A stretch of 56,331 nt of DNA from a virus. Positions within the stretch are counted from its first letter, which is position 1; every line of letters starts with the position of its first letter. Position numbers and translations under genes: made by a program. Shown in pieces: positions 1 to 56,331 of this stretch. The notes under the pieces are model-generated. The model made no database searches, was not told where the DNA came from, and saw only the letters and a list, made by a program, of their open reading frames with translations. The DNA is taken from positions 1-56,331 of IMG/VR virus record IMGVR_UViG_3300038426_000018; one strand, given 5' to 3'.

Positions 1-252
1 CACAATAACGGACTTGTTCAACAGTATGCGGACTGGAAAATCAGCGGGTCCGCGCAACGTCATATTCGCGCCGAAGATGGAGGGATATTCGAACCTTTTG
101 AGAGCGCATGGTGGGCAAATCCTTATTCCAGCACATACGTCAACACCTTAACCGGCACGCCCGGTTTCAGCATCGCTTTTGCTGATTGCAGGACAGGCGG
201 ACAGGCGCGTTTCTATGCGCAGAGTTTCAGCGGATCCGCGACCGGCAAAAGA
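1..252. repeat. Left copy of 252-bp terminal direct repeat
   Basis: These bases match 56080-56331 with one difference, T at 127 against G at 56206. The repeat starts and stops in the middle of a fibre gene and the frame continues across the junction. That fits overlap of a circular or circularly permuted genome better than a packaged terminal repeat with defined ends. The mismatch changes a serine codon here to alanine in the right copy, which suggests population variation or an assembly-end error. Confidence 0.95.
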
Positions 253-1398
253 TTCATCGTTCAATCGAACAGCCATATTGGCACCGGAGGACACGCGCTA
301 ACCTGGTTGCCTGGCGACACAGCCGGCGAACTCGACGGTACCGGAACTTATGACGACACAGTGAGCGCCGCGCTCATAGGAACTGGCAGCGCGCCCAGCG
401 CAACAATTTATCTCGAGCCCGAACTTCCAGAAGAACCGTTTATGATTCCAGGGCCAGAGGGCAAAAAGGGCGACACTGGAGGCATAGGCCCCGCTGGCGG
501 TTCTGGCGTTCAAGGCCCCCCGGGAGTAGCTTTGATTTTAGAGCCGGATCCGTCTGAAGATCCAATGATGATTCCGGGTCCTATCGGAGCCACTGGCGCA
601 ACAGGAGCGGCCGGCGGACGCACTCAATTAACTCAGAACACAACTTACTATGTGCGCACGGATGGCAACGATTCGAACGACGGCAGCGCAAACAACTCCG
701 GTCATGCGTGGCTGACTCTGCAACATGCTATCAGTGTTTATCAGAGTTTGGACTGCAACGGCTACGATGTCACGATTTCCGTAGCGGACGGCACCTGGAC
801 GGCGGGGATGAATATTACTGGCAGACAGGGAGCCGGGAATTTATATCTCACAGGGAACGCGACCACTCCCGCGAACTGCGTTATCAACGCCACCAGCTCC
901 AACTGTCTCGGCGCTACCGGGCATCCGATGGGAAGCATCATATACTTCAATGGATTTAAGTTGACCACTACCACATCCGGCCAATGCATCTATGCCGCTG
1001 CGGGATCTCAGATTTACTATCATAACATTGAGTTTGGTTCTTGCGCGGGCTATCACATTCTGGTGCAGGGTGGCGCATCGCTTGTCTTGCTTGGAAACTG
1101 TAAAATTTCCGGAGGCGCCGGCAGTCACGTACTCGCCCAAACACAAGGAGGATGGTTCAACGGCACAAGCGGCGTCACTATAACCATAACTGGAACTCCG
1201 GCGTTTTCTCTGGCGTTTTTCTACATATCGGTACTCGCCCTTGCCGCTATTTCGAATACAGTAACCTGGAGCGGATCCGCAACCGGCAAAAGATACGTTT
1301 CAGATTCACTCAGCATCATAAATACCAATGGTTCCTCTTCAACCTATTTGCCCGGAAATGCTTCCGGTACAACTTCCAACGGAGGATTATATGTTTAG
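1..1398 (+). CDS. Beta-helix/collagen-like fibre protein, 3' part
   Basis: This is the carboxy-terminal part of the gene that starts at 55477; base 1 is the first base of a codon in that frame. The piece holds, in order, the end of a first beta-helix-like domain, a collagen-like stretch with Gly-Pro triplets such as GPEGKKGDTGGIGPAGG (about 440-625), and a complete second beta-helix-like domain opening with YYVRTDGNDSNDGS. Both domains end in a shared SATGKR motif followed by an LPG segment. Such domains usually form trimeric phage fibres that bind capsule or surface glycans. It lies between capsid and neck genes, so it may be a head fibre rather than a tail fibre (inference). It overlaps the next gene by 8 bases. 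Confidence 0.85.
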   Translation, partial: HNNGLVQQYADWKISGSAQRHIRAEDGGIFEPFESAWWANPYSSTYVNTLTGTPGFSIAFADCRTGGQARFYAQSFSGSATGKRFIVQSNSHIGTGGHALTWLPGDTAGELDGTGTYDDTVSAALIGTGSAPSATIYLEPELPEEPFMIPGPEGKKGDTGGIGPAGGSGVQGPPGVALILEPDPSEDPMMIPGPIGATGATGAAGGRTQLTQNTTYYVRTDGNDSNDGSANNSGHAWLTLQHAISVYQSLDCNGYDVTISVADGTWTAGMNITGRQGAGNLYLTGNATTPANCVINATSSNCLGATGHPMGSIIYFNGFKLTTTTSGQCIYAAAGSQIYYHNIEFGSCAGYHILVQGGASLVLLGNCKISGGAGSHVLAQTQGGWFNGTSGVTITITGTPAFSLAFFYISVLALAAISNTVTWSGSATGKRYVSDSLSIINTNGSSSTYLPGNASGTTSNGGLYV

Positions 1399-2248
1399 TG
1401 CGATTAGGCGATTGAGTGTTTTTGTGTTTCTGTCTCTGATTCTGATTTCAAGCGTTTCTTTCGCTCAAAGACAACTACTCAGCCAGAATACAACATTTTA
1501 TGTCCGCGTCGACGGAAGTGATTCCAACGATGGCTCGGCGGACGATCCGGCTGACGCTTTTCTCACTATCCAGCATGCAGTCGACGTGTACCAATCAATA
1601 GACTGCGCGGGATTCGATGTCACAATTCAGGTGGAAGACGGCGCATACACAAAGGGCGTCTTGATAACTTCTCGAGTAGGAGCAGGCAATTTGTACCTTA
1701 CCGGAAATCCAAACACGCCGGCGAATTGTTGGATAGCCGTTACCGGAGGCAATGCTATTTCCATTCAAGGTCACCCGCAAGGCAGCGTCGTGATTCTGAA
1801 TGGCTTCAAACTGAGCACCATTACCAGCGGTGAATGTCTTTTCTCCCAGGGCGGAGCCCAAGTCTTTTATAAAAACATCGAATTCGGATCGTGCGCAGGA
1901 TTTCACTTGAACGCCAACGAAGATGGGATTTTCTATTTAATAGGCCCTTGCAAGATTTCAGGCGGAGCGATAGCGCATATCGTCGCTCAAGTGGGCGGAA
2001 AATGGCTTAATATTGCGGGTCCGGTAACGATAACGATTGTGGGAACGCCCGCTTTTTCTCAAGCCTTTTGCTGGGCTGTCAATTTGGGTTTTGCGGGTAT
2101 AACCAATCAAATAACCTGGAGCGGATCCGCGACCGGAAAGAGATACGAATCCGATAACCTATCGGTTATCACTACATACAGCGCGGGAGCGAATTACTTG
2201 CCGGGCAGCATAGCGGGAACGACAATGTACGGCGGAGTCTACATTTAA
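1391..2248 (+). CDS. Beta-helix fibre paralogue with an N-terminal signal peptide
   Basis: This 285-residue protein is a paralogue of the second half of the preceding fibre. It shares the QLLSQNTTFYVRVDGSDSND opening, the SATGKR motif and an LPG ending. The start at 1391 is chosen because GGAGG lies at 1381-1385. Instead of the collagen-like stalk it begins with a short basic segment, a hydrophobic core (VFVFLSLILISSV) and an SFA/Q junction, a classic signal peptidase I signal. An exported phage fibre domain is unusual. It could be displayed on or secreted from the infected cell, or it may be a host gene fragment captured during recombination. Base composition is lower in G+C than in the genes downstream of 2736. 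Confidence 0.8.
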   Translation: MFSAIRRLSVFVFLSLILISSVSFAQRQLLSQNTTFYVRVDGSDSNDGSADDPADAFLTIQHAVDVYQSIDCAGFDVTIQVEDGAYTKGVLITSRVGAGNLYLTGNPNTPANCWIAVTGGNAISIQGHPQGSVVILNGFKLSTITSGECLFSQGGAQVFYKNIEFGSCAGFHLNANEDGIFYLIGPCKISGGAIAHIVAQVGGKWLNIAGPVTITIVGTPAFSQAFCWAVNLGFAGITNQITWSGSATGKRYESDNLSVITTYSAGANYLPGSIAGTTMYGGVYI

Positions 2249-2273
2249 GGCAATCATTTAAAAGGGGGAAACC

Positions 2274-2645
2274 ATGGCAGCAAACAAACAAATCAGATTC
2301 GGCCCTGTGGCCTTAGGGAATACAGCCGCAAACATCGTCAACCCGGCCCTGGGCGCTCTCACCGGCCCGGTGGGATTCACCATGACGCAGCTTTATGTCA
2401 TCTTGAAGCATATTCGCCTCGTCAACAAAACAGCCGGCGCTATCACCGTCTCTCTGTATGTCGGAGCAACCGCAGGCAGCGCGGCCGGAACTGAATTTCT
2501 TGGGACGGCGCTCTCTATCCCAGCCAATTCATATGTTGATTGGTATGGGGCGCTCAGATTGGATTCCGCAGATTTCCTAAGCGGACTAGCCAGCGCGGCA
2601 ACCTCAATCACTTTCGTAGCTGAGGGCGAAATCGGAATTTCGTAA
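2274..2645 (+). CDS. Small structural-type protein, unknown
   Basis: This 123-residue protein has many alternating Ala, Gly, Thr and Val residues and no transmembrane segment or catalytic motif, as expected for a compact beta-rich phage accessory protein. An AAAAGGGGG-type ribosome binding site precedes the ATG. It follows the two fibre genes and shares their more mixed codon use, so a role as a fibre partner, base or decoration protein is reasonable inference. No function is recognised. Confidence 0.7.
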   Translation: MAANKQIRFGPVALGNTAANIVNPALGALTGPVGFTMTQLYVILKHIRLVNKTAGAITVSLYVGATAGSAAGTEFLGTALSIPANSYVDWYGALRLDSADFLSGLASAATSITFVAEGEIGIS

Positions 2646-2657
2646 CAAAGGAGATTT

Positions 2658-2726
2658 ATGGGACCAGCGGAAATATGGCCTATGATTGCGGGCGGCGCTG
2701 CCGTGGTTTTCGGCGCCGCGAATTGA
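2658..2726 (+). CDS. Putative 22-residue hydrophobic microprotein
   Basis: AAAGGAG (2648-2654) sits just upstream of an ATG that opens a 22-codon frame ending at TGA 2724-2726. The peptide MGPAEIWPMIAGGAAVVFGA plus two residues is short and hydrophobic enough to cross or insert into a membrane. It fills the gap between the fibre accessory gene and the connector gene. The ribosome site is as good as those of neighbouring genes, but the frame is too short for composition to prove coding. Confidence 0.4.
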   Translation: MGPAEIWPMIAGGAAVVFGAAN

Positions 2727-2735
2727 GGTGACGCG

Positions 2736-3593
2736 ATGGCCGTCCAACAGATCAGCGAAAAGATGATCGGAACCGCAGACGGGACGAACGCGGTGTTCAA
2801 CACGTCGAAGGTTCCCAACGCGGACACGATCTCGATTTTCGTCGACGACGCGGCAGTCGCTATGGCTTCGGTGGACCCGAACGACCCGACGAAGTTCACC
2901 CTGGCTTCTCCTCCTGCGTCGGGGCATCGGCCGTTCGCGGTCTACCTGTTTTCCGCAGCGGACGACATCGACTTCGTCACGGTCGCACAGGTCAAAGGCA
3001 TCGGAGAGATAACGACCTCGAAAGACGACGGCCAACTGCAGGATCTCATCACGTATTTCGCGGAGTTTTTCAACGGCCAAACCGGCTGCCGCGTCCACAA
3101 CAGAATCTTGCCCATCACCGATGACCCGCCTTATGACGGACCCGGAGGGCAGAAACTTTTCTTGCGCAATTATCCGATCCGGTCGATTCAGACCGTCATG
3201 GTCAACGGCGTGACTCTCCCGATCGCTGCCGGCAGAACCGACGGCGGGGTGGTGATAACCAATAACGGCCGCGCGATTGCCCTGCGCCCTCCTGCAGGCT
3301 CGATGCAATGGAGTTTCCAATCGTACCCGTTGGGCATCGGGGCCTGGCAGTTCTCCCAGGGAATCGCGAACGTGTACGTGGACTACACCGCAGGCAACGA
3401 CGGGACGCCAGCGGACCTCTCGCAGGCCACGGCCGAGCAGATCGCGATCGAGTACAAGCGGAAAACCTATTTCGACATGAGGTCGAAAGTCCAATCGGTC
3501 GGAGGCGGGAGCGCAACCACGACCTATCGGGACTGGCACCTCACGCCGAAGATGCAGCGAATCTTGATGAAGTATTCGAGGCTCACCGTATGA
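2736..3593 (+). CDS. Head-tail connector (adaptor) protein
   Basis: This 285-residue protein is the likely adaptor that docks beneath the portal and closes the filled head. The middle and end resemble the gp6-like connector family: a helical part (about 85-105), a beta segment FLRNYPIRSIQTVMVNGV, a DYTAG strand, and a terminal helix ending LTPKMQRILMKYSR. The first 80 residues form an extra domain not typical of the shortest family members. Its stop overlaps the next start (ATGA at 3590), and it begins the neck and tail gene run. Confidence 0.75.
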   Translation: MAVQQISEKMIGTADGTNAVFNTSKVPNADTISIFVDDAAVAMASVDPNDPTKFTLASPPASGHRPFAVYLFSAADDIDFVTVAQVKGIGEITTSKDDGQLQDLITYFAEFFNGQTGCRVHNRILPITDDPPYDGPGGQKLFLRNYPIRSIQTVMVNGVTLPIAAGRTDGGVVITNNGRAIALRPPAGSMQWSFQSYPLGIGAWQFSQGIANVYVDYTAGNDGTPADLSQATAEQIAIEYKRKTYFDMRSKVQSVGGGSATTTYRDWHLTPKMQRILMKYSRLTV

Positions 3594-4228
3594 TTTATTC
3601 GTTCTCGAACACCGACCAGATCCTCGTGGCGAAGTTGCGCGGGCGAGGCCCGATCCTGATAAAGGCCCTTTCGAACAAGTTGAACAACCTGGGCCTGCGC
3701 CTGCAATCGAAGATCCGGACCGAGAAGCTGGAAGGAGGAACGCCGCTGCATCGGAGGTCGGGCGAGCTCTCCCGGTCGGTGCAGTTCTTTCCGACCGAGG
3801 CCTCGGGCAGCCGGTTGGAAATGCGCGTCGAGGCGGCCGGGGCGACGGCCTTCTACGGAAGGATTCACGAGCGCGGAGGGCGGGGCACCTACGAGATCGT
3901 TCCGAAGAACAAACAGGCCCTCGCCTTCGGAGCCGGTGAATTCGCCGTGCCTCTGCGCGGGGGCGGGGTCGCTTCGAAGTATCAAATTTTAAAAGCCCTG
4001 TCGAGCCGCACCGAGTCGACCCACGCCTACGGAGCCAGGCTGGCGCGAAGAGCGCCGATGGCCGAATTCGAAGGCGGTCAGATGACTTCTTCCGGAATGG
4101 TTGTCGTGAAGAAAGTCGTCCACCCGCCGCTGCCGGCGAGGCCGTTCATGAAACCCGCGTACGAAGAGATGAGGCCCACGATCGTTTCGGAATTGCAGCA
4201 GACGACGAACGAGGCCCTGAAAGGTTGA
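3590..4228 (+). CDS. HK97 gp10-like neck protein
   Basis: This 212-residue protein has the features of the HK97 gp10-like family of neck or tail-completion proteins: an N-terminal amphipathic helix, a central basic and glycine-rich beta region with HRRSGELSRSV and YGRIHERGG, and the late motif PPLPARPFMKPAYEEMR, which matches the family ending 'P.RPFl.pA'. It starts by ATGA overlap with the connector gene and is followed by the likely terminator, the usual order in siphoviruses. Confidence 0.8.
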   Translation: MIYSFSNTDQILVAKLRGRGPILIKALSNKLNNLGLRLQSKIRTEKLEGGTPLHRRSGELSRSVQFFPTEASGSRLEMRVEAAGATAFYGRIHERGGRGTYEIVPKNKQALAFGAGEFAVPLRGGGVASKYQILKALSSRTESTHAYGARLARRAPMAEFEGGQMTSSGMVVVKKVVHPPLPARPFMKPAYEEMRPTIVSELQQTTNEALKG

Positions 4229-4689
4229 CCGTGAAAGGCAAACCGAAAAGAGAAGATCTTTATCAGGCTTTGTTCAAGCACGTGTGTCAGACGCCTTGCC
4301 CCGACGGGCAATCCTGGGGAAAGCAGATCCGGGGATTCGTGGAGGTCGCGAACGTGGCTTCGGCGGACCAACCGGCCATGTGCCTCGCGAAAGGATTCGA
4401 GCGGGCGGTCCGCAGGCGAGAGGAAGGCGTCACCACTTGGGATTGGGTTTTCGGCTTGTGGATTTATTTCCGCGTCAACGCCACGGTCGTCGACGCCGAT
4501 TGGAAATTCACGGACGACGTGATGGACGCCCTCGACGCGAACCTGGCGGCCTTCCCTGCAGACATGCAGTCGCTCGGGGGGATCGTCAACGATTGTTTCA
4601 TCGAAGGCGAAATCGCGCCGATGCCCGACCCGGAACAAACTCAGCAGCAAACGTTGATCGTGCCGATCGTCGTCGTGACGGGCGACTGA
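4225..4689 (+). CDS. Tail terminator / completion protein
   Basis: This protein of about 154 residues lies exactly between the gp10-like neck protein and the tail tube gene, where siphoviruses encode the tail terminator. It has a helical start, a strand-rich middle (WDWVFGLWIYFRVNATVV) and a beta-strand ending (LIVPIVVVTG). The start is ambiguous: TTG 4225 overlaps the previous stop, and GTG 4231 is two codons later. The assignment rests mainly on size, fold pattern and position. Confidence 0.65.
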   Translation: MTVKGKPKREDLYQALFKHVCQTPCPDGQSWGKQIRGFVEVANVASADQPAMCLAKGFERAVRRREEGVTTWDWVFGLWIYFRVNATVVDADWKFTDDVMDALDANLAAFPADMQSLGGIVNDCFIEGEIAPMPDPEQTQQQTLIVPIVVVTGD

Positions 4690-4742
4690 TCCGATAATAC
4701 AACCGGGGCGCGAAGGCGTCCCCTTTCAAAGGAGACAGATCC

Positions 4743-5492
4743 ATGAAGCAATTCGGCATCGGTTTGGTGGTCGGAGTTCCTACCAGCGCAGGAAACCTCG
4801 CCACGCCTTCGTTTCCCCAACGGTTCGGCGTGATCAAGGAAGCCCAGGTGGAATTTTCCGGCAAGCTTGAAAAACTTTGGGGCCAGAACAAACTGCCGGA
4901 CGACATCGCGGCGTCCGACATGGAATTCAAAGGCAAGGCGGCCTTCGCGGAAATAGAGTCCGACGTCTACAACTCTTTGTTCTTCGGGGACGTCATTTCG
5001 ACCGGGTCGAAGAAGATGGTTTCGGACGAGGCCCCCGCAGCGGTCGCGGGCAACAACTTCACGGTCGCGAACGGCGGCAACAACTTCTATCAAAACTTCG
5101 GGCTGCGCTACGCGTCGACGGGCGTCACCCTCGAACAGGTCGGAGCGGGGAACGAGGCCACCGGCAAGTACAGCGTCAGCGCGACGGGCAAATACACGCT
5201 CGGAGGGAACGACGCGGGCAACAACGTGTTGTTCCTGGTGTCCTACGCCTACACGTCGACGGCCGGGAAAACCCTGTTGGTTACCAACCACCTGCAAGGG
5301 TACGGCCCGGTGTTCGAACTCTGGCTGTCGATGCCTTACCAGGGTGACAACGGCGTCCACCTGTTCCAATGCAAGTCGTCGAAAATGAGCCTGCCCCTCG
5401 ACAGGGCGAAGCACGTTTTCTCGGACTTCGAGTTCGAGTCGTTCCCGAACGCGGCCGGAAGCATCATGGAGTTTTTCCAAACCACCGCGTAG
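4743..5492 (+). CDS. Major tail (tube) protein
   Basis: This 249-residue protein has an AAAGGAGACAG ribosome site. The sequence is strand-rich with few charged runs. Features include an opening GIGLVVGVPT, a conserved-looking FGVIKEAQVEFSGKLEKLWG segment split over residues 29-48, and a C-terminal part ending HVFSDFEFESFPNAAGSIM, a pattern seen in tube proteins that polymerise into the tail. It is followed by an inserted enzyme gene and then the tail chaperones. In most siphoviruses tube and chaperone genes are adjacent, so the enzyme gene is an insertion in this module. Confidence 0.75.
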   Translation: MKQFGIGLVVGVPTSAGNLATPSFPQRFGVIKEAQVEFSGKLEKLWGQNKLPDDIAASDMEFKGKAAFAEIESDVYNSLFFGDVISTGSKKMVSDEAPAAVAGNNFTVANGGNNFYQNFGLRYASTGVTLEQVGAGNEATGKYSVSATGKYTLGGNDAGNNVLFLVSYAYTSTAGKTLLVTNHLQGYGPVFELWLSMPYQGDNGVHLFQCKSSKMSLPLDRAKHVFSDFEFESFPNAAGSIMEFFQTTA

Positions 5493-5500
5493 GAGGTCCG

Positions 5501-6736
5501 ATGGCGTTCACACCCAAGAAAACGTTGTTCACGCTGGCGGTCGACGATTACCCGAAGGAGATCACGGCGCTGACCTTCCCGATGCTGCAGGGATACGCGG
5601 AGAAGATCGGCGCCGACTTCCACGTCATCACCGAACGCCGTTTCCCCGATTGGCCGGTGGTCTGCGAGAAATGGCAGATCCACCGCTTGATGCAGGAACT
5701 CGGGAGCATGTGGGGCGTCTTCTTCGACGCCGACGCGCTGGTGCACCCCGAGACTCCGGATTTCACGGGCCTGCTGCCGTTGACCACCGTCGCGACGTGG
5801 AAACGGGACAGCGCGGGCCTGCGTTACAAACTCGATCGCCATTTCATCCGGGACGGCCGCTCGATCGGGACCTGCGGATGGTGTTCCATCGCCAGCTACA
5901 TGTGCCTCGACCTGTGGAAGCCGCCCGACGACCTGACGTTCGAGCAGGCGCTCGACCAGGTTTACCCCACGGTCGGGGAAGCCTCGAAAGGAATGGAGCG
6001 CAGCCACCTGTTGGACGACTATATTCTTTCGCGGAACATCGCCGAACGGCATTACGATTTCATCACCCTCGAAAACCTCCTCGGCAAACTCAGCCTGTTG
6101 AACATGAGTTTTGCCGTTCACGGTTACCTGATGAGCGTCGAGGACAAAGTGGACCTCCTGAAGACGACCCTTCGGACCTGGCGTTGCGGCCCGCCGTTGC
6201 CCGAGCCGGAAACGGTCTACAAGTCGCCCGGGATCGAAGGCTGGATCACGGACGAAGAGTTGCAGTGGTTGTTCGAACAGGCCCGGAAGCGCCGAAGCGT
6301 TTTGGAGGTCGGCTCTTGGTGCGGCCGGTCGACCCACGCCCTGCTGTCCGGATGTCCGGGGATCGTCATCGCGGTCGACACCTGGAAAGGTTCACCGACG
6401 GAACGGGCGGGACCCCACCGGAGGGCAGCCGAGGACCCGGAGTCGGTCTATTCCGATTTTATGAAGAACGTCGGGGCCATGCCGAACCTGCAGATCCTCC
6501 GCATGGATTCGATCGAGGCTTCCCGGAAGTTCGGGAACAAGTGCCTCGACATGGTGTTCCTCGACGGCAGCCACGAGTACGAGGATTTCAGTCGGGACCT
6601 GGCGGCCTGGATTCCGAAAACCCGTTTCATTTGCGGGCACGATCGGAACCAGGAAGGCGTTCCTTTGGGCCTGAAGGAAGCCGGGATTCAAATCTTGGAA
6701 GGGCCAGGGTCGATCTGGATAGGCGACCTGGTATAA
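5501..6736 (+). CDS. Glycosyltransferase-methyltransferase fusion enzyme
   Basis: This 411-residue protein starts at ATG 5501, five bases after AGGAGG (5491-5496). Residues 1 to about 235 resemble a GT-A glycosyltransferase: the motif VFFDADALV carries the D76-A-D78 metal and sugar-nucleotide site. Residues about 255-411 resemble a class I SAM-dependent methyltransferase: glycine motif VLEVGSWCGRSTHAL (about 266-280), then an acidic loop, and VFLDGSHEYEDFSRDLAAW (about 351-369). The fusion could add a sugar and methylate it or a neighbouring group. Its location between tail tube and chaperone genes suggests modification of a virion protein or host glycan, but DNA cannot be excluded. The substrate is unknown. 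Confidence 0.8.
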   Translation: MAFTPKKTLFTLAVDDYPKEITALTFPMLQGYAEKIGADFHVITERRFPDWPVVCEKWQIHRLMQELGSMWGVFFDADALVHPETPDFTGLLPLTTVATWKRDSAGLRYKLDRHFIRDGRSIGTCGWCSIASYMCLDLWKPPDDLTFEQALDQVYPTVGEASKGMERSHLLDDYILSRNIAERHYDFITLENLLGKLSLLNMSFAVHGYLMSVEDKVDLLKTTLRTWRCGPPLPEPETVYKSPGIEGWITDEELQWLFEQARKRRSVLEVGSWCGRSTHALLSGCPGIVIAVDTWKGSPTERAGPHRRAAEDPESVYSDFMKNVGAMPNLQILRMDSIEASRKFGNKCLDMVFLDGSHEYEDFSRDLAAWIPKTRFICGHDRNQEGVPLGLKEAGIQILEGPGSIWIGDLV

Positions 6737-6868
6737 GGCTATGGCTTTGCGTACCGCAGCACCGCTGCAAAGAGATCGTGACAAGGCGTGGGTGTTTACA
6801 TTACCCTCGTCCCCGACCTCGACAGCGACCGTTTAAAACGAAGTTTTCGTTCGGGAAGGAGAACGAGC

Positions 6869-7204
6869 ATGCGAACCAAGGAAATTGACATCGACGGGCA
6901 GAAATACAAGATCGGCGCACTGAGTTTCGACCAGGTGGAAGCCTACCTCGCGCCTATGCCGGAGAACCTGGAAACCGACGACGAGAAGGCGAAAGCCTAC
7001 AGGACGCGGGCGATCGAAATGATCTGCAGCGGACTGAACAACGGCATCCCGGAATCGAACGGGAACGTGCAGAAGGGTTGGGACGAAGCCCGGTTCCGCA
7101 AGGAGTGCGATTACGTGGTGTTCAACAAGCTGCACGACGAAATTCTTATCTTCTCCGGCCTGAAGCTGGAGACCCCGAAGCCCGAACTGCCGGGGGGGGT
7201 GTAG
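6869..7204 (+). CDS. Tail assembly chaperone, short form
   Basis: This 111-residue protein begins at ATG 6869 after GAAGGAG and ends at TAG 7202-7204. Position (before the tape measure), size and acidic helical composition match the short tail chaperone (lambda gpG type), which binds the tape measure protein and recruits tube subunits. The last in-frame codons run through eight consecutive G residues (7192-7199), allowing a -1 shift. Between the previous gene and this start lie 132 bases with a short 31-codon frame (6741-6836) and a small hairpin; neither is convincing. Confidence 0.8.
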   Translation: MRTKEIDIDGQKYKIGALSFDQVEAYLAPMPENLETDDEKAKAYRTRAIEMICSGLNNGIPESNGNVQKGWDEARFRKECDYVVFNKLHDEILIFSGLKLETPKPELPGGV

Positions 7205-7521
7205 GCTCCGAAATCGATTTCGCCGACATTAGGAGCCGGATCGCCACGGCGACCGGGACGTCCTGGCCCGACATCGGCCGAATCCCCTGGCCCGACGTTT
7301 TGGCCTTGCATCGGCATTGGACCATGTTCCCACCGGCGCACGTGACCCTGGCCCTGATAATCGGAGCGGCCGGGAAAGCGACCTCGAACCAACCAGATCG
7401 GATCCGCGAGGAGGAGGACCGAGCGTTCGCCTCGTTGGGACCTGCGAGATCGTTCGATTCCCTGCCTCCGGTCGTCCAAGAGTTCCTGAAGGAAAACACC
7501 GGCAAACAGAAAGAGGTCTAA
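6869..7521 (+). CDS. Tail assembly chaperone, -1 frameshift long form
   Basis: Reading zero frame to 7198 and then slipping back one base joins the short chaperone to an open frame that begins GVGSEIDFADIRS and stops at TAA 7519-7521. This gives about 217 residues. The downstream part has no good independent start near its beginning, and its codon use matches the genome from the shift point on. This reproduces the G/GT arrangement known for siphophage tail chaperones, where the extended protein binds tube subunits. The long form stops immediately before the tape measure ATG at 7522. Confidence 0.75.
7192..7198 (+). other. Slippery heptamer for -1 frameshift (G GGG GGG)
   Basis: In the chaperone frame, codons 7193-7195 and 7196-7198 are both GGG and are preceded by G7192, giving the form X XXY YYZ with all bases G. 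The zero-frame stop follows two codons later at 7202. The -1 frame stays open to 7521. All-G slippery sites are less common than A-containing ones but allow full re-pairing. Confidence 0.75.
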
Positions 7522-10056
7522 ATGGGAAGCACCGACGCCTTACGCATCTTGACCCAGATGGACATCGGCCCGATCCTGTCGGGAATGAACGGGGCCGCCG
7601 ACGCGGTTACTTCTGGAACCGGCAGGATGAACGCCGACTTCCAGAAAATGCAGGCTCAATTCGAGTCGACCGTCGCGGGCATGAGGGCCGAAGCCGAGCA
7701 GCTGCAGGCCCGAGTCGCGGAACTCGAAGCCCAACTCGCGAACGTGGGCAAGCGCGGGATCTCAAGCGCGACCGAAGCCCGACACGCCATGCGGGGCCTG
7801 GGCGAGGAAATAGGCATCCACATGCCTCGCTTCGTTTCCACCTTCCTGTCCTCCTTGGGTCCGGTCGCCACGGTCGCGGCCGCCGCCTTCACCCCGATCG
7901 CGATCGTCGGAATGATTCAAGTCCTCGGGCAGATCCCCGGCGCGATCGAGAAGGGCATCAGTTCGCTGCGCGGTTGGGACGCCGAAGCCAAGAAGACTTT
8001 CGAGGACTCGCAGGCCCACATCATCGCGATGACCCGCGCCATGATCGACGGCGCGAATTCCATCTCCAAGGCGCAGGCCACGGCCGGGAAAAGCGGCCTG
8101 GTCCGAACGGCCGCAGAGAAGGAAGCCCTCGACAAGGAGATCGCCAACTACGAGAAATACCAGACGACCCTGAAGGCCCAACTGTCCGCGTCTGAAAACG
8201 TGAAGAAGTCGATCGAGGTTTCCTGGAAAGGAATCGGCAGCGAAATGCTGCACGCGTTCGAGGGGATGCCCTCGCCGGAATCCTCGAAACTTTTCCTGCG
8301 GCCTTTCATGGGACCCGAACTCGACCAGGCGAAGACGAACATCGGAAACCTGAAGAAGCAGATCGAGGACCTCGACCTCACGTTGGTTCGGCTGCGGGCG
8401 CAGGCCAAGATCGTTCCGATCGAATCCGCAGGAGAGAGCGCCAAGGAGATCGACGAAACCAAGGACGCCAAGATCACCGCCGACCATCAGGCCGCGCTTG
8501 CCAAGGTCGAAACCGACAAAGCCGCGTTGGAAGAAGAACGACGCTTGAACAAAGTGACCCTGGACGAGTACGTCGCCCAGGCGAAAGCGATCGCCGCGCA
8601 GGAACTCGCGATCAACCTGGCGACGATCAACCAGAAACGCGCCCAGGCCCGCGCCGAAGAGAAGACGGTCGGGACTCCTGCAGGCCCGAAGATGGAAGCC
8701 CTCCGGGGCGAAGAAGTCGCGGCGCGGGAAACGACGGCCCGCGAGGTTCAGAAGATCGAAACGACGGCTGCGGCCGAGCGGATCACTCTGAACGAAAACG
8801 AAACCAAGGCCCGGATAGAAAACCAGAAGCGGTACCAGCTCGCCGTCGTCGCCGGCGAAGAGGAAGTGATCAAGGAACAGTACGCCGCGCACCAGATTTC
8901 GGCGGCGCAGGAGACGGCCCGGTTGACCGGCGTGGCCGACCAGAGGTTCGGAATCGAGAGGGCCGCGCTCGTGAAGGAAGTCGAGGAAGCGGGGAAGCAG
9001 GGCGAGAAGAAACGGGCGCTGTTGATAACCCTGCTCGGGCAACTGCAGACCCTAGAAGTGGAACACGCGAACTCTGTGCAGGCTATCAAGGCCGAGGGTA
9101 CGCGAAAGGAAATAGCAGACCGTCAGATCGCCGAAGAGATCGCGTTGCGCGACGCCGAGGAAACGGCCGCGATGGAGTTGAAGTACGCACAGTTCGTCGA
9201 CGCGCAGAAACTCAAAAGCCATCAGATCTCGATGAGCCAGTACGCGAAGGATCAGCAGGCCGCGCTCGACAAAAACTTCAACGACATGCGGACCGCCATG
9301 GACAAGTGGATCGCTTTCATGGAAGCCAACAACGAGAAGGGCACGCGGCAATACCAGATGGCCCTGGCGAAGCGAAAGGAACTCTACCAGAAATACATTC
9401 TGGATTCGGAGAAACTGACGGCCCAACTCAACGCGAAAGAGCAGGCGGCCATCCTTCAAATGCAATCGCTGTGGAACGGCGCGTTCACCCAATGGATCAC
9501 GGGGCACGAAACCCTGGCGAAGGCGGTCGTGAAAGCCTGGGACACGATGCTGGTCGGGATCGTCAACAACCTCCTGAAGATGCTCGAACAAATGTTGGTG
9601 AACTACGCCATGCAGAAAGCGGCTTCGAGTAAAAACATCCTGCAGCAGGCCAAGGAAGCGGCCGCGAAAGCCTACAACGCGATGGCGGGCATCCCTTACG
9701 TCGGCCCCGTTCTCGGCGCTGCGGCTGCGGCGGCCGTGTTCGCGGGCGTGATGGCTTTCGGTACGGCGGCGAAAGGCGCGGTGGCTCCCGAGGACATGAT
9801 GATGTTTCAGCACGCGAAGGAAATGACTTTGCCGGCGCACCTGTCCACGGGCGTCGAGGCCATGGTGAAAGCCTACACCTCCGGAGCGGGCGCGGGAGGA
9901 CCGGCGGCCATGCGAGGCCCCGCTCCCACGATCAACTACCAGCCCACGGTGTACGGTGAGAAACAGTGGGCGAAGAAAATGCTTCGTCAGCACTCCGACG
10001 AACTCGGTGCGATCGTCCAACAACTGATGCGCGACGGAAAAGTTCGCGCCTATTGA
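7522..10056 (+). CDS. Tail tape measure protein
   Basis: This 844-residue protein follows the chaperones. The first 90 residues contain heptad-like helices (MNADFQKMQAQFESTVAGMR). A hydrophobic stretch follows near 103-145 (VATVAAAAFTPIAIVGMIQVL), then long Ala/Glu/Lys/Gln-rich coiled coils, and a second Ala/Gly-rich hydrophobic segment late in the protein (GPVLGAAAAAAVFAGVMAFG). This is the usual layout of tape measure proteins, which set tail length, fill the tube lumen and help DNA cross the membrane. With the usual ratio of about 0.15 nm per residue, the tail would be roughly 125 nm long (inference). No lytic domain is evident. Confidence 0.9.
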   Translation: MGSTDALRILTQMDIGPILSGMNGAADAVTSGTGRMNADFQKMQAQFESTVAGMRAEAEQLQARVAELEAQLANVGKRGISSATEARHAMRGLGEEIGIHMPRFVSTFLSSLGPVATVAAAAFTPIAIVGMIQVLGQIPGAIEKGISSLRGWDAEAKKTFEDSQAHIIAMTRAMIDGANSISKAQATAGKSGLVRTAAEKEALDKEIANYEKYQTTLKAQLSASENVKKSIEVSWKGIGSEMLHAFEGMPSPESSKLFLRPFMGPELDQAKTNIGNLKKQIEDLDLTLVRLRAQAKIVPIESAGESAKEIDETKDAKITADHQAALAKVETDKAALEEERRLNKVTLDEYVAQAKAIAAQELAINLATINQKRAQARAEEKTVGTPAGPKMEALRGEEVAARETTAREVQKIETTAAAERITLNENETKARIENQKRYQLAVVAGEEEVIKEQYAAHQISAAQETARLTGVADQRFGIERAALVKEVEEAGKQGEKKRALLITLLGQLQTLEVEHANSVQAIKAEGTRKEIADRQIAEEIALRDAEETAAMELKYAQFVDAQKLKSHQISMSQYAKDQQAALDKNFNDMRTAMDKWIAFMEANNEKGTRQYQMALAKRKELYQKYILDSEKLTAQLNAKEQAAILQMQSLWNGAFTQWITGHETLAKAVVKAWDTMLVGIVNNLLKMLEQMLVNYAMQKAASSKNILQQAKEAAAKAYNAMAGIPYVGPVLGAAAAAAVFAGVMAFGTAAKGAVAPEDMMMFQHAKEMTLPAHLSTGVEAMVKAYTSGAGAGGPAAMRGPAPTINYQPTVYGEKQWAKKMLRQHSDELGAIVQQLMRDGKVRAY

Positions 10057-10062
10057 GGCGTC

Positions 10063-10791
10063 ATGAGCAACGACGTTTACCCGAACGCGGTACGAGGCTT
10101 GACTTTCACGGTGGTTCGAGCTCCGGAATTTTCCACCGTCGTTCACTCGGCCCCGAACTTTCAGCAGACCCGAATCAGGCAGGCGGCCAACCCGCGCTGG
10201 CATTGGGAATTGAAGTACGATTATTTGAAAAACATCCCGACCGACCTGGCGCCGACCCTGACGCAAACGGACCTGGCGACCCTCTTCGGTTTCTTCCTCG
10301 GGCACTGCGGCGAGTGGGACGACTTCGTTTTCAACGACGCGCAGACGCCGGACAACTCGGTCGGACCCGCCCTGATAGCGGGGAATCCGAACCCGAACGC
10401 GCAACTGCAACTCCTGCAGGACAGCGAAACGTCGGTTTGGTATTCGCCGATCCAAAGGAATTTCGGCGGCTGGTTCCTCGAAGACATCGCGGACCTGAAC
10501 GGCGCGATCGCCGTGTACGACAACAAGGTGCTGAAGACGTTGAACACTCACTACCAGGTCCTCGGACCCGGACTCGCGATCCCCGGATACTCGTTCGCCG
10601 GCAAGTACCTCGAATGGCTTTACACGCCGACGGGTCCGATCAACGTCGCGTTCAATTTCTATTTCCGCGTCCACTACGAAATGGACCGCCTGGACTTCGA
10701 AAAATTCATGGACCGGCTTTGGACGGGCGGGGGACAGCGGGGCGGCAGTTCCATTAAAATCGAAACGTCGAGGATATACATCCCGTCATGA
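10063..10791 (+). CDS. DUF2460-type distal tail protein
   Basis: This 242-residue protein begins with the family-like pattern YPNAVRGLTFTVVRAPEFST followed by an aromatic segment (WHWELKYDYL) and a central FFLGHCGEWDDFVFND. These resemble DUF2460 proteins, the distal tail ring in phages and gene transfer agents that carry a DUF2163 gene next. It follows the tape measure gene and overlaps the DUF2163 gene by ATGA at 10788. It probably forms the adaptor between tube and tip. Confidence 0.75.
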   Translation: MSNDVYPNAVRGLTFTVVRAPEFSTVVHSAPNFQQTRIRQAANPRWHWELKYDYLKNIPTDLAPTLTQTDLATLFGFFLGHCGEWDDFVFNDAQTPDNSVGPALIAGNPNPNAQLQLLQDSETSVWYSPIQRNFGGWFLEDIADLNGAIAVYDNKVLKTLNTHYQVLGPGLAIPGYSFAGKYLEWLYTPTGPINVAFNFYFRVHYEMDRLDFEKFMDRLWTGGGQRGGSSIKIETSRIYIPS

Positions 10792-11714
10792 AAAGAGTCA
10801 TCAACGGAAAGAACATCGACACGACGACCTCGGTGATCGCGTGGTTGAAGTCCATCAACAACCCGATGATCTGCTGCCTGTACCTCATCGGGGAAGTGGA
10901 CGACCCGGACGCGCTGTTCCTCACCGATTGGGATTCGCCCTTGCGCTATTCGCTTTACGGGACCTTCTGGCCCGCCGTGATCTCCCGCGCCCAGGTCCCG
11001 AGTAAGATCGGTTTCGAGGTCGCGAAGCTGCAGGTCAGTTACTCTCCGAAGTCGGCCCCGACTCAGTCCATGGCGACTGCGGACCCTTACCAGCGGGCGC
11101 AGGAAAGTTTCTACGACGATTGGCCGATGCGGATCTGGAATTGCTACATGCCCACGCGCGGCGACGCGAACACGTACGGGTGTTCGGAACTCTTCGGAGG
11201 CCGGATCGGGGACACCGAAATCGACCGCGGCGAAATCCGTTTCGCCTGCACGAGCTTCCTGGACGTGGTCAACCAGATGGTACCGGCCCAGGTGATCGAG
11301 ATCACGAACCCGATGGCTGCGGCCACGGGCGCTGTTCCTCCTCCGGGCATGTCGCAGATCCCGCAGTTCAACGTGATCGCCGGCAGCACGCAGACGGAAC
11401 TGATCTGCGATTGCACCTGGCCCGACGCGCACCACCTTTTCGCGGACGATTCGTTGCACAACGGCTTCATCGTTTTCAACAAGGCCCCAGGCGCGACTCT
11501 CGGCGGGCAATGGTCGGGGATCCAGAACAACAGGACGATCAACGTCGGAGGGAACAACTACAACGCGATCACCCTGTACGCGCGGATGCCCTTCGCGCCG
11601 ACTCCCGGATCGGACACCTTTTATCTTTCGGGCAAAGCGCCCGTCAACCAGGGAGACCAGGGCGCGGACTATTACGGCTTCCCGTATCTGCCCATGCCGG
11701 AGTCGAGCATATGA
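10788..11714 (+). CDS. DUF2163/BR0599-type tail tip hub protein
   Basis: This 308-residue protein sits between DUF2460 and NlpC/P60 genes, exactly where DUF2163 hub proteins are found. Residues 1 to about 160 carry the N-terminal pattern with LYLIGEVDDPDALFLTDWDS and a beta-rich body. The end has a YYGFPYLPMPESS tail. Cysteines occur in several strands (NPMICCLYL, LICDCTW), and related hubs in some gene transfer agents bind an iron-sulphur cluster through such residues. That function is not shown here. It overlaps both neighbours by ATGA. Confidence 0.75.
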   Translation: MKRVINGKNIDTTTSVIAWLKSINNPMICCLYLIGEVDDPDALFLTDWDSPLRYSLYGTFWPAVISRAQVPSKIGFEVAKLQVSYSPKSAPTQSMATADPYQRAQESFYDDWPMRIWNCYMPTRGDANTYGCSELFGGRIGDTEIDRGEIRFACTSFLDVVNQMVPAQVIEITNPMAAATGAVPPPGMSQIPQFNVIAGSTQTELICDCTWPDAHHLFADDSLHNGFIVFNKAPGATLGGQWSGIQNNRTINVGGNNYNAITLYARMPFAPTPGSDTFYLSGKAPVNQGDQGADYYGFPYLPMPESSI

Positions 11715-12181
11715 CCGAAGACGAGCTCCGAAAGAAAGTGATCGAAGAAGCCTTGACCTGGCTCGGGACTCCTTACCACATCGGAGCGAGGATCAAAGGA
11801 GTCGGGGCCGATTGCGCGACGTTCATCCTGCAGGTGTTCGTCGACTCCGGGATCTTCACCGACGAACGGCTCGGGAATTTCTCGGGCGATTGGTGGTGCC
11901 ACGCGACCGACGAGAAATACGCGATCCACGTTTTAAGGCACGCCCACAAGGTCCTCGAATCCGTCTGCTATCGGTCGCTGAAGATAAAGCCTGGGAGCAT
12001 CGTCCTCGGGAGAGTCACCAGGTCGAAGGTGCTGAACCACGGCGCGATCGTGATCGACTATCCGAAAGCGATCCATTGCATCGCCCCGCGCGTGTGCTTG
12101 ACGAACCTGTCGATCGACGCGCTTTGGTCCTACGTTCCCATCGAAGTGTTTGATCCTTTCCAGGAAAGGAAACCGGAATGA
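11711..12181 (+). CDS. NlpC/P60 peptidoglycan peptidase of the tail tip
   Basis: This 156-residue protein is a single NlpC/P60 domain. It has the family opening ALTWLGTPYHIGARIKGVGADC, given here as residues 15-35 with catalytic Cys35 in GADC, the general base region LNHGAIVI (His110), and a third polar residue near His122. Tail-associated enzymes of this family cut peptide stems of peptidoglycan during DNA entry. No signal peptide is present, as expected for a virion component. Its position between the DUF2163 hub and the giant hub gene is conserved among related phages. Confidence 0.85.
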   Translation: MTEDELRKKVIEEALTWLGTPYHIGARIKGVGADCATFILQVFVDSGIFTDERLGNFSGDWWCHATDEKYAIHVLRHAHKVLESVCYRSLKIKPGSIVLGRVTRSKVLNHGAIVIDYPKAIHCIAPRVCLTNLSIDALWSYVPIEVFDPFQERKPE

Positions 12182-15100
12182 GTCTCGGGAAGGCAAACAA
12201 CGCGGCCGTTCGGCCTTCGGGCCTGGGAACCCAACTGCAGTCGTCGACGTACGGTTCTGTGATCCCGACCATCATCGGGCGAACGCGCACGACCATGTCG
12301 TTGATCTGGTGCAACAACCTGCAGCAGCACGGCGGCTCGGGCAAGAAAGGCAAAGCGGGAGGAGGGAAGAAAGGCAGCGCCACCACGTACACCGAGGCCG
12401 TGGACTTCCTCCTCGGGTCGAACCCGATCGTCAGCCCGCTGCAGATCTGGGCGGATCAAGATCAAAACTATCTTCTCAACTTCACGGCGCACACTTCCAT
12501 CTGCGTGTCGGGCGGTTCCGAAACGGTTTCGTTCGTCGACAACCGTTTCTATTGCATCCTCGGCGTGTCGCTCATGACGAAGTACGACGTCACGTTCGAC
12601 GATTACGGAGGAGGAGGGCCGCAGGAGTTCTCCAACCTCTTCGACCAAACCCCGCTTTGGAACGCGGCGACCGCAGGCCCCGACCCGACGAATCCGACGG
12701 CGTATCGCAAATGGCCCTTCTGTTTCTACTGGCTTCCCGGCTCCGGGCCTTCGATAAAAATTCCGGCGATCCCGCTCGGACTTTTCGACCCGTTCGTGAA
12801 CGACCCCGGATACATGCGCGTGACGATCTACTACGCTCAGTTGCAGCCGGGAAAACAAAGCCCGGTCGCGCAACTGCGCCTCGGGTTCGAGCCTCAACTC
12901 GGAGAAGGAAACGAGTACAGCGGGTTCGAGGACCAGCAACTCATCTATCCTCCTTTCGCCGGACTCGGATCTCCGAACTTGGACCTCGGCGGCGGCGGTC
13001 TCATTCCGAACATACGGCTCGAAGTCGTCGGGTCGTTTCCTTACTACAGCACCGGCGACGCCGAACACGCGGACATGGTCGAGGACATTTTCAAGGCCGC
13101 CCAAGCGCAGGCCGCCTACGGGTTGGCCCAGGCCCGCACTTCCCTGCAACGGGGCCTGCAGTGTTACGAGTTTCCGGGAGCCACGCAAAAGAAAGCCTAC
13201 GCTTGCGCCGACGGAACGAAGTCGCCCATGCAAGCGCCGGTGTTCGATCTCGGCTGCGGCTCCGGGGTCCTCCTCGCGGCCGCGAGCGCGGCTTCGGGTT
13301 GGAGTGCGGCCGCCACGATTTCAGACGACGCCGGACACGTTTGGAACGCGCTGGTGCCCGACCAGCGATCGGCGCAACGGCAGATCTGGTACGCCCTGCC
13401 CGACGACGTGGGGAACGCCGCGATCGACCCGGTGGCGTTGAACCTGGCGGGAGCGAACGCCGACTTGCAACTCCTCGAGATCTCGGGTTTAGATTCGGCC
13501 GCCCTCGACGCGTACCAGGTTTATCAGTCAACGGGATCCGGAGGGCAGACGAGCCTGACGGGTTCCATCACCACGACGAACGACCCGGGGAAGCCCGCGT
13601 ACATCGTCGCGTGGGTGTTCTCCGCGAGCCCGATGGACCCGACCAAGTGGAAGCCTCGAACCCCGTTGAAAGTTTTGATCGCTCCTCAAACCGGAAGCCT
13701 GCAGCGGAGCGATTACGCGATCGTGCGCAACCCCGGCACGTACTCGTTCACCTACGACCTCGCCGGAACGATGGGAGACTCCCAAGAGTGGACGTTGGTT
13801 CTCGTCGCCCTGAAGGCGACCCAACCGGCAAGCTACGCGAAGCCGCTGCAGAACATCCTCGACGACGACACGCTGGACCTGTGCCGTTTGCAATGCAGGG
13901 CGAACGGCCTGAAGGGAAGCCTTTGCATGGACTCCCAGAAGAAGGCTTCGGATTGGTTGGGAGACATCTACACGGCGATGAACGCCGCGCCCGTGTGGTC
14001 GGGCTTCCGGTTGAAATCCATTCCGCTCTCCGAAGTCTCAGCCGTAGGCAACGGGGCTGTATATACAGCTCCGACGGCGAGCGGACCCGTCGTGGACCTG
14101 GGCGAATCCGATTTCGTCGCGGACCCAGGCCAGCCGATGATCACGATCAAGCACAAGGCCCGCGTCGACTCTCCCAACCTCCTGCAGATGCAGCATCCGA
14201 ACCGCGCCAGCAACTACGTCGACATCAACACGTCGGACCCTTACGCCGGTTCGATCGCCAACTACGGGACGCGCAAGAGCTCGCCCGTGGTCAACCGGAC
14301 CGTTCAGGACGACACGATCGCGCGGATGCTCCTCGGGATCATGACTCGCCGGCAGAACGTGCTGCGCAACGATTACCAGTTCACCCTGCAGGGCCGTTGG
14401 AAGCTGCTGGAAGCGATGGACCTCGTCACCATCAGCGATTCGATCCTCGGGCTTTATTACTTCCCCGTTCGCCTGAAGGAAGCCAACGAAAACAAGGAAC
14501 ACGACGTCGAGTGCATAGCCGAGCCTTTCGTCTACGGCCTGCACGCGCCGATCGAGGCTTCCATCACCGACCACGTTCCTTACGATCCGGGAAAGCTGCA
14601 CGTGCCCGACAGCGTGAACGCGCCCGCCTTCATCGAGGCCGTCGCCGGAATGGAGGACTCGCCCACGGGTCCGGAACTCTGGATCGGGATCTCGGACGCA
14701 GATCCTTTGTACGGCGCGTGTCAGGTTTACGTTTCGACCGACGGCGGGACCTCCTACAAACTCCTGGGGTCCGCGATCGGCAACGCGGTCACCGGCGCGG
14801 TCCAAACCGAATGGCCCGGAGGACAGGACCCCGACACGACGAACGACCTGCACGTGGACCTCACCGAATCGCTCGGCGCTTTGCTCTCGTACGGGATCGC
14901 GGACGAGGACGCGTTCGTCTATCCTTGTTACGTCGAGGGCGGCTCGGCCGAGGTTCCTTACGAGGTCATGTCCTACGCGGTCGCAGATCCCACGGGCGCG
15001 AACAAGTACGCGCTGAAGGCCACCGGAGGAGGAAACCACCTTCGGCGCGGCGCGTTCTTCACGGCGATCGCGGACCACCCGGTCGGGAAGCGTTTCGTTT

Positions 15101-16731
15101 TTCTCGACCCCACGTCCAAAGGAATTTTCAAATTCGCGCTGGACCCGACCTGGATCGGGCAGACGTTGTATTTCAAATTCCCCGCGATCAACAAATACGG
15201 CTTCGGCCTGCAGGACCTCTCGGACTGCACGGCCTATCCTTTCACGCCCTTGGGAATCTGGAAGGCGGTCATCCAGACCAACGCGCCCGATCAGATTTGG
15301 AGGATCGGCGTTCTGCGCGGCGACAACATCCTGTTCGGATGCCTGGCGAGGAAGAACAACGCTGACGTGGACGAAGCCGAATTCCGGGCCTCGCTCGTTC
15401 CGATCGGAACCACGGTCGATCACGTCGACATGCGGCTGCCGGCAGAAGGAGGGACGTTCGTCCCGGACGGCGTCACGAAGTATTCGGTCACGGGCATCAA
15501 ATCGACCTGGGCCGGGGCGCATTGGGTGATCTTCTTCACCACGCATCGGGGCCAGTGGTATTACACGTTCCGGCTTCACAGCCAATCGGGCGGGTGGTCG
15601 AACTGGACCGAGGGCAACCTCGTGCCTCAGTACGTGGTCGACTACGTCAACACGGAGCAAAGCAGCCTGGTCGATTCGGGTCCTCCTGCAGGCTGGACCG
15701 TTCAGGTGATCGCGGGTCCGATCGACGGCACTTGTCAGGTCGTGGCGAGCCGACCCGCGACGAACGGCCACCGGATTCCCTTCGTTGAATTCCAGGTCCG
15801 CGACGCTTCGTCCTCTGGTGCATGGCGGGGCCTGGACGAAGACGCGGGCGCGGCCGCCACTTACTACGACGGCTCGGGAGTTTCTCACACGTACGACCCG
15901 GTCAATCAAACTCTGACCCGCGACGACGCGACGCCCTTCGGACTCAGCGGCGACAAGGCGTACATGCTCATCTACGATCAACGCGCGGGTCTGTTCAACA
16001 AGCAATACTGCGATTGGGGCGGCCTTTCGATCGGGCAAGTTTCCGGCAGCGTCATAAGCGGGTTGACCATCCAGTTTTCGTTCGCGCCCACGGGCGGGCT
16101 TTACCACAACGTCCGGATAAAAATAATCCGCGCGCCCTGGGATTGGAACGACTCGAACCCGACGAACGACGACGGATTCCAAGGCATCAACGGGTACAAC
16201 GGCCTGCAACTTTGGGATCAACCCTCGGCCGGAGACTTGAGCAGCCGGACCTTCACGAGCGCACCGTTTCAGATCCCCGCAGGAAAAACTTTGCAGGACA
16301 TGCAGGGCCGCGTTTGGTTCGCCAACTATTATTCCTTCAGCGACGACGCCACCGTTTCGCCCTCGCCTTCTCCGGACGCCCCGACGGGTCCGAGTTTCAT
16401 CACGTATCTCACCGACGCGCCCGTCGTGAATGTCGACTGCAGCCAGGGGCCTTTGTTCAAATTGAAGCTGACGGGCAACCACGCGCTCGGGACCCTGACG
16501 AACATGTACGACGGCGAGTTGATAGGAATCGTGCTCCAACAGGACGTGGTCGGCACCCGCACGTTCAGCCTCGCGTCGAGCACTCCTTCGGTCCGCTTTG
16601 GAACTCAGGTCAAGTCGAGCGATTACGTTTTGTCGACGACGCCCGGAGCGCAAGATTATTTGATCCTGTGTTACTGCGCGGCCGACAACGTCTTCGACGT
16701 GGTTTCCTTCACTCCGGGATACGGTGCATGA
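12178..16731 (+). CDS. Giant tail tip / central hub protein (J-like)
   Basis: This 1517-residue protein is the largest in the genome. It starts by ATGA overlap with the peptidase. The first 70 residues contain a glycine-lysine loop (GSGKKGKAGGGKKGS), typical of the entry into J-like tip proteins. The long middle is beta-rich, and the later part contains Ig or fibronectin-like segments (for example GVTKYSVTGIKSTW and SFAPTGGLYHNVRIKI). The C-terminal 100 residues resemble a lectin-like carbohydrate-binding end. It is the likely host-recognition spike or baseplate hub. It is followed by two beta-propeller genes that may extend it. Confidence 0.75.
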   Translation: MSLGKANNAAVRPSGLGTQLQSSTYGSVIPTIIGRTRTTMSLIWCNNLQQHGGSGKKGKAGGGKKGSATTYTEAVDFLLGSNPIVSPLQIWADQDQNYLLNFTAHTSICVSGGSETVSFVDNRFYCILGVSLMTKYDVTFDDYGGGGPQEFSNLFDQTPLWNAATAGPDPTNPTAYRKWPFCFYWLPGSGPSIKIPAIPLGLFDPFVNDPGYMRVTIYYAQLQPGKQSPVAQLRLGFEPQLGEGNEYSGFEDQQLIYPPFAGLGSPNLDLGGGGLIPNIRLEVVGSFPYYSTGDAEHADMVEDIFKAAQAQAAYGLAQARTSLQRGLQCYEFPGATQKKAYACADGTKSPMQAPVFDLGCGSGVLLAAASAASGWSAAATISDDAGHVWNALVPDQRSAQRQIWYALPDDVGNAAIDPVALNLAGANADLQLLEISGLDSAALDAYQVYQSTGSGGQTSLTGSITTTNDPGKPAYIVAWVFSASPMDPTKWKPRTPLKVLIAPQTGSLQRSDYAIVRNPGTYSFTYDLAGTMGDSQEWTLVLVALKATQPASYAKPLQNILDDDTLDLCRLQCRANGLKGSLCMDSQKKASDWLGDIYTAMNAAPVWSGFRLKSIPLSEVSAVGNGAVYTAPTASGPVVDLGESDFVADPGQPMITIKHKARVDSPNLLQMQHPNRASNYVDINTSDPYAGSIANYGTRKSSPVVNRTVQDDTIARMLLGIMTRRQNVLRNDYQFTLQGRWKLLEAMDLVTISDSILGLYYFPVRLKEANENKEHDVECIAEPFVYGLHAPIEASITDHVPYDPGKLHVPDSVNAPAFIEAVAGMEDSPTGPELWIGISDADPLYGACQVYVSTDGGTSYKLLGSAIGNAVTGAVQTEWPGGQDPDTTNDLHVDLTESLGALLSYGIADEDAFVYPCYVEGGSAEVPYEVMSYAVADPTGANKYALKATGGGNHLRRGAFFTAIADHPVGKRFVFLDPTSKGIFKFALDPTWIGQTLYFKFPAINKYGFGLQDLSDCTAYPFTPLGIWKAVIQTNAPDQIWRIGVLRGDNILFGCLARKNNADVDEAEFRASLVPIGTTVDHVDMRLPAEGGTFVPDGVTKYSVTGIKSTWAGAHWVIFFTTHRGQWYYTFRLHSQSGGWSNWTEGNLVPQYVVDYVNTEQSSLVDSGPPAGWTVQVIAGPIDGTCQVVASRPATNGHRIPFVEFQVRDASSSGAWRGLDEDAGAAATYYDGSGVSHTYDPVNQTLTRDDATPFGLSGDKAYMLIYDQRAGLFNKQYCDWGGLSIGQVSGSVISGLTIQFSFAPTGGLYHNVRIKIIRAPWDWNDSNPTNDDGFQGINGYNGLQLWDQPSAGDLSSRTFTSAPFQIPAGKTLQDMQGRVWFANYYSFSDDATVSPSPSPDAPTGPSFITYLTDAPVVNVDCSQGPLFKLKLTGNHALGTLTNMYDGELIGIVLQQDVVGTRTFSLASSTPSVRFGTQVKSSDYVLSTTPGAQDYLILCYCAADNVFDVVSFTPGYGA

Positions 16732-17294
16732 GCGACTGGATCGAACGCCAACCCGCAGGAGCGGTCGACAAACTTTGGGATTGCCTCGCCGGCAGCGGCG
16801 ACGGAATGACCCTCATAGTTTGCGCGGCGAATTCCCGGATCTGGGTTTCCACGAATCGCGGTATTTCCTGGACCGAAGTCCAACCGGCCGGGAACGTGTC
16901 GCGGAATTGGCACGCGGTGGCCTGCAGCGCGAACGGCGCGGTGATGATGGCGGCCTGCATCAGCACCAACGGCCGCCTTTACGTTTCCACCAACACCGGG
17001 TCTTCCTGGTCGGAAGTCCAACCGGCCGGGGCCGCCGATAAAAACTGGATGACCTGCGCCGTCAGCGGAGACGGCCAAACCATGTTGGCGGGAATATACA
17101 CGGGGCGGCTTTATCTTTCCACGAACCAGGGATCGAGTTGGTCCGAGGTTCAACCGGCCGGGGCCGTGAGCGCGATGTGGACCTCCTGCGCGATTAATTC
17201 CGACGGGACCAAAATGATCTGCTGCGCCCAGACGGGGCGCGTTTGGGTTTCCACAAATCAGGGCGGCGCGTGGACCGAGGCCGTTCCTTTTTAG
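16728..17294 (+). CDS. Beta-propeller (BNR/Asp-box) tail fibre protein
   Basis: This 188-residue protein is built from four repeats of about 45 residues. Each has a strand with SxDG or SANG, an (R/L)(I/L)xVSTN turn, an Asp-box-like STNxGxSW motif, and a closing xEVQPAGxxxxxW. Four blades are too few for a closed propeller, so it may oligomerise or pair with the next gene product, which carries the same repeat. No sialidase catalytic residues can be assigned, so receptor binding is more likely than hydrolysis. It overlaps the hub gene by ATGA. Confidence 0.75.
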   Translation: MSDWIERQPAGAVDKLWDCLAGSGDGMTLIVCAANSRIWVSTNRGISWTEVQPAGNVSRNWHAVACSANGAVMMAACISTNGRLYVSTNTGSSWSEVQPAGAADKNWMTCAVSGDGQTMLAGIYTGRLYLSTNQGSSWSEVQPAGAVSAMWTSCAINSDGTKMICCAQTGRVWVSTNQGGAWTEAVPF

Positions 17295-17302
17295 AGGGCT
17301 AA

Positions 17303-19039
17303 ATGTCGAGTTGGGCCGAAAGACAACCAGCGGGCGCGAACAACAAACCCTGGTTCGGCGGCGCGATGAACAACGCCGGCGACTATCTTTTTGTCGGGGC
17401 CTCTTCGGGTCGGCTCTACACGTCCACGAACGGTGGAAGCAGTTGGACGGAGCGCCAGCCGAAAGGCGCTGCTGACGGATCGTGGTTTTGTTGCGCCATG
17501 AGCAGCGACGGCATGACGTTGATCGCGGGCGACAACGCCGCCCGCATGTGGATCTCTTTCGACAACGGCGCGACCTGGTCGGAGATCCAACCGGCCGGGA
17601 ACGTGAACAAAAACTGGATGACGGTCTGTTGCGATTTCACGGGCCAAGTCATCTATTGCGGCGTCAACTCCTCGCAAAACACCATCTATAAATCCCTCGA
17701 CGGTGGAACCAACTGGTCGACTATCACGTTGAACGCGAGCACGTTCACCTGCCAGCAGATTTCGTGCGACGAGACGGGGCAGAAAGTAGTGGTCGCCGCG
17801 ACCGGGACGAGCGCCGGTGGGATTTACGTTTCGCTCGACGGCGGCGCGACTTGGTCGAGGAACACGGCCACCGCTGGAACGAGCGTGCAAATGGCGGCCG
17901 TAGCCAGCAACGGATCGCTTTACCTGATAGCGAACGCGACGCGGATGTACATGTCCACGGACGACGGCGGGAGCTGGACGGAAACTCAACCTGCGGGCAA
18001 CGTGAACAAATCCTGGCACACCAGCCCGCGCGGGATCTCTGCGGACGGGCAGACGGCCCTGGTGGGCGTTTGGAGTTCCACCACGACGGGACGGCTTTAT
18101 TCGACGACGAATCAATGCGGGAGTTGGACCGAGGAACAACCTGCAGGCGCGGTCGACGCGGCTTGGCGCGGCTGCATGGTCGTCAGTTTGGACAGCAGTT
18201 ATTTCATGGCGGGCGTTTTCAACGGGCGTCTTTATTCCACCACCCCGACGCCGACGATTCCTTCGGGCACGAATCGGAATTGGACGAGAGTCGCGATCAG
18301 CCCGGACGGCGCGAAGGTGATGGCCTGCGCCGGGATGTCCCGCGTCGGCTCGTCGACGAACGGCGGCTCCTCCTGGTCCGAAGTTCGACCCGCAGGGAAC
18401 GCGAACAAAAACTGGCGCACCGTTTCCGTCAGCGACGACGGCACCGTCATGATGGCCGGGATCGGGAACGGCCGTTTGTATAGTTCGGTGAACAGCGGGT
18501 CCTCCTGGAGCGAAGAACAGCCAGCAGGCGCGGTCGACAAATATTGGAACACGTCGACCTGCGGCTCGACGGGCCTCATGAAAACCGTGGCGGCCTACGG
18601 CGGCCGGTTCTACACGCAGGGAACGCTCGCGCCGGTCGGAAACATCTCCGGGTATCCTTATCCGAAAAGCGCTTCGCTGATGGGAAAGATCGTCACCGGC
18701 TCGATCTCCGGTTACCCGTACGTGAGATCCCCGATGGGAATGATTTGCACGGGATCCATTTCCGGATATCCTTATCCGAGGTCGCCGATCGAGACGGGGT
18801 TCACCGGCAACATTTCAGGCTATCCGTATCTGAGGAGTCCGATCGAAAAGGACCTCGTCGGGTCCATCAGCGGTTACCCGTACCCGCATCACTCCCTGGA
18901 ATTCGACGCGGCGGGTTCGATCTCGGGCTTTCCTTTTCCGCTGAGCAGCTATTCGTTCACGCCCGGTGGGAAAAAGAATTTCACCGAGTTCTATTTGCTT
19001 TTGATGCAGGAACAGCGGCGAAAAATCCGCAATCCTTAA
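17303..19039 (+). CDS. Beta-propeller fibre with C-terminal ISGYPY repeats
   Basis: This 578-residue protein is a paralogue of the preceding gene. Residues 1-440 carry eight Asp-box-like motifs (STNGGSSW, SFDNGATW, SLDGGTNW, SLDGGATW, STDDGGSW, STNQCGSW, STNGGSSW, SVNSGSSW) in repeats of about 45-50 residues, enough for one closed propeller. Residues 446-555 are six further repeats of 18-20 residues centred on (N/S)ISGYPYP. The last 20 residues are basic and helical (LLLMQEQRRKIRN). Likely a receptor-binding fibre; enzymatic activity is unproven. Confidence 0.8.
   Translation: MSSWAERQPAGANNKPWFGGAMNNAGDYLFVGASSGRLYTSTNGGSSWTERQPKGAADGSWFCCAMSSDGMTLIAGDNAARMWISFDNGATWSEIQPAGNVNKNWMTVCCDFTGQVIYCGVNSSQNTIYKSLDGGTNWSTITLNASTFTCQQISCDETGQKVVVAATGTSAGGIYVSLDGGATWSRNTATAGTSVQMAAVASNGSLYLIANATRMYMSTDDGGSWTETQPAGNVNKSWHTSPRGISADGQTALVGVWSSTTTGRLYSTTNQCGSWTEEQPAGAVDAAWRGCMVVSLDSSYFMAGVFNGRLYSTTPTPTIPSGTNRNWTRVAISPDGAKVMACAGMSRVGSSTNGGSSWSEVRPAGNANKNWRTVSVSDDGTVMMAGIGNGRLYSSVNSGSSWSEEQPAGAVDKYWNTSTCGSTGLMKTVAAYGGRFYTQGTLAPVGNISGYPYPKSASLMGKIVTGSISGYPYVRSPMGMICTGSISGYPYPRSPIETGFTGNISGYPYLRSPIEKDLVGSISGYPYPHHSLEFDAAGSISGFPFPLSSYSFTPGGKKNFTEFYLLLMQEQRRKIRNP
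18638..18967 (+). repeat. Six tandem G(N/S)ISGYPYP protein repeats
   Basis: The first unit is 60 bases and the next five are 54 bases each. At the protein level every unit starts GNISGY or GSISGY/F, then PY/PF plus about ten variable residues, often RSP followed by a hydrophobic or acidic pair. The DNA of the units has diverged, so the repeat is maintained by protein selection rather than being a recent duplication. Confidence 0.9.
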
Positions 19040-19049
19040 CGGAGGATTT

Positions 19050-19517
19050 ATGGGACACTTTCTGTTCATGGTGTTGATGGCGATGGGCGCGGCCCTGCTG
19101 TTCGGCGTCGGGTTGATCCCGGACGCGGCCGAAGTCACCTGGTTGAAGATGGTGACGAACAACACGGCGCCGCTGAACGTCATCCTGAAGCTGTACAAAA
19201 ACAACTACACCCCGGTCGCGGGAAGCACCGAAGCCAGTTTCACCGAAGCCACCTTCACCGGGTATAGTTCCATCGAACTCGCGGGCGCGAGTTGGGGCTT
19301 CACGCAGGCTTCTCCCTCTCACGCGGACTACGCGCAGCAGACTTTCACGAGCTCGGCCGACCAGACGGCTCAAACCATCTACGGTTATTATCTCGTTCAA
19401 AAAACGAGCGGCTACATCATGGGTGCCGAAGCCTTCGCTTCGCCGTTCACGATCGCCAACAACGGCGATACCATCAAGGTCACCCCCGTCTTGTACCTGA
19501 GAGAAGCGACCGAATAA
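19050..19517 (+). CDS. Small phage structural-type protein, unknown
   Basis: This 155-residue protein has a strong ribosome site (CGGAGG) before ATG 19050. The core pattern, with VTNNTAPLNVILKLYKNNYT, EATFTGYSSIEL and YYLVQKTSG, resembles small beta-rich proteins repeatedly found beside phage tail fibres, where no biochemical role is established. The first 25 residues are hydrophobic (FLFMVLMAMGAALLFGVGL) and could be a membrane anchor, or an internal methionine may be the true start. It follows the propeller fibre and precedes a membrane protein gene. Confidence 0.65.
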   Translation: MGHFLFMVLMAMGAALLFGVGLIPDAAEVTWLKMVTNNTAPLNVILKLYKNNYTPVAGSTEASFTEATFTGYSSIELAGASWGFTQASPSHADYAQQTFTSSADQTAQTIYGYYLVQKTSGYIMGAEAFASPFTIANNGDTIKVTPVLYLREATE

Positions 19518-19546
19518 CGCACCACCACTTTCCAGGAGACGACCCG

Positions 19547-19903
19547 ATGCCCGAGCACAAAAGAGCAACCGACGCGGAAAACGACGCCGTCGTGATCAAA
19601 CCCAAAACGGTAGGAATTTTCGGACTGATCGTTTCGACCGTCGCCATCCTGGTCGGAGTGGGAATCAGTTGGGGCGAAACGCACAACGAAATCGGAAATT
19701 TGCAGAAACAGTACGCGCAAACGGACGCGAATCTTCAGGCGCTGGCGAAAGAATTCCACGACCATCAAGCCACGGCCGACATCCACATGGACAAATCGTT
19801 CAAAGAGGACATGCTTCGACGCATGGACGGCCTCACGAATTTGCTCGTGGAACACATGGGCGTCAAACTGCCGCGAAGGGCCGTCGATCCTTCAGGGCGC
19901 TGA
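19547..19903 (+). CDS. Single-pass membrane protein with coiled coil
   Basis: This 118-residue protein is preceded by CCAGGAGA. It has a charged N-terminus, one strong transmembrane segment at about residues 20-42 (TVGIFGLIVSTVAILVGVGI) and then a long helical, probably coiled-coil region (NLQKQYAQTDANLQALAKEF). This matches inner-membrane spanin or holin-like accessory proteins in lysis cassettes. The lysin gene follows 62 bases later, supporting a lysis role, but family membership cannot be proved from the sequence. Confidence 0.6.
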   Translation: MPEHKRATDAENDAVVIKPKTVGIFGLIVSTVAILVGVGISWGETHNEIGNLQKQYAQTDANLQALAKEFHDHQATADIHMDKSFKEDMLRRMDGLTNLLVEHMGVKLPRRAVDPSGR

Positions 19904-19965
19904 CGGTTTTTATTGCTTCGATCGTATCCGGCCGAGTGTATACTGCGCCGAAGGAGGTCAACCCA

Positions 19966-20442
19966 ATGATTCAAACTTCTTGTTTCCTAATCGCGCAACG
20001 TTTCGTCGGATTAAAAAAGATTCACGACAAGGTGGCGAACCCTCAGATCGTCGCCATGCTGCAGCTTGAGGACCCCGGCATCACGCAGGACGAAGTGCCT
20101 TGGTGTTCGGCCTTCGCCAACTACGTCGCGTGGTTGCTGCGCCTGCCTCGAAGCAAAAGCCTGGCAGCCCGATCGTGGCTGCAGGTCGGGAGCGTGGTTT
20201 CGATCCACGACGCGATCGTCGGAAACGACGCGGTGATCCTGAAACGGGGCCCGGAGCCGCAACCAGGTCCGGACGTGATCGACGCGCCCGGACACGTCGG
20301 CTTCTTCGCCGGCGCAGGTCCGCTCGGAGCGAACGGCTGGCCCTCGTCGGTGTATCTTCTCGGCGGCAACCAAAACAATTCGGTCTGCGTCGAACCGTTC
20401 CAAACGTCGGCCATCTTAGGAGTGCGAAGGTTGAATTCGTAA
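19966..20442 (+). CDS. CHAP-like endolysin (TIGR02594-type)
   Basis: This 158-residue protein has a near-perfect AAGGAGGT site (19951-19958) before ATG 19966. The conserved pattern is DEVPWCSAFANYVAW (nucleophile Cys47), then SLAARSWLQVG, GHVGFFAG (His110), and a late GGNQNNSV with the polar third residue. It closes with ILGVRRL, a strong match to the TIGR02594 group of CHAP-type peptidoglycan amidases or endopeptidases in phage. No signal peptide is seen, so release through a holin is expected. Confidence 0.8.
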   Translation: MIQTSCFLIAQRFVGLKKIHDKVANPQIVAMLQLEDPGITQDEVPWCSAFANYVAWLLRLPRSKSLAARSWLQVGSVVSIHDAIVGNDAVILKRGPEPQPGPDVIDAPGHVGFFAGAGPLGANGWPSSVYLLGGNQNNSVCVEPFQTSAILGVRRLNS

Positions 20443-20548
20443 ACATCTTGTCGCGGCCTAGCCTTCCATGGGGCGAAAAGAGAACGCCTTCCCGCTCTCC
20501 CCGGCCGCGGCAATTCCAAACGCGGGAAGCAGTCAGGAAGGTGACACA

Positions 20549-21616
20549 ATGCAGCATCCGAACGTGCATCAACCTTGGGCCTCATGGTCCGAGGCGCAAA
20601 TCCTTCACGTAGCTACATCCTACAGCAATCCGTTCCGGTGGCGCACGCGGCGGGAGTTGGTCAACGACTTTCGCCGGCACATGGGGTCGTCCGCGAACGT
20701 GGCGCTGCACGTGGGCGAACTGGCGTACGGGGATCGGCCGTTCGAAGTGACGAGTCCGGAAGATCCTTTCGACGTGCAGCTGCGCACGCGGCACGAACTG
20801 TTCCACAAGGAAAACATCTTGAACCGGGTCATTCAGGCTTTCCCGTCGGATTGGCAATACGGGGCCTGGGTTGACGCCGACTTCCACATCACCCGGCACG
20901 ATTGGGCGCTGGAAGCGATCCACCAACTGCAGCACTACGATTTCGTGCAGTTGTTCTCGGGGTACGCGGACCTGTCCGGAAGCACCTACGGGATCGCCCA
21001 CCTGCCCACGAGGATCACTCCGAGTTTCGCCTTCAACTACGTTCAAAACGGCTATCGTCTGCCCGACGGGTACGAAAACGGCGGGTGGAGGAAGAAGGGC
21101 GTCGACCTCGGATATTACGGCAAGCCGATGCCTCCGGGAGTCCGGGGCGGGGTCGGGGCGACGGGCGGCGCATGGGCCTTTCGTCGTTCCGCTTTCGACC
21201 TGGTGGGACGCCTGTTGGATGAGTGCATCCTCGGGCACGGCGATTGGTTCATGACGTTCGGCCTGGTCGGAGAAGAAGCGCCCGACATGCACATCGACGG
21301 ATACTCGGACGACTACAGGAGAGCGATCCTGTCTTGGCAACGCAACGCGGCCCGCATCAAGAAAAACATCGGGTACGTCGACGCGTTCGCCGTCCACCAC
21401 TTCCACGGGTCCAAGGCTCGGCGCGGGTACGCCAGCAGGGACACCATCCTCGTGAAGCATAAATTCGCGCCCTCGTCGGACCTGCGAAGGGATTGGCAGG
21501 GCATCTACCAGTTGACGCCGGACAAACCGAACTTGCGCGACGCGATCCGCGCGTACTTCATCTCGCGAAGCGAAGACGATCCGAATCTTTACGGATCCGA
21601 AAAACCGTTGATCTAA
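20549..21616 (+). CDS. Glycosyltransferase, GT-A fold
   Basis: This 355-residue protein is started at ATG 20549 behind AGGAAGG; an upstream in-frame ATG at 20468 lacks a good ribosome site. The motif GAWVDADF supplies the D109-A-D111 metal-binding site. A second conserved block, GATGGAWAFRRSAFDLVG (about 200-217) followed by GHGDWFMTFGL, resembles acceptor-side motifs of phage and bacterial GT-A enzymes. It lies between lysin and peptidase genes rather than in DNA metabolism, so a host surface glycan or virion protein is a plausible acceptor. The donor and target are unknown. Confidence 0.75.
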   Translation: MQHPNVHQPWASWSEAQILHVATSYSNPFRWRTRRELVNDFRRHMGSSANVALHVGELAYGDRPFEVTSPEDPFDVQLRTRHELFHKENILNRVIQAFPSDWQYGAWVDADFHITRHDWALEAIHQLQHYDFVQLFSGYADLSGSTYGIAHLPTRITPSFAFNYVQNGYRLPDGYENGGWRKKGVDLGYYGKPMPPGVRGGVGATGGAWAFRRSAFDLVGRLLDECILGHGDWFMTFGLVGEEAPDMHIDGYSDDYRRAILSWQRNAARIKKNIGYVDAFAVHHFHGSKARRGYASRDTILVKHKFAPSSDLRRDWQGIYQLTPDKPNLRDAIRAYFISRSEDDPNLYGSEKPLI

Positions 21617-21637
21617 ACTGAAAGGAGAAAATCCACC

Positions 21638-22387
21638 GTGCAAATTTTCAAACTTGGAAAAGGCCCGCGCAAAATCGACGCGCGAAATTTGAAACTCTCG
21701 AATTACATCAAGGCCCTTCCGACCCCGCCAGGTCCCGAGCAAAGTTGGGTGATGGAAGTGATCGATTGGCCGATGTTCCTGAACGACCAGCTCGGCGACT
21801 GCGTCATCGCAGGCGCAGCCCACATGATCCAACAATGGGATTACTACTCGCGCAAATCATTCCTGCTGCCCACCGATCAACAGGTGCTGAAAGCCTACGA
21901 GGACGTGGGCGGTTACGTCCCCGGAGATCCCAACAGCGACAACGGGTGCAACATGCTCGACGCCCTGAAGTATTGGAGGAAGACCGGAATCGCCGCGCAC
22001 AAGATCGGCGCGTTCGTCGAGGTCGACCCCAAGAACCTGTACGAGGTGGCCGTGGCCGTGTGGCTTTTCGGGAACCTCTACACCGGCGTCGCCCTTCCGA
22101 TCTCGGCCCAAGGCCAGTCCGCGTGGGTCGTTCCGGAAGGAGGAACGAAGAGCGAGCAGGGCCAGCCGGGAGGTTGGGGCGGCCACTGCGTGCCGATCAT
22201 GGCCGTCAGCCCGAAGACGCTCACTTGCATCACCTGGGGCATGCGGTTGAAGATGTCCCACAATTTCTTCGCGGATTACTGCGAGGAAGCCTACGCCGTT
22301 TTGTCTGAGGATTGGATCAATCGACTCGGAATCGCGCCCAGCGGGTTCGATTTCGACACCCTGAAAGCCGATCTCGCGCAACTGTAA
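21638..22387 (+). CDS. Papain/C39-like cysteine peptidase
   Basis: This 249-residue protein uses GTG 21638 behind AAAGGAG. The catalytic pattern is clear: NDQLGDCVIAGAAHMIQQW (Cys55, with Gln51 as the likely oxyanion residue), GGHCVPI (His183), and CITWG for the third residue. Such proteins recur in phage genomes and environmental bacteria, with roles ranging from wall hydrolysis to processing. There is no signal peptide. Location after the lysin and glycosyltransferase suggests late expression. The target is unknown. Confidence 0.75.
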   Translation: MQIFKLGKGPRKIDARNLKLSNYIKALPTPPGPEQSWVMEVIDWPMFLNDQLGDCVIAGAAHMIQQWDYYSRKSFLLPTDQQVLKAYEDVGGYVPGDPNSDNGCNMLDALKYWRKTGIAAHKIGAFVEVDPKNLYEVAVAVWLFGNLYTGVALPISAQGQSAWVVPEGGTKSEQGQPGGWGGHCVPIMAVSPKTLTCITWGMRLKMSHNFFADYCEEAYAVLSEDWINRLGIAPSGFDFDTLKADLAQL

Positions 22388-22427
22388 GCAACAGGCTTTT
22401 TAACTTTCGAATGAAAAGGAGTCTCCC

Positions 22428-22961
22428 TTGAGACATCTAAAATCTTATGTCGCGGTTTTTCTCGTCGCGTTGTTGTTCTCCTCGTGCAGTCCCGAGACTA
22501 CAATCACGATCGCCTTGGACGCGATCGCCGTGGCCTCGGAAGCCGTTCCCGCGATCGTCGCTCCTTTGGCGGCGGCCGGGAAGATCGACCAGGCCACGGC
22601 GAACGCCATCTACGCCTATTGTCAGGCCGTCAGTTCGGCCGACGTTCAGGCCATCCAGGAATGGCAATCCACGGACCCGCTCCCGATAAAGATAACGAAG
22701 ATGTCGGCCGCGTTCGCGGCTGCCGTCGCTCCGAACATACCGGGGCTTCCTCCTGAAGCGCAGGCGGCCATCCGGGCGATTTCGGCGGCGATCCAGGATC
22801 TTCTGTCTTTGCTCTCCCAACAGCAGACCCGGAAACTCGGCGTCGCCGGCAGCCCGACTCCTTCTCCTCCTCTTTCTAGCAAGGACCTGAAGAAGCTGGA
22901 GAAGTCGCTGGCCCTGGCCCAGAAGACGATCGCGACCTGCAAAACCAACCTCCGCAAATGA
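22428..22961 (+). CDS. Lipoprotein, possible outer-membrane spanin or exclusion protein
   Basis: This 177-residue protein starts at TTG 22428 behind AAAAGGA. It has a basic N-terminus, hydrophobic core (VAVFLVALLF) and SSC at residues 18-20, a lipobox-like site, so Cys20 is the probable lipidated residue. The mature part is Ala-rich and helical, then Pro/Ser-rich (SPTPSPPLSS), then a Lys-rich helix. In phages such lipoproteins act as outer-membrane spanins or superinfection blockers. Placement at the end of the late genes, just before a terminator, fits either. A lipoprotein suggests a Gram-negative host. Confidence 0.7.
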   Translation: MRHLKSYVAVFLVALLFSSCSPETTITIALDAIAVASEAVPAIVAPLAAAGKIDQATANAIYAYCQAVSSADVQAIQEWQSTDPLPIKITKMSAAFAAAVAPNIPGLPPEAQAAIRAISAAIQDLLSLLSQQQTRKLGVAGSPTPSPPLSSKDLKKLEKSLALAQKTIATCKTNLRK

Positions 22962-22968
22962 CCTCCTC

Positions 22969-23025
22969 GGCGCGGGGTCCTCAGGGGCCTCGCGCCGGTC
23001 CTCCTTCCTTCTATTCTTCCTTTAT
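22969..23025 (+). terminator. Intrinsic terminator ending the late gene run
   Basis: GGCGCGGGG (22969-22977) pairs with CCTCGCGCC (22988-22996), nine pairs with one G-T, around a 10-base loop. A pyrimidine-rich, T-containing tail follows to about 23025. It lies eight bases after the lipoprotein stop and before a promoter, so it separates the late genes from the regulator gene. Confidence 0.65.
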
Positions 23026-23046
23026 TCTCATGTTTTATCATTTATA

Positions 23047-23075
23047 TAGACATATGTTTCGTTATCTTTTATAAT
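23047..23075 (+). promoter_or_regulatory. Sigma-70-type promoter for the XRE regulator
   Basis: TAGACA (23047-23052, five of six to TTGACA), a 17-base spacer and perfect TATAAT (23070-23075) form a near-consensus promoter in an A+T-rich stretch of about 60 bases. The expected start at 23081-23083 leaves at most a few bases before ATG 23084, and no ribosome site is present, so the mRNA appears leaderless. Confidence 0.8.
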
Positions 23076-23083
23076 CCCCGATC

Positions 23084-23293
23084 ATGAAAACCAAAACGCA
23101 AACCCAAACCCTCGGAATGAAACTAAAACGGTATCGAGATGAGCACGATTTAACGCTCGCGCAGGTCGCTGAAAAAACCGGCCTCAAAGTCCTCACGATC
23201 TGGCGTATTGAAAAGGATCGGGTTAAGCCGTTCGGACGCACGATCTATAAACTCGAACAAGCCTTGCCGGGATTCAAGGCCCTGCAGGAGTAA
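23084..23293 (+). CDS. XRE-family helix-turn-helix regulator (Cro/CI-like)
   Basis: This 69-residue protein is a single HTH_3 domain: LKRYRDEHDLTLAQVAEKTGL splits into helices 1-2 (residues 13-33), followed by the recognition segment KVLTIWRIEKDRVKPFG. The size fits Cro-like proteins or small antirepressors rather than a full CI with a dimerisation domain. It is the first gene after the late terminator and has its own strong promoter. Leaderless translation recalls lambda cI from PRM. With no integrase in view, a lysogeny role is uncertain; early/late switching is equally possible. Confidence 0.8.
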   Translation: MKTKTQTQTLGMKLKRYRDEHDLTLAQVAEKTGLKVLTIWRIEKDRVKPFGRTIYKLEQALPGFKALQE

Positions 23294-23298
23294 CGATA

Positions 23299-23985
23299 AT
23301 GCCCGCACTGATTGATCTAACCGGAAAACAGTTCGGCAGGTGGAGAGTCCTCGAACGCGCGTCTGTTAAAAAGGGAACGAGCGTATGCTGGATTTGTCTT
23401 TGCGACTGCGGCAAGAGACGGGTTGTAGCCAGCGCCAATCTTATCCGAGGAGACAGCCGATCTTGCGGATGTTTTAACCGCGACAAGATCCGCGCTGCCT
23501 GCCTTGTGCATGGAAATTCACCTAAGAAAGGCCAGACTCCGGTCTACAACTCTTGGTGCAAAATGATCGGCAGATGCGAAAACCCCCGAAACCGAGCGTT
23601 TCCTAATTATGGCGGGAGAGGGATAACGATCTCTCCGAAGATTCGCTCCTTTCAAAATTTTTACAGCTTGATGGGTGACCGTCCAGCAGGGATGGAGATC
23701 GAGCGGATATGTAACGATGGCGACTATGCGCCTGGGAACATTCGATGGGCTACGCACAAGGAACAGCAGAGAAACAAACGCAATAACCATCTTTTGACGT
23801 ACAACGGGAAAACCCAATGCGTTACTGCCTGGGCAGAGGAACTTGGATTGAAACGAGCCACAATCGAAAAACGCATCCATCACGGTTGGCCCGTTGAGCG
23901 ACTTCTTTCTCCGGTGAAACCTCAAAAAGTTCTAAAGGTTTCACCATCTCCTGACGATAAGAACGGCAGGAGGGAAAGAAAATGA
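23299..23985 (+). CDS. HNH/AP2-like homing endonuclease-type protein
   Basis: This 228-residue protein begins five bases after the regulator. Residues 1-60 carry LTGKQFGRWRVLERA and a Cys4 cluster (CLCDCG ... SCGC), a zinc-binding start common to phage AP2/HNH-like proteins. The middle has YNSWCKMIGRCENPRN, NYGGRGI and EIERICNDGDYAPGNIRWAT, which matches the degenerate HNH-like part. The end is a helix-turn-helix-like DNA-binding region (TAWAEELGLKRATIEKRI). Lower G+C than flanking genes suggests recent transfer. It may be a free-standing homing endonuclease. Confidence 0.75.
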   Translation: MPALIDLTGKQFGRWRVLERASVKKGTSVCWICLCDCGKRRVVASANLIRGDSRSCGCFNRDKIRAACLVHGNSPKKGQTPVYNSWCKMIGRCENPRNRAFPNYGGRGITISPKIRSFQNFYSLMGDRPAGMEIERICNDGDYAPGNIRWATHKEQQRNKRNNHLLTYNGKTQCVTAWAEELGLKRATIEKRIHHGWPVERLLSPVKPQKVLKVSPSPDDKNGRRERK

Positions 23986-24050
23986 GACAGACCCCGAAAG
24001 TAATCGCAACCAGGACGATTTTGATAGGAGGAAGAATCTGCACCCAATTC

Positions 24051-24084
24051 CTGATGGCGGGAATAATCCCGCGTCAGCATTTTT
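24051..24084 (+). terminator. Intrinsic terminator after the HNH-type gene
   Basis: CTGAT-g-GCGGGA (24051-24062) pairs with TCCCGCGTCAG (24067-24077), 11 pairs with one bulge, around an ATAA loop. CATTTTTGG follows directly, giving five T residues. It lies 66 bases after the HNH-type stop and would end the regulator-HNH transcript. Confidence 0.75.
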
Positions 24085-24097
24085 GGCTTACCTGCGG

Positions 24098-24214
24098 AGC
24101 GGCCCCGAAAGAGGCCGCTTCGTCGGTCCTTTCAGAGTTCCCGCAAGAGCGACCCTCGATTCCGCTGGCCTTCGGGGCAACCCCGAGGCCAGGGGAACCG
24201 TGGATCGACCACGG
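24098..24214 (+). ncRNA. Candidate structured RNA with three strong hairpins
   Basis: Three local stems follow the terminator. First, AGCGGCC (24098-24104) pairs with GGCCGCT (24113-24119), with an inner C-G pair closing a GAAA tetraloop. Second, TTCC-g-CTGGCC-t-TCGGGG (24160-24177) pairs with CCCCGAGGCCAG-g-GGAA (24181-24197), 16 pairs with one bulge, one mismatch and a CAA loop. Third, CCGTGG (24198-24203) pairs with CCACGG (24209-24214). The last two abut and could stack. An open frame (23982-24296) crosses the whole region, but the terminator lies inside it, so I favour a noncoding role. The 307-base gap 23986-24292 holds nothing else I can support. Confidence 0.45.
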
Positions 24215-24292
24215 AAGGCGAGCGCAGGATCTTGAGATCGGTTCATCCCGTCGCGGCCTACAAAACTCAGAACTTGATCAGGAGACAAAACC

Positions 24293-24649
24293 ATGAAGTC
24301 AGGAAAGTCGATCGTAGAATTAGCGAAACAGTTGGAAGACATCCGCAACAACTCGAAAGATTTCATCGTGCCCACCGCGAAGCTGAGCATGAAGGTCGTC
24401 GGCATGGAACGGGGCCTCACCCAACCCCAACCGCTGTTGACCTTCACGAACGGCGGCGAAGTCGAATTGGAAATGAACGATTGGGCCAACCGGCAGATGG
24501 CCGAATATACCAAGATCCCGCAGGTGTATTACGACCGCATCCGGCACGAGAACCCCGCGCTTTTCCAGGACAGCGTCAACCACGGATTGACCCGCGAAGC
24601 ATCGACGAGCGCGATCGCCGGCAAGGTCGCAGACTTCAAAACGGAATAG
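24293..24649 (+). CDS. Truncated DUF932-like protein
   Basis: This 118-residue protein sits behind AGGAGACAAAACC. KSIVELAKQLEDIRNNSKDF, WANRQMAEYTKIPQVYYDR and PALFQDSVNHGL match the beginning of DUF932 phage/plasmid proteins, which are usually more than twice this length. The reading frame ends at TAG 24647 and the typical C-terminal part is missing. Either a short natural variant or a gene cut down by deletion. In-frame readthrough gives only 25 further codons. The role of DUF932 is not established. Confidence 0.65.
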   Translation: MKSGKSIVELAKQLEDIRNNSKDFIVPTAKLSMKVVGMERGLTQPQPLLTFTNGGEVELEMNDWANRQMAEYTKIPQVYYDRIRHENPALFQDSVNHGLTREASTSAIAGKVADFKTE

Positions 24650-24679
24650 TGGACTTATAAAATTCGTCGGATATATGAT
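24650..24679 (+). promoter_or_regulatory. Possible promoter downstream of the DUF932-like gene
   Basis: TGGACT (24650-24655), an 18-base spacer and TATGAT (24674-24679) resemble a sigma-70 promoter at four of six and five of six positions. It would drive the noncoding stretch 24680-24912 and the small gene at 24913. Moderate match only. Confidence 0.35.
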
Positions 24680-24912
24680 GCCTGCGCTCGCTGTAAAGAC
24701 GATCGAAAACGTAATGATCTTTATTAAAGGGATTCGAGGCCCCATCGCCTCGATAGAAGCCGGTCAGGCGATCGGCGTTGCATTTAACCAAGGAGAAGTT
24801 CCGGGTTGTTTGATGGGAACGCCTGAAATCTACGGTCAAATTCGTTCCAAAGTGAAGTCCAAGGGAAGGGCCGTCTTCACCCGAGGGCGGCCCGCTCTCG
24901 GAAAGGAGATCG
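24680..24912. other. Noncoding stretch with hairpins
   Basis: No convincing gene is present. TCGAGGC (24734-24740) pairs with GCCTCGA (24747-24753). Near 24865-24895, GGGCCG and CGGCCC flank a 14-base loop. An open frame from 24675 crosses it but has no ribosome site and later becomes the off-frame shadow of the gene at 24913. It may be a structured leader. Confidence 0.35.
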
Positions 24913-25089
24913 ATGGACTCATTCAGATACAAAATCGGAGACACCGTCACCCTGAAGCTGTCCGGGGAAACGGGAATCGTGATCGGACGCGCCGAATACA
25001 TGGACGCCGAGGAAGGTTATCTCCTTCGGTACAAGGGCGCGGACGGCCGCCAGGTCGAATCGTGGTGGACCAACTCCGCGATCGCGTAA
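24913..25089 (+). CDS. 58-residue SH3/KOW-like small protein
   Basis: A clear AAAGGAG site precedes ATG 24913. The protein reads as a small beta barrel: YKIGDTVTLKLSGETGIVIG, then RAEYMDAEEGYLLRYKGAD, ending VESWWTNSAIA. Small SH3-like proteins of this kind are common in phage early regions and have no known function. It stands isolated between two hairpin-rich noncoding stretches. Confidence 0.75.
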   Translation: MDSFRYKIGDTVTLKLSGETGIVIGRAEYMDAEEGYLLRYKGADGRQVESWWTNSAIA

Positions 25090-25094
25090 AAGAT

Positions 25095-25222
25095 TCCTGG
25101 ACCCGCGCCCAGGATGCAGCAACCGGCCGCAGAGGACGGGACCCTCTGCAGTGTAGGAACTTGCGGACGGGGCCGAACGCGGCGGCCCTGGAAATAGAAA
25201 GGGCCGGTCGCAGGACCGGCCC
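25095..25222 (+). ncRNA. Candidate structured RNA, four tandem hairpins
   Basis: Within 128 bases lie four perfect stems: TCCTGG/CCAGGA (25095-25100/25109-25114), GCAGAGG/CCTCTGC (25129-25135/25143-25149), GGGCCG/CGGCCC (25170-25175/25183-25188), and GGGCCGGTC/GACCGGCCC (25201-25209/25214-25222) with a GCAG loop. No T-run follows, so a simple terminator is unlikely. No credible small gene fits the gap 25090-25263. It forms the leader of the recombination genes. Confidence 0.5.
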
Positions 25223-25263
25223 CGGAAGTCACCCAGAAAAGTCAATCGCATTGAAAGGATACT

Positions 25264-26724
25264 ATGGAAGAGCAGGAAATCAAATTAATTAAAATGTCGA
25301 ATATCGGATGCATCGAAACGCTGCAAATCAAGCCCGACATCATTACGACGATCTCCGGAGAGAACGGCGTCGGGAAAAGCAGCGTGATCAAAGCCCTGCA
25401 ATCACTCATCGAGCCTGGAGGTTGCCCGGATCTGTTAAGGGACGGGGCCGAAGAGGGCCGCGTTGAACTGTACCTTAAAAGCGGGATCGCGATAATCGAG
25501 ATCATCACGAAGGACCGAACCCGTCGAGACGTTAAACATCCAGAATTCGGGGTTCTTCCCCGGCCCGCCGAGTTCATCGGAAAGATCATCAGCCGGATCG
25601 CTTTCGACCCGGCCGGTTTCCTTACGGCGAAACCTGAGAAGCGGGTCGAGATCTTTCTCAAGTCGCTTCCTAAGACGATCACGGCCGAACAAGTATCCTT
25701 CCTTCCTCCGAACCTGGTCGCCCTGGTCGACCTTAGTCAACATGCGCTCAAGACGATCGGCGACGACAAGTCCGGGCTGTACGGTCTGCTGTACTCGAAG
25801 AGGAAGGAGGTCAACGCAGTCATTGCCGACAAGAAGGGAATGATCGGGGAACTGGAACGGACCCTTCCCCAGGCACCCGCTCCTGACGCGACCTGGCAAG
25901 GCCGCCTGCAGGAAATGAGAGACCAACTCGCCGTGCTTGAAGACAACACGACGGTGGCTGCGACGGCCATCAACAACGACGCGGACGCGGCCTACGAAGC
26001 GAAGAAAGACATTTGCACCCACGTCACTAAGGACCTCGAAAACGGACTCGTGGCGATGATCGACAAGCTGAAGGAGGAAGCCCGCGCCAAGATCCGCGAG
26101 ATCGAAACCCAACGGGACGCAGAAATCGAACGGTGGAGGGCCGACACGGCGAACGCCGTCAAGACGGCCGAGGCCGCGCGAGATCAATCCATCGGAGAGA
26201 TCAACAACCAATGCGAAGCGGCCCTCGGTGAACTGAAGAAAGGATACAGGCCCGAGCACGATCGCCTGACGGGCGACATCGCGAAGGCCGAAACCATGCT
26301 CGAACAGGACGCCAACTCCAAAGCCGCGCGGGAGCTGGTGGGCAAAGTGAAAGGCGAACTCGCCAATAAACAGATGGAGGCCGACGCCATCAGTTTACAG
26401 ATGGAAAAACTGCTCGGCCTGAAAACCTCGCTGCTGTCCGAACTCCCGATCAAAGGAATGGAGTTGATCGAGGGGCGCTTGTTCTACAACGGGGAACCTT
26501 TCGACCGGATCAACGACAGCAAGAAACACGACATCGCCGTCGAGATCATGTGCCTCAACAAAGGGCAGTTGGGCCTGATGGTTCTTGACCGCGCCGAGAT
26601 ATTCGACGATCGCCATTGGAAGCTGTTCCAGGAAGCTTGCATCCGAAGAGGAGTTCCCATCTTCGCGGCGAGGGTGACGAACCAGCCGGGGCTGCACGTC
26701 GAAACCAAAGGAAAGGAGCAATGA
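25264..26724 (+). CDS. SMC/RecF-like AAA ATPase
   Basis: This 486-residue protein starts behind GAAAGGA. The head opens KMSNIGCIETLQI and carries Walker A SGENGVGKSS (about 31-40). Residues 170-390 are a long Glu/Lys/Ala-rich coiled coil (DKLKEEARAKIREIETQRDA). The late LGLMVLDRAEIF (about 436-447) is the Walker B-like strand, with Asp-Arg-Ala-Glu in place of the commoner DE pair. This is the architecture of SbcC/RecF-like ATPases that work with exonucleases in phage recombination. The following genes include a RecB/Cas4-like nuclease, supporting such a complex. Confidence 0.8.
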   Translation: MEEQEIKLIKMSNIGCIETLQIKPDIITTISGENGVGKSSVIKALQSLIEPGGCPDLLRDGAEEGRVELYLKSGIAIIEIITKDRTRRDVKHPEFGVLPRPAEFIGKIISRIAFDPAGFLTAKPEKRVEIFLKSLPKTITAEQVSFLPPNLVALVDLSQHALKTIGDDKSGLYGLLYSKRKEVNAVIADKKGMIGELERTLPQAPAPDATWQGRLQEMRDQLAVLEDNTTVAATAINNDADAAYEAKKDICTHVTKDLENGLVAMIDKLKEEARAKIREIETQRDAEIERWRADTANAVKTAEAARDQSIGEINNQCEAALGELKKGYRPEHDRLTGDIAKAETMLEQDANSKAARELVGKVKGELANKQMEADAISLQMEKLLGLKTSLLSELPIKGMELIEGRLFYNGEPFDRINDSKKHDIAVEIMCLNKGQLGLMVLDRAEIFDDRHWKLFQEACIRRGVPIFAARVTNQPGLHVETKGKEQ

Positions 26725-27188
26725 TGGACAAACTCGAAATCACAGTCGGCGGGAATACATTTCCGGTGGCAATCGACAAGAAAGGATTGTTCTGCGCGAC
26801 CGCGACGGACGGCTCGCAATTATGTTGCGCTACGTGGGCGCAACTGCGGGAACGGCTATCGACGATCGTCAAATCCAAGCCCGCGAACATCCGGTTTATA
26901 GAAATAGAGGAAGACTGCGAGGGCATAACGTTCAAAGAAGGCGTTGGGCTCTCGATCCATTCCGGTAACAACAACGTGATGGTCAGGTACGGGAAGAAAG
27001 CGCCGGAACAGCTATCCCGGTGGGGAACCAATAACATTTACGACCTGCGAATCAACCGCGAAAAGGTGAAGCAATTAAAAGCAGACTCTAACCGGGCCGA
27101 AAAAAAACTGCAGGATTACCTGACGCGATTCTGGCTAGACCTCTATAAAGCCGTAAGCGATAAGGCGGGAAAGGAGAAAAGCGAATGA
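26721..27188 (+). CDS. Unknown protein of the recombination operon
   Basis: This 155-residue protein starts at ATG 26721 (a second ATG follows at 26724), overlapping the ATPase stop, with AAAGGAG upstream. The first 100 residues are beta-rich with Cys pairs (LFCATATDGSQLCCATWAQL) but no regular zinc motif. The last 50 residues are a basic helix (KQLKADSNRAEKKLQDYL). Tight coupling to the ATPase and nuclease genes suggests a role in DNA metabolism. I do not recognise a family. Confidence 0.65.
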   Translation: MMDKLEITVGGNTFPVAIDKKGLFCATATDGSQLCCATWAQLRERLSTIVKSKPANIRFIEIEEDCEGITFKEGVGLSIHSGNNNVMVRYGKKAPEQLSRWGTNNIYDLRINREKVKQLKADSNRAEKKLQDYLTRFWLDLYKAVSDKAGKEKSE

Positions 27189-28018
27189 TAGATCCTAACG
27201 ACCTGCTGGTTACGAAAAAGCGGCACCTGTCCATCAGCCAACTCAACATGCTCTCCAAGTGCGGCGAGCAATACTACCAGCGGTACGGCCTCGGAAACAT
27301 AAAGCCTCCGGGGATTGCAGCCATCGTGGGCCGCACCGTAGACAACAGCGTGACGAACAACCTCGGGTGCAAACTCAAGGGCGAACCGCTGATGTCTTTG
27401 GAGGCCGTCCGGGATCTCACCGCAGACAATTACCAACACATGATCAAAAACGAAGAGATCGCCCTCTCGCGCGAAGAGATGGCCTACGGGAAAGACATCG
27501 TGTTGGGAGAAGGGAAGGACAAGGCGATCCGGTTGGCTAGGCTTCACGCCACCGAGTTCGCGCCCAAGATCAAGCCGACCCACCTTCAGAGGAAAGTCGA
27601 AGTGATCCTCGAAAATTTTCCCTACGACCTGGTGGGGTACATCGACATCCAGGAAGGCTTGCAGGCCATCCGCGACACGAAGACGGCCAAGAAAACTCCT
27701 CCGAAGGACGTCGCGGACAAAGAGGACCAGTTGACCATATACGCGCTGATGGCGTGGCGCATCGACGGCGAGATCGTGAAAGAGTTGTCGATGGATTACC
27801 TGATTGACATCGCGATTCCGAAGGCGGTCCCGTTCAAGAGTACGCGCACCGTTTCGGATTTCCAGGTCCTCCTGCGGAGGGTCGAAGTCGCGGCGAAGGC
27901 CCTGCAGGCGGGCATATTCGTTCCCGCCAGGGAAACCGATTGGTGGTGTTCCGAAAAATGGTGCGGCTATTATCCCGAGTGCAAATACGTGAAGCGAATC
28001 AAACGACCTGAGAACTAA
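27185..28018 (+). CDS. PD-(D/E)XK nuclease, Cas4/RecB-like
   Basis: This 277-residue protein has the family start LSISQLNMLSKCGEQYYQRY. The catalytic core is FPYDLVGYIDIQ (Asp154) followed by AIRDTKTAKK (Asp164 and Lys166), then a Q-x-x-x-Y helix, DQLTIYALMAW. Cys26 plus three C-terminal cysteines in WWCSEKWCGYYPECKY could ligate a 4Fe-4S cluster, as in Cas4 and AddB. It probably resects DNA ends with the ATPase two genes upstream. Starts by ATGA overlap. Confidence 0.85.
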   Translation: MIDPNDLLVTKKRHLSISQLNMLSKCGEQYYQRYGLGNIKPPGIAAIVGRTVDNSVTNNLGCKLKGEPLMSLEAVRDLTADNYQHMIKNEEIALSREEMAYGKDIVLGEGKDKAIRLARLHATEFAPKIKPTHLQRKVEVILENFPYDLVGYIDIQEGLQAIRDTKTAKKTPPKDVADKEDQLTIYALMAWRIDGEIVKELSMDYLIDIAIPKAVPFKSTRTVSDFQVLLRRVEVAAKALQAGIFVPARETDWWCSEKWCGYYPECKYVKRIKRPEN

Positions 28019-28058
28019 GCGGCTTTATTTTCCAATCATGAAAGGAGATTCAAAGAGT

Positions 28059-29147
28059 ATGGACGAAAAGAAAGAAGAAACAGGGTTGACCACGACCACG
28101 GAACAAACCGGAGAGATCGTCCCGAGCATGAGTTCGGCGGCGGTCGAAGCCGAGATCCGAGCGGCGATCACGGTCGCCCTGAAGTTTCCCCGCAACGAGG
28201 ACAAGGCGTTCCAGAAACTCATGAAAGCCTGCGACCGTCCCGCCTTCGCCGCGGACGTTTCCTACGAGTTCCCGAGAGGAGGGAAGCCCATCACCGGCCC
28301 GAGCGTGTACGTCGCGAGGGAAGCGGCCCGCGTGTGGGGCAACGTTCGCTACGGCCTGAACGTGGTGGCAGACGACGAAAACTTCAGGACGATAGAAGCC
28401 TGGGCGTGGGACCTGGAAAGCAACACGAAGGTGTACGCGCAGGACACGTTCGAGAAATCCATCCAACGTCGGCAGTACGACAAGGCAGGGAACTATACCG
28501 GGACGAAATGGATCAAGCCCGATGAAAGGGATCTCCGCGAACTCATGAACCGTCGCGGCGCCATCTGCACCCGGAACTGCATCCTGCAGTTGATGCCCTC
28601 GGATCTGATAGACGACGCGATCGCGCGGTCGAAGCAGACCCTGCAGAAGCACGTCACGCAGGACCCCGAAGCCGCCAAGAAAGCGGTGATCCTGGCCTTC
28701 TCCGGAATCAACGTCGGCGTGGAACAGCTCGAACAACTGCTAGGCCACCCGATAGGAACCAGCCAAGCCACCGAGATCGTGCAGCTGCGGGCGATCTGGA
28801 AGTCGATCGCGGACGGCAACTCGACCTGGGCAGAATACATCGCGCCCAAAGCTGCTGCCGGCGAGACGGGAGCCTTGGACATGTCCAACCTGAAGGCCCC
28901 GGAGGACCCCTCCAAAACCCCGGAAAAACCCGAGGGTGGTAATAAGGGTACCGCCGAGAACGCCTCGCCTGGGTCTGCACAGACCACAGAATCCGACGCA
29001 GAACGTCAGCGCAAGACCGATCTTGAATTTCTTGAGCGCCAGCAGGTAGGAGCGGAACAACCCTCCAAGCCTGCCACCAACGGCAAGACGGACTCTCAAC
29101 CGGCCGGGACGGGGCCGACCAACCTTTTCGACCGGAAACGGAAATAG
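28059..29147 (+). CDS. Putative recombination / ssDNA-annealing protein
   Basis: This 362-residue protein is started at ATG 28059 because AAAGGAG (28041-28047) fits it better than the upstream ATG 28038. The conserved core contains AAITVALKFPRNEDKAFQKL, YEFPRGGKPITGPSVYVARE, FRTIEAWAWDLESNT and RRGAICTRNCIL. I know this pattern from phage proteins encoded beside RecB-like nucleases, where a single-strand annealing function is suspected. The last 100 residues are Pro/Glu/Lys-rich and disordered-looking, as in many ssDNA-binding proteins. Family function is inference. Confidence 0.6.
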   Translation: MDEKKEETGLTTTTEQTGEIVPSMSSAAVEAEIRAAITVALKFPRNEDKAFQKLMKACDRPAFAADVSYEFPRGGKPITGPSVYVAREAARVWGNVRYGLNVVADDENFRTIEAWAWDLESNTKVYAQDTFEKSIQRRQYDKAGNYTGTKWIKPDERDLRELMNRRGAICTRNCILQLMPSDLIDDAIARSKQTLQKHVTQDPEAAKKAVILAFSGINVGVEQLEQLLGHPIGTSQATEIVQLRAIWKSIADGNSTWAEYIAPKAAAGETGALDMSNLKAPEDPSKTPEKPEGGNKGTAENASPGSAQTTESDAERQRKTDLEFLERQQVGAEQPSKPATNGKTDSQPAGTGPTNLFDRKRK

Positions 29148-29162
29148 AAAGGAGGAGCGGAT

Positions 29163-29801
29163 ATGGCTTTCAAGAACATCGGGGAAGTCGTGTTGAAGGG
29201 CGAGCGCATGCAGGTCGTGCAGGGCTGGTACGTCGGCAAGCGGATCGCCTATCAAATCATCTGCTCGAACGGCGAACCTTTCATGAAGGTCACCGTCAAT
29301 CTGCCGGATGCGGAATACAAACTACACAAGGGCGAATTCTGCGTGAAGACCTGGTCGGAGAACGAGCCCTATGTTGCGGACCTCCTGCGGAGCGGGCTGT
29401 TCGTCGACACCGGCAAGCGCGTTCCTTCAGGCTTCTGCGAGGCGTCCGTCTGGAAGCTGGCAGACCGGCCGCCCGTCAGGGCCAAGGAGGTTATCATTCG
29501 CGGCGATTCTGCCACCCGCCAGGTCTGGATAAACGGAAAGCTGCTCGATCCTAAGCGAAGCCAGAAGATCTTTAACCATTCGCCGGATGGTTTCAATTGG
29601 GGTTACGGCGGCTCGGGTCCGGCGCAACTGGCCCTGGCGATCCTGTTGGAGCTCGTCGACAAAAGCACGGCGGTTTCCTGGCATCAGGATTTCAAATTCG
29701 GTTTCGTGGCGCGGCTGCCGCAGGGCGAGCATTTCGAGGCCAAGATCCCGGACGCCTGGGCTTCCAGAATCCAGATGGCGAGAGAAGCGAGGCCAGCATG
29801 A
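29163..29801 (+). CDS. DUF6166-containing fusion protein
   Basis: This 212-residue protein follows AAAGGAGGAGCGG. The C-terminal half from about residue 110 has the DUF6166 signature: LDPKRSQKIFNHSPDGFNWG followed by YGGSGPAQLALAILLEL and a QDFKFGFVARLP strand. The N-terminal half (residues 1-95) is a separate beta-rich unit with NGEPFMKVTVNLP and VADLLRSGLF. I infer a fusion of two units that are often separate in phages. The function of DUF6166 is unknown. It overlaps the next gene by ATGA. Confidence 0.75.
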   Translation: MAFKNIGEVVLKGERMQVVQGWYVGKRIAYQIICSNGEPFMKVTVNLPDAEYKLHKGEFCVKTWSENEPYVADLLRSGLFVDTGKRVPSGFCEASVWKLADRPPVRAKEVIIRGDSATRQVWINGKLLDPKRSQKIFNHSPDGFNWGYGGSGPAQLALAILLELVDKSTAVSWHQDFKFGFVARLPQGEHFEAKIPDAWASRIQMAREARPA

Positions 29802-29962
29802 GAAAATCAGGATTCTATTGGGTTGATTGGCCCGGAGGCGACGGTTGGCAACCGGCGCAATGGGATGCCGACGAGCAATGTTGGTATGCGATTAATTGGG
29901 AGTTCGCCTTGCATGATTCCGATTTCGCAGAGATCGGGTCAGAGATCGTGAGGCCAGCGTGA
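29798..29962 (+). CDS. 54-residue tryptophan-rich small protein
   Basis: ATG 29798 overlaps the previous stop. The protein reads FYWVDWPGGDGWQPAQWD, then WYAINWEFALHDSDFAEIG, and has seven tryptophans in 54 residues. Small proteins of this kind (a 'W-x-V-x-W' strand plus a C-terminal EIG strand) recur in phage accessory regions. The stop overlaps GTG 29959 of the next gene, so three tiny genes are translationally chained here. No function known. Confidence 0.7.
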   Translation: MRKSGFYWVDWPGGDGWQPAQWDADEQCWYAINWEFALHDSDFAEIGSEIVRPA

Positions 29963-30114
29963 AACTCAGGGTCGAATTCAAACTGTCTGATTGTTGGATC
30001 GGCGCTTTCTGGCGTACGTCCTACAACGAGTGGAATCAAAGGTACGAAACGGATTTATGGATCTGCCTCTTGCCGTGCGTACCTTTGCGTTTCACCTGGA
30101 AAGCGAAATTATAA
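29959..30114 (+). CDS. 51-residue conserved phage small protein
   Basis: GTG 29959 overlaps the preceding TGA. The protein begins KLRVEFKLSDCWIGAFWR and ends DLWICLLPCVPLRFTWKAKL, a pattern I recognise from siphovirus genomes: a short protein with two hydrophobic, cysteine-containing strands. Its TAA overlaps the ATG of the RuvC-like gene at 30114 (TAATG), giving tight coupling. No biochemical role is known. Confidence 0.75.
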   Translation: MKLRVEFKLSDCWIGAFWRTSYNEWNQRYETDLWICLLPCVPLRFTWKAKL

Positions 30115-30644
30115 TGCAGAAATTTCTCGGAATAGACCCAGGGAAAAGCGGAGGCATCGCCCTCTTGACCGACGACGACATCCTGCAGGTTTGGCCTATG
30201 CCGTCGTCGGAAAGGATGGTCGCGTCGTTCTTCGAGAAGCGGATCATCCCGGCCGGGATCACCTTCGCCCTGATTGAACACGAGCAGGGATGGAGCGGGG
30301 AAGCGCAGGACCGCGTCACGAAATTCATTCGGGGTTTCGGAATCCTCCTCGGAATCCTTTACATGTCCCACATCGATTTCGACGAGATCTGGGCGCAGAC
30401 TTGGCACAAGGCCCTCGGGATAAAGCAGCGGTACAAACCGCCGAAGCCGAAGCCAGGGTTCGCCCTCGTCAATTTCATACCGGAAGAAACGAAGGCTCAA
30501 TTCAAAAACAGGTTGTGCGGCCACGCCAAACAGCTTTTCCCCGGCCACGATTCGGATCTCGATCTTGACACCTGCGACGCGGCGTTGATCGCCGAGACGG
30601 CTCGCCGGATCCGCACGGGCTATCGGGGCAAGGCGTTGTTCTAA
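30114..30644 (+). CDS. RuvC-like Holliday junction resolvase
   Basis: This 176-residue protein carries the RNase H-fold resolvase motifs: GIDPGKSGG (Asp8), ALIEHEQ (Glu55 or Glu57), and LDTCDAALIAETARR (Asp152 and Asp155). It is close in size to bacterial RuvC. The ATG at 30114 is coupled to the previous stop, and longer in-frame starts would swallow the conserved small gene. In phages this enzyme resolves branched DNA before packaging. It closes the recombination module. Confidence 0.85.
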   Translation: MQKFLGIDPGKSGGIALLTDDDILQVWPMPSSERMVASFFEKRIIPAGITFALIEHEQGWSGEAQDRVTKFIRGFGILLGILYMSHIDFDEIWAQTWHKALGIKQRYKPPKPKPGFALVNFIPEETKAQFKNRLCGHAKQLFPGHDSDLDLDTCDAALIAETARRIRTGYRGKALF

Positions 30645-30656
30645 AAGGAGGTCGCT

Positions 30657-30860
30657 TTGAAGGAATTCTCCGCAACGATAACGTGGAAAGACAAACTGCT
30701 CGGAAGGCGGTTTGAAGTCACCTTCGCCGCTTGGCCGAAAGGCCAACAGGTTCCTGAAGTCCGAGAGTTTTCGTTCATGTCTGACGCCGTCTTTTACGCT
30801 CAGAACAGCATGGTCGAGGCCCTGCAGGGCGTCAGCCATTTCCAAATCGAGGAGACGTAA
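30657..30860 (+). CDS. 67-residue small protein, unknown
   Basis: A strong AAAAGGAGG site precedes TTG 30657. The protein is beta-rich (FSATITWKDKLLGRRFEVTF), then polar with a short helix (AQNSMVEALQG). It ends at TAA 30858-30860, overlapping the next ATG by one base. It starts the accessory cassette after the resolvase. No family recognised. Confidence 0.65.
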   Translation: MKEFSATITWKDKLLGRRFEVTFAAWPKGQQVPEVREFSFMSDAVFYAQNSMVEALQGVSHFQIEET

Positions 30861-31138
30861 TGGCGATCGACAAAGGGAAGTTGGGCTATCTGCTGCAGCA
30901 GGCGATCGGCGCGCGAATTCGTTCCTACGCCATGATAGACGAGGTTCGGAAACTCATCGCGCCGGACGACTCGCCCGAACCCTGTCAGCAGTTGGTCGAA
31001 AACGCCGTCGCCGATTACGTGGATTGTTCGGCGCTGAACCTTTCGCCGGCGCAGGTCGCGTTGATCGGAGAAGACGACGCGAACACGCTGTTGGAGGAGT
31101 GGATCGGCCCCGTCAAAAAGGGCGAGAAGGAAACTTGA
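30860..31138 (+). CDS. 92-residue helical acidic protein, unknown
   Basis: The protein is mainly helical and acidic: LGYLLQQAIGARIRSYAMID, VRKLIAPDDSPEPCQQLVEN and an ending LLEEWIGPVKKGEKET. It overlaps the preceding stop (TAATG at 30858) and the next start (TGATG). No known motif. Small acidic phage proteins sometimes mimic DNA or inhibit host enzymes; there is no direct evidence here. Confidence 0.65.
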   Translation: MAIDKGKLGYLLQQAIGARIRSYAMIDEVRKLIAPDDSPEPCQQLVENAVADYVDCSALNLSPAQVALIGEDDANTLLEEWIGPVKKGEKET

Positions 31139-31542
31139 TGCTCGTATCCGCAATCATTCACATGATTGACCGCGAGTCGCTGGAGGCCCAGCCGGTCGCG
31201 GTGTTCATGAACCAAGCGACGCTCGATCGCATGATGTCCGAAATCATGGGTCCGCTGTTTCCCGACCAACCAGTTCACCTCTCCTTCTTCGTGATCGCGG
31301 GGGTGTCTGCGCTGCCGGTGGATTCCATGCCGTCCGGGTTGATCGTGCTGGTTGGCGATCGCCAACAAGTCCAACGCTTATATTCAAAAGGAGAGAAAGA
31401 TGGCGCGAACGAAGCAGGACTCCGTTCCCAAACAGGAGCGGCTGCCGGGGACCACCAACGCGATCCCCGAACTGGACGACATAGGCCACGAGTTTCACAA
31501 GATCCGAAAGCAGAGGATGAAACTAACCACCCTCGAAGTTGA
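31138..31542 (+). CDS. 134-residue protein overlapping the next gene, unknown
   Basis: ATG 31138 overlaps the previous stop. The first 85 residues look like a folded domain (LVSAIIHMIDRESLEAQPVA, VHLSFFVIAGVSALPV, GLIVLVGDRQQ). From codon 88 on it runs 143 bases inside the next gene in another frame and turns polar and basic. The long overlap suggests a drifted stop, so the C-terminal 47 residues may be non-functional. No family recognised. Confidence 0.55.
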   Translation: MLVSAIIHMIDRESLEAQPVAVFMNQATLDRMMSEIMGPLFPDQPVHLSFFVIAGVSALPVDSMPSGLIVLVGDRQQVQRLYSKGEKDGANEAGLRSQTGAAAGDHQRDPRTGRHRPRVSQDPKAEDETNHPRS

Positions 31543-31699
31543 ACTCGAAGGGCGGGCTTCCAAGGCCCTGCACAAACACGGGCTTAATTCCTATAAATAT
31601 CAGGACCTCACGATGTGGATCGAACCGGGCAAGGAGAAGGTCAAAGTCCGCGTCGACAAAAGCGGGAAGGACGAACCCGACCCGGAGGGCAATGACTAG
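31400..31699 (+). CDS. 99-residue helical protein, unknown
   Basis: AAAAGGAGA precedes ATG 31400, which I prefer to the upstream ATG 31352. The protein is charged with two helices (DDIGHEFHKIRKQRMKLTTL and LEGRASKALHKHGLNSYKYQ) and an acidic, disordered end (KSGKDEPDPEGND). The YKYQDLTMWIEPGKEKVKV strand-turn-strand resembles small phage proteins of unknown function. It overlaps the previous frame by 143 bases. Confidence 0.65.
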   Translation: MARTKQDSVPKQERLPGTTNAIPELDDIGHEFHKIRKQRMKLTTLEVELEGRASKALHKHGLNSYKYQDLTMWIEPGKEKVKVRVDKSGKDEPDPEGND

Positions 31700-31702
31700 C
31701 AA

Positions 31703-31742
31703 GTAATACAGCGGCCGATCATATACCGGCCGGTAATACAGC
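31703..31742. promoter_or_regulatory. Direct repeats flanking a dyad, possible operator
   Basis: GTAATACAGC occurs at 31703-31712 and again at 31733-31742. Between them CGGCCG (31712-31717) and CGGCCG (31727-31732) form a dyad with a 9-base A+T-rich centre. The symmetric layout in a 70-base gene gap is typical of regulator binding sites, but it could also be an RNA hairpin. Confidence 0.4.
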
Positions 31743-31769
31743 ACGGAATCGCACCCGGAGGAAGTCATC

Positions 31770-32054
31770 ATGCAAATGTTTTGGTTTTGGATTCTCGTTC
31801 TCGGCGGCGGGAGAATCGAGTTCGAGAAGAAGAAGAAAAAGCGGAAGGCGGTCGACCTGTATGTAAAGATCGACCGCGCCCGCTCCGAACAGATCCCGTT
31901 GCACAAAGCGGCCCTGTGCGTCAACTGCGACAACATAGTCGAGACCGATCGCTATTGTCCCGCCTGCGGTAGTTCATCCCTGTTGAACCTGGCCCGGATT
32001 TTGAACCGGGAGAAAAAGAGAGCGAACCTATGGCGACTTACGTCGACCCGATAA
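31770..32054 (+). CDS. Zinc-ribbon small protein
   Basis: This 94-residue protein has CCCGGAGGAAG before ATG 31770. The N-terminus is a short hydrophobic strand (MFWFWILVLGGG), then a basic patch (EKKKKKRK), then a zinc ribbon: LCVNCDNIVETDRYCPACGS, with CxxC and CxxC spaced 13 residues apart. SLLNLARILNRE follows. This ribbon plus tail is common in phage and bacterial small proteins. It overlaps the DUF4031 gene by 25 bases. A nucleic-acid-binding role is plausible inference. Confidence 0.7.
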   Translation: MQMFWFWILVLGGGRIEFEKKKKKRKAVDLYVKIDRARSEQIPLHKAALCVNCDNIVETDRYCPACGSSSLLNLARILNREKKRANLWRLTSTR

Positions 32055-32308
32055 GGCGCACGTTGAAGAACAAGATCTGGCCCTTCGAGACGGCCTGTCA
32101 CATGATCGCGGATTCGCTGCAGGAGTTGCACGCCATGGCCGACGCGATCGGGTTGAAGCGATCGTGGTTCCAAGCCAATGCCGCCCTTCCCCACTACGAT
32201 TTGACGGCGAACAAACGGTACCAGGCCGTCAGGCACGGCGCGGTCGAGATCTCGTTCCAGGAAGTCGCAGACAAAGCGAAAGCGAAAAGGAGGTCCGCGA
32301 ATGAATAG
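32030..32308 (+). CDS. DUF4031 family protein
   Basis: This 92-residue protein matches DUF4031 over its whole length: TYVDPIRRTLKNKIWPF, ACHMIADSLQELHAMADAIG, WFQANAALPHYDLTANKR and a GAVEISF strand. Members are small proteins found in phages and actinobacteria with a conserved Asp, His and Trp set that hints at an enzyme, but no activity is known. It overlaps the DUF5131 gene start by 8 bases. Confidence 0.85.
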   Translation: MATYVDPIRRTLKNKIWPFETACHMIADSLQELHAMADAIGLKRSWFQANAALPHYDLTANKRYQAVRHGAVEISFQEVADKAKAKRRSANE

Positions 32309-33218
32309 TCAAAAGCCTGACGGCATATCGTACGTCGATTACACCTGGAATCCCGTGGTCGGCTGCACGGAGATTTCGAACAAGTGCAAGAATTGTTGGG
32401 CGCGGTCGCAGGCCCACGTTCACTATCGTCAGGAGTTCACCCACTTCGGCGTCGAAGGGGTCCGCTGGAACCAGCGGGCGAAGTTTTTCCCGGAGAGATT
32501 GGACGAACCGAAGAAGGTCAAGAAGCCTTCGCGGATCGCCGTCGCTTTCATGGGCGATCTGTACCACGAGAACGTCGCGCCGATGGCGCAGCGGCTCGTC
32601 TTCTCCTCGATCGACAACACGCCCTGGCACACCTTCTTGATCTGCACGGCGCGGCCGCAGCGGATGTGCGAAGAGATCACGGCCAACAGCATGTTCGCGG
32701 ATTTCAAGGCGCGACCTTATCCGAACGTGTGGCTCATGACGTCCGTCGAGGACCAGGCGAACGCGAACGAGCGAATCCCCTGGCTTCTCAGGACCCCGGC
32801 GCACGTGCGCGGAGTCAGCGCCGAACCCCTGCTCGGGTCGATCGACTTCCACAAGATTAAGATGGGCTGCGGGTGGGATTCGATCTCCTGCGCTTGTTCT
32901 CCCAGGGCCTGCCAACACGCGACCTTGGATTGGATCGTCGCGGGCGGGGAATCAGGCCCCAAGGCGAGGCCCACTCCTCCTGCCTGCTTTCGCGAGATCC
33001 GCGATCAATGCAGCGACGTGGGGATACCCTTCCACTTCAAACAGCACGGCGAATGGATCGGATACGACGACATCGGGGATCTGGCCTATGATCTGCCGGC
33101 GATGAAACCGAAAGTCTATGGTTGGCCGGACGGCCGCTGTTCTTATCGAATCGGCGCCAGCCTGAGCGGGCGCATGTTGGACGGCCGGGAATGGCTCGGC
33201 CTTCCGAGGGTGGCGTGA
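32301..33218 (+). CDS. DUF5131 (phage Gp37/Gp68) family, radical-SAM-like
   Basis: This 305-residue protein follows AAAAGGAGG. The opening TWNPVVGCTEISNKCKNCWA contains Cys22, Cys29 and Cys32, the C-x6-C-x2-C cluster motif of the family. Other signature parts are VAFMGDLYHENV, LICTARPQRM, AEPLLGSID, WIVAGGESGPKARP and FHFKQHGEW. The family resembles radical-SAM proteins such as spore photoproduct lyase and is widespread in phages, with no proven reaction. It lies far from the other radical-SAM gene at 41313, so a shared pathway is only a possibility. Confidence 0.85.
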   Translation: MNSQKPDGISYVDYTWNPVVGCTEISNKCKNCWARSQAHVHYRQEFTHFGVEGVRWNQRAKFFPERLDEPKKVKKPSRIAVAFMGDLYHENVAPMAQRLVFSSIDNTPWHTFLICTARPQRMCEEITANSMFADFKARPYPNVWLMTSVEDQANANERIPWLLRTPAHVRGVSAEPLLGSIDFHKIKMGCGWDSISCACSPRACQHATLDWIVAGGESGPKARPTPPACFREIRDQCSDVGIPFHFKQHGEWIGYDDIGDLAYDLPAMKPKVYGWPDGRCSYRIGASLSGRMLDGREWLGLPRVA

Positions 33219-33457
33219 TGCCGATAAAAGTAAGTTCCTACGCTTGCAAGTTTCGATGCGGGTGGGTTCGCGCCAATTTCAAAAGCGTAGAAAACCACGA
33301 AAAAACCTGCTTCGGAAACCCCGGGCGGAAAGCCTGCAGGACTTGTTTTTTCTGGGATCAAGACGAAGAAGGCCGCTTTTGCAGGAAGTTCGAGGACGAT
33401 CGAGGTTCGAAAGATCTCCAATTCAACTGCGAAGGCTGGTTTCCAAAACCGAACTGA
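33218..33457 (+). CDS. 79-residue Cys-rich probable zinc protein
   Basis: The gene starts at TGATG overlap with DUF5131. It carries nine cysteines: YACKFRCGWV, KTCF, ACRTCFFWDQDEEGRFCRKF and FNCEGWF. The second half (CxxCxFW...CRKF...CxGF) resembles the small protein at 46769 and is a common zinc-binding unit in phage proteins. A two-knuckle zinc protein of unknown role is the best description. Confidence 0.7.
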   Translation: MPIKVSSYACKFRCGWVRANFKSVENHEKTCFGNPGRKACRTCFFWDQDEEGRFCRKFEDDRGSKDLQFNCEGWFPKPN

Positions 33458-33472
33458 AAGGAGTCAACCGCA

Positions 33473-33667
33473 ATGACACCGGAAGAAATGATTAACCTCG
33501 AACGCGGCGACCTAGTCCGGCTCAAAGGATCTGGCACTAGTTTCGTCGTTACGGAACAACACGGCGTGCGAGTCACGGTCGTACGAACGATGGAAATGAG
33601 CAACCCGGCCGAGTGGGAAAAGGTCGAACTCAAAAGAAAGGAGTCGAGCCGTGGAACTAAACGCTAA
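33473..33667 (+). CDS. 64-residue SH3-like small protein
   Basis: GAAAGGAG precedes ATG 33473. LERGDLVRLKGSGTSFVVTE and VRVTVVRTMEMSNP suggest a small beta barrel like those of KOW/SH3-type proteins. The basic end overlaps the next gene by 17 bases. It is similar in style to the small protein at 24913, but I cannot align them convincingly. Function unknown. Confidence 0.6.
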   Translation: MTPEEMINLERGDLVRLKGSGTSFVVTEQHGVRVTVVRTMEMSNPAEWEKVELKRKESSRGTKR

Positions 33668-33863
33668 AAACAAAGCCTACATCGACGGGTTGAACTACTA
33701 CCAGTTGCTTCAATACTACCGCTTCGCCCGCGCGGGCGACCCGTGGTTTCAGGGCGAGACGGGGATCTATTGGGGCGACCGCATGAACGAGTTGAGGTCC
33801 AAAGAAGGAGGGCAAGAGGCCCACGTCGCCGCGTCGAAAGGGATCGGGTGGGAAAAGCCATGA
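33651..33863 (+). CDS. 70-residue small protein, unknown
   Basis: GTG 33651 follows AAAGGAG. AYIDGLNYYQLLQYYRFARA is a helical block, followed by GDPWFQGETGIYWGDRMNEL, a pattern I associate with small phage proteins of this genome type (Y-x-x-LL-x-x-WRFAPxGDPxFQG). No function is known. It is coupled to the next gene by ATGA at 33860. Confidence 0.65.
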   Translation: MELNAKNKAYIDGLNYYQLLQYYRFARAGDPWFQGETGIYWGDRMNELRSKEGGQEAHVAASKGIGWEKP

Positions 33864-34147
33864 GGATCAACAGCAGCGTCACCAGCTACGCCCTCGTCTA
33901 TCGGGCGACCCTCAACCCGCAGACCCGCCAGGTCGAGAAATCAGATACTCCGATAGGAATGGTGGGGCCTCATCACCGCGTGGCCGACGCCGAAGCAGCG
34001 GCCAAGCGCGAATTCAAATTCGGGCCTACCGAAGCGCCGTACCTGGCGTCGGTCCCGATAGCGACTTATCGCAAGATCGAAAAGATCATGAAAAAGCAAA
34101 ACCTGGATTTCGCGGCGGCCTGGTCCGTCCACCGGAGCCGAGGATGA
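33860..34147 (+). CDS. 95-residue protein, unknown
   Basis: It starts by ATGA overlap and ends by overlap with DUF3268. The sequence SYALVYRATLNPQTRQVEKS followed by VADAEAAAKREFKFG and a helical, basic end suggests a small alpha/beta fold. It is not recognised. It belongs to the run of chained small genes between DUF5131 and the replication genes. Confidence 0.6.
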   Translation: MRINSSVTSYALVYRATLNPQTRQVEKSDTPIGMVGPHHRVADAEAAAKREFKFGPTEAPYLASVPIATYRKIEKIMKKQNLDFAAAWSVHRSRG

Positions 34148-34482
34148 TCTGTCCTTTCTGCGGACGCGAAGCCGTATGGTGCGAGAACAAGGCCATCTAC
34201 GGCAGGAACTTCGGGAAGTCGTACATGTGCTATTTCTGCAAGCCGTGCAACGCGTACGTGGGCTGTCACCAAAACACGCGCGTTCCTCTGGGCACGATGG
34301 CGAACGCGGAACTGCGGGCGTGGAGAATGAAGGCCCACGCCCACGTCGACCCGATCTGGCGATCAGGCCAGATGACCAGAAGGCAGCTTTACAGAAGGCT
34401 CAAAGAGATATTCGGACGGCAGATCCACATCGCCGAAAGCGACGTTGAGCAATGCCGGCAGATCTTAGAAATTAAGTTTTGA
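34144..34482 (+). CDS. DUF3268-like zinc protein
   Basis: This 112-residue protein has ICPFCGREAVW and MCYFCKPCNAYVGCH, forming a CxxC/CxxC zinc site, then the family block PLGTMANAELRAWRMKAHAH and VDPIWRSGQMTRRQLYRRL, ending with HIAESDVEQCRQILEI. This matches DUF3268 (zinc-finger-containing phage and plasmid proteins) over its full length. Nucleic acid binding is likely, the precise role unknown. Confidence 0.85.
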   Translation: MICPFCGREAVWCENKAIYGRNFGKSYMCYFCKPCNAYVGCHQNTRVPLGTMANAELRAWRMKAHAHVDPIWRSGQMTRRQLYRRLKEIFGRQIHIAESDVEQCRQILEIKF

Positions 34483-34496
34483 AAGGAGTCACCCCG

Positions 34497-34826
34497 ATGA
34501 AATGTGCTGATTGCGAACGCGCCCGAATGCAGGGCACGATGACCTATTATAGTTGGCGCGGAACGCCCGTCACCATCATCGCTTGCCGGAATCACTTCCG
34601 GGAGATCCGCGACGCCCTGAACAAGGCGCAGACGAACCCGGATTTCACCGAACAAGAAATCGAGACCATCGTCGACGACCAGCTGACGACTTTGCATTCC
34701 TTCCACCTCGGAGGCTATTCCGAATGCAAAATCGACGAATGCCCTCTCGAACACTTCCACGAACTCGAAGCCGACGAGATCCACGCCCGTCAGAAAATGC
34801 TCAAACTGCTCGGGGGTGCCCGATGA
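34497..34826 (+). CDS. 109-residue protein, unknown
   Basis: GAAAGGAG precedes ATG 34497. CADCERARMQ and IIACRNHFREIRDAL near the start, with later SECKIDECP, give five cysteines and several histidines, so metal binding is possible. The middle is acidic (FTEQEIETIVDDQLTTLHSF). It ends in ATGA overlap with the next gene. Unrecognised. Confidence 0.6.
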   Translation: MKCADCERARMQGTMTYYSWRGTPVTIIACRNHFREIRDALNKAQTNPDFTEQEIETIVDDQLTTLHSFHLGGYSECKIDECPLEHFHELEADEIHARQKMLKLLGGAR

Positions 34827-35191
34827 CAGCCGAAGAATACGAGGCCACGTTGGTGATGATGTCTAGCGTGGGGCGAACGGTTCAACTATTGGACCTCGAC
34901 GCGTTCCTGCAGGCGATCGACTTGGCGGAAACCACCGGCGCGATCATAGATCCGACCTTGTACCGCGCGGCCATGACGAAAATGCAAGCCATCAAAAAGA
35001 TGGCCCTGGCGCTTCGGGAATTCAAGCGGGCCGTGTTGGAGGTCAAAGCGGAATTCGGAACGGAGGGGCCACGAAACCGCGACAGGGAATCAAACACCCC
35101 GACTGGCTGCTCGACGCCGAGAGGGAGATCAACAAAACTTTCGCGACCTGGCACCACGACAAATTTCCAAAGGAGATCGAAGGTTTCATGA
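34823..35191 (+). CDS. Helical protein with overprinted end, unknown
   Basis: This 122-residue frame begins at ATGA overlap. Residues 1-80 are credible: EYEATLVMMSSVGRTVQLLD, AIDLAETTGAIIDPTLYRAA and LREFKRAVLEVKAEFG form helices. After about 35060 its codon choice becomes unlike the genome, while the frame of the next gene becomes coding-like. The true domain may end near residue 80 and the remainder be overprinted. No family recognised. Confidence 0.5.
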   Translation: MTAEEYEATLVMMSSVGRTVQLLDLDAFLQAIDLAETTGAIIDPTLYRAAMTKMQAIKKMALALREFKRAVLEVKAEFGTEGPRNRDRESNTPTGCSTPRGRSTKLSRPGTTTNFQRRSKVS

Positions 35192-35565
35192 TCGCGACCC
35201 CGTTGCGCCGGGGCCTGCGGGCCATCTACGGGAGTGAGGCCGCGATCGCGCGGCGGGTCCTCTGCGACCTGGCGGACGAGTTCCGGATCCGGCGAATCAT
35301 GCTGCCCTGGAATTCAGCCCGCTATTCTCTCGCGTGGGTCCTCGCGTGGGCCTGGACGCTGATCTGGCGATCGTGGCGCATGTGGCAATGGTATAGGACC
35401 AAGCATTTCAACCTTAAATACGGTTGGGGCCTATCTAACTATTGGGGCCGCCGTGAATCCCCGGAGCCGGTCCGTTGCATCGATTGTGGTTGGGCAGGGC
35501 CTCGGCGTTGGGCCTATCACAGCGATCTGTATGACGAGTGCCCGAAATGCAGGAAGGAAATATGA
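35188..35565 (+). CDS. Tryptophan-rich protein with zinc ribbon end
   Basis: From ATG 35188 this is 125 residues. A hydrophobic Trp-rich segment (SLAWVLAWAWTLIWRSWRMW) may insert in a membrane. The end has VRCIDCGWAGPRRWAYHSDL and DECPKCRKEI, a CxxC/CxxC zinc ribbon. The same frame remains coding-like upstream to about 35071 (KHPDWLLDAEREINKTFATW), where ACG follows CGGAGGGG. A non-ATG start there is possible and would give about 164 residues. Role unknown. Confidence 0.55.
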   Translation: MIATPLRRGLRAIYGSEAAIARRVLCDLADEFRIRRIMLPWNSARYSLAWVLAWAWTLIWRSWRMWQWYRTKHFNLKYGWGLSNYWGRRESPEPVRCIDCGWAGPRRWAYHSDLYDECPKCRKEI

Positions 35566-35753
35566 GGACGACGCAGCCCGTTCTGGTAGAAAAGACGATC
35601 GCCCTCGGGCGAAACCTGTTCCGGATTGATTTCGCCGGCAACTGGCAGGTCCTCATGTGGGGATGGTGGCCGGACTCGGGCGAACGTCCATCCTATAGAT
35701 GGCAATCAATCGAGGCCGAACGCGTTCCGTACGAAGTAAAGAAACTTGCATAA
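35562..35753 (+). CDS. 63-residue small protein, unknown
   Basis: Starts by ATGA overlap after GGAAGGAAAT. TQPVLVEKTIALGRNLFRID is a strand pair, then WQVLMWGWWPDSG, rich in tryptophan, resembling other short 'W-strand' phage proteins such as the one at 29798. Not assigned to a family. Confidence 0.6.
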   Translation: MRTTQPVLVEKTIALGRNLFRIDFAGNWQVLMWGWWPDSGERPSYRWQSIEAERVPYEVKKLA

Positions 35754-35767
35754 GAGGAGAAACCGGA

Positions 35768-36142
35768 ATGAATCAGGGAACCTTTGAAGAAAAAATGCAA
35801 CACGTGAAGCTGCTCACCTATCACGCGAAGATGGCCGCGATGAGCCTTCCCCGAGGCGGCGTCTGCATCGTCGACGACGAGACGGCGATCATGGATCGGC
35901 AATATTTCGATCAACTCGCGACTTACGATATCAGTCTCCCGACGGGGACCTATTTTGGCAAACGTTGGAAGCGGGATGCGAGTGTCCGCCTGGAATATGA
36001 TTGCCAAGTTCGTTATGGGGAACCTCGTTGGATGATGGGCGAGTTCTATGACCTGGGAAGCGACAAGGAAATTGGAATCCGCTGGCGGCGAATCATCGTC
36101 GAGGAAGGAAAGGAAAACGATGGACACCGCGAATCGTCCTAG
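35768..36142 (+). CDS. 124-residue protein, unknown
   Basis: AGAGGAGAAACC precedes ATG 35768. The protein is alpha/beta: FEEKMQHVKLLTYHAKMAAM, GGVCIVDDETAIMDRQYF, LPTGTYFGKRWKRDASV and ending with GIRWRRIIVEEGKEN. The stop lies 23 bases inside the next fragment. No family recognised. It is the last gene of the accessory run before the HNH insertion. Confidence 0.65.
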   Translation: MNQGTFEEKMQHVKLLTYHAKMAAMSLPRGGVCIVDDETAIMDRQYFDQLATYDISLPTGTYFGKRWKRDASVRLEYDCQVRYGEPRWMMGEFYDLGSDKEIGIRWRRIIVEEGKENDGHRESS

Positions 36143-36197
36143 AATAGTTTGTCTCTGCGGCTCGTCGCGTTTCATCGAACTGAAAGGAGATTTATAA
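36120..36197 (+). pseudogene. Truncated nucleoside deoxyribosyltransferase-like gene start
   Basis: ATG 36120 sits behind GGAAGGAAA and encodes 25 residues, RPRIVCLCGSSRFIEL followed by KGDL, then stops where the HNH gene starts (TAATG). RIVCLCGS(S/T)RF is the characteristic first strand and loop of phage nucleoside 2-deoxyribosyltransferase/DUF4406-like proteins, normally over 100 residues long. I infer that the HNH gene inserted here and displaced or deleted the remainder. No matching rest is seen after 36898. Confidence 0.6.
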
Positions 36198-36898
36198 TGC
36201 CTTGGCCGGAAGGCACTCCTCATGCGCCTGAAACAATCGTGAAAATGAAAGCAGTCGTTCACAAGCGCGGGTGGCATCATACCGCAGAAGCGAAACAAAA
36301 AATCAAACTGAAACGATTAGAGCGGGAGGCGTCGAAACCTCCGAAAATTAAACCGTCCCCAAAGCCGCATAGTGGTTGGAAGTGGACGGACGAGCAGCGG
36401 CGCAATGCGAGCGAAGCCCATAAAGGTTTGCGTTTTTCTGAATCCGGGCGAGCGAAACTCAGCGCGAGCAGGAAAAGGGCTTGGAGATCTTTATCACCAG
36501 AAGAAAAAGAAAAACACCTCGCAGCCTGGCGCAACAAAAACACGGAGGGATACTTGAAACCTCCGTCAAGAAGAAGGCCGAGCGGGAATTGCAGTAAATG
36601 CGGGGCCTGGCGACAAAGCCTGCACCGTGAGCACATAATCCCGAAATTTAAAGGTGGCAGCGAAGATCCGAGTAACATCCAATACATCTGCGCCAACTGC
36701 CATGAAGACAAAACACGGGAAGATCTACGGGGCATGCCGAGCGCCAACAAGGGAAAAAAGTTCAGTGATGAGCACAAGAAAAAATTAAGAATTGCAGCTA
36801 TTAAAAGGTCAACAGGAAACAAACAACCGTACGAAGGAGTGGCAGATGCGAGAGCTGATGCGGTACCGAACTATTGCCACGAGGATTTATGCAGATGA
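36197..36898 (+). CDS. HNH homing endonuclease with NUMOD3-like repeats
   Basis: This 233-residue protein starts within the overlapping TAATG. Residues 55-95 have NUMOD3-like repeats (WTDEQRRNASEAHKGL and SESGRAKLSASRKRAW). The nuclease core is NCSKCGAWRQSLHREHIIPK, then FKGGSEDPSNIQYICANCHE, with two zinc Cys pairs and the H-E-H catalytic set. Another DNA-binding repeat follows (FSDEHKKKLRIAAIKRST). Lower G+C and its position inside a truncated gene suggest recent mobility. Its last 53 bases overlap the initiator gene. Confidence 0.85.
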   Translation: MPWPEGTPHAPETIVKMKAVVHKRGWHHTAEAKQKIKLKRLEREASKPPKIKPSPKPHSGWKWTDEQRRNASEAHKGLRFSESGRAKLSASRKRAWRSLSPEEKEKHLAAWRNKNTEGYLKPPSRRRPSGNCSKCGAWRQSLHREHIIPKFKGGSEDPSNIQYICANCHEDKTREDLRGMPSANKGKKFSDEHKKKLRIAAIKRSTGNKQPYEGVADARADAVPNYCHEDLCR

Positions 36899-37745
36899 AA
36901 AATTCAGGTCACTTTCGAAACCCGCGCCGAACGGCCAAAGCCTTTTTATCTACCTACTGACCGGGCCTCACACGACGAACCTTCCGGGGCTTTTCTGCAC
37001 CGGAAAAGCGGCGCTCGCCGAAGCGCTGGAATGGAATGCGGAAGGCTTCGACAAAGCCTTTCGGGAAGTCTTCCGGGAAGGGCTTATAAAGGTAGATTTA
37101 AAAGCCCGTTTATGGTGGCTTCCGAATGCGACGAAATACAATCCACCCCAAAGCCCAAATGTAGTTAAATCGTGGCGTAAAGCATTTGATGAACTACCGG
37201 AGTGTCAACTTAAAAATGAAGCGTTTAATAAGTTTAAAGCCTTCCTTGAAGCCTTTAGTGAAGACTTCCGAAAGCCTTTCAGGAAGCCCCTCGACGAGTC
37301 AAAAAATCGCTCAACAGGTCCCTTCGCGAAACAGGAACAGGAACAGGAACAGGAACAGTATAAAGAAACTACTTTTGTCCGGAGCGATGAAAAAGCCATC
37401 GCTTCCGGACCGAACCCGCCGGAGGAGATCTTCACCGAATTACCTCTTAAAGGAAAGAAAACCACCCACGCGGTGACGCGGGCCTACGTCGCGGAAATGA
37501 AACCGCTGTACCCGCGCGTTGACATAGAGGCCGAAACCCTCCGGGCGAAAGGCTGGCTCCTGAACAACCCGGAGCAACAGAAAACCCAAAGAGGCATCAA
37601 GCGATTTCTTGGAGGTTGGTATGACCGAGAACAAAACCGAGGAGCGAGGACGAACGGAGCCGATCAAAGAAACGGTGGCCCGAGTGGAAACGTCAATCCG
37701 ACAGGAGTCCTCCGATTCGACCCGGACAAAGTTCCAAAGGGATAG
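36846..37745 (+). CDS. Winged-helix replication initiator (O/DnaD-like)
   Basis: This 299-residue protein starts at ATG 36846 behind GAAGGAG. TRIYADEKFRSLSKPAPNGQ, LFIYLLTGPHTTNLPGLF and KAALAEALEWNAEGFDKAF form the winged-helix domain typical of phage replisome organisers. LWWLPNATKYNPPQSPNVVK and ELPECQLK are also family features. A QEQEQEQEQ linker separates a C-terminal part containing RGIKRFLGGWYDREQ, which may contact the helicase loader. It overlaps the loader gene by 125 bases. Confidence 0.8.
   Translation: MRELMRYRTIATRIYADEKFRSLSKPAPNGQSLFIYLLTGPHTTNLPGLFCTGKAALAEALEWNAEGFDKAFREVFREGLIKVDLKARLWWLPNATKYNPPQSPNVVKSWRKAFDELPECQLKNEAFNKFKAFLEAFSEDFRKPFRKPLDESKNRSTGPFAKQEQEQEQEQYKETTFVRSDEKAIASGPNPPEEIFTELPLKGKKTTHAVTRAYVAEMKPLYPRVDIEAETLRAKGWLLNNPEQQKTQRGIKRFLGGWYDREQNRGARTNGADQRNGGPSGNVNPTGVLRFDPDKVPKG
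37053..37360. other. Candidate replication origin inside the initiator gene
   Basis: Four 16-base copies of RAAGCCTTYMNKGAAG occur at 37053-37068, 37236-37251, 37248-37263 and 37271-37286, inside a stretch with lower G+C than the surroundings. A 6-base tandem repeat (GGAACA) lies at about 37332-37360. Lambda keeps its origin iterons inside gene O in the same way. The repeats also encode similar peptide units (KAFxExF), so protein periodicity is an alternative. Confidence 0.35.
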
Positions 37746-38418
37746 CGAAGCCGAATTGATCTTCTGTCCGAAATGCAGCAACACCGGGTGGGTGCCCTTC
37801 GAGGAAACTGGAGGCGTCGTGAAATGCGAGTGCGCGAAAAAACAATTCAGGCAGGACCGCATCCGGGTGATCCTGGAGGAGTGGAAAAAGTATCGCGACG
37901 CGGAACTGGAAACCTTCGCGCCTTACCGGGACGTGCCCGGACAGGCCGACGCGATCCGCGAGTTGCGGCAAAAATCCTACGATAGTTATTTGATCACCGG
38001 AGGGTACAGCAGCGGCAAGACTCACCTGATGATCGCGCAATACCGATTCATCGCGCTCGCCGGCATCAAGTGCGTTCTCCGGAGCGCCAGGGACGCGATC
38101 GAGGAGTTGCGCAAGGCCGACCTGGTGGAACCCGGAGGAGGAGAGCGGTTCGAATCGCAGATCCTCCAAGTGCTGAACGGGGCCGAGAACGGGCACGTGT
38201 TCATCGACGACATCGACAAGGCCCCGGCGCGAACCGGCTTCCGTCAGGAAATGCTGTTCGACCTCTTCGACACGATCATGCGCCGGGAACTCAAACTCAC
38301 CGTCACGAGCAACTATCCGCTGAAGTCGGACGACCCGCGCCTGCAGGACCTCCGCGGTATTTTGGGCGAGTCGGTCGCCGCGCGGATACATCGGATCTGC
38401 AAGGAGATCAAACTATGA
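37621..38418 (+). CDS. DnaC-like helicase loader ATPase
   Basis: This 265-residue protein starts at ATG 37621 behind TTGGAGG. A zinc-binding start (FCPKCSNTGWV ... KCECAKKQ, about 47-70) is followed by the AAA+ domain: Walker A GGYSSGKTHL near 126, Walker B HVFIDDIDKA near 192, and sensor segment LTVTSNYPL. This matches DnaC/IstB-type loaders that place the replicative helicase at the origin. No helicase gene is seen, so the host DnaB is the likely client. Its first 125 bases overlap the initiator gene. Confidence 0.85.
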   Translation: MTENKTEERGRTEPIKETVARVETSIRQESSDSTRTKFQRDSEAELIFCPKCSNTGWVPFEETGGVVKCECAKKQFRQDRIRVILEEWKKYRDAELETFAPYRDVPGQADAIRELRQKSYDSYLITGGYSSGKTHLMIAQYRFIALAGIKCVLRSARDAIEELRKADLVEPGGGERFESQILQVLNGAENGHVFIDDIDKAPARTGFRQEMLFDLFDTIMRRELKLTVTSNYPLKSDDPRLQDLRGILGESVAARIHRICKEIKL

Positions 38419-38636
38419 GCGAATCGAACGAAGGGGCAGCCGCGAAGCGGCTGCGCTGCGAGAAGTTTTTAAGCGAGATCGAAGAATGCGGCAACACCTT
38501 GGAGCGGGGCCTCACCCGCAAAGAAGCGATCGGGAGACTGCAGGCTCTGGAAAAAGTTTTTGGAGATTTCATCGCGTGGTTGGAACAACTGGACGATGGA
38601 GATTGGGAAATTTTGAGGAGCAAGAAAATTTTGTAA
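38415..38636 (+). CDS. 73-residue helical protein, unknown
   Basis: Starts by ATGA overlap with the loader behind AAGGAG. It is two or three helices: AKRLRCEKFLSEIEECGNTL, RKEAIGRLQALEKVFGDFIA and a short acidic end. Coupling to the loader suggests a replication or early role. No known motif. Confidence 0.65.
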   Translation: MSESNEGAAAKRLRCEKFLSEIEECGNTLERGLTRKEAIGRLQALEKVFGDFIAWLEQLDDGDWEILRSKKIL

Positions 38637-38645
38637 GGAGGAGTC

Positions 38646-38993
38646 ATGCGCTTCGACGATTCACCCGATCTTTTCGGGTGCGGCCACGGCGTCAGCACCG
38701 TGGGGCAAACAACGTGCGAGTTCTGCGGGACCACTTACCACAAAGACAACGAAGACGGAAAGGGAAACGTGATTGATCAATACGCAGATCCTATCGGAGA
38801 AACTCACTTCGCCGGCAAGCTGGTCTGCGATTGTTGTTGGGAAGCGATCGAGGCCGAGGTGCTTCGCCGCATGCCCGACATTCTGCGCTGGTACGCCAAG
38901 ATCCTGCAGGCCCGACGGACGAAGCTGGAAGGCGCGGAGGACCTGATGAGGGAGATTTACAAAACCGTGAAAGGAATGACCACAGCGCAATGA
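38646..38993 (+). CDS. 115-residue zinc-binding protein, unknown
   Basis: TAAGGAGGAG precedes ATG 38646. GCGHGVSTVGQTTCEFCGTT and KLVCDCCWEAIEAEVL supply two Cys pairs plus a Cys-His start, a probable treble-clef or ribbon. The second half is helical (RRMPDILRWYAKILQARRTK). It resembles zinc proteins common in phage early regions but I cannot name the family. Confidence 0.65.
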   Translation: MRFDDSPDLFGCGHGVSTVGQTTCEFCGTTYHKDNEDGKGNVIDQYADPIGETHFAGKLVCDCCWEAIEAEVLRRMPDILRWYAKILQARRTKLEGAEDLMREIYKTVKGMTTAQ

Positions 38994-39009
38994 CGCGAAG
39001 GAGGTTTCT

Positions 39010-39198
39010 ATGTTTCAGAGCGAAAAGGATGGATTAAGCACCGCGATCGCGATGGCGACTGAAAAAGCCGTATCCGATTTGGAAAACGCAAACCTATCGG
39101 ACAACGATTTCAATAAAAGACTGCTCGACCTGTGCACTTTGAACAAGCTCGAAGAGAAGGTCGAACAGGCAACCGTCTTTGATAAAAAAGGAGGTTAA
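39010..39198 (+). CDS. 62-residue acidic helical protein, unknown
   Basis: GAAGGAGG precedes ATG 39010. The sequence is a helical acidic peptide (AIAMATEKAVSDLENANLSD, LLDLCTLNKLEEKVEQATVF). No motif is recognised. It is three bases from the next gene. Confidence 0.6.
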   Translation: MFQSEKDGLSTAIAMATEKAVSDLENANLSDNDFNKRLLDLCTLNKLEEKVEQATVFDKKGG

Positions 39199-39201
39199 AC
39201 C

Positions 39202-39420
39202 GTGCAAAAAGTTCAATCGCAAATCTTCGGAGAAACCGACCTGCTGGACGAAACCGAACCCGACTATCAACTCCTGAAGTTCGGCGTCGAGCGTTACCCC
39301 GTGAACACTTTTGGAATTCTGAACAAGATCCTGAACGCTCGGGGCCTGCTGATCCAGATCCGGCCGATCGACGGCGAAATGACCCCGACCGAACTCGACC
39401 CCGGAATCCTGAAAGGCTGA
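39202..39420 (+). CDS. 72-residue protein, unknown
   Basis: AAAAAAGGAGG precedes GTG 39202. QIFGETDLLDETEPDYQLLK and FGILNKILNARGLLIQIRPI suggest an alpha/beta fold with acidic surface. No family. It belongs to the run of early small genes behind the helicase loader. Confidence 0.6.
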   Translation: MQKVQSQIFGETDLLDETEPDYQLLKFGVERYPVNTFGILNKILNARGLLIQIRPIDGEMTPTELDPGILKG

Positions 39421-39438
39421 GAGGGACGGAGCGCAAAC

Positions 39439-39831
39439 ATGGGCAGAGGACCGTACAAGAAAAAAACCGAAACGGCCACGCTGTTTATTTTCCACGACCC
39501 GGACTTGACCCGCTGCTGCGTCTGCGGCTGCTCGCAAGAACAGATCCCCATGCGGATCGAGACGCGCCCGACCGGACCCGGATTCAAGGTGCAACTGTGG
39601 CCTTATTGTCCGAGGTGTTGGGCCGGACAATCCGAACTCTGCGGGATCACGACCGAGGCCATGCTCGACGCCCTGGCGAACGCGAAAGCCTGCGTCGGTA
39701 AAAACGCGTCGGTCGTGAGCGACGAGGATTTGGACCGCATGCTTCGCGGAATACTCGGCGGCAAAATCTACTGCAGGCCCGGACCAAAACCCCGGCGCGT
39801 CGACGAAGACCAAGAGGAGGCCGAACCGTGA
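39439..39831 (+). CDS. 130-residue Cys-rich protein, unknown
   Basis: The protein has a basic start (GRGPYKKKTE), then TRCCVCGCSQEQI and LWPYCPRCWAGQSELCGI, giving two Cys pairs that could bind zinc. A helical acidic middle and a proline/arginine end follow (RPGPKPRRVDEDQEEAEP). Only weak ribosome signal (GAGGGACGGAG) precedes ATG 39439. It overlaps the next gene by GTGA. Confidence 0.6.
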   Translation: MGRGPYKKKTETATLFIFHDPDLTRCCVCGCSQEQIPMRIETRPTGPGFKVQLWPYCPRCWAGQSELCGITTEAMLDALANAKACVGKNASVVSDEDLDRMLRGILGGKIYCRPGPKPRRVDEDQEEAEP

Positions 39832-40034
39832 AAGCTTGGCGAAAAGTCATCCGCGCGGAACTGTACGCGAACAAATGTTGCCCGATAAGTGCGCGGGGAA
39901 CCTTCAAATTTACGCTGGAATGCGGTCATATCGCCTTCGCAAAAGCCAGCGGCGGCATTCCGGCGAAGAAGGTTTGCCGCGACTGCCAAACCATCGAAAA
40001 CGTCTGCAAACGCCTGCATCCCTGCGGGTCTTGA
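39828..40034 (+). CDS. 68-residue zinc-type small protein
   Basis: GTG 39828 overlaps the previous stop behind AGAGGAGG. WRKVIRAELYANKCCPISAR, FTLECGHIAFAKASG and VCRDCQ form a Cys/His pattern like small phage zinc proteins that begin 'W..V..AE...C'. It ends in LHPCGS. No function known. Confidence 0.65.
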   Translation: MKAWRKVIRAELYANKCCPISARGTFKFTLECGHIAFAKASGGIPAKKVCRDCQTIENVCKRLHPCGS

Positions 40035-40065
40035 CCCGTTTCCCGTGAAACGATGGAGGATAGAA

Positions 40066-40365
40066 GTGAGAAAACATTTTTGCAGTAAGTGCCACTTAGA
40101 GGTTCCTGTTTCAGGTGGATACTGCCGGAAATGCGCCAATGAATATATGAGAAAAGTGCGGAAACAAGGGAAATTCAGGCATGATTCGTCGGAATATAAA
40201 AAAGTTCGCGTGGGCAAAAAGGTAATCGGAAAACATCGCGTAGTTGCAGGCGTCACGAATCCGAAACTCTATGTCCACCATAAAGATCATGACCCCGGAA
40301 ACAATGATTTTGAAAATTTGGAAGTCTTAAAGCCGACGGAACATTACGCCGTCCACCATTCCTGA
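40066..40365 (+). CDS. Small HNH endonuclease
   Basis: This 99-residue protein starts at GTG 40066 behind TGGAGG (another GTG at 40045 is less well placed). A zinc ribbon (FCSKCHLEV ... GGYCRKCANEY) leads into a basic region (VRKQGKFRHDSSEYKK) and a compact HNH motif: LYVHHKDHDPGNNDFENLEV, ending EHYAVHH. Lower G+C than neighbours suggests a mobile endonuclease inserted at the border between replication and packaging regions. Confidence 0.8.
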   Translation: MRKHFCSKCHLEVPVSGGYCRKCANEYMRKVRKQGKFRHDSSEYKKVRVGKKVIGKHRVVAGVTNPKLYVHHKDHDPGNNDFENLEVLKPTEHYAVHHS

Positions 40366-40478
40366 AATCGGTTTGCGTTGCCTGGAATTTCCCCACGCTG
40401 AAAAATATTTCTTGATTGGTTCCCGCTTTAGTGGCATACATCCGTCCGAAACTCCTTTCATGTGACGGCAGCGAGCAA

Positions 40479-40515
40479 CGCCGGTTCCCGATCCCGCCGC
40501 AAAAGGGAACCGGCG
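40479..40515. repeat. Perfect 11-bp inverted repeat upstream of the ParB-like gene
   Basis: CGCCGGTTCCC (40479-40489) and GGGAACCGGCG (40505-40515) flank a 15-base spacer. It lies 23 bases upstream of the ParB-like start in the 172-base gap 40366-40537. No T-run follows, so it is either an RNA stem or a protein-binding dyad, possibly for the ParB-like product. The rest of the gap shows nothing I can support. Confidence 0.65.
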
Positions 40516-40537
40516 AACCACCACGGAGGGTTGGAAT

Positions 40538-41320
40538 GTGACGGAAGGGAACGGGAAGGAACCCGACTCCAAGACGGAACACGAGGGCGCGTTGCGCCCG
40601 GTGAAACTCGTCGACCTGGCGGCCCTGATACCCTTCGAACGCAACGCCCGAATCCACTCTGAAGAACAGATCCAACAAATCATCGCGTCGATAAAAGAAT
40701 TCGGTTGGACGAATCCCATCCTGACGGACGGCGACAAAGGGATCTTGGCAGGCCACGGAAGATTCGAGGCGGCGAAGAGGTTGGGCCTCGGGCAAGTTCC
40801 CTGCATCGACCTCTCGGGCCTGACGCCCGCGCAGAAACGGGCGTACGTGATAGCCGACAACAAGCTGGCCCTGAACGCCGGGTGGGACGAAACCCTTTTG
40901 AAAATGGAACTGATGTCGCTGGAGGACGCCGGTTTCGATTTCAGCGTGACGGGATTCGAGCAGTTCGAAATCAACAACCTCCTCGACACGGCCGCGCAGC
41001 AGCCCGAATCCTTCTGGGGCGGGATGCCGCAGTTCACCTCGAAAGACGGCGCTTGGCGGTCGATCATAATCCACTTTCGAAATCAGGAAGCCCTGGACGA
41101 CTTCGCCCGTTTGATCGGACAAACCGTCAGCCCGAAAGCCCGTTTCCTGTGGCACCCGCCCGAGGAAAAGATCCTCATCGCGAAAAACAAGCGCTACGTC
41201 TCCGACGCTGAAAACCCCGAGGAGACGACAGAGCAGGCGGCCGAAGGTCAGGCCGCGCCCGAAGCAAACCAAGCTGCACGACAGGCAGGCATGCCGGACC
41301 TGGCAAACCTCAATGAATAG
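40538..41320 (+). CDS. ParB-like nuclease-domain protein
   Basis: This 260-residue protein starts at GTG 40538 behind CGGAGGG. Residues 20-110 are the ParB/Srx N-terminal domain: LVDLAALIPFERNARIHSEE, QIIASIKEFGWTNPILTDGD and GHGRFEAAKRLGLGQVPC, followed by KRAYVIADNKLALNAGWD. In many phages this domain leads into a DNA methyltransferase. Here it leads to a small alpha/beta unit (WRSIIIHFRNQEALDDFARL, FLWHPPEEKI) and an acidic tail, with no SAM motif. Next to a glycosyltransferase fusion and the terminase it may guide DNA modification or packaging (inference). Confidence 0.8.
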   Translation: MTEGNGKEPDSKTEHEGALRPVKLVDLAALIPFERNARIHSEEQIQQIIASIKEFGWTNPILTDGDKGILAGHGRFEAAKRLGLGQVPCIDLSGLTPAQKRAYVIADNKLALNAGWDETLLKMELMSLEDAGFDFSVTGFEQFEINNLLDTAAQQPESFWGGMPQFTSKDGAWRSIIIHFRNQEALDDFARLIGQTVSPKARFLWHPPEEKILIAKNKRYVSDAENPEETTEQAAEGQAAPEANQAARQAGMPDLANLNE

Positions 41321-42662
41321 CTTTCTGCCGGCGAACGCCCGAAAAGAGAAGATCGTCAAGCCGCTCGGCGCCACGAGTCCTTGGGTGTGGTCGCTCGAAC
41401 CCACGCACGGCTGCAACCTCCGATGCGGGCACTGCAACTGCAGGCTGGATCCGCTTCCCAAGACGTACGATTTCATGGGCGAGGAAACCTGGCGAAAGGC
41501 TTGGGCCATCATCGCGCGGACGGCCCCGACCTGCCGGGTGGATCTCTGCGTCGGCGGCGAACCGACGTTGAACGAAAGCCTGCCGGACTTCCTGAAGATC
41601 GCCCGGGAGATCTCGCCGCGAACTCAGATCCAGATCACGACGAACGGCACCATGATCGCCTCGGGGCACGTCACGTATAAGCAGCTCCTCGACGCTGGCG
41701 CGAACATCGTCTACACCGACATGTATTCCCCGGCCGAACTCTTTCACCGCTTGGCCGACGAGTCCGGGTATCCTTCGTACGAATACTACAACCCGCCTCC
41801 GCAGGCCCCGAGCCCGTGGACTTATTGGGGTCCGCAGTTGAAGATGATCGTGCTGCAGGAGCAACCGGAGAACTGGCCCGAAACCCGTTTTCGCGCCGGA
41901 CTCCTCGGCACCTGGTACAACGCGGCCGTGATCGACCCGGCGAAGATCCTCGTCCTCGACAAGGTGAAGTATCAGGACGCGTACGAAACATACGACGAGC
42001 TCGGGTACGCGAAAAGCAAAGGCCCCGGAGCCGCCAGGAACTTCGCGTGGGATCACGCGATCGCCGCAGGCCACGATTGGCATTGGGTGATGGACGACAA
42101 CATCCGGCGATTCTACCGATTCGATCAGGAACAGCAGATCCCCGTGGGCGACGGGACGATCTTCCGGGCCATGGAGGATTTCGCGCTGCGGTTCGAGAAC
42201 GTCGCGATGGCGGGCCCTAATTATTTCATGTTCGTGCCGCGCAAAGATCACGTGTGCGTCTTCTCCCTGAACACGCGCATCTATTCCTGCAACCTCATCG
42301 GGAACGAACTGCCCTACCGCTGGCGCGGGCGCTACAACGAGGACACGGATCTGTCTTTGCGGATGCTGAAAGCGGGCTGGTGCACCGTGCAGTTTAATTG
42401 CTTCCTCCAACTCAAGGCCCCGACGCAGACCGTGAAGGGCGGGTGCAACAAAGATTTCTACCAGGTCGAAGGCACGTTGCCGAAATCGCAGATGCTAGTT
42501 CGAATGCACCCGGACGTGACGAAACTCAAGTGGAAGTTCAACCGCTGGCACCACGAGGTCGACTATCGCGTGTTCCGGCACAACCGGCTGCGCTTGAAAC
42601 ACGGCGTCGAGATCCCGAGCGAAGCCGACGACTACGGGATGAGATTGGCGGTGGTGTCGTGA
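41313..42662 (+). CDS. Radical-SAM / TET-associated-type glycosyltransferase fusion
   Basis: This 449-residue protein overlaps the ParB-like gene by 8 bases. Residues 1 to about 206 are radical-SAM-like: THGCNLRCGHC (Cys34, Cys38, Cys41), CVGGEPTLNES and QITTNGTMI. From about 207 it becomes a glycosyltransferase of the TAGT (TET/JBP-associated) type: GPGAARNFAWDHAIAAGHDW, WVMDDNIRRFYRF, RYNEDTDLSLRMLKAGWCTV and a GGCN loop. The radical-SAM part seems to lack its C-terminal half and the TAGT part its first segment. It may take part in DNA base hypermodification, but no TET/JBP or modified-nucleotide synthase is seen. Substrate unknown. Confidence 0.8.
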   Translation: MNSFLPANARKEKIVKPLGATSPWVWSLEPTHGCNLRCGHCNCRLDPLPKTYDFMGEETWRKAWAIIARTAPTCRVDLCVGGEPTLNESLPDFLKIAREISPRTQIQITTNGTMIASGHVTYKQLLDAGANIVYTDMYSPAELFHRLADESGYPSYEYYNPPPQAPSPWTYWGPQLKMIVLQEQPENWPETRFRAGLLGTWYNAAVIDPAKILVLDKVKYQDAYETYDELGYAKSKGPGAARNFAWDHAIAAGHDWHWVMDDNIRRFYRFDQEQQIPVGDGTIFRAMEDFALRFENVAMAGPNYFMFVPRKDHVCVFSLNTRIYSCNLIGNELPYRWRGRYNEDTDLSLRMLKAGWCTVQFNCFLQLKAPTQTVKGGCNKDFYQVEGTLPKSQMLVRMHPDVTKLKWKFNRWHHEVDYRVFRHNRLRLKHGVEIPSEADDYGMRLAVVS

Positions 42663-43354
42663 GCGGCCGAGTCAGCAGCAAGCAACAACTCGAAAGTGAA
42701 GTGCGGCGATCGCAGATCCTCGAACTTCGGTTGAAGGAAAAACTCAACCAGTTCCAAATAGCCGAGCGCATGGGGATCACCCAAAGCGCCGTCAGCAAAA
42801 ACCTGGCGAAGGCGAAAGAGGAATTCCGGCAGTTCCGTTGGGACCTGCTGGACGCGGACCTGGCGTTCGAGGTCGACAAGTGCAACGACATCGAGGTGGA
42901 AGCCCGCAGGGCGCTGCGGGCCGCGTGGCGATCGTGGAAGAAATCCATCGGCGTCGTGAAAGTCACCAGGAAGATCGCGAAGGTGGTCCGGACCCAGGCC
43001 GCCCCGAACAAAGACGGCACGCACCAGGAGCCGCAGGAATCGATGAGGCCCGAGAAGATGGAAACCCGCGAGGAGATCAAGGTCGGGAACGCGGCTTTGA
43101 TGTCCGCGATCCTGAAGGCGATCGAACGCATCGACAACGTCGCGGATCGGCGCTGTCACTTGCTCGGCTTCATCGGCGGCGCCAGATCTGCGGGAGATCA
43201 GCCCCGGAAGAACGACAGGGCGGCCATCCCTGCGGACATGACCAATTCGGACCTCATGAAAGAAGTGTTCGAATTTTTCAACGAATTCGGCTCGCCTAAA
43301 GCACCAGGAGGCGGGAACGGCGACAAGGGCAATGGATCACATGGGCCTAATTAA
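42659..43354 (+). CDS. terS: Small terminase subunit
   Basis: This 231-residue protein starts at GTG 42659, overlapping the previous stop. The N-terminal DNA-binding domain has LKEKLNQFQIAERMGITQSA followed by VSKNLAKAKEEF, a clear helix-turn-helix at about 30-57. A helical oligomerisation part (VDKCNDIEVEARRALRAAWR) and a disordered end follow. It lies directly before the large terminase, which overlaps it by 23 bases. Such subunits choose the packaging start on the genome. Confidence 0.8.
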   Translation: MSGRVSSKQQLESEVRRSQILELRLKEKLNQFQIAERMGITQSAVSKNLAKAKEEFRQFRWDLLDADLAFEVDKCNDIEVEARRALRAAWRSWKKSIGVVKVTRKIAKVVRTQAAPNKDGTHQEPQESMRPEKMETREEIKVGNAALMSAILKAIERIDNVADRRCHLLGFIGGARSAGDQPRKNDRAAIPADMTNSDLMKEVFEFFNEFGSPKAPGGGNGDKGNGSHGPN

Positions 43355-45131
43355 CGCGAATTTGCCGATCGACCAGGTCGACCCGGAACGGTTGAAGCAC
43401 GTCGTCGAGTGCGCGGCCGAGTTTCGCCGGCGCATGCGTTGGCAGAAGGATCACATCGCGTGGTGCCGCGAGCGCCTTCACATGCCGGACATCCCCGGAA
43501 TCGGGCTTCCGATCTGGGAGAAGCAGGACGAAGTTTGGCGCAGCGTGATCGAGCACCGCAAAACCCACTGCAGGTCGGGGCATAAAACCGGCAAGACCCT
43601 CGACGCGGCCATCATCGCCCTGTGGTTCCTCGATTGCTGGCGGCCTTCCCGCGTGGTTTCGACCTCCGCGTCCTGGCCCGACGTGAAAATGAAACTGTGG
43701 GGCCACATCCGCGATCGCTACCGCTCGGGCGGTTCCTGGTTCGGAGTGCCGGTGTCCACCACCGACCTGAAGATCACCGATCGTCATTACGCGACGGGCC
43801 TATCGTGCGACCGGCCGGAAGCCTTCGCGGGACACAACGAGCAGTTCGTGCTGGTGATCATCGACGAGGCCTCGGCTGTCCGTCAGGAACTTTGGGACGC
43901 CGCAGAAGCCGAAGCCACGAAGATCCTGGAAATCGGAAACCCGCTGTTGGCCGAAGGCCCGTTCTATAAGCACGCGTCCTCCTCCGAGTACAACCACATC
44001 CACATTTCCTGTTGGGATCATCCGAACGTGAAGACGGGCGTCGAGATCATTCCAGGAGGGCCGACGCTGGCGTGGTGTCAGGACCGCTTGGAGAATTGGG
44101 GCGAGACGGACCCGCTCTACAGGACTCGAGTCCTGGGAGAGTTCCCGGAGGAGTCGGCCGACAGTTTGTTCCCGATGAGTTTGATCCAAGCCTGCTTCGA
44201 TCGGTGGAAGGAAGTCAAGGACCTGGAACGGGAGCAAGACGCCGAACACGTGCGGGGCCTCGACGTGGCGCGGGCCGGTGGCGACCGCACGGAAGGTTAC
44301 GACAAGGACCGGGTGAAGTTGGGCGACCTCTCGATCGCGCGGTACAAGAAAGTCTTAGAACTGCGGAAAACCGACCACTACAGGACCCGAATGCGGATGG
44401 CCGGGATCTTCGCCGGCGACCCTTGCGACATCACGAACGTGGACGCGGGCGGGGAAGGCTCGGGCCTGGCAGACGAGCTCGCGAACACCACCGTCGAGGG
44501 ATTCGACAAGCCGATGCGGGTCCGCAGGGTCCACTTCGGAGCCAACGCCACCACGTCGGATTATTTCAACGTGCGGGCCGAAATGTACTGGCAACTTTCG
44601 CAGGCCATGAAAGCTGGCGCCGCACTCGAACCGGACGAGCAGCTCCGCGAAGAGTTGATCGTGGTCGGAGGCATGGCGACGTACAAGGAGAAGCAATTCG
44701 AAGGCGTCAAAAAGCTGGTGCGTTTCCTTCGGCCGAAGGAGGAGGTCAAAGAACTATTGGGCCGGTCGTGCGACAAGTCGGACGGCTTGGCCCTGGCGAA
44801 CTACAAACCGGGCGGCCTGGGCCTGCTGGATTTTTACGCGCAGGAAGCCAAGCGGGTTCGTCAACAAGGAGCGGAGCAACAACCGCTGGATCAATCGTTG
44901 GCCGCTGCGCAGATGACCGCCGCGGACGACGATCGGTTCGCGGTCAAGGACAAAAGCGGGGTCGCTCAGAAGTCGAGGCCCGCAGGGAAGGTTTGTCCGG
45001 ACTGCGGCCGAAGCGTTGCGCAGTACGAAGAAACCTTCAAGTGCTTTTCCTGCGGCCGGACTGGTCGCAACAACGAACTCAAATCAGGAGGAAAGAACGA
45101 TGGGAGCACTATCGGAATCCAACCCCATTAG
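43332..45131 (+). CDS. terL: Large terminase subunit with C-terminal zinc ribbon
   Basis: This 599-residue protein has an ATPase with Walker A SGHKTGKT (82-89), Walker B VLVIIDEAS (about 173-181) and a GNPLLAEGPF coupling motif. The RNase H-like nuclease includes RGLDVARAGGDRT (about 304-316), NVDAGGEGSG and SCDKSDGLALANY. After the nuclease, a linker leads to KVCPDCGRSVAQYEETFKC followed by FSCGR at about 560-587, a zinc ribbon not usual in large terminases. It pumps DNA into the prohead and cuts it. Its end overlaps the beta-helix gene by 32 bases. Confidence 0.9.
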   Translation: MDHMGLINANLPIDQVDPERLKHVVECAAEFRRRMRWQKDHIAWCRERLHMPDIPGIGLPIWEKQDEVWRSVIEHRKTHCRSGHKTGKTLDAAIIALWFLDCWRPSRVVSTSASWPDVKMKLWGHIRDRYRSGGSWFGVPVSTTDLKITDRHYATGLSCDRPEAFAGHNEQFVLVIIDEASAVRQELWDAAEAEATKILEIGNPLLAEGPFYKHASSSEYNHIHISCWDHPNVKTGVEIIPGGPTLAWCQDRLENWGETDPLYRTRVLGEFPEESADSLFPMSLIQACFDRWKEVKDLEREQDAEHVRGLDVARAGGDRTEGYDKDRVKLGDLSIARYKKVLELRKTDHYRTRMRMAGIFAGDPCDITNVDAGGEGSGLADELANTTVEGFDKPMRVRRVHFGANATTSDYFNVRAEMYWQLSQAMKAGAALEPDEQLREELIVVGGMATYKEKQFEGVKKLVRFLRPKEEVKELLGRSCDKSDGLALANYKPGGLGLLDFYAQEAKRVRQQGAEQQPLDQSLAAAQMTAADDDRFAVKDKSGVAQKSRPAGKVCPDCGRSVAQYEETFKCFSCGRTGRNNELKSGGKNDGSTIGIQPH

Positions 45132-46047
45132 TTTTCCGGATCGGGTTTTGGCTTTGGAAAAAGCAGTAACGGCGGATGAAATCTTGTACGCCGCGCTTCT
45201 CGGATCCCCGCTCGGCAGCGACGTGTACGTCGATCCTTCAAACGGCACGGACCAGGCCGCCAACGGCGGCAGTTGGACGGCCCCGTTGAAAACTTTCGCG
45301 TACGCCGTCGCCCACAAGGTCACGGATTTCACGCGCCTGCATTTTTACGGAACCGTCAGCGAAGACTCGATCGTCATCACCAACCAGGGCGTGAAGATCA
45401 TCGGGGAAGGCCCGCGCGGCACGAACGTGTGGCAGAACTCTACGGCGGACGCGAGCTTGATCACTCTCTCGGGCGCAGGTTGCCGGTTGATCAATTTCAA
45501 GGTCCGGCCGCCGATCTACAGCGCGAGCATTCCGAAGGGCATCGTGCTTTCGGGAGCCAATTACGCGAAGTTCATCGGGATGCGATTCCAGGGGCGCGGC
45601 GGGTCCTGGTACGCGGTCTATTCGGACGTCACCAGCGACGACGTGGAAATCATCGACACCGAGTTCTTGTACATGAACACCGCGTCGCACGGATACGCCA
45701 TCTACGGCGTGCCTTCCGTGGCCGGAGCGACCCACGCGGCTTGGAAGATCATGCGGTGCTTGTTCGAGGGCTGCCTGAACAACTACGTCGCGCCCTCGAA
45801 ATCTTGCTTGATCCAGGATTGCGTCATGCCCGACGTTGGACTCAGCTCGACGGGCGGTTCGTTGACTTGCGCTCTTAAAATCGACGTTCACGGCACGAAC
45901 GCGGCCTTCAACCAGGTCCACCGGAACATCCTCGGCGGGGCGGCCTTGAACAACGCGAACGGATACTACGGCGTGTCGACCGACGATTGGAGCGGGAACA
46001 TCATCCACGACGGCTCGATCACTGCGGTCACGCCGCCTACGACTTAA
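45100..46047 (+). CDS. Right-handed beta-helix protein, probable fibre or depolymerase
   Basis: This 315-residue protein starts at ATG 45100 behind AGGAGGAAAG. After a helical 35-residue start it has the pectate-lyase-like opening SDVYVDPSNGTDQAANGGSW and TAPLKTFAYAVAH, then regular strand repeats (VKIIGEGPRG, INFKVRPP, FIGMRFQGRG, VEIIDTEFLY). It is distantly similar in design to the fibres at 55477 and 1391 but has the genome's normal G+C. A position right after terminase is odd for a tail fibre. Surface-glycan binding or cleavage is likely; no catalytic residues can be named. Confidence 0.75.
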   Translation: MGALSESNPISFPDRVLALEKAVTADEILYAALLGSPLGSDVYVDPSNGTDQAANGGSWTAPLKTFAYAVAHKVTDFTRLHFYGTVSEDSIVITNQGVKIIGEGPRGTNVWQNSTADASLITLSGAGCRLINFKVRPPIYSASIPKGIVLSGANYAKFIGMRFQGRGGSWYAVYSDVTSDDVEIIDTEFLYMNTASHGYAIYGVPSVAGATHAAWKIMRCLFEGCLNNYVAPSKSCLIQDCVMPDVGLSSTGGSLTCALKIDVHGTNAAFNQVHRNILGGAALNNANGYYGVSTDDWSGNIIHDGSITAVTPPTT

Positions 46048-46051
46048 CGAG

Positions 46052-46129
46052 ATTAAATGCTCCCTCGGAGCAATTAATAGTCCGGGGCCTGGTCTAGCGT
46101 CCAACCCTGACGATCCCGCAGGCCCCGGA
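46052..46129. other. Two hairpins between packaging and head genes
   Basis: ATTAA-a-TGCTCC (46052-46063) pairs with GGAGCA-a-TTAAT (46067-46078) around a CTC loop. Three bases later TCCGGGGCCTG (46081-46091) pairs perfectly with CAGGCCCCGGA (46119-46129) around a 27-base loop. No long T-run follows, so these may be RNA stability, processing or attenuation elements, or a protein-binding dyad. Confidence 0.5.
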
Positions 46130-46147
46130 CGGCAACAGGAGGGCAAG

Positions 46148-46339
46148 GTGAGCGATCCTTTACGGAGAGCGGACATCAACCGAATGACCCCGGCCGAACT
46201 GAAGATCCACGAGGCCATCGTCGAGGTCGAGAAGTTGGGAGCCGACGAGCGATTGACCGACGCCGTCGTGTCGCTTAGCGACGCGCAGAAGAAAGTCTCC
46301 GAGTTCATCGACGACCCCGAAAGAAAAGTTTGGCTTTGA
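46148..46339 (+). CDS. 63-residue helical protein, unknown
   Basis: CAGGAGGG precedes GTG 46148. The protein is helical and acidic: LRRADINRMTPAELKIHEAI and LSDAQKKVSEFIDDPERKVW. The pattern (NRMTPAExKIHEAI...VEKxGAxxxLTxAV) resembles small phage proteins found near portal genes. Function unknown. Confidence 0.7.
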   Translation: MSDPLRRADINRMTPAELKIHEAIVEVEKLGADERLTDAVVSLSDAQKKVSEFIDDPERKVWL

Positions 46340-46358
46340 ACGAAAGGAGAGTCGAACC

Positions 46359-46772
46359 ATGGAGCGACGAAACTTTTTCCAGATGATCCTGGCGGCCTTG
46401 GCGCTGCCTTTTTTCCTGAAGGTGCAGAAGACGCGCCCGGAATATTTCTACCAATCCATCGACCTCGGGTGGACGTGGAAAGACGGCCGTTGGTGTCCGT
46501 TTAAAGTTCGCGTGCCCGTGCCTTTCAATTTTGCTCCTGCAGGAATGCGCTACGCCATCCGGAAGGGCCGCGATCGAGAGAACCAGCCCACGATGAAATA
46601 CCTGGAGGTTTGCCAATTCGACGATCTCCGGGCGGGCGATAGGTTTTTACTTTTCAACGGCGACCACTCGCCGATGGAAACACCGAACCGTTGGGCCGTC
46701 GCGAAGACGAACGCGAGGCCGTACGCGAAGATCTGCGAGAACAACTCCATCATTGAAATGGAGTACGTATGA
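46359..46772 (+). CDS. Protein with Tat-like N-terminal signal, unknown
   Basis: This 137-residue protein follows AAAGGAG. It opens MERRNFFQMILAALALPFFL, a twin-arginine-like sequence (R-R-N-F-F) with a hydrophobic core. The rest is beta-rich with YQSIDLGWTWKDGRW, LEVCQFDDLRAGDRFLLFNG and a GDH loop, a pattern seen in small phage proteins with a 'DLxxGDxFxLxDG' strand-turn. Export by Tat is a formal possibility, though a chance hydrophobic start is equally likely. It overlaps the next gene by ATGA. Confidence 0.65.
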   Translation: MERRNFFQMILAALALPFFLKVQKTRPEYFYQSIDLGWTWKDGRWCPFKVRVPVPFNFAPAGMRYAIRKGRDRENQPTMKYLEVCQFDDLRAGDRFLLFNGDHSPMETPNRWAVAKTNARPYAKICENNSIIEMEYV

Positions 46773-46939
46773 ACGAACGACCGATCGCGAATTGCGCCGA
46801 CTGCCGATTCTTCGCTTCCTTGCCGAAGGACAGCGCGGGAGAGTGCAGGCGGTTTCCCCGGCACGAAAAGAAGCGGCCCACCGACGGGTGCGGCGAATTC
46901 GTGTCCATCAATGAACGAAAGCCACTCAGGAAGGTGTGA
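46769..46939 (+). CDS. 56-residue zinc-type small protein
   Basis: ATGA overlap start. NCADCRFFASLPKDSAGECR, then RFPRHEKKRPTDGCGEF, supplies four cysteines in a CxxC...C...C pattern. This matches short phage and bacterial proteins with a 'CxxCxFF...GxCRRxPP...CGEF' zinc knuckle, and the second half of the protein at 33218. Function unknown. Confidence 0.75.
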   Translation: MNERPIANCADCRFFASLPKDSAGECRRFPRHEKKRPTDGCGEFVSINERKPLRKV

Positions 46940-46943
46940 GGCT

Positions 46944-47444
46944 ATGAATGAAAACAACGGATCGAAACCGAACTTGAGGGCGGTTCCCGGCATGGTATCC
47001 GGTGACCTGTCCTTGCTTGACAAACTTCCCAAGAAGCAACCGGAGACGGCCCCGCCGCCGCAGGGCATGGCGATGACGCCCGGAATGCTTATCGCGATGA
47101 TCGCGTCGCTTATTTGTTTCGGCGGGTCCGAGCGCGAGAAGATCCTCTCGCTGTCCGTCGAGGCCCTTTGCAAAGAGCGCCACGAGAAAAACCACGTCAC
47201 CGCGACCAAGCCCGAAAAGGATTTTAGGAAATGTAAAAACCCCGTTTGCAGGGATTTCACGAAGATCCTGGATCAGCCGACCGAAAACTATCAGGCCGTC
47301 ATCCAACGATTTCAGTTCGACATGGCCCTGAGAAAAATGATCTTTTTTCAGCCGCTGCCGCCGAACCATTTCAGGATCTTCGTGCAGGACAAACCGCAGG
47401 TTGAATTAGCGACGGAAATGCCCGGAGGATTGTTCAAGCAATGA
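46944..47444 (+). CDS. 166-residue protein, unknown
   Basis: ATG 46944 follows AGGAAGGTG. The first 40 residues are Pro/Lys-rich and flexible. A hydrophobic segment (GMLIAMIASLICFGGSE) could be membrane-associated. A cysteine pair occurs in RKCKNPVCRDF, and the end is beta-rich (FFQPLPPNHFRIFVQDKP). It is chained to the next gene by overlap. No family recognised. Confidence 0.6.
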   Translation: MNENNGSKPNLRAVPGMVSGDLSLLDKLPKKQPETAPPPQGMAMTPGMLIAMIASLICFGGSEREKILSLSVEALCKERHEKNHVTATKPEKDFRKCKNPVCRDFTKILDQPTENYQAVIQRFQFDMALRKMIFFQPLPPNHFRIFVQDKPQVELATEMPGGLFKQ

Positions 47445-47776
47445 CGAGCAAATTGATCGCCTATCTTTTCTTCGGCCGTTTCTCTCCCGCGATCATGCAG
47501 AGGATCGGACGCCGCGTGGCCTTCGGCAAGATAGACCGCCGCGCCAACTGTCCCGCCTGCGGGTACGTCTGCCGGCACGACGTGAAGTGGGACGAAAACC
47601 AAAAGGCCGTCATGCACCTGTGCAAGCGGTGCGGCGCCAGTTGGGGCCAGCCGCCGACGGTGCCGACGGAAAAATGGAGGTTGAACCTGCAGGATCAAAT
47701 TCGGGTCAACCAAATTCAGGACTACGGGAACCAAGCGCCCGACCACAACAAACCTCCTCAACCGGTGGTGCAATGA
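47441..47776 (+). CDS. 111-residue zinc-ribbon protein, unknown
   Basis: ATGA overlap start. The core NCPACGYVCRHDVKWDENQK, AVMHLCKRCGASWGQ carries two CxxC pairs, a classic zinc ribbon. The start has a hydrophobic helix (LIAYLFFGRFSPAIM) and the end is disordered and Pro/Gln-rich. Position before the head genes suggests late expression. Role unknown. Confidence 0.65.
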   Translation: MTSKLIAYLFFGRFSPAIMQRIGRRVAFGKIDRRANCPACGYVCRHDVKWDENQKAVMHLCKRCGASWGQPPTVPTEKWRLNLQDQIRVNQIQDYGNQAPDHNKPPQPVVQ

Positions 47777-48117
47777 TGCGGCTGCGGGACCTCGAAGGAA
47801 GTTTGATCAAGCGCGAACTCAGGGACGGCGGCGACTATCGCGTGCCCGTCGAGGCGATCCGCGACGCCGACGGCGTAAGGTTCCTGTGCCCGAAATGTTT
47901 CTCGAAGAACGGCGGGCCCGTGGGCACGCACCTGGTGATCTGCTGGTTCGTCGGGAGAGTTCCGATCGACCTTGATCCCAAACCCGGCCGGTGGCATCCG
48001 TTCGGGCATTCGATCGAGGACTTGACGTTCATAGGCCCTGGCAACGTCAGCGTGGCGATTCAGGGCGCGTGCTGTTGGCACGGGTTCGTTCGAGACGGCG
48101 AAGCAACCTTGACGTGA
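47773..48117 (+). CDS. DUF6527 family protein
   Basis: This 114-residue protein has the family features VRFLCPKCFSKNGGPVGTHL, ICWF, PGRWHPFGHSIEDLTF and a closing CCWHGFVRDGEATL. DUF6527 proteins are small, strand-rich and widespread in phages, with conserved Cys, His and Trp; function is unknown. It lies eight bases upstream of the portal gene. Confidence 0.8.
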   Translation: MMRLRDLEGSLIKRELRDGGDYRVPVEAIRDADGVRFLCPKCFSKNGGPVGTHLVICWFVGRVPIDLDPKPGRWHPFGHSIEDLTFIGPGNVSVAIQGACCWHGFVRDGEATLT

Positions 48118-48125
48118 GGCCAATC

Positions 48126-50702
48126 ATGGGAAGATTTCGAGACGCTTTCAAAGCCTTGACCTCGCTCTCGGGCGGGGAACTGATCACGACGGGGCCTTTC
48201 GCCGGAAAGGACGCGCGGACCCTGGCGCTCCCGGAGATCCGCGTTCCGAAGCCGCCGACGCAGTTGCCCGACGTGACCTCCGGTTGGTTTACCCCGCTGC
48301 AGCCGATCGGCCCGTTCGCTCCTCCGGGAACGGTCCCGAGACAATTCGCCTACCTTCCGGGTACCAACATCCTGTGGCAGCCGAAGTCGGGCGAGCCGGG
48401 GCCTTCCGGAGTCACGTTCGAAACCCTGCGGCTGCTCGCGGACTCGTGGGACATCCTGCGGCTGTTCATCGAAACGCGCAAAGATCAGATGTTTCGAATC
48501 CCGTGGACCTTCCGTTGCAAACGGCAGCCGGGGGAGAGCGAAGAGCAGTTCAAGAAGCGCAACGCGAAGGACAAGGGACTGACCGCGCTCCATAAATTTT
48601 TCGAGAGGCCGGACGGCGAACACGATTTCGACATCTGGATGAAAATGTGGATGGAAGACGAGATCGTGATCGACGCCGTTTCGATCTACGCCCAACGCGA
48701 TCGCAAGGGCAAGATCGCTTCTTTCCTTCCTTTCGACGGGGCCACGTTTAACCGCAGGATCACGGACCAGGGCATCACGCCGCCGAAAGGGCAGACCGCC
48801 TACCAGCAGGTTTTGTACGGGATCATTTCCGGCAACTTCACCACGGACGATTTGATTTATTTCATGCGCAACCCGAGGACCTGCAGGCTGTACGGTTTCT
48901 CCCGCGTCGAGCAAATCCTCCTGACGATCAACCTGGGCCTGCGCCGCTTGGAGTTCCAGTTGCAGGAATACCTGTCGGGCAACACGCCCGAGGCCATCGT
49001 GTTTCTGCCCGTGGGCGGCGACTCCGGGATCACGATCGACCAGGTCAAAGACGCGCAAGACAACTTCAACGCGATGATGGCGGGCAACCTCGCCACTCGC
49101 CGGCAGATCCGGTTCCTGCCTTCCTACGGGACCAAGGGCGAACGCCCGCCGATCGTGTTTCCCAAAGAGGCCCTGATAAAAGATCCTATCGACGAATGGC
49201 TCGTGAAGATCGTCGCGTTCAACTTCGGCATGTCCACGCAGTATTTCGATCGGCAGATGAACCGCGCCAGCGGCGAAACCGCCAAGGAGACGGCCGAAGA
49301 GGAAGGCTTGTTGCCGGACGTGAAGATCGCCACGAAGATCACGAACCGTTGCGTCGAACTCCTGGGCCTGGCCGATCAGTATGAGTGCGCCTACGACATG
49401 CCGGGCGTCATGGATCCAGACAAGCAAGCCGACGCCGACAAGAAGCGCGTCGACTCCGGACTCAACACCCGGAACGAAATCCGCGAAGCCCGAGGAGAAG
49501 ATCCGGCCCCGGAGGAGAACGCCGACAGGCTCACCATCACCACCGCGACCGGCGTCATTCCTCTCGACGAAAAGCAGGACAACATCGCGGCCGGTTTGAA
49601 TCCGGACGGATCTCCGAAGGCGGCCCCGGAGCCGGTCGACGATAAACAACCTCCTGCAGGAGGAGACGGGAAGCAGCAGGCCGAGGGAGGCGAACCCGGC
49701 GGGAAGAAACCCAAGGGCAAGAAGAAACCCAAGGGCGGGGCCAAGATCATGAAAGCCGTTCCGAAACGCAGGTCCTTTATTTCGGTCGGGCAACTCACCC
49801 CGGCCACGGAGAAGGCGATCGAGGCCGCGTCGAAAACCCTGGCGGCCGCGTTCGGGAAGATGGCCGAAAAAGCCTCGGCCAAAGTCAAGGCGATCGAGAA
49901 GGCCAGCAAGCCCGACGACGTGACGGACGAAATCATGAAAGCCTTGGACGAGGAATTCCGCGCCCTTCCTCCTGCGGTGCAGGCCCAACTGGAAGCGGCC
50001 GCTTTGTCCGGGATCTCGCAGGTCGCGGCGCAGTTGTCCGTAGACGACGGCGAACTCCTCGGCAAGACGAACGAGATCGCGCGGGCCTGGGCCAAGAAGC
50101 GGGCGGCCGAAATGGTCGGCATGAAATGGGTAGACGACGAGCTCGTCGACAACCCGAACGCGAAGTGGGCCATCGACGACACCACCAGGTCGGACATCCG
50201 GAAGATCCTGACCGAAGGGTTCGCGTCGGAAGAAACCTCGATCGCGGACATCGGGAAGGCCATCGAAGAGGCCGCGTCGTTCTCCGCGTACCGATCCGAC
50301 ATGATCGCTCGAACCGAGTGCGCCCGCGCCCAGATCTTCGGCGGGCTGGAAATGTGGGAGAAGTCCGGCCTCGTGAAATCCTACGAGTGGTTGAACTCCG
50401 AGGACGAGGACGTGTGCGAGATCTGCGAAGAGTTGGGCGACGGCGGGCCTTACTTGCTCGGAACCGGCCCGCTGCCGATCGACGATTCTCACCCGAATTG
50501 CCGTTGCGTCCTTTCGGCCGTGGAGATCGCGGAGACGGAAGAGATGGCGGCGGCCGCCAGGTCGAAGCAGCAGGCTTGGCTGTTCATCAGGGCGGCGCAG
50601 GAGGCGGTCAAACATAATTCGAACGGAGGCAAACATGCAGGGCAACGACAAAGTGATCGCGGCGCTTCAGGCGGCCATCAACACGGAAGCGACGCTCGCT
50701 GA
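48126..50702 (+). CDS. Portal protein fused to Mu gpF-like head morphogenesis domain
   Basis: This 858-residue protein: residues 1 to about 500 look like a portal with LRLLADSWDILRLFIETRKD, the stem-side DGATFNRRI, YGFSRVEQILLTINLGLRRL and a late RFLPSYG region. A flexible Lys/Gly/Pro linker (GGKKPKGKKKPKGG, about 525-540) joins a helical part and a C-terminal Mu gpF-like domain with RTECARAQIFGGLEMW, DEDVCEICEEL (near 762) and HPNCRC (near 788). Portal and gpF-like proteins are normally two neighbouring genes. It forms the DNA gateway and starts head assembly. Confidence 0.85.
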   Translation: MGRFRDAFKALTSLSGGELITTGPFAGKDARTLALPEIRVPKPPTQLPDVTSGWFTPLQPIGPFAPPGTVPRQFAYLPGTNILWQPKSGEPGPSGVTFETLRLLADSWDILRLFIETRKDQMFRIPWTFRCKRQPGESEEQFKKRNAKDKGLTALHKFFERPDGEHDFDIWMKMWMEDEIVIDAVSIYAQRDRKGKIASFLPFDGATFNRRITDQGITPPKGQTAYQQVLYGIISGNFTTDDLIYFMRNPRTCRLYGFSRVEQILLTINLGLRRLEFQLQEYLSGNTPEAIVFLPVGGDSGITIDQVKDAQDNFNAMMAGNLATRRQIRFLPSYGTKGERPPIVFPKEALIKDPIDEWLVKIVAFNFGMSTQYFDRQMNRASGETAKETAEEEGLLPDVKIATKITNRCVELLGLADQYECAYDMPGVMDPDKQADADKKRVDSGLNTRNEIREARGEDPAPEENADRLTITTATGVIPLDEKQDNIAAGLNPDGSPKAAPEPVDDKQPPAGGDGKQQAEGGEPGGKKPKGKKKPKGGAKIMKAVPKRRSFISVGQLTPATEKAIEAASKTLAAAFGKMAEKASAKVKAIEKASKPDDVTDEIMKALDEEFRALPPAVQAQLEAAALSGISQVAAQLSVDDGELLGKTNEIARAWAKKRAAEMVGMKWVDDELVDNPNAKWAIDDTTRSDIRKILTEGFASEETSIADIGKAIEEAASFSAYRSDMIARTECARAQIFGGLEMWEKSGLVKSYEWLNSEDEDVCEICEELGDGGPYLLGTGPLPIDDSHPNCRCVLSAVEIAETEEMAAAARSKQQAWLFIRAAQEAVKHNSNGGKHAGQRQSDRGASGGHQHGSDAR

Positions 50703-51117
50703 AGTTTACAAACTCAACGGTCGGGCGCTCTCGAAAAAACTCGGCCTGAAGACCGGCAAGGAATTAAAGGGACTCGGTTGCCAATGCCGGGGATACATGA
50801 AAAAGATCGCGAAGAGGCTCGAACTGTTCGAGGTCTTCGCCGAGGTCGAAGCGGCCACGGCGACCGTGGGGAAGACGACCACGGAAACGATCGACGAGTT
50901 GATCGCGATGGAACTCGCGGCCGTGAAGCAATACACGCAGGACGTGATCGCGTGTTGGAACGCGAAAGACATGGACTGCTTCCACTTCTTTCAGCACATG
51001 TGCAAATGGCACACGGTCGGAGAGAACGGCAACGTCGGCCACTTGAATTACCTGCAGCACGAGCGCAGGCAGTTGACCGAATTCGGCGAGAAGGATTACG
51101 AAGAGGTCCACGCTTAA
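50635..51117 (+). CDS. Ferritin-like (bacterioferritin/DPS-type) protein
   Basis: This 160-residue protein starts at ATG 50635 behind CGGAGG and overlaps the portal gene by 68 bases. Four helices can be outlined: VIAALQAAINTEATLAEVYK, CQCRGYMKKIAKRLELFEVF, DELIAMELAAVKQYTQDVIA and FQHMCKWHT plus YLQHERRQLTEF. Glu and His residues at helix positions (NTEA, MELAA, WHTVGE, HERR) could form a di-iron site. Ferritin-like proteins occur in a minority of phages. Here it lies among head genes and could be packaged or affect iron stress. Confidence 0.6.
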   Translation: MQGNDKVIAALQAAINTEATLAEVYKLNGRALSKKLGLKTGKELKGLGCQCRGYMKKIAKRLELFEVFAEVEAATATVGKTTTETIDELIAMELAAVKQYTQDVIACWNAKDMDCFHFFQHMCKWHTVGENGNVGHLNYLQHERRQLTEFGEKDYEEVHA

Positions 51118-51145
51118 ACTAATTTCCTAACGCGGAGGCTTTGAC

Positions 51146-53110
51146 ATGGCACTCATGAGAGCGAAGGGCAAACCGGCTGCGTCCAAGGCCGAACCCTCGA
51201 AAATGCTTTTCCGGAAGTTCGTCCGCATCACCAAGATCGACGAAATGAAACGCGAAGTCGGCGGCGTCGTCACGGCCGAGCAGCCCGACAAGGCCAAGGA
51301 GGTTTGCGACTACGAATCCACCGTCCCGTTCTACAAGGCTTGGAGCGACGAACTTTCCAAAGCCACCGGAGGGAAGAACGTCGGGAACCTGCGGGAGATG
51401 CACCAGCTGAAAGCGGTCGGCGCGGGAAAGACGATCGAGTTCAACGACGTGGACAAAGAAATCTACATGACCTTCAAGGTGGTCAACGACGACGCGTGGA
51501 CGAACTGCCTCGAAGGAGTGTACACGGGTTTCTCGCACGGCGGCGAGTACGTGAAGACGTGGAAAGGCAACGACGGCCTCGTGCACTACACCGCGAACCC
51601 GGCCGAAGTTTCGCTCGTCGACAACCCGTGTCTGCCGAAAGGTCATTTCGATTTCGTGCGGGCCGACGGCGTGGTTGAAAAACGGGCTTTCAAAAAGCAG
51701 GGCTGCGGCGATTGCAAGTACGATCCCGAGAAAGGTTGCCCGTGCAAGGCGGAGGCGGTCGCGGGTTTTCCTTCGAGAGGATTTTTCAAATGGGTGAATC
51801 TTGCGACCCTCGAATGCGCGTGTTCAACCTGCGGCCGATTAATCAAGGCGAAGAAAAAGATCCAGGCCGTCATCGGCCACCTGAAGGGCGAAACCACGAC
51901 GACCGTTCAGTCGATCATCTTCTCGCCCAAATCCGAGTGGACCGCCAGTGACTGTCAGCAGTGGTTGAAGGATCACGATTTGAAAGCGCCCGAGGCCGAC
52001 GAGACGGAAGACAGCTATCGCTTTCGTCAGCGGGACCCCGGTGATTTCGAGGAGGACAGTTTCCGAACCATCAATTTCAAAGGAGGGAAAAAGAAAACCA
52101 TGGCGTTCGCACAGATGTCGAAAGCGCAACGGGATGTGGTCAAGGCCGAATTGCACAAAGCGGCCCTGGCGATCCTGGAAGCGAAGGCCGAAGAGATGGG
52201 CGTTGACCTCAAGAAAGACATGTACGACGTCGAACGCCTGGCAGAAATCCTCCAGCAACTCGCCTACATCCGCATGAGCGCCCAGTGGGAGCGCGAGAAT
52301 GAGGGCGACGAGTCCGAATTGCCGGACTTGATCCAAAAGGATTTAGAATCACTCGCCGAAACATTCCTCAGCATGGCTGAGGAGGAAGTCGGCGAACTTA
52401 CAACGTCCGCCAAAAAGGCGGCATCCATAGGAGGCGGTAAAATGGCAACGATGTCAGCCGTCCAAAAGGCGGCGTCAGCACTGGACCACATCAAAAAAAT
52501 GCACGCGGCGCACAAGGCTTTCCACGCGAAGATGCACAAGGCCCATCAGGACCGTGAAGCCGAGATGGACGATCACATGGACAAGCTTCACAAGATCCTC
52601 GGCACCGGCGAAACGGCACCGGCGTCTTCAGGCAACGAACCCGTGTCCACGGACCCTGCTGCCAGTGGGGCCTCTAGCACCATCAAGACGATGGAAACCA
52701 CGATCCTAGCCAAGCTGGACGAAATGGCGAAGGGCATCGACGACAAGATCAAAACCGGGATCGACACGGCCATCGGGACCATGCTCGAAGGCATGCTCGG
52801 GGAAAAAGGAGTCGAGCGGGCGCTGCAGACGGCAGGGCAGAACCGCAAAGCCGCCGCGTCTGCCGGCATCGGCGATCGCAACGACCTAGCCGAGGGCGGG
52901 CCGAAGACCCACCTCGCCGTGAAAGCCAACGACACCAGCGTCGCGGGCCTGCAGGCCCACAACGCGAACGCGGAAGTGCCCAAGGCGAACATGGAGAAGG
53001 CCGCCCAGGGCGACACCTCCGAGATCCTGAAAGCCATGTCGGGCGTCAAACCGGCCGAAGACGTGAGCGATTTCGCTCGCGGTCCTCTGTCTAAGTTCGC
53101 GCCCAAGTAA
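51146..53110 (+). CDS. Prohead protease-scaffold polyprotein
   Basis: This 654-residue protein: residues 1-170 resemble a XkdF/HK97-type prohead protease with NLREMHQLKAVGAGKTI, IYMTFKVVNDDAWTNCLEGV, YTGFSHGGEYV (probable catalytic His or Ser region) and AEVSLVDNPCLP. The middle has a Cys-rich segment (GCGDCKYDPEKGCPC) and a WLKDH domain (WTASDCQQWLKDHDLKAP). The last 330 residues are Ala/Lys/Glu-rich helices typical of scaffolding (HAAHKAFHAKMHKAHQDREA). It sits directly before the capsid gene. It would cut scaffold and capsid ends during maturation. Confidence 0.75.
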   Translation: MALMRAKGKPAASKAEPSKMLFRKFVRITKIDEMKREVGGVVTAEQPDKAKEVCDYESTVPFYKAWSDELSKATGGKNVGNLREMHQLKAVGAGKTIEFNDVDKEIYMTFKVVNDDAWTNCLEGVYTGFSHGGEYVKTWKGNDGLVHYTANPAEVSLVDNPCLPKGHFDFVRADGVVEKRAFKKQGCGDCKYDPEKGCPCKAEAVAGFPSRGFFKWVNLATLECACSTCGRLIKAKKKIQAVIGHLKGETTTTVQSIIFSPKSEWTASDCQQWLKDHDLKAPEADETEDSYRFRQRDPGDFEEDSFRTINFKGGKKKTMAFAQMSKAQRDVVKAELHKAALAILEAKAEEMGVDLKKDMYDVERLAEILQQLAYIRMSAQWERENEGDESELPDLIQKDLESLAETFLSMAEEEVGELTTSAKKAASIGGGKMATMSAVQKAASALDHIKKMHAAHKAFHAKMHKAHQDREAEMDDHMDKLHKILGTGETAPASSGNEPVSTDPAASGASSTIKTMETTILAKLDEMAKGIDDKIKTGIDTAIGTMLEGMLGEKGVERALQTAGQNRKAAASAGIGDRNDLAEGGPKTHLAVKANDTSVAGLQAHNANAEVPKANMEKAAQGDTSEILKAMSGVKPAEDVSDFARGPLSKFAPK

Positions 53111-53187
53111 GTCGCTGCACCCAGAAACGCGGACGCACGGACGCGCTCCACGAATTCCCACATGGACGTTTACCAGCACGAAACCCG

Positions 53188-53207
53188 AGGCGGCCCTGCG
53201 GCCGCCT
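53188..53207 (+). other. Strong hairpin upstream of the capsid gene
   Basis: AGGCGGCC (53188-53195) pairs with GGCCGCCT (53200-53207) around CTGC, eight G/C-rich pairs 23 bases upstream of the capsid ATG. Without a T-run it is not a typical terminator. It may protect the capsid mRNA's 5' end. The surrounding gap 53111-53229 holds no supported gene. Confidence 0.55.
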
Positions 53208-53229
53208 TAACGAGAGGAGAAAGAGCACC

Positions 53230-54780
53230 ATGTTCGAAGGAATGAGCGAGCGCACCCTTGCGCTGTTTGCCCAAATGAAGAAGGACGCCACCACCTTCGG
53301 GATCGCGACCAACTCCGGGGTGCAGTTCTACTACCTGGAGGAAACGGCCAAACAGACTTATCCGGTTTTCTATCCGATCTTGTCTGAAACGCCGCGCGTG
53401 TACCCGATGTACAACGGCGTTCGAGTCGGCGGCCCCGGCGTCAACTGGAAACAGATCGTCGGCGTCGACGTGTCCGGCTATCCGGCCGTGTCGGAAGGCC
53501 ACCGCAACGCTTACACCGCAGTGTCGGAGAAAGACGCCTACGCCCCGTACGCCTACCTGGGCAAAGACGCTTCGGCCACCTTCCAAGCTTACTCTCAGGC
53601 TTTGGGATTCGACGACGCGCTGAAGATCGCGCAGTTCACGAACCTGAACGCCCTGTTGAACGGCGAGGAGAAAATGATCATGTTCGGGAACCCCGGCAAC
53701 GGCTCGGTCAACGGATACGGCGGGTACGTCCTCGGGCAGTGCCCGCAGCCGAGCGGATTACAGTCGGCCTCGACCGGCACGTACGCCTCGGGCACTTATT
53801 ACGTGTACTGCGTCGCGCTGACTCCGTGGGGCGTCGCGATGGCGACCTCGACGGGCTGCGCGATCCCGGTGCAAAGGGTCAACGCCGACGGGTCGAAGGA
53901 CGCCATCAACGGCGGGACTTCGCAGATCTCGGCGGCGAGCTCGGGCGTTTCGCTCGACGGCTCCCACGGCATCGACGTGAAAGTCGCGCCGGTGAACGGA
54001 GCGGTCGGGTACGCCTGGTACATCGGGAAGTCCAACGCCGCAGGAGCGAAATTCAACGGAGTGACGGCGCTTTGCATGGCGACCTTTACGGCGCCGCTGA
54101 CCGGGAGTTTGCAGACGGCGGCCGACGCGGGGTTGGCGGCCGACGCCAGCTATAACCTCCTGGATTTCCCCGGCGCTTTGACCTGGCACTTCCAGACTTA
54201 CGGCGCGACGAACGGATTCACCGCCTATTTGAAAGACATCACCGGAACGGCAGGGACGCCCACCGGGTTCACTTCCAACGGCGACGGGACGATCAAGGAG
54301 TTCGAGGACGTGGCCGACTACCTGTGGATCAACTTCAAAGCCTCGATCGACAAGATCTGGTTGGGCGGCGCGTTGATCCAATCGGCTTCGCGGGCGATCC
54401 TCACTTCTGCCTCGGGGCCTGGCGCTCAGCGTTTGATCATCGACCGCGATTCCGACGGCAAGATCATCGGCGGCCAGATCGTCAGCGAGTACCATTGGAA
54501 ATATTCTTCGACCACGGCGAAGAAGACGGTTCCGGTTTCGGCTCACCCGTGGCTGCCGGACGGAACGGTTTGGTTCGACATCACCACCAACCCGTACCCG
54601 GCCGCAGGGCAGTCGATCCCTGTGGTTCGCCGAATCGTCACGCTGGAAGATCACTTCAGCGTGAAGTGGCCCTATCGTAACCTGACGCACGAGATCGGCA
54701 TCTACGCTTTCATCACGCAGCAACATTATCTGCCGTGGTGCGGAGCGGTGCTGACGGGCGTCGCCAACAAGGTCAACTAG
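53230..54780 (+). CDS. Major capsid protein with Ig-like insertion
   Basis: This 516-residue protein follows GAGAGGAGAAAG. The N-terminal part has a short arm, FYYLEETAKQTYPVFYPILS and VNWKQIVGVDVSGYPAV, the E-loop-like zone of HK97-fold capsids, and FTNLNALLNGEEKMIMFGNP. Residues about 155-290 form an extra beta domain (GTYASGTYYVYCVALTPWGV, VAPVNGAVGYAWYIGKSNAA), an Ig/fibronectin-like insertion usually displayed on the shell surface. The end returns to the fold with EDVADYLWINFKASIDKIWL, VVRRIVTLEDHF and a final YAFITQQHYLPWCG strand. Confidence 0.85.
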   Translation: MFEGMSERTLALFAQMKKDATTFGIATNSGVQFYYLEETAKQTYPVFYPILSETPRVYPMYNGVRVGGPGVNWKQIVGVDVSGYPAVSEGHRNAYTAVSEKDAYAPYAYLGKDASATFQAYSQALGFDDALKIAQFTNLNALLNGEEKMIMFGNPGNGSVNGYGGYVLGQCPQPSGLQSASTGTYASGTYYVYCVALTPWGVAMATSTGCAIPVQRVNADGSKDAINGGTSQISAASSGVSLDGSHGIDVKVAPVNGAVGYAWYIGKSNAAGAKFNGVTALCMATFTAPLTGSLQTAADAGLAADASYNLLDFPGALTWHFQTYGATNGFTAYLKDITGTAGTPTGFTSNGDGTIKEFEDVADYLWINFKASIDKIWLGGALIQSASRAILTSASGPGAQRLIIDRDSDGKIIGGQIVSEYHWKYSSTTAKKTVPVSAHPWLPDGTVWFDITTNPYPAAGQSIPVVRRIVTLEDHFSVKWPYRNLTHEIGIYAFITQQHYLPWCGAVLTGVANKVN

Positions 54781-54801
54781 CAGCATCCTCTTTCGATTCG
54801 C

Positions 54802-54828
54802 GAAGGAGGGCGCGGTTGGCCCTCCTTC
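54802..54828 (+). terminator. Hairpin after the capsid gene (terminator or attenuator)
   Basis: GAAGGAGGGC (54802-54811) pairs perfectly with GCCCTCCTTC (54819-54828) around a 7-base loop, 22 bases after the capsid stop. Only weak T content follows. It may partly terminate transcription so that capsid is made in excess over the following decoration-type genes, or protect the capsid mRNA's 3' end. Confidence 0.6.
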
Positions 54829-54857
54829 TCGAAGAGAAAGCGAAAGGACGGCGACAC

Positions 54858-55133
54858 ATGTTGAAGACTTCGATCTTCGCGGTGAGCAGCACCCAGGAAA
54901 CCCCGGTCGTTCTGACGGTCCCGTGCCGACAGGCCACGATCAAAGAAGACGCGGCGACGGCGACGACCGCTTGGCAGTTGAAAGGAACCGCGCCGAATTC
55001 CGTTGAGATCCAGAAGGCTTCGGGCGAGTCGGTCACGTTGAGTTTCGCGGCGATGAAAAACGCGGGCGAGACGATCGGCTTCGTGAAGGTCACCACCGGC
55101 AGCCCGAACTTTCAGTTGGTAGAACAGCCATGA
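54858..55133 (+). CDS. Small head-associated protein, first paralogue
   Basis: This 91-residue protein has GAAAGGACG before ATG 54858. It is beta-rich (IFAVSSTQETPVVLTVPC, WQLKGTAPNSVEIQKASG, TIGFVKVTTG) and ends NFQLVEQP. The next gene shares the same order of strands and an EIQK/AIQK, IGFV and QVEQ ending, so the two are tandem duplicates. Position after the capsid gene suggests decoration or fibre-base proteins (inference). Confidence 0.7.
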   Translation: MLKTSIFAVSSTQETPVVLTVPCRQATIKEDAATATTAWQLKGTAPNSVEIQKASGESVTLSFAAMKNAGETIGFVKVTTGSPNFQLVEQP

Positions 55134-55480
55134 AAACGTTTTTGTTCTCCGTGGGCCTGCAGCCGGTACCGGTCACGGTGACGACTCCATGCACCCACGT
55201 CGAGATCGTCGAGGACCCTTCCGTTTCGGGTTGGCCCACGGTCGACTACCAGGTCATCGGAACCGTTCCGGGTTCTCAGGCGATCCAGAAGAAAGGCGGG
55301 GTCCGCTTCGTTTTCCAACGAAGGATTCCCTGGAGTGCCGGCGACATCATCGGGTTCGTGCAGATCGTGGACCCGGCGCAGGCCGGAATCATCACGCAGT
55401 TGATTTACTTCCTGACGTTCCGTTTCCTGCAGTCAGGATCTAAAACCACCACGTTCCAACAGGTCGAGCAGACGGTATGA
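55130..55480 (+). CDS. Small head-associated protein, second paralogue
   Basis: This 116-residue protein starts by ATGA overlap. It aligns with the previous protein (FLFSVGLQPVPVTVTTPCTH, YQVIGTVPGSQAIQKKGG, DIIGFVQIV) and ends TTTFQQVEQTV, with about 25 extra residues before the end. It overlaps the fibre gene by ATGA at 55477, so capsid, paralogues and fibre form one translationally linked run. It may anchor the fibre to the head. Confidence 0.7.
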   Translation: MKTFLFSVGLQPVPVTVTTPCTHVEIVEDPSVSGWPTVDYQVIGTVPGSQAIQKKGGVRFVFQRRIPWSAGDIIGFVQIVDPAQAGIITQLIYFLTFRFLQSGSKTTTFQQVEQTV

Positions 55481-56331
55481 GCGACATCGACGTGATTAAA
55501 ATCGAGCACGCGGACGACTCCGAGATCGGAACGTTCGCCGCGCCCTTCACGATCAAAGAAGGATCTTTGATCTCGATGGAGATCGTCGACGACAAACTCG
55601 TCATCACCGCCAGCAGCGTTCCCTCTCCGGCGCCGGCTCGAACGCTGATTCAGACATACAAAAGTTATTTTGTCCGAACAGATGGCAATGATACCAATGA
55701 TGGTTCTAGTAACGACTCAGCTCATGCCTTCGCTACGCTTCAGCGAGCCGTCGACGCGGCAACCAAAGAAATCGATGCGGATCAATGGATTGTTCTTATC
55801 AACGTAGAGGACGGAACCTATAATGCCGGCGCTGTAATTCCGGATGTCCTCGGCGGCAGCATTTTAAACTTTATAGGAAATTGGCAGCATCCGGGAAATG
55901 TCCTCATTCAAACTGACGCAACGGCTTTCTATATTAATGTCAATCAGACAACCGTTACTTTTGACGGATTCAAAGTCGAAGCGAGCAATGGAGACGGTTT
56001 TGATGTCCAGGGCGGAGGGCCGGTGTTGCTCGAAGATTTCGAGTTTGGCGATGTTCCCAATGGGGCTCACGTCTACGTTCACAATAACGGACTTGTTCAA
56101 CAGTATGCGGACTGGAAAATCAGCGGGTCCGCGCAACGTCATATTCGCGCCGAAGATGGAGGGATATTCGAACCTTTTGAGAGCGCATGGTGGGCAAATC
56201 CTTATGCCAGCACATACGTCAACACCTTAACCGGCACGCCCGGTTTCAGCATCGCTTTTGCTGATTGCAGGACAGGCGGACAGGCGCGTTTCTATGCGCA
56301 GAGTTTCAGCGGATCCGCGACCGGCAAAAGA
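55477..56331 (+). CDS. Beta-helix/collagen-like fibre protein, 5' part
   Basis: ATG 55477 overlaps the previous stop; the gene runs off the right end and continues at bases 1-1398, 666 residues in all. The first 55 residues (IKIEHADDSEIGTFAAPFTI and LISMEIVDDKLVIT) have the genome's high G+C and are probably the virion anchor. From about 55650 the G+C drops and a beta-helix-like domain begins (YFVRTDGNDTNDGSSNDSAH, INVEDGTYNAG, TVTFDGFKVEA). The sharp change marks an acquired receptor-binding module joined to a native anchor. The 252 final bases duplicate bases 1-252. Confidence 0.9.
   Translation, partial: MSDIDVIKIEHADDSEIGTFAAPFTIKEGSLISMEIVDDKLVITASSVPSPAPARTLIQTYKSYFVRTDGNDTNDGSSNDSAHAFATLQRAVDAATKEIDADQWIVLINVEDGTYNAGAVIPDVLGGSILNFIGNWQHPGNVLIQTDATAFYINVNQTTVTFDGFKVEASNGDGFDVQGGGPVLLEDFEFGDVPNGAHVYVHNNGLVQQYADWKISGSAQRHIRAEDGGIFEPFESAWWANPYASTYVNTLTGTPGFSIAFADCRTGGQARFYAQSFSGSATGKR
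56080..56331. repeat. Right copy of 252-bp terminal direct repeat
   Basis: This is the same sequence as bases 1-252 except G56206 for T127. Joining the two copies restores one uninterrupted 666-codon fibre gene (55477-56079 plus 1-1398), so the physical unit is 56,079 bp. Confidence 0.95.

Follow-up and report, generated by a model that had tools for sequence, protein, structure and literature searches.

The TET-associated glycosyltransferase (TAGT) of T6 (PF20691; beta-glucosyl-HMC-alpha-glucosyltransferase, PHROG 842) is reported to transfer a second glucose onto glucosylated hydroxymethylcytosine in DNA (PMC13216743, PMC13390438). The function of solitary TAGTs is described as undefined (PMC13216743), and a 2026 study of phage glucosyltransferases counted, among 753 GT-bearing genomes, 288 with a TAGT and neither an alpha-GT nor a beta-GT (PMC13216743). 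ParBc proteins have been reported beside carboxymethylcytosine genes (PMC12783734), and phage ParB-like proteins linked to DNA modification are found in PHROG 620. BtrN and SpeY, finally, are radical-SAM enzymes of the SPASM-Twitch type.

The window analysed here, a stretch of 56,331 nucleotides from the IMG/VR virus record IMGVR_UViG_3300038426_000018, holds relatives of each of these proteins in adjacent genes. The C-terminal half of one ORF resembles the TAGTs (107 bits, with DDN, NEDTD, and GG); unlike them, it lacks the first ~43 residues, is fused to a radical-SAM part, and lies in a window whose 65 ORFs, from a record that may be incomplete, gave no Pfam match to Tet_JBP (PF12851). The N-terminal half shares the CxxxCxxC core and GGEP with BtrN and SpeY, but is devoid of their whole C-terminal auxiliary-cluster region; intact phage homologues carry six conserved cysteines in this region and are encoded next to a TAGT. 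The ParB-like protein encoded upstream is similar to PHROG 620 proteins in its N-terminal part, and its gene likewise adjoins a presumed DNA-modification enzyme, whereas its C-terminal domain (ParB-C), which has no Pfam or PHROG match and is found upstream of TAGT in nearly all loci examined, is an addition.

40538 to 41320, plus strand: ParB-like protein, 260 amino acids (PHROG 620, E=6e-53)
41313 to 42662, plus strand: fused ORF, truncated radical SAM followed by N-terminally truncated TAGT; 449 amino acids, ATG start, frame open
41313 to 41921, plus strand: radical-SAM moiety, residues 1-203, with Cys34/38/41; SPASM-type C-terminal ~130 residues absent
41914 to 41921, plus strand: presumed deletion joint, from blastn against the separate genes and a view of the sequence
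41922 to 42659, plus strand: TAGT moiety, residues 204-449; first ~43 residues of intact TAGTs missing
43332 to 45131, plus strand: terminase large subunit (PHROG 2, E=2e-30), a neighbour giving genomic context

Architecture and authenticity of the fused gene

The motifs that the initial annotation had read from the fused ORF are all present, and both Pfam domains score above their cut-offs. The N-terminal half contains CxxxCxxC (Cys34/38/41), GGEPTL, and TTNG and matches Radical_SAM (PF04055) at residues 29-148 (profile positions 2-120 of 166; 46.7 bits against a cut-off of 29.5), and thus belongs to the radical-SAM superfamily by score and by CxxxCxxC motif. The cysteines of the C-terminal auxiliary cluster of SPASM/Twitch proteins (PF13186) are missing. 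GPGAARN, MDDN, YNEDTDL, and GGCN mark the other half, which matches PF20691 at residues 212-377 with 106.9 bits (cut-off 27.5). This score is that of a TAGT, but the domain is incomplete: the match covers profile positions 51-205 of 205, positions 1-50 are unmatched, and the beta1 motif YIPSKGR is gone.

When the entire fused protein was used as the query, most matches were stand-alone TAGTs (~290 amino acids when intact), which match from about residue 204 and are mostly 55-68% identical there. Searches with the N-terminal half, and then with an alignment of its relatives, defined a family of ~340-amino-acid proteins in which a Radical_SAM domain is followed by a SPASM match at the C-terminus; the radical-SAM moiety is 62-70% identical to these intact phage genes, and the SPASM match occurs in the intact relatives only. 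Both gaps that had been suspected from the sequence are borne out by comparison with intact relatives: the second half of the radical-SAM enzyme and the first segment of the glycosyltransferase are absent. The domain switch is sharp and falls slightly earlier than the proposed position of about residue 206. In all blastn alignments, homology to stand-alone radical-SAM genes ends at base 41921 (residue 203, ...GTWYN), and homology to stand-alone TAGT genes begins at 41914-41920 in the longest alignments. The protein stays close to the radical-SAM family as far as N203; the stretch after it, AAVID...ILVLD, is equivalent to intact TAGTs from residue 43 on. The two halves are in frame, and the fused ORF begins within the ParB-like gene, sharing its last 8 bp.

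The abruptness of this joint, and nothing else, would favour an assembly chimera in which two real genes were misjoined. We consider this practically excluded, since two further IMG/VR contigs, assembled separately and one of them from a distinguishable strain, have this junction too. IMGVR 3300038451_000085 is 99.98% identical to the window over 17,347 bp, and 3300018020_000126 is 99.7% identical over 5.7 kb, each with the same joint. The latter carries SNPs, has a flank (window 37251-39006) of 97.2% identity, is devoid of ~180 bp that the window has, and is, judged by its sequence, another strain. An exact scan for the joint, which possibly left out the window's own record, returned these two contigs; a further contig (3300017941_000024, L004) starts within the TAGT half.

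Upstream of the ParB-like gene, the window also encodes HNH endonucleases (36149-36898 and 39889-40365; PF01844 and PF13392) and, at 32301-33218, a DUF5131 protein of the phage Gp37/Gp68-like family (PF07505, E=4e-69). Members of this family carry a radical-SAM-like Cys motif, and the protein may be a second such enzyme.

The intact genes in other phages

The initial annotation had suspected that a deletion joined two neighbouring genes, and other phages indeed carry these genes intact, separate, and side by side. The intact radical-SAM family comprises 18 non-redundant IMG/VR groups, with L097/L098, L101/L102, and L104/L105/L108 each counted once and neither fused copies nor the more distant, partial matches (L114-L118) included; a TAGT gene lies on the same strand within ~1.7 kb in 15 of these groups and on the same contig in 17. 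Gene order varies: radical SAM, ParB-C, TAGT in L091, L094, L095, L097, and L099; ParB-C, radical SAM, TAGT in L100 and L101; ParB-C, TAGT, radical SAM in L093, L096, and L106; and radical SAM, second radical SAM, TAGT in L092. Because the neighbours are kept while their order changes, the genes appear to be functionally linked. The distances among the radical-SAM enzymes are correlated with those among the TAGTs (Mantel r=0.73, p=0.003, n=13), which shared genome ancestry could produce as well. Conversely, none of 39 TAGT contigs without a neighbouring radical-SAM gene carried a member of the family anywhere on the contig, these contigs having been gathered by similarity to the TAGT of the window rather than sampled at random.

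The proposed connection with the ParB-like protein is real, given that a homologue of its C-terminal domain directly precedes TAGT in 64 of the 68 loci with enough upstream sequence (median gap 8 bp). In the window, a ParB_N-like part (residues ~22-150; Pfam ParB_N below cut-off) precedes this domain (residues ~157-242, 'GMPQF..IIIHF'), which may be a dedicated partner of TAGT. The domain ('GMPEF...IIxHF...FWYP'; window 40985-41320) is also encountered as a separate protein of ~100 amino acids (L068:7493-7828, L089:6867-7166).

Among cultured phages, tblastn detected no member of the radical-SAM family beyond weak partial matches. A cellular origin of the family was also considered and rejected: a pattern-based scan covering the genomes of ~85,000 prokaryote species gave one clear homologue, on the Desulfosporosinus MAG contig PKWS01000323.1 (L119). 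As this gene sits beside TAGT and ParB-C, the contig probably represents a prophage, or a phage contig that was binned with the MAG. The literature searched contains no description of the intact module. Radical-SAM/SPASM enzyme, ParB-C, and TAGT constitute a conserved and, as far as this literature shows, undescribed phage module, whose intact form has full-length enzymes encoded by co-directional neighbours; the window holds ParB-C and parts of both enzymes.

Several loci have additional genes. In L091 (6817-7998 and following), a separate radical-SAM protein (PHROG 9298) is encoded upstream of the SPASM enzyme, with an FkbM-like methyltransferase frame, judged by eye, between it and ParB. 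Tandem TAGT pairs were noted in L025, L048, and L052, with one diverged copy (27-30% identity) in L025 and L048; in L048 both copies share one open frame.

Origin and fate of the fused copy

The fused ORF is in our view likely to be the remnant of a conserved module of ParB-like protein, radical-SAM/SPASM enzyme, and TAGT, with the functions proposed below, left behind by one in-frame deletion. Both the 3' end of the radical-SAM gene and the first ~43 TAGT codons would have been lost in this event. The order ParB-C, radical SAM, TAGT in L100-L102 fits the ancestor of the window, and if this ancestor was arranged like L100, where the joint corresponds to positions ~7716 and ~8222 (the second inferred from the start of the TAGT match at 8096), the deletion would have spanned ~0.5 kb. 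L201, which has the nearest terminase outside the species (66%), was considered as a pre-fusion state and rejected; its short upstream stretch is without ParB, radical SAM, and TAGT. Its terminase gene (1417-3882) is split at GHKTGK (Walker A) by an in-frame insertion of ~1 kb, possibly an intein.

What was lost can be judged against the intact proteins. The eight intact radical-SAM proteins compared all share six C-terminal cysteines, every one of which falls in a gap column of the fusion, and 10 of 72 TAGT positions conserved at ≥90% are missing. A structure model of the intact TAGT of L005 (pLDDT 90.9, pTM 0.89) has the order beta1 (6-9), alpha1 (18-26), beta2 (31-34), alpha2 (36-43), and beta3 (51-53), so the fusion, which joins at TAGT residue 43, lacks the first two beta-alpha units (beta1-alpha1-beta2-alpha2). 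In other GT-A enzymes these units help hold the nucleotide, and by analogy the lost part may belong to the nucleotide-sugar site. Since one half is without its auxiliary-cluster region and the other without these GT-A units, neither enzyme activity is likely to persist in the fused gene. In the model of the fusion (pTM 0.48), pLDDT is below 50 across residues 185-237 and the joint is unstructured; the underlying alignment is shallower than that of the TAGT model (25 rows against 59), and such low confidence is no proof of misfolding.

A sister phage (L030, 3300038424_000126) has lost a further 870 bp, in frame, between two copies of an 8-bp direct repeat:

41754 to 41761, plus strand: GCCGACGA, first copy, left end of the 870-bp deletion in L030
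42624 to 42631, plus strand: GCCGACGA, second copy, right end of the deletion in L030

What remains in this phage is ~149 residues of the radical-SAM part, to which roughly the last ten of TAGT are attached. The deletion, observed in a single contig, suggests that the fused gene is dispensable.

The initial annotation had envisaged a reduced, possibly new modification module, and the idea that the copy in the window works as such is probably wrong: the SPASM-region cysteines and two beta-alpha units are lost, the joint is unstructured in the model, and the sister phage has deleted most of the gene. Intact genes in close relatives beside a plainly broken copy, which the annotation had named as evidence against its proposal, are largely what was found, although the phages with intact genes are not close. 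Alternatively, the fusion could be a working reduced protein, one half of which has kept a role, either altered in its catalysis or without any, and maybe in concert with the ParB-like protein; a radical-SAM core binding SAM or a cluster, or a TAGT half binding DNA or a partner, would be examples. The frame is open in three assemblies, the start codon overlaps the ParB-like gene, both halves keep their catalytic motifs, and the radical-SAM half is eroded no more than its intact homologues. Invariant positions are changed at 1 of 45 (radical SAM) and 1 of 43 (TAGT), and because nearly all of these residues are kept, the fusion should be either recent or still constrained. Slight erosion, an open frame, and the overlapping start fit a young remnant as well as a retained function. 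However, both halves lack parts that are conserved in intact relatives, the modelled joint has no structure, and most of the ORF is dispensed with in the sister phage. Purifying selection is not measurable, since all known copies of the fusion are nearly identical (two SNPs in all; dN/dS uninformative). We regard a working reduced protein as unlikely, and a non-functional remnant as the most likely state of the fused gene.

Possible function of the intact module

In phages with intact genes, TAGT probably transfers a sugar, by analogy with T6 to a base of the phage DNA. The SPASM enzyme, which among solved proteins is closest by sequence to BtrN, a dehydrogenase acting on an aminocyclitol, would then oxidise or otherwise edit the product of TAGT; this probable tailoring role has family resemblance and co-occurrence as its basis. 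Two observations suggest such editing. First, the enzyme is almost never found without TAGT, whereas TAGT is usually found without the enzyme, and from this one-sided dependence we infer that TAGT acts first and the radical-SAM enzyme second. Second, the closest solved sequence relative, BtrN (E=3e-12 in a profile search, with 7wzv among the weaker matches), is a radical-SAM dehydrogenase of an aminocyclitol. In a fold search with the model of the fusion, the top ranks went to BtrN and to 7wzx, which is described as SpeY, a radical-SAM dehydrogenase of the Twitch type; the match to BtrN and SpeY spans the core domain only. For TAGT, no solved relative was found by sequence, and the fold search with the intact protein returned GT-A enzymes such as COLGALT1 at a TM of only ~0.44. 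Sugar-nucleotide enzymes and FkbM methyltransferases are among the neighbours of TAGTs without a radical-SAM gene, and DNA polymerase, clamp, and UDG-family genes are among those of the radical-SAM/TAGT pair. We tentatively propose that the module might be a new pathway for the hypermodification of phage DNA, with a 'solitary' TAGT handling a sugar or base that is edited by a radical-SAM enzyme; the window carries a reduced, fused copy of the module.

Another order of events is conceivable, in which the radical-SAM enzyme makes the acceptor before TAGT acts, in place of TET/JBP or a hydroxymethylase. As noted initially, TET/JBP is not visible in the window, and it is missing from nearly all phages with the module: Tet_JBP was absent from 24 of 25 radical-SAM-family records and all 44 TAGT records, and the thymidylate-synthase family (PF00303), to which the hydroxymethylase of the T4-type hydroxymethylcytosine pathway belongs, had no match in the ORFs of the window and none in 30 related records, many of the records in both searches being fragments. 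Given these absences, something else would have to make the acceptor. Yet absences from fragmentary records are weak evidence, most sampled TAGT contigs are also without the radical-SAM gene, which therefore is not a general acceptor maker, and the family resembles dehydrogenases that act on sugar-like alcohols. An acceptor-making role hence appears doubtful. The search for a TET/JBP or thymidylate-synthase partner had one exception, a jumbo contig of 305,782 bases (G024/L110) that encodes the radical-SAM family, TAGT, and Tet_JBP; the three genes are not adjacent, and ~185 kb separate TET from the radical-SAM enzyme.

Many radical-SAM/SPASM enzymes mature peptides, and the intact module could modify a peptide or protein instead of DNA, with the small ParB-C protein as a possible substrate. 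A SPASM domain next to a small protein of ~100 amino acids in several loci would agree with this idea. However, ParB-C accompanies TAGT also where the radical-SAM gene is missing and in many cases forms one protein with a ParB_N-like part, the T6 TAGT reportedly acts on cytosine in DNA (PMC13216743, PMC13390438), and the neighbouring genes include those for DNA polymerase, clamp, and UDG-family proteins. A peptide or protein substrate is thus quite improbable.

Returning to the proposed editing of the TAGT product, if the module acts on DNA, the alteration of a glycosylated base by radical-SAM chemistry would add a new kind to the known DNA hypermodifications. The fusion in the window led to a recurring set of partners for a group of solitary TAGTs, namely a virus-associated radical-SAM/SPASM enzyme and ParB-C, and the fused copy itself would provide a natural example of the loss of such a module.
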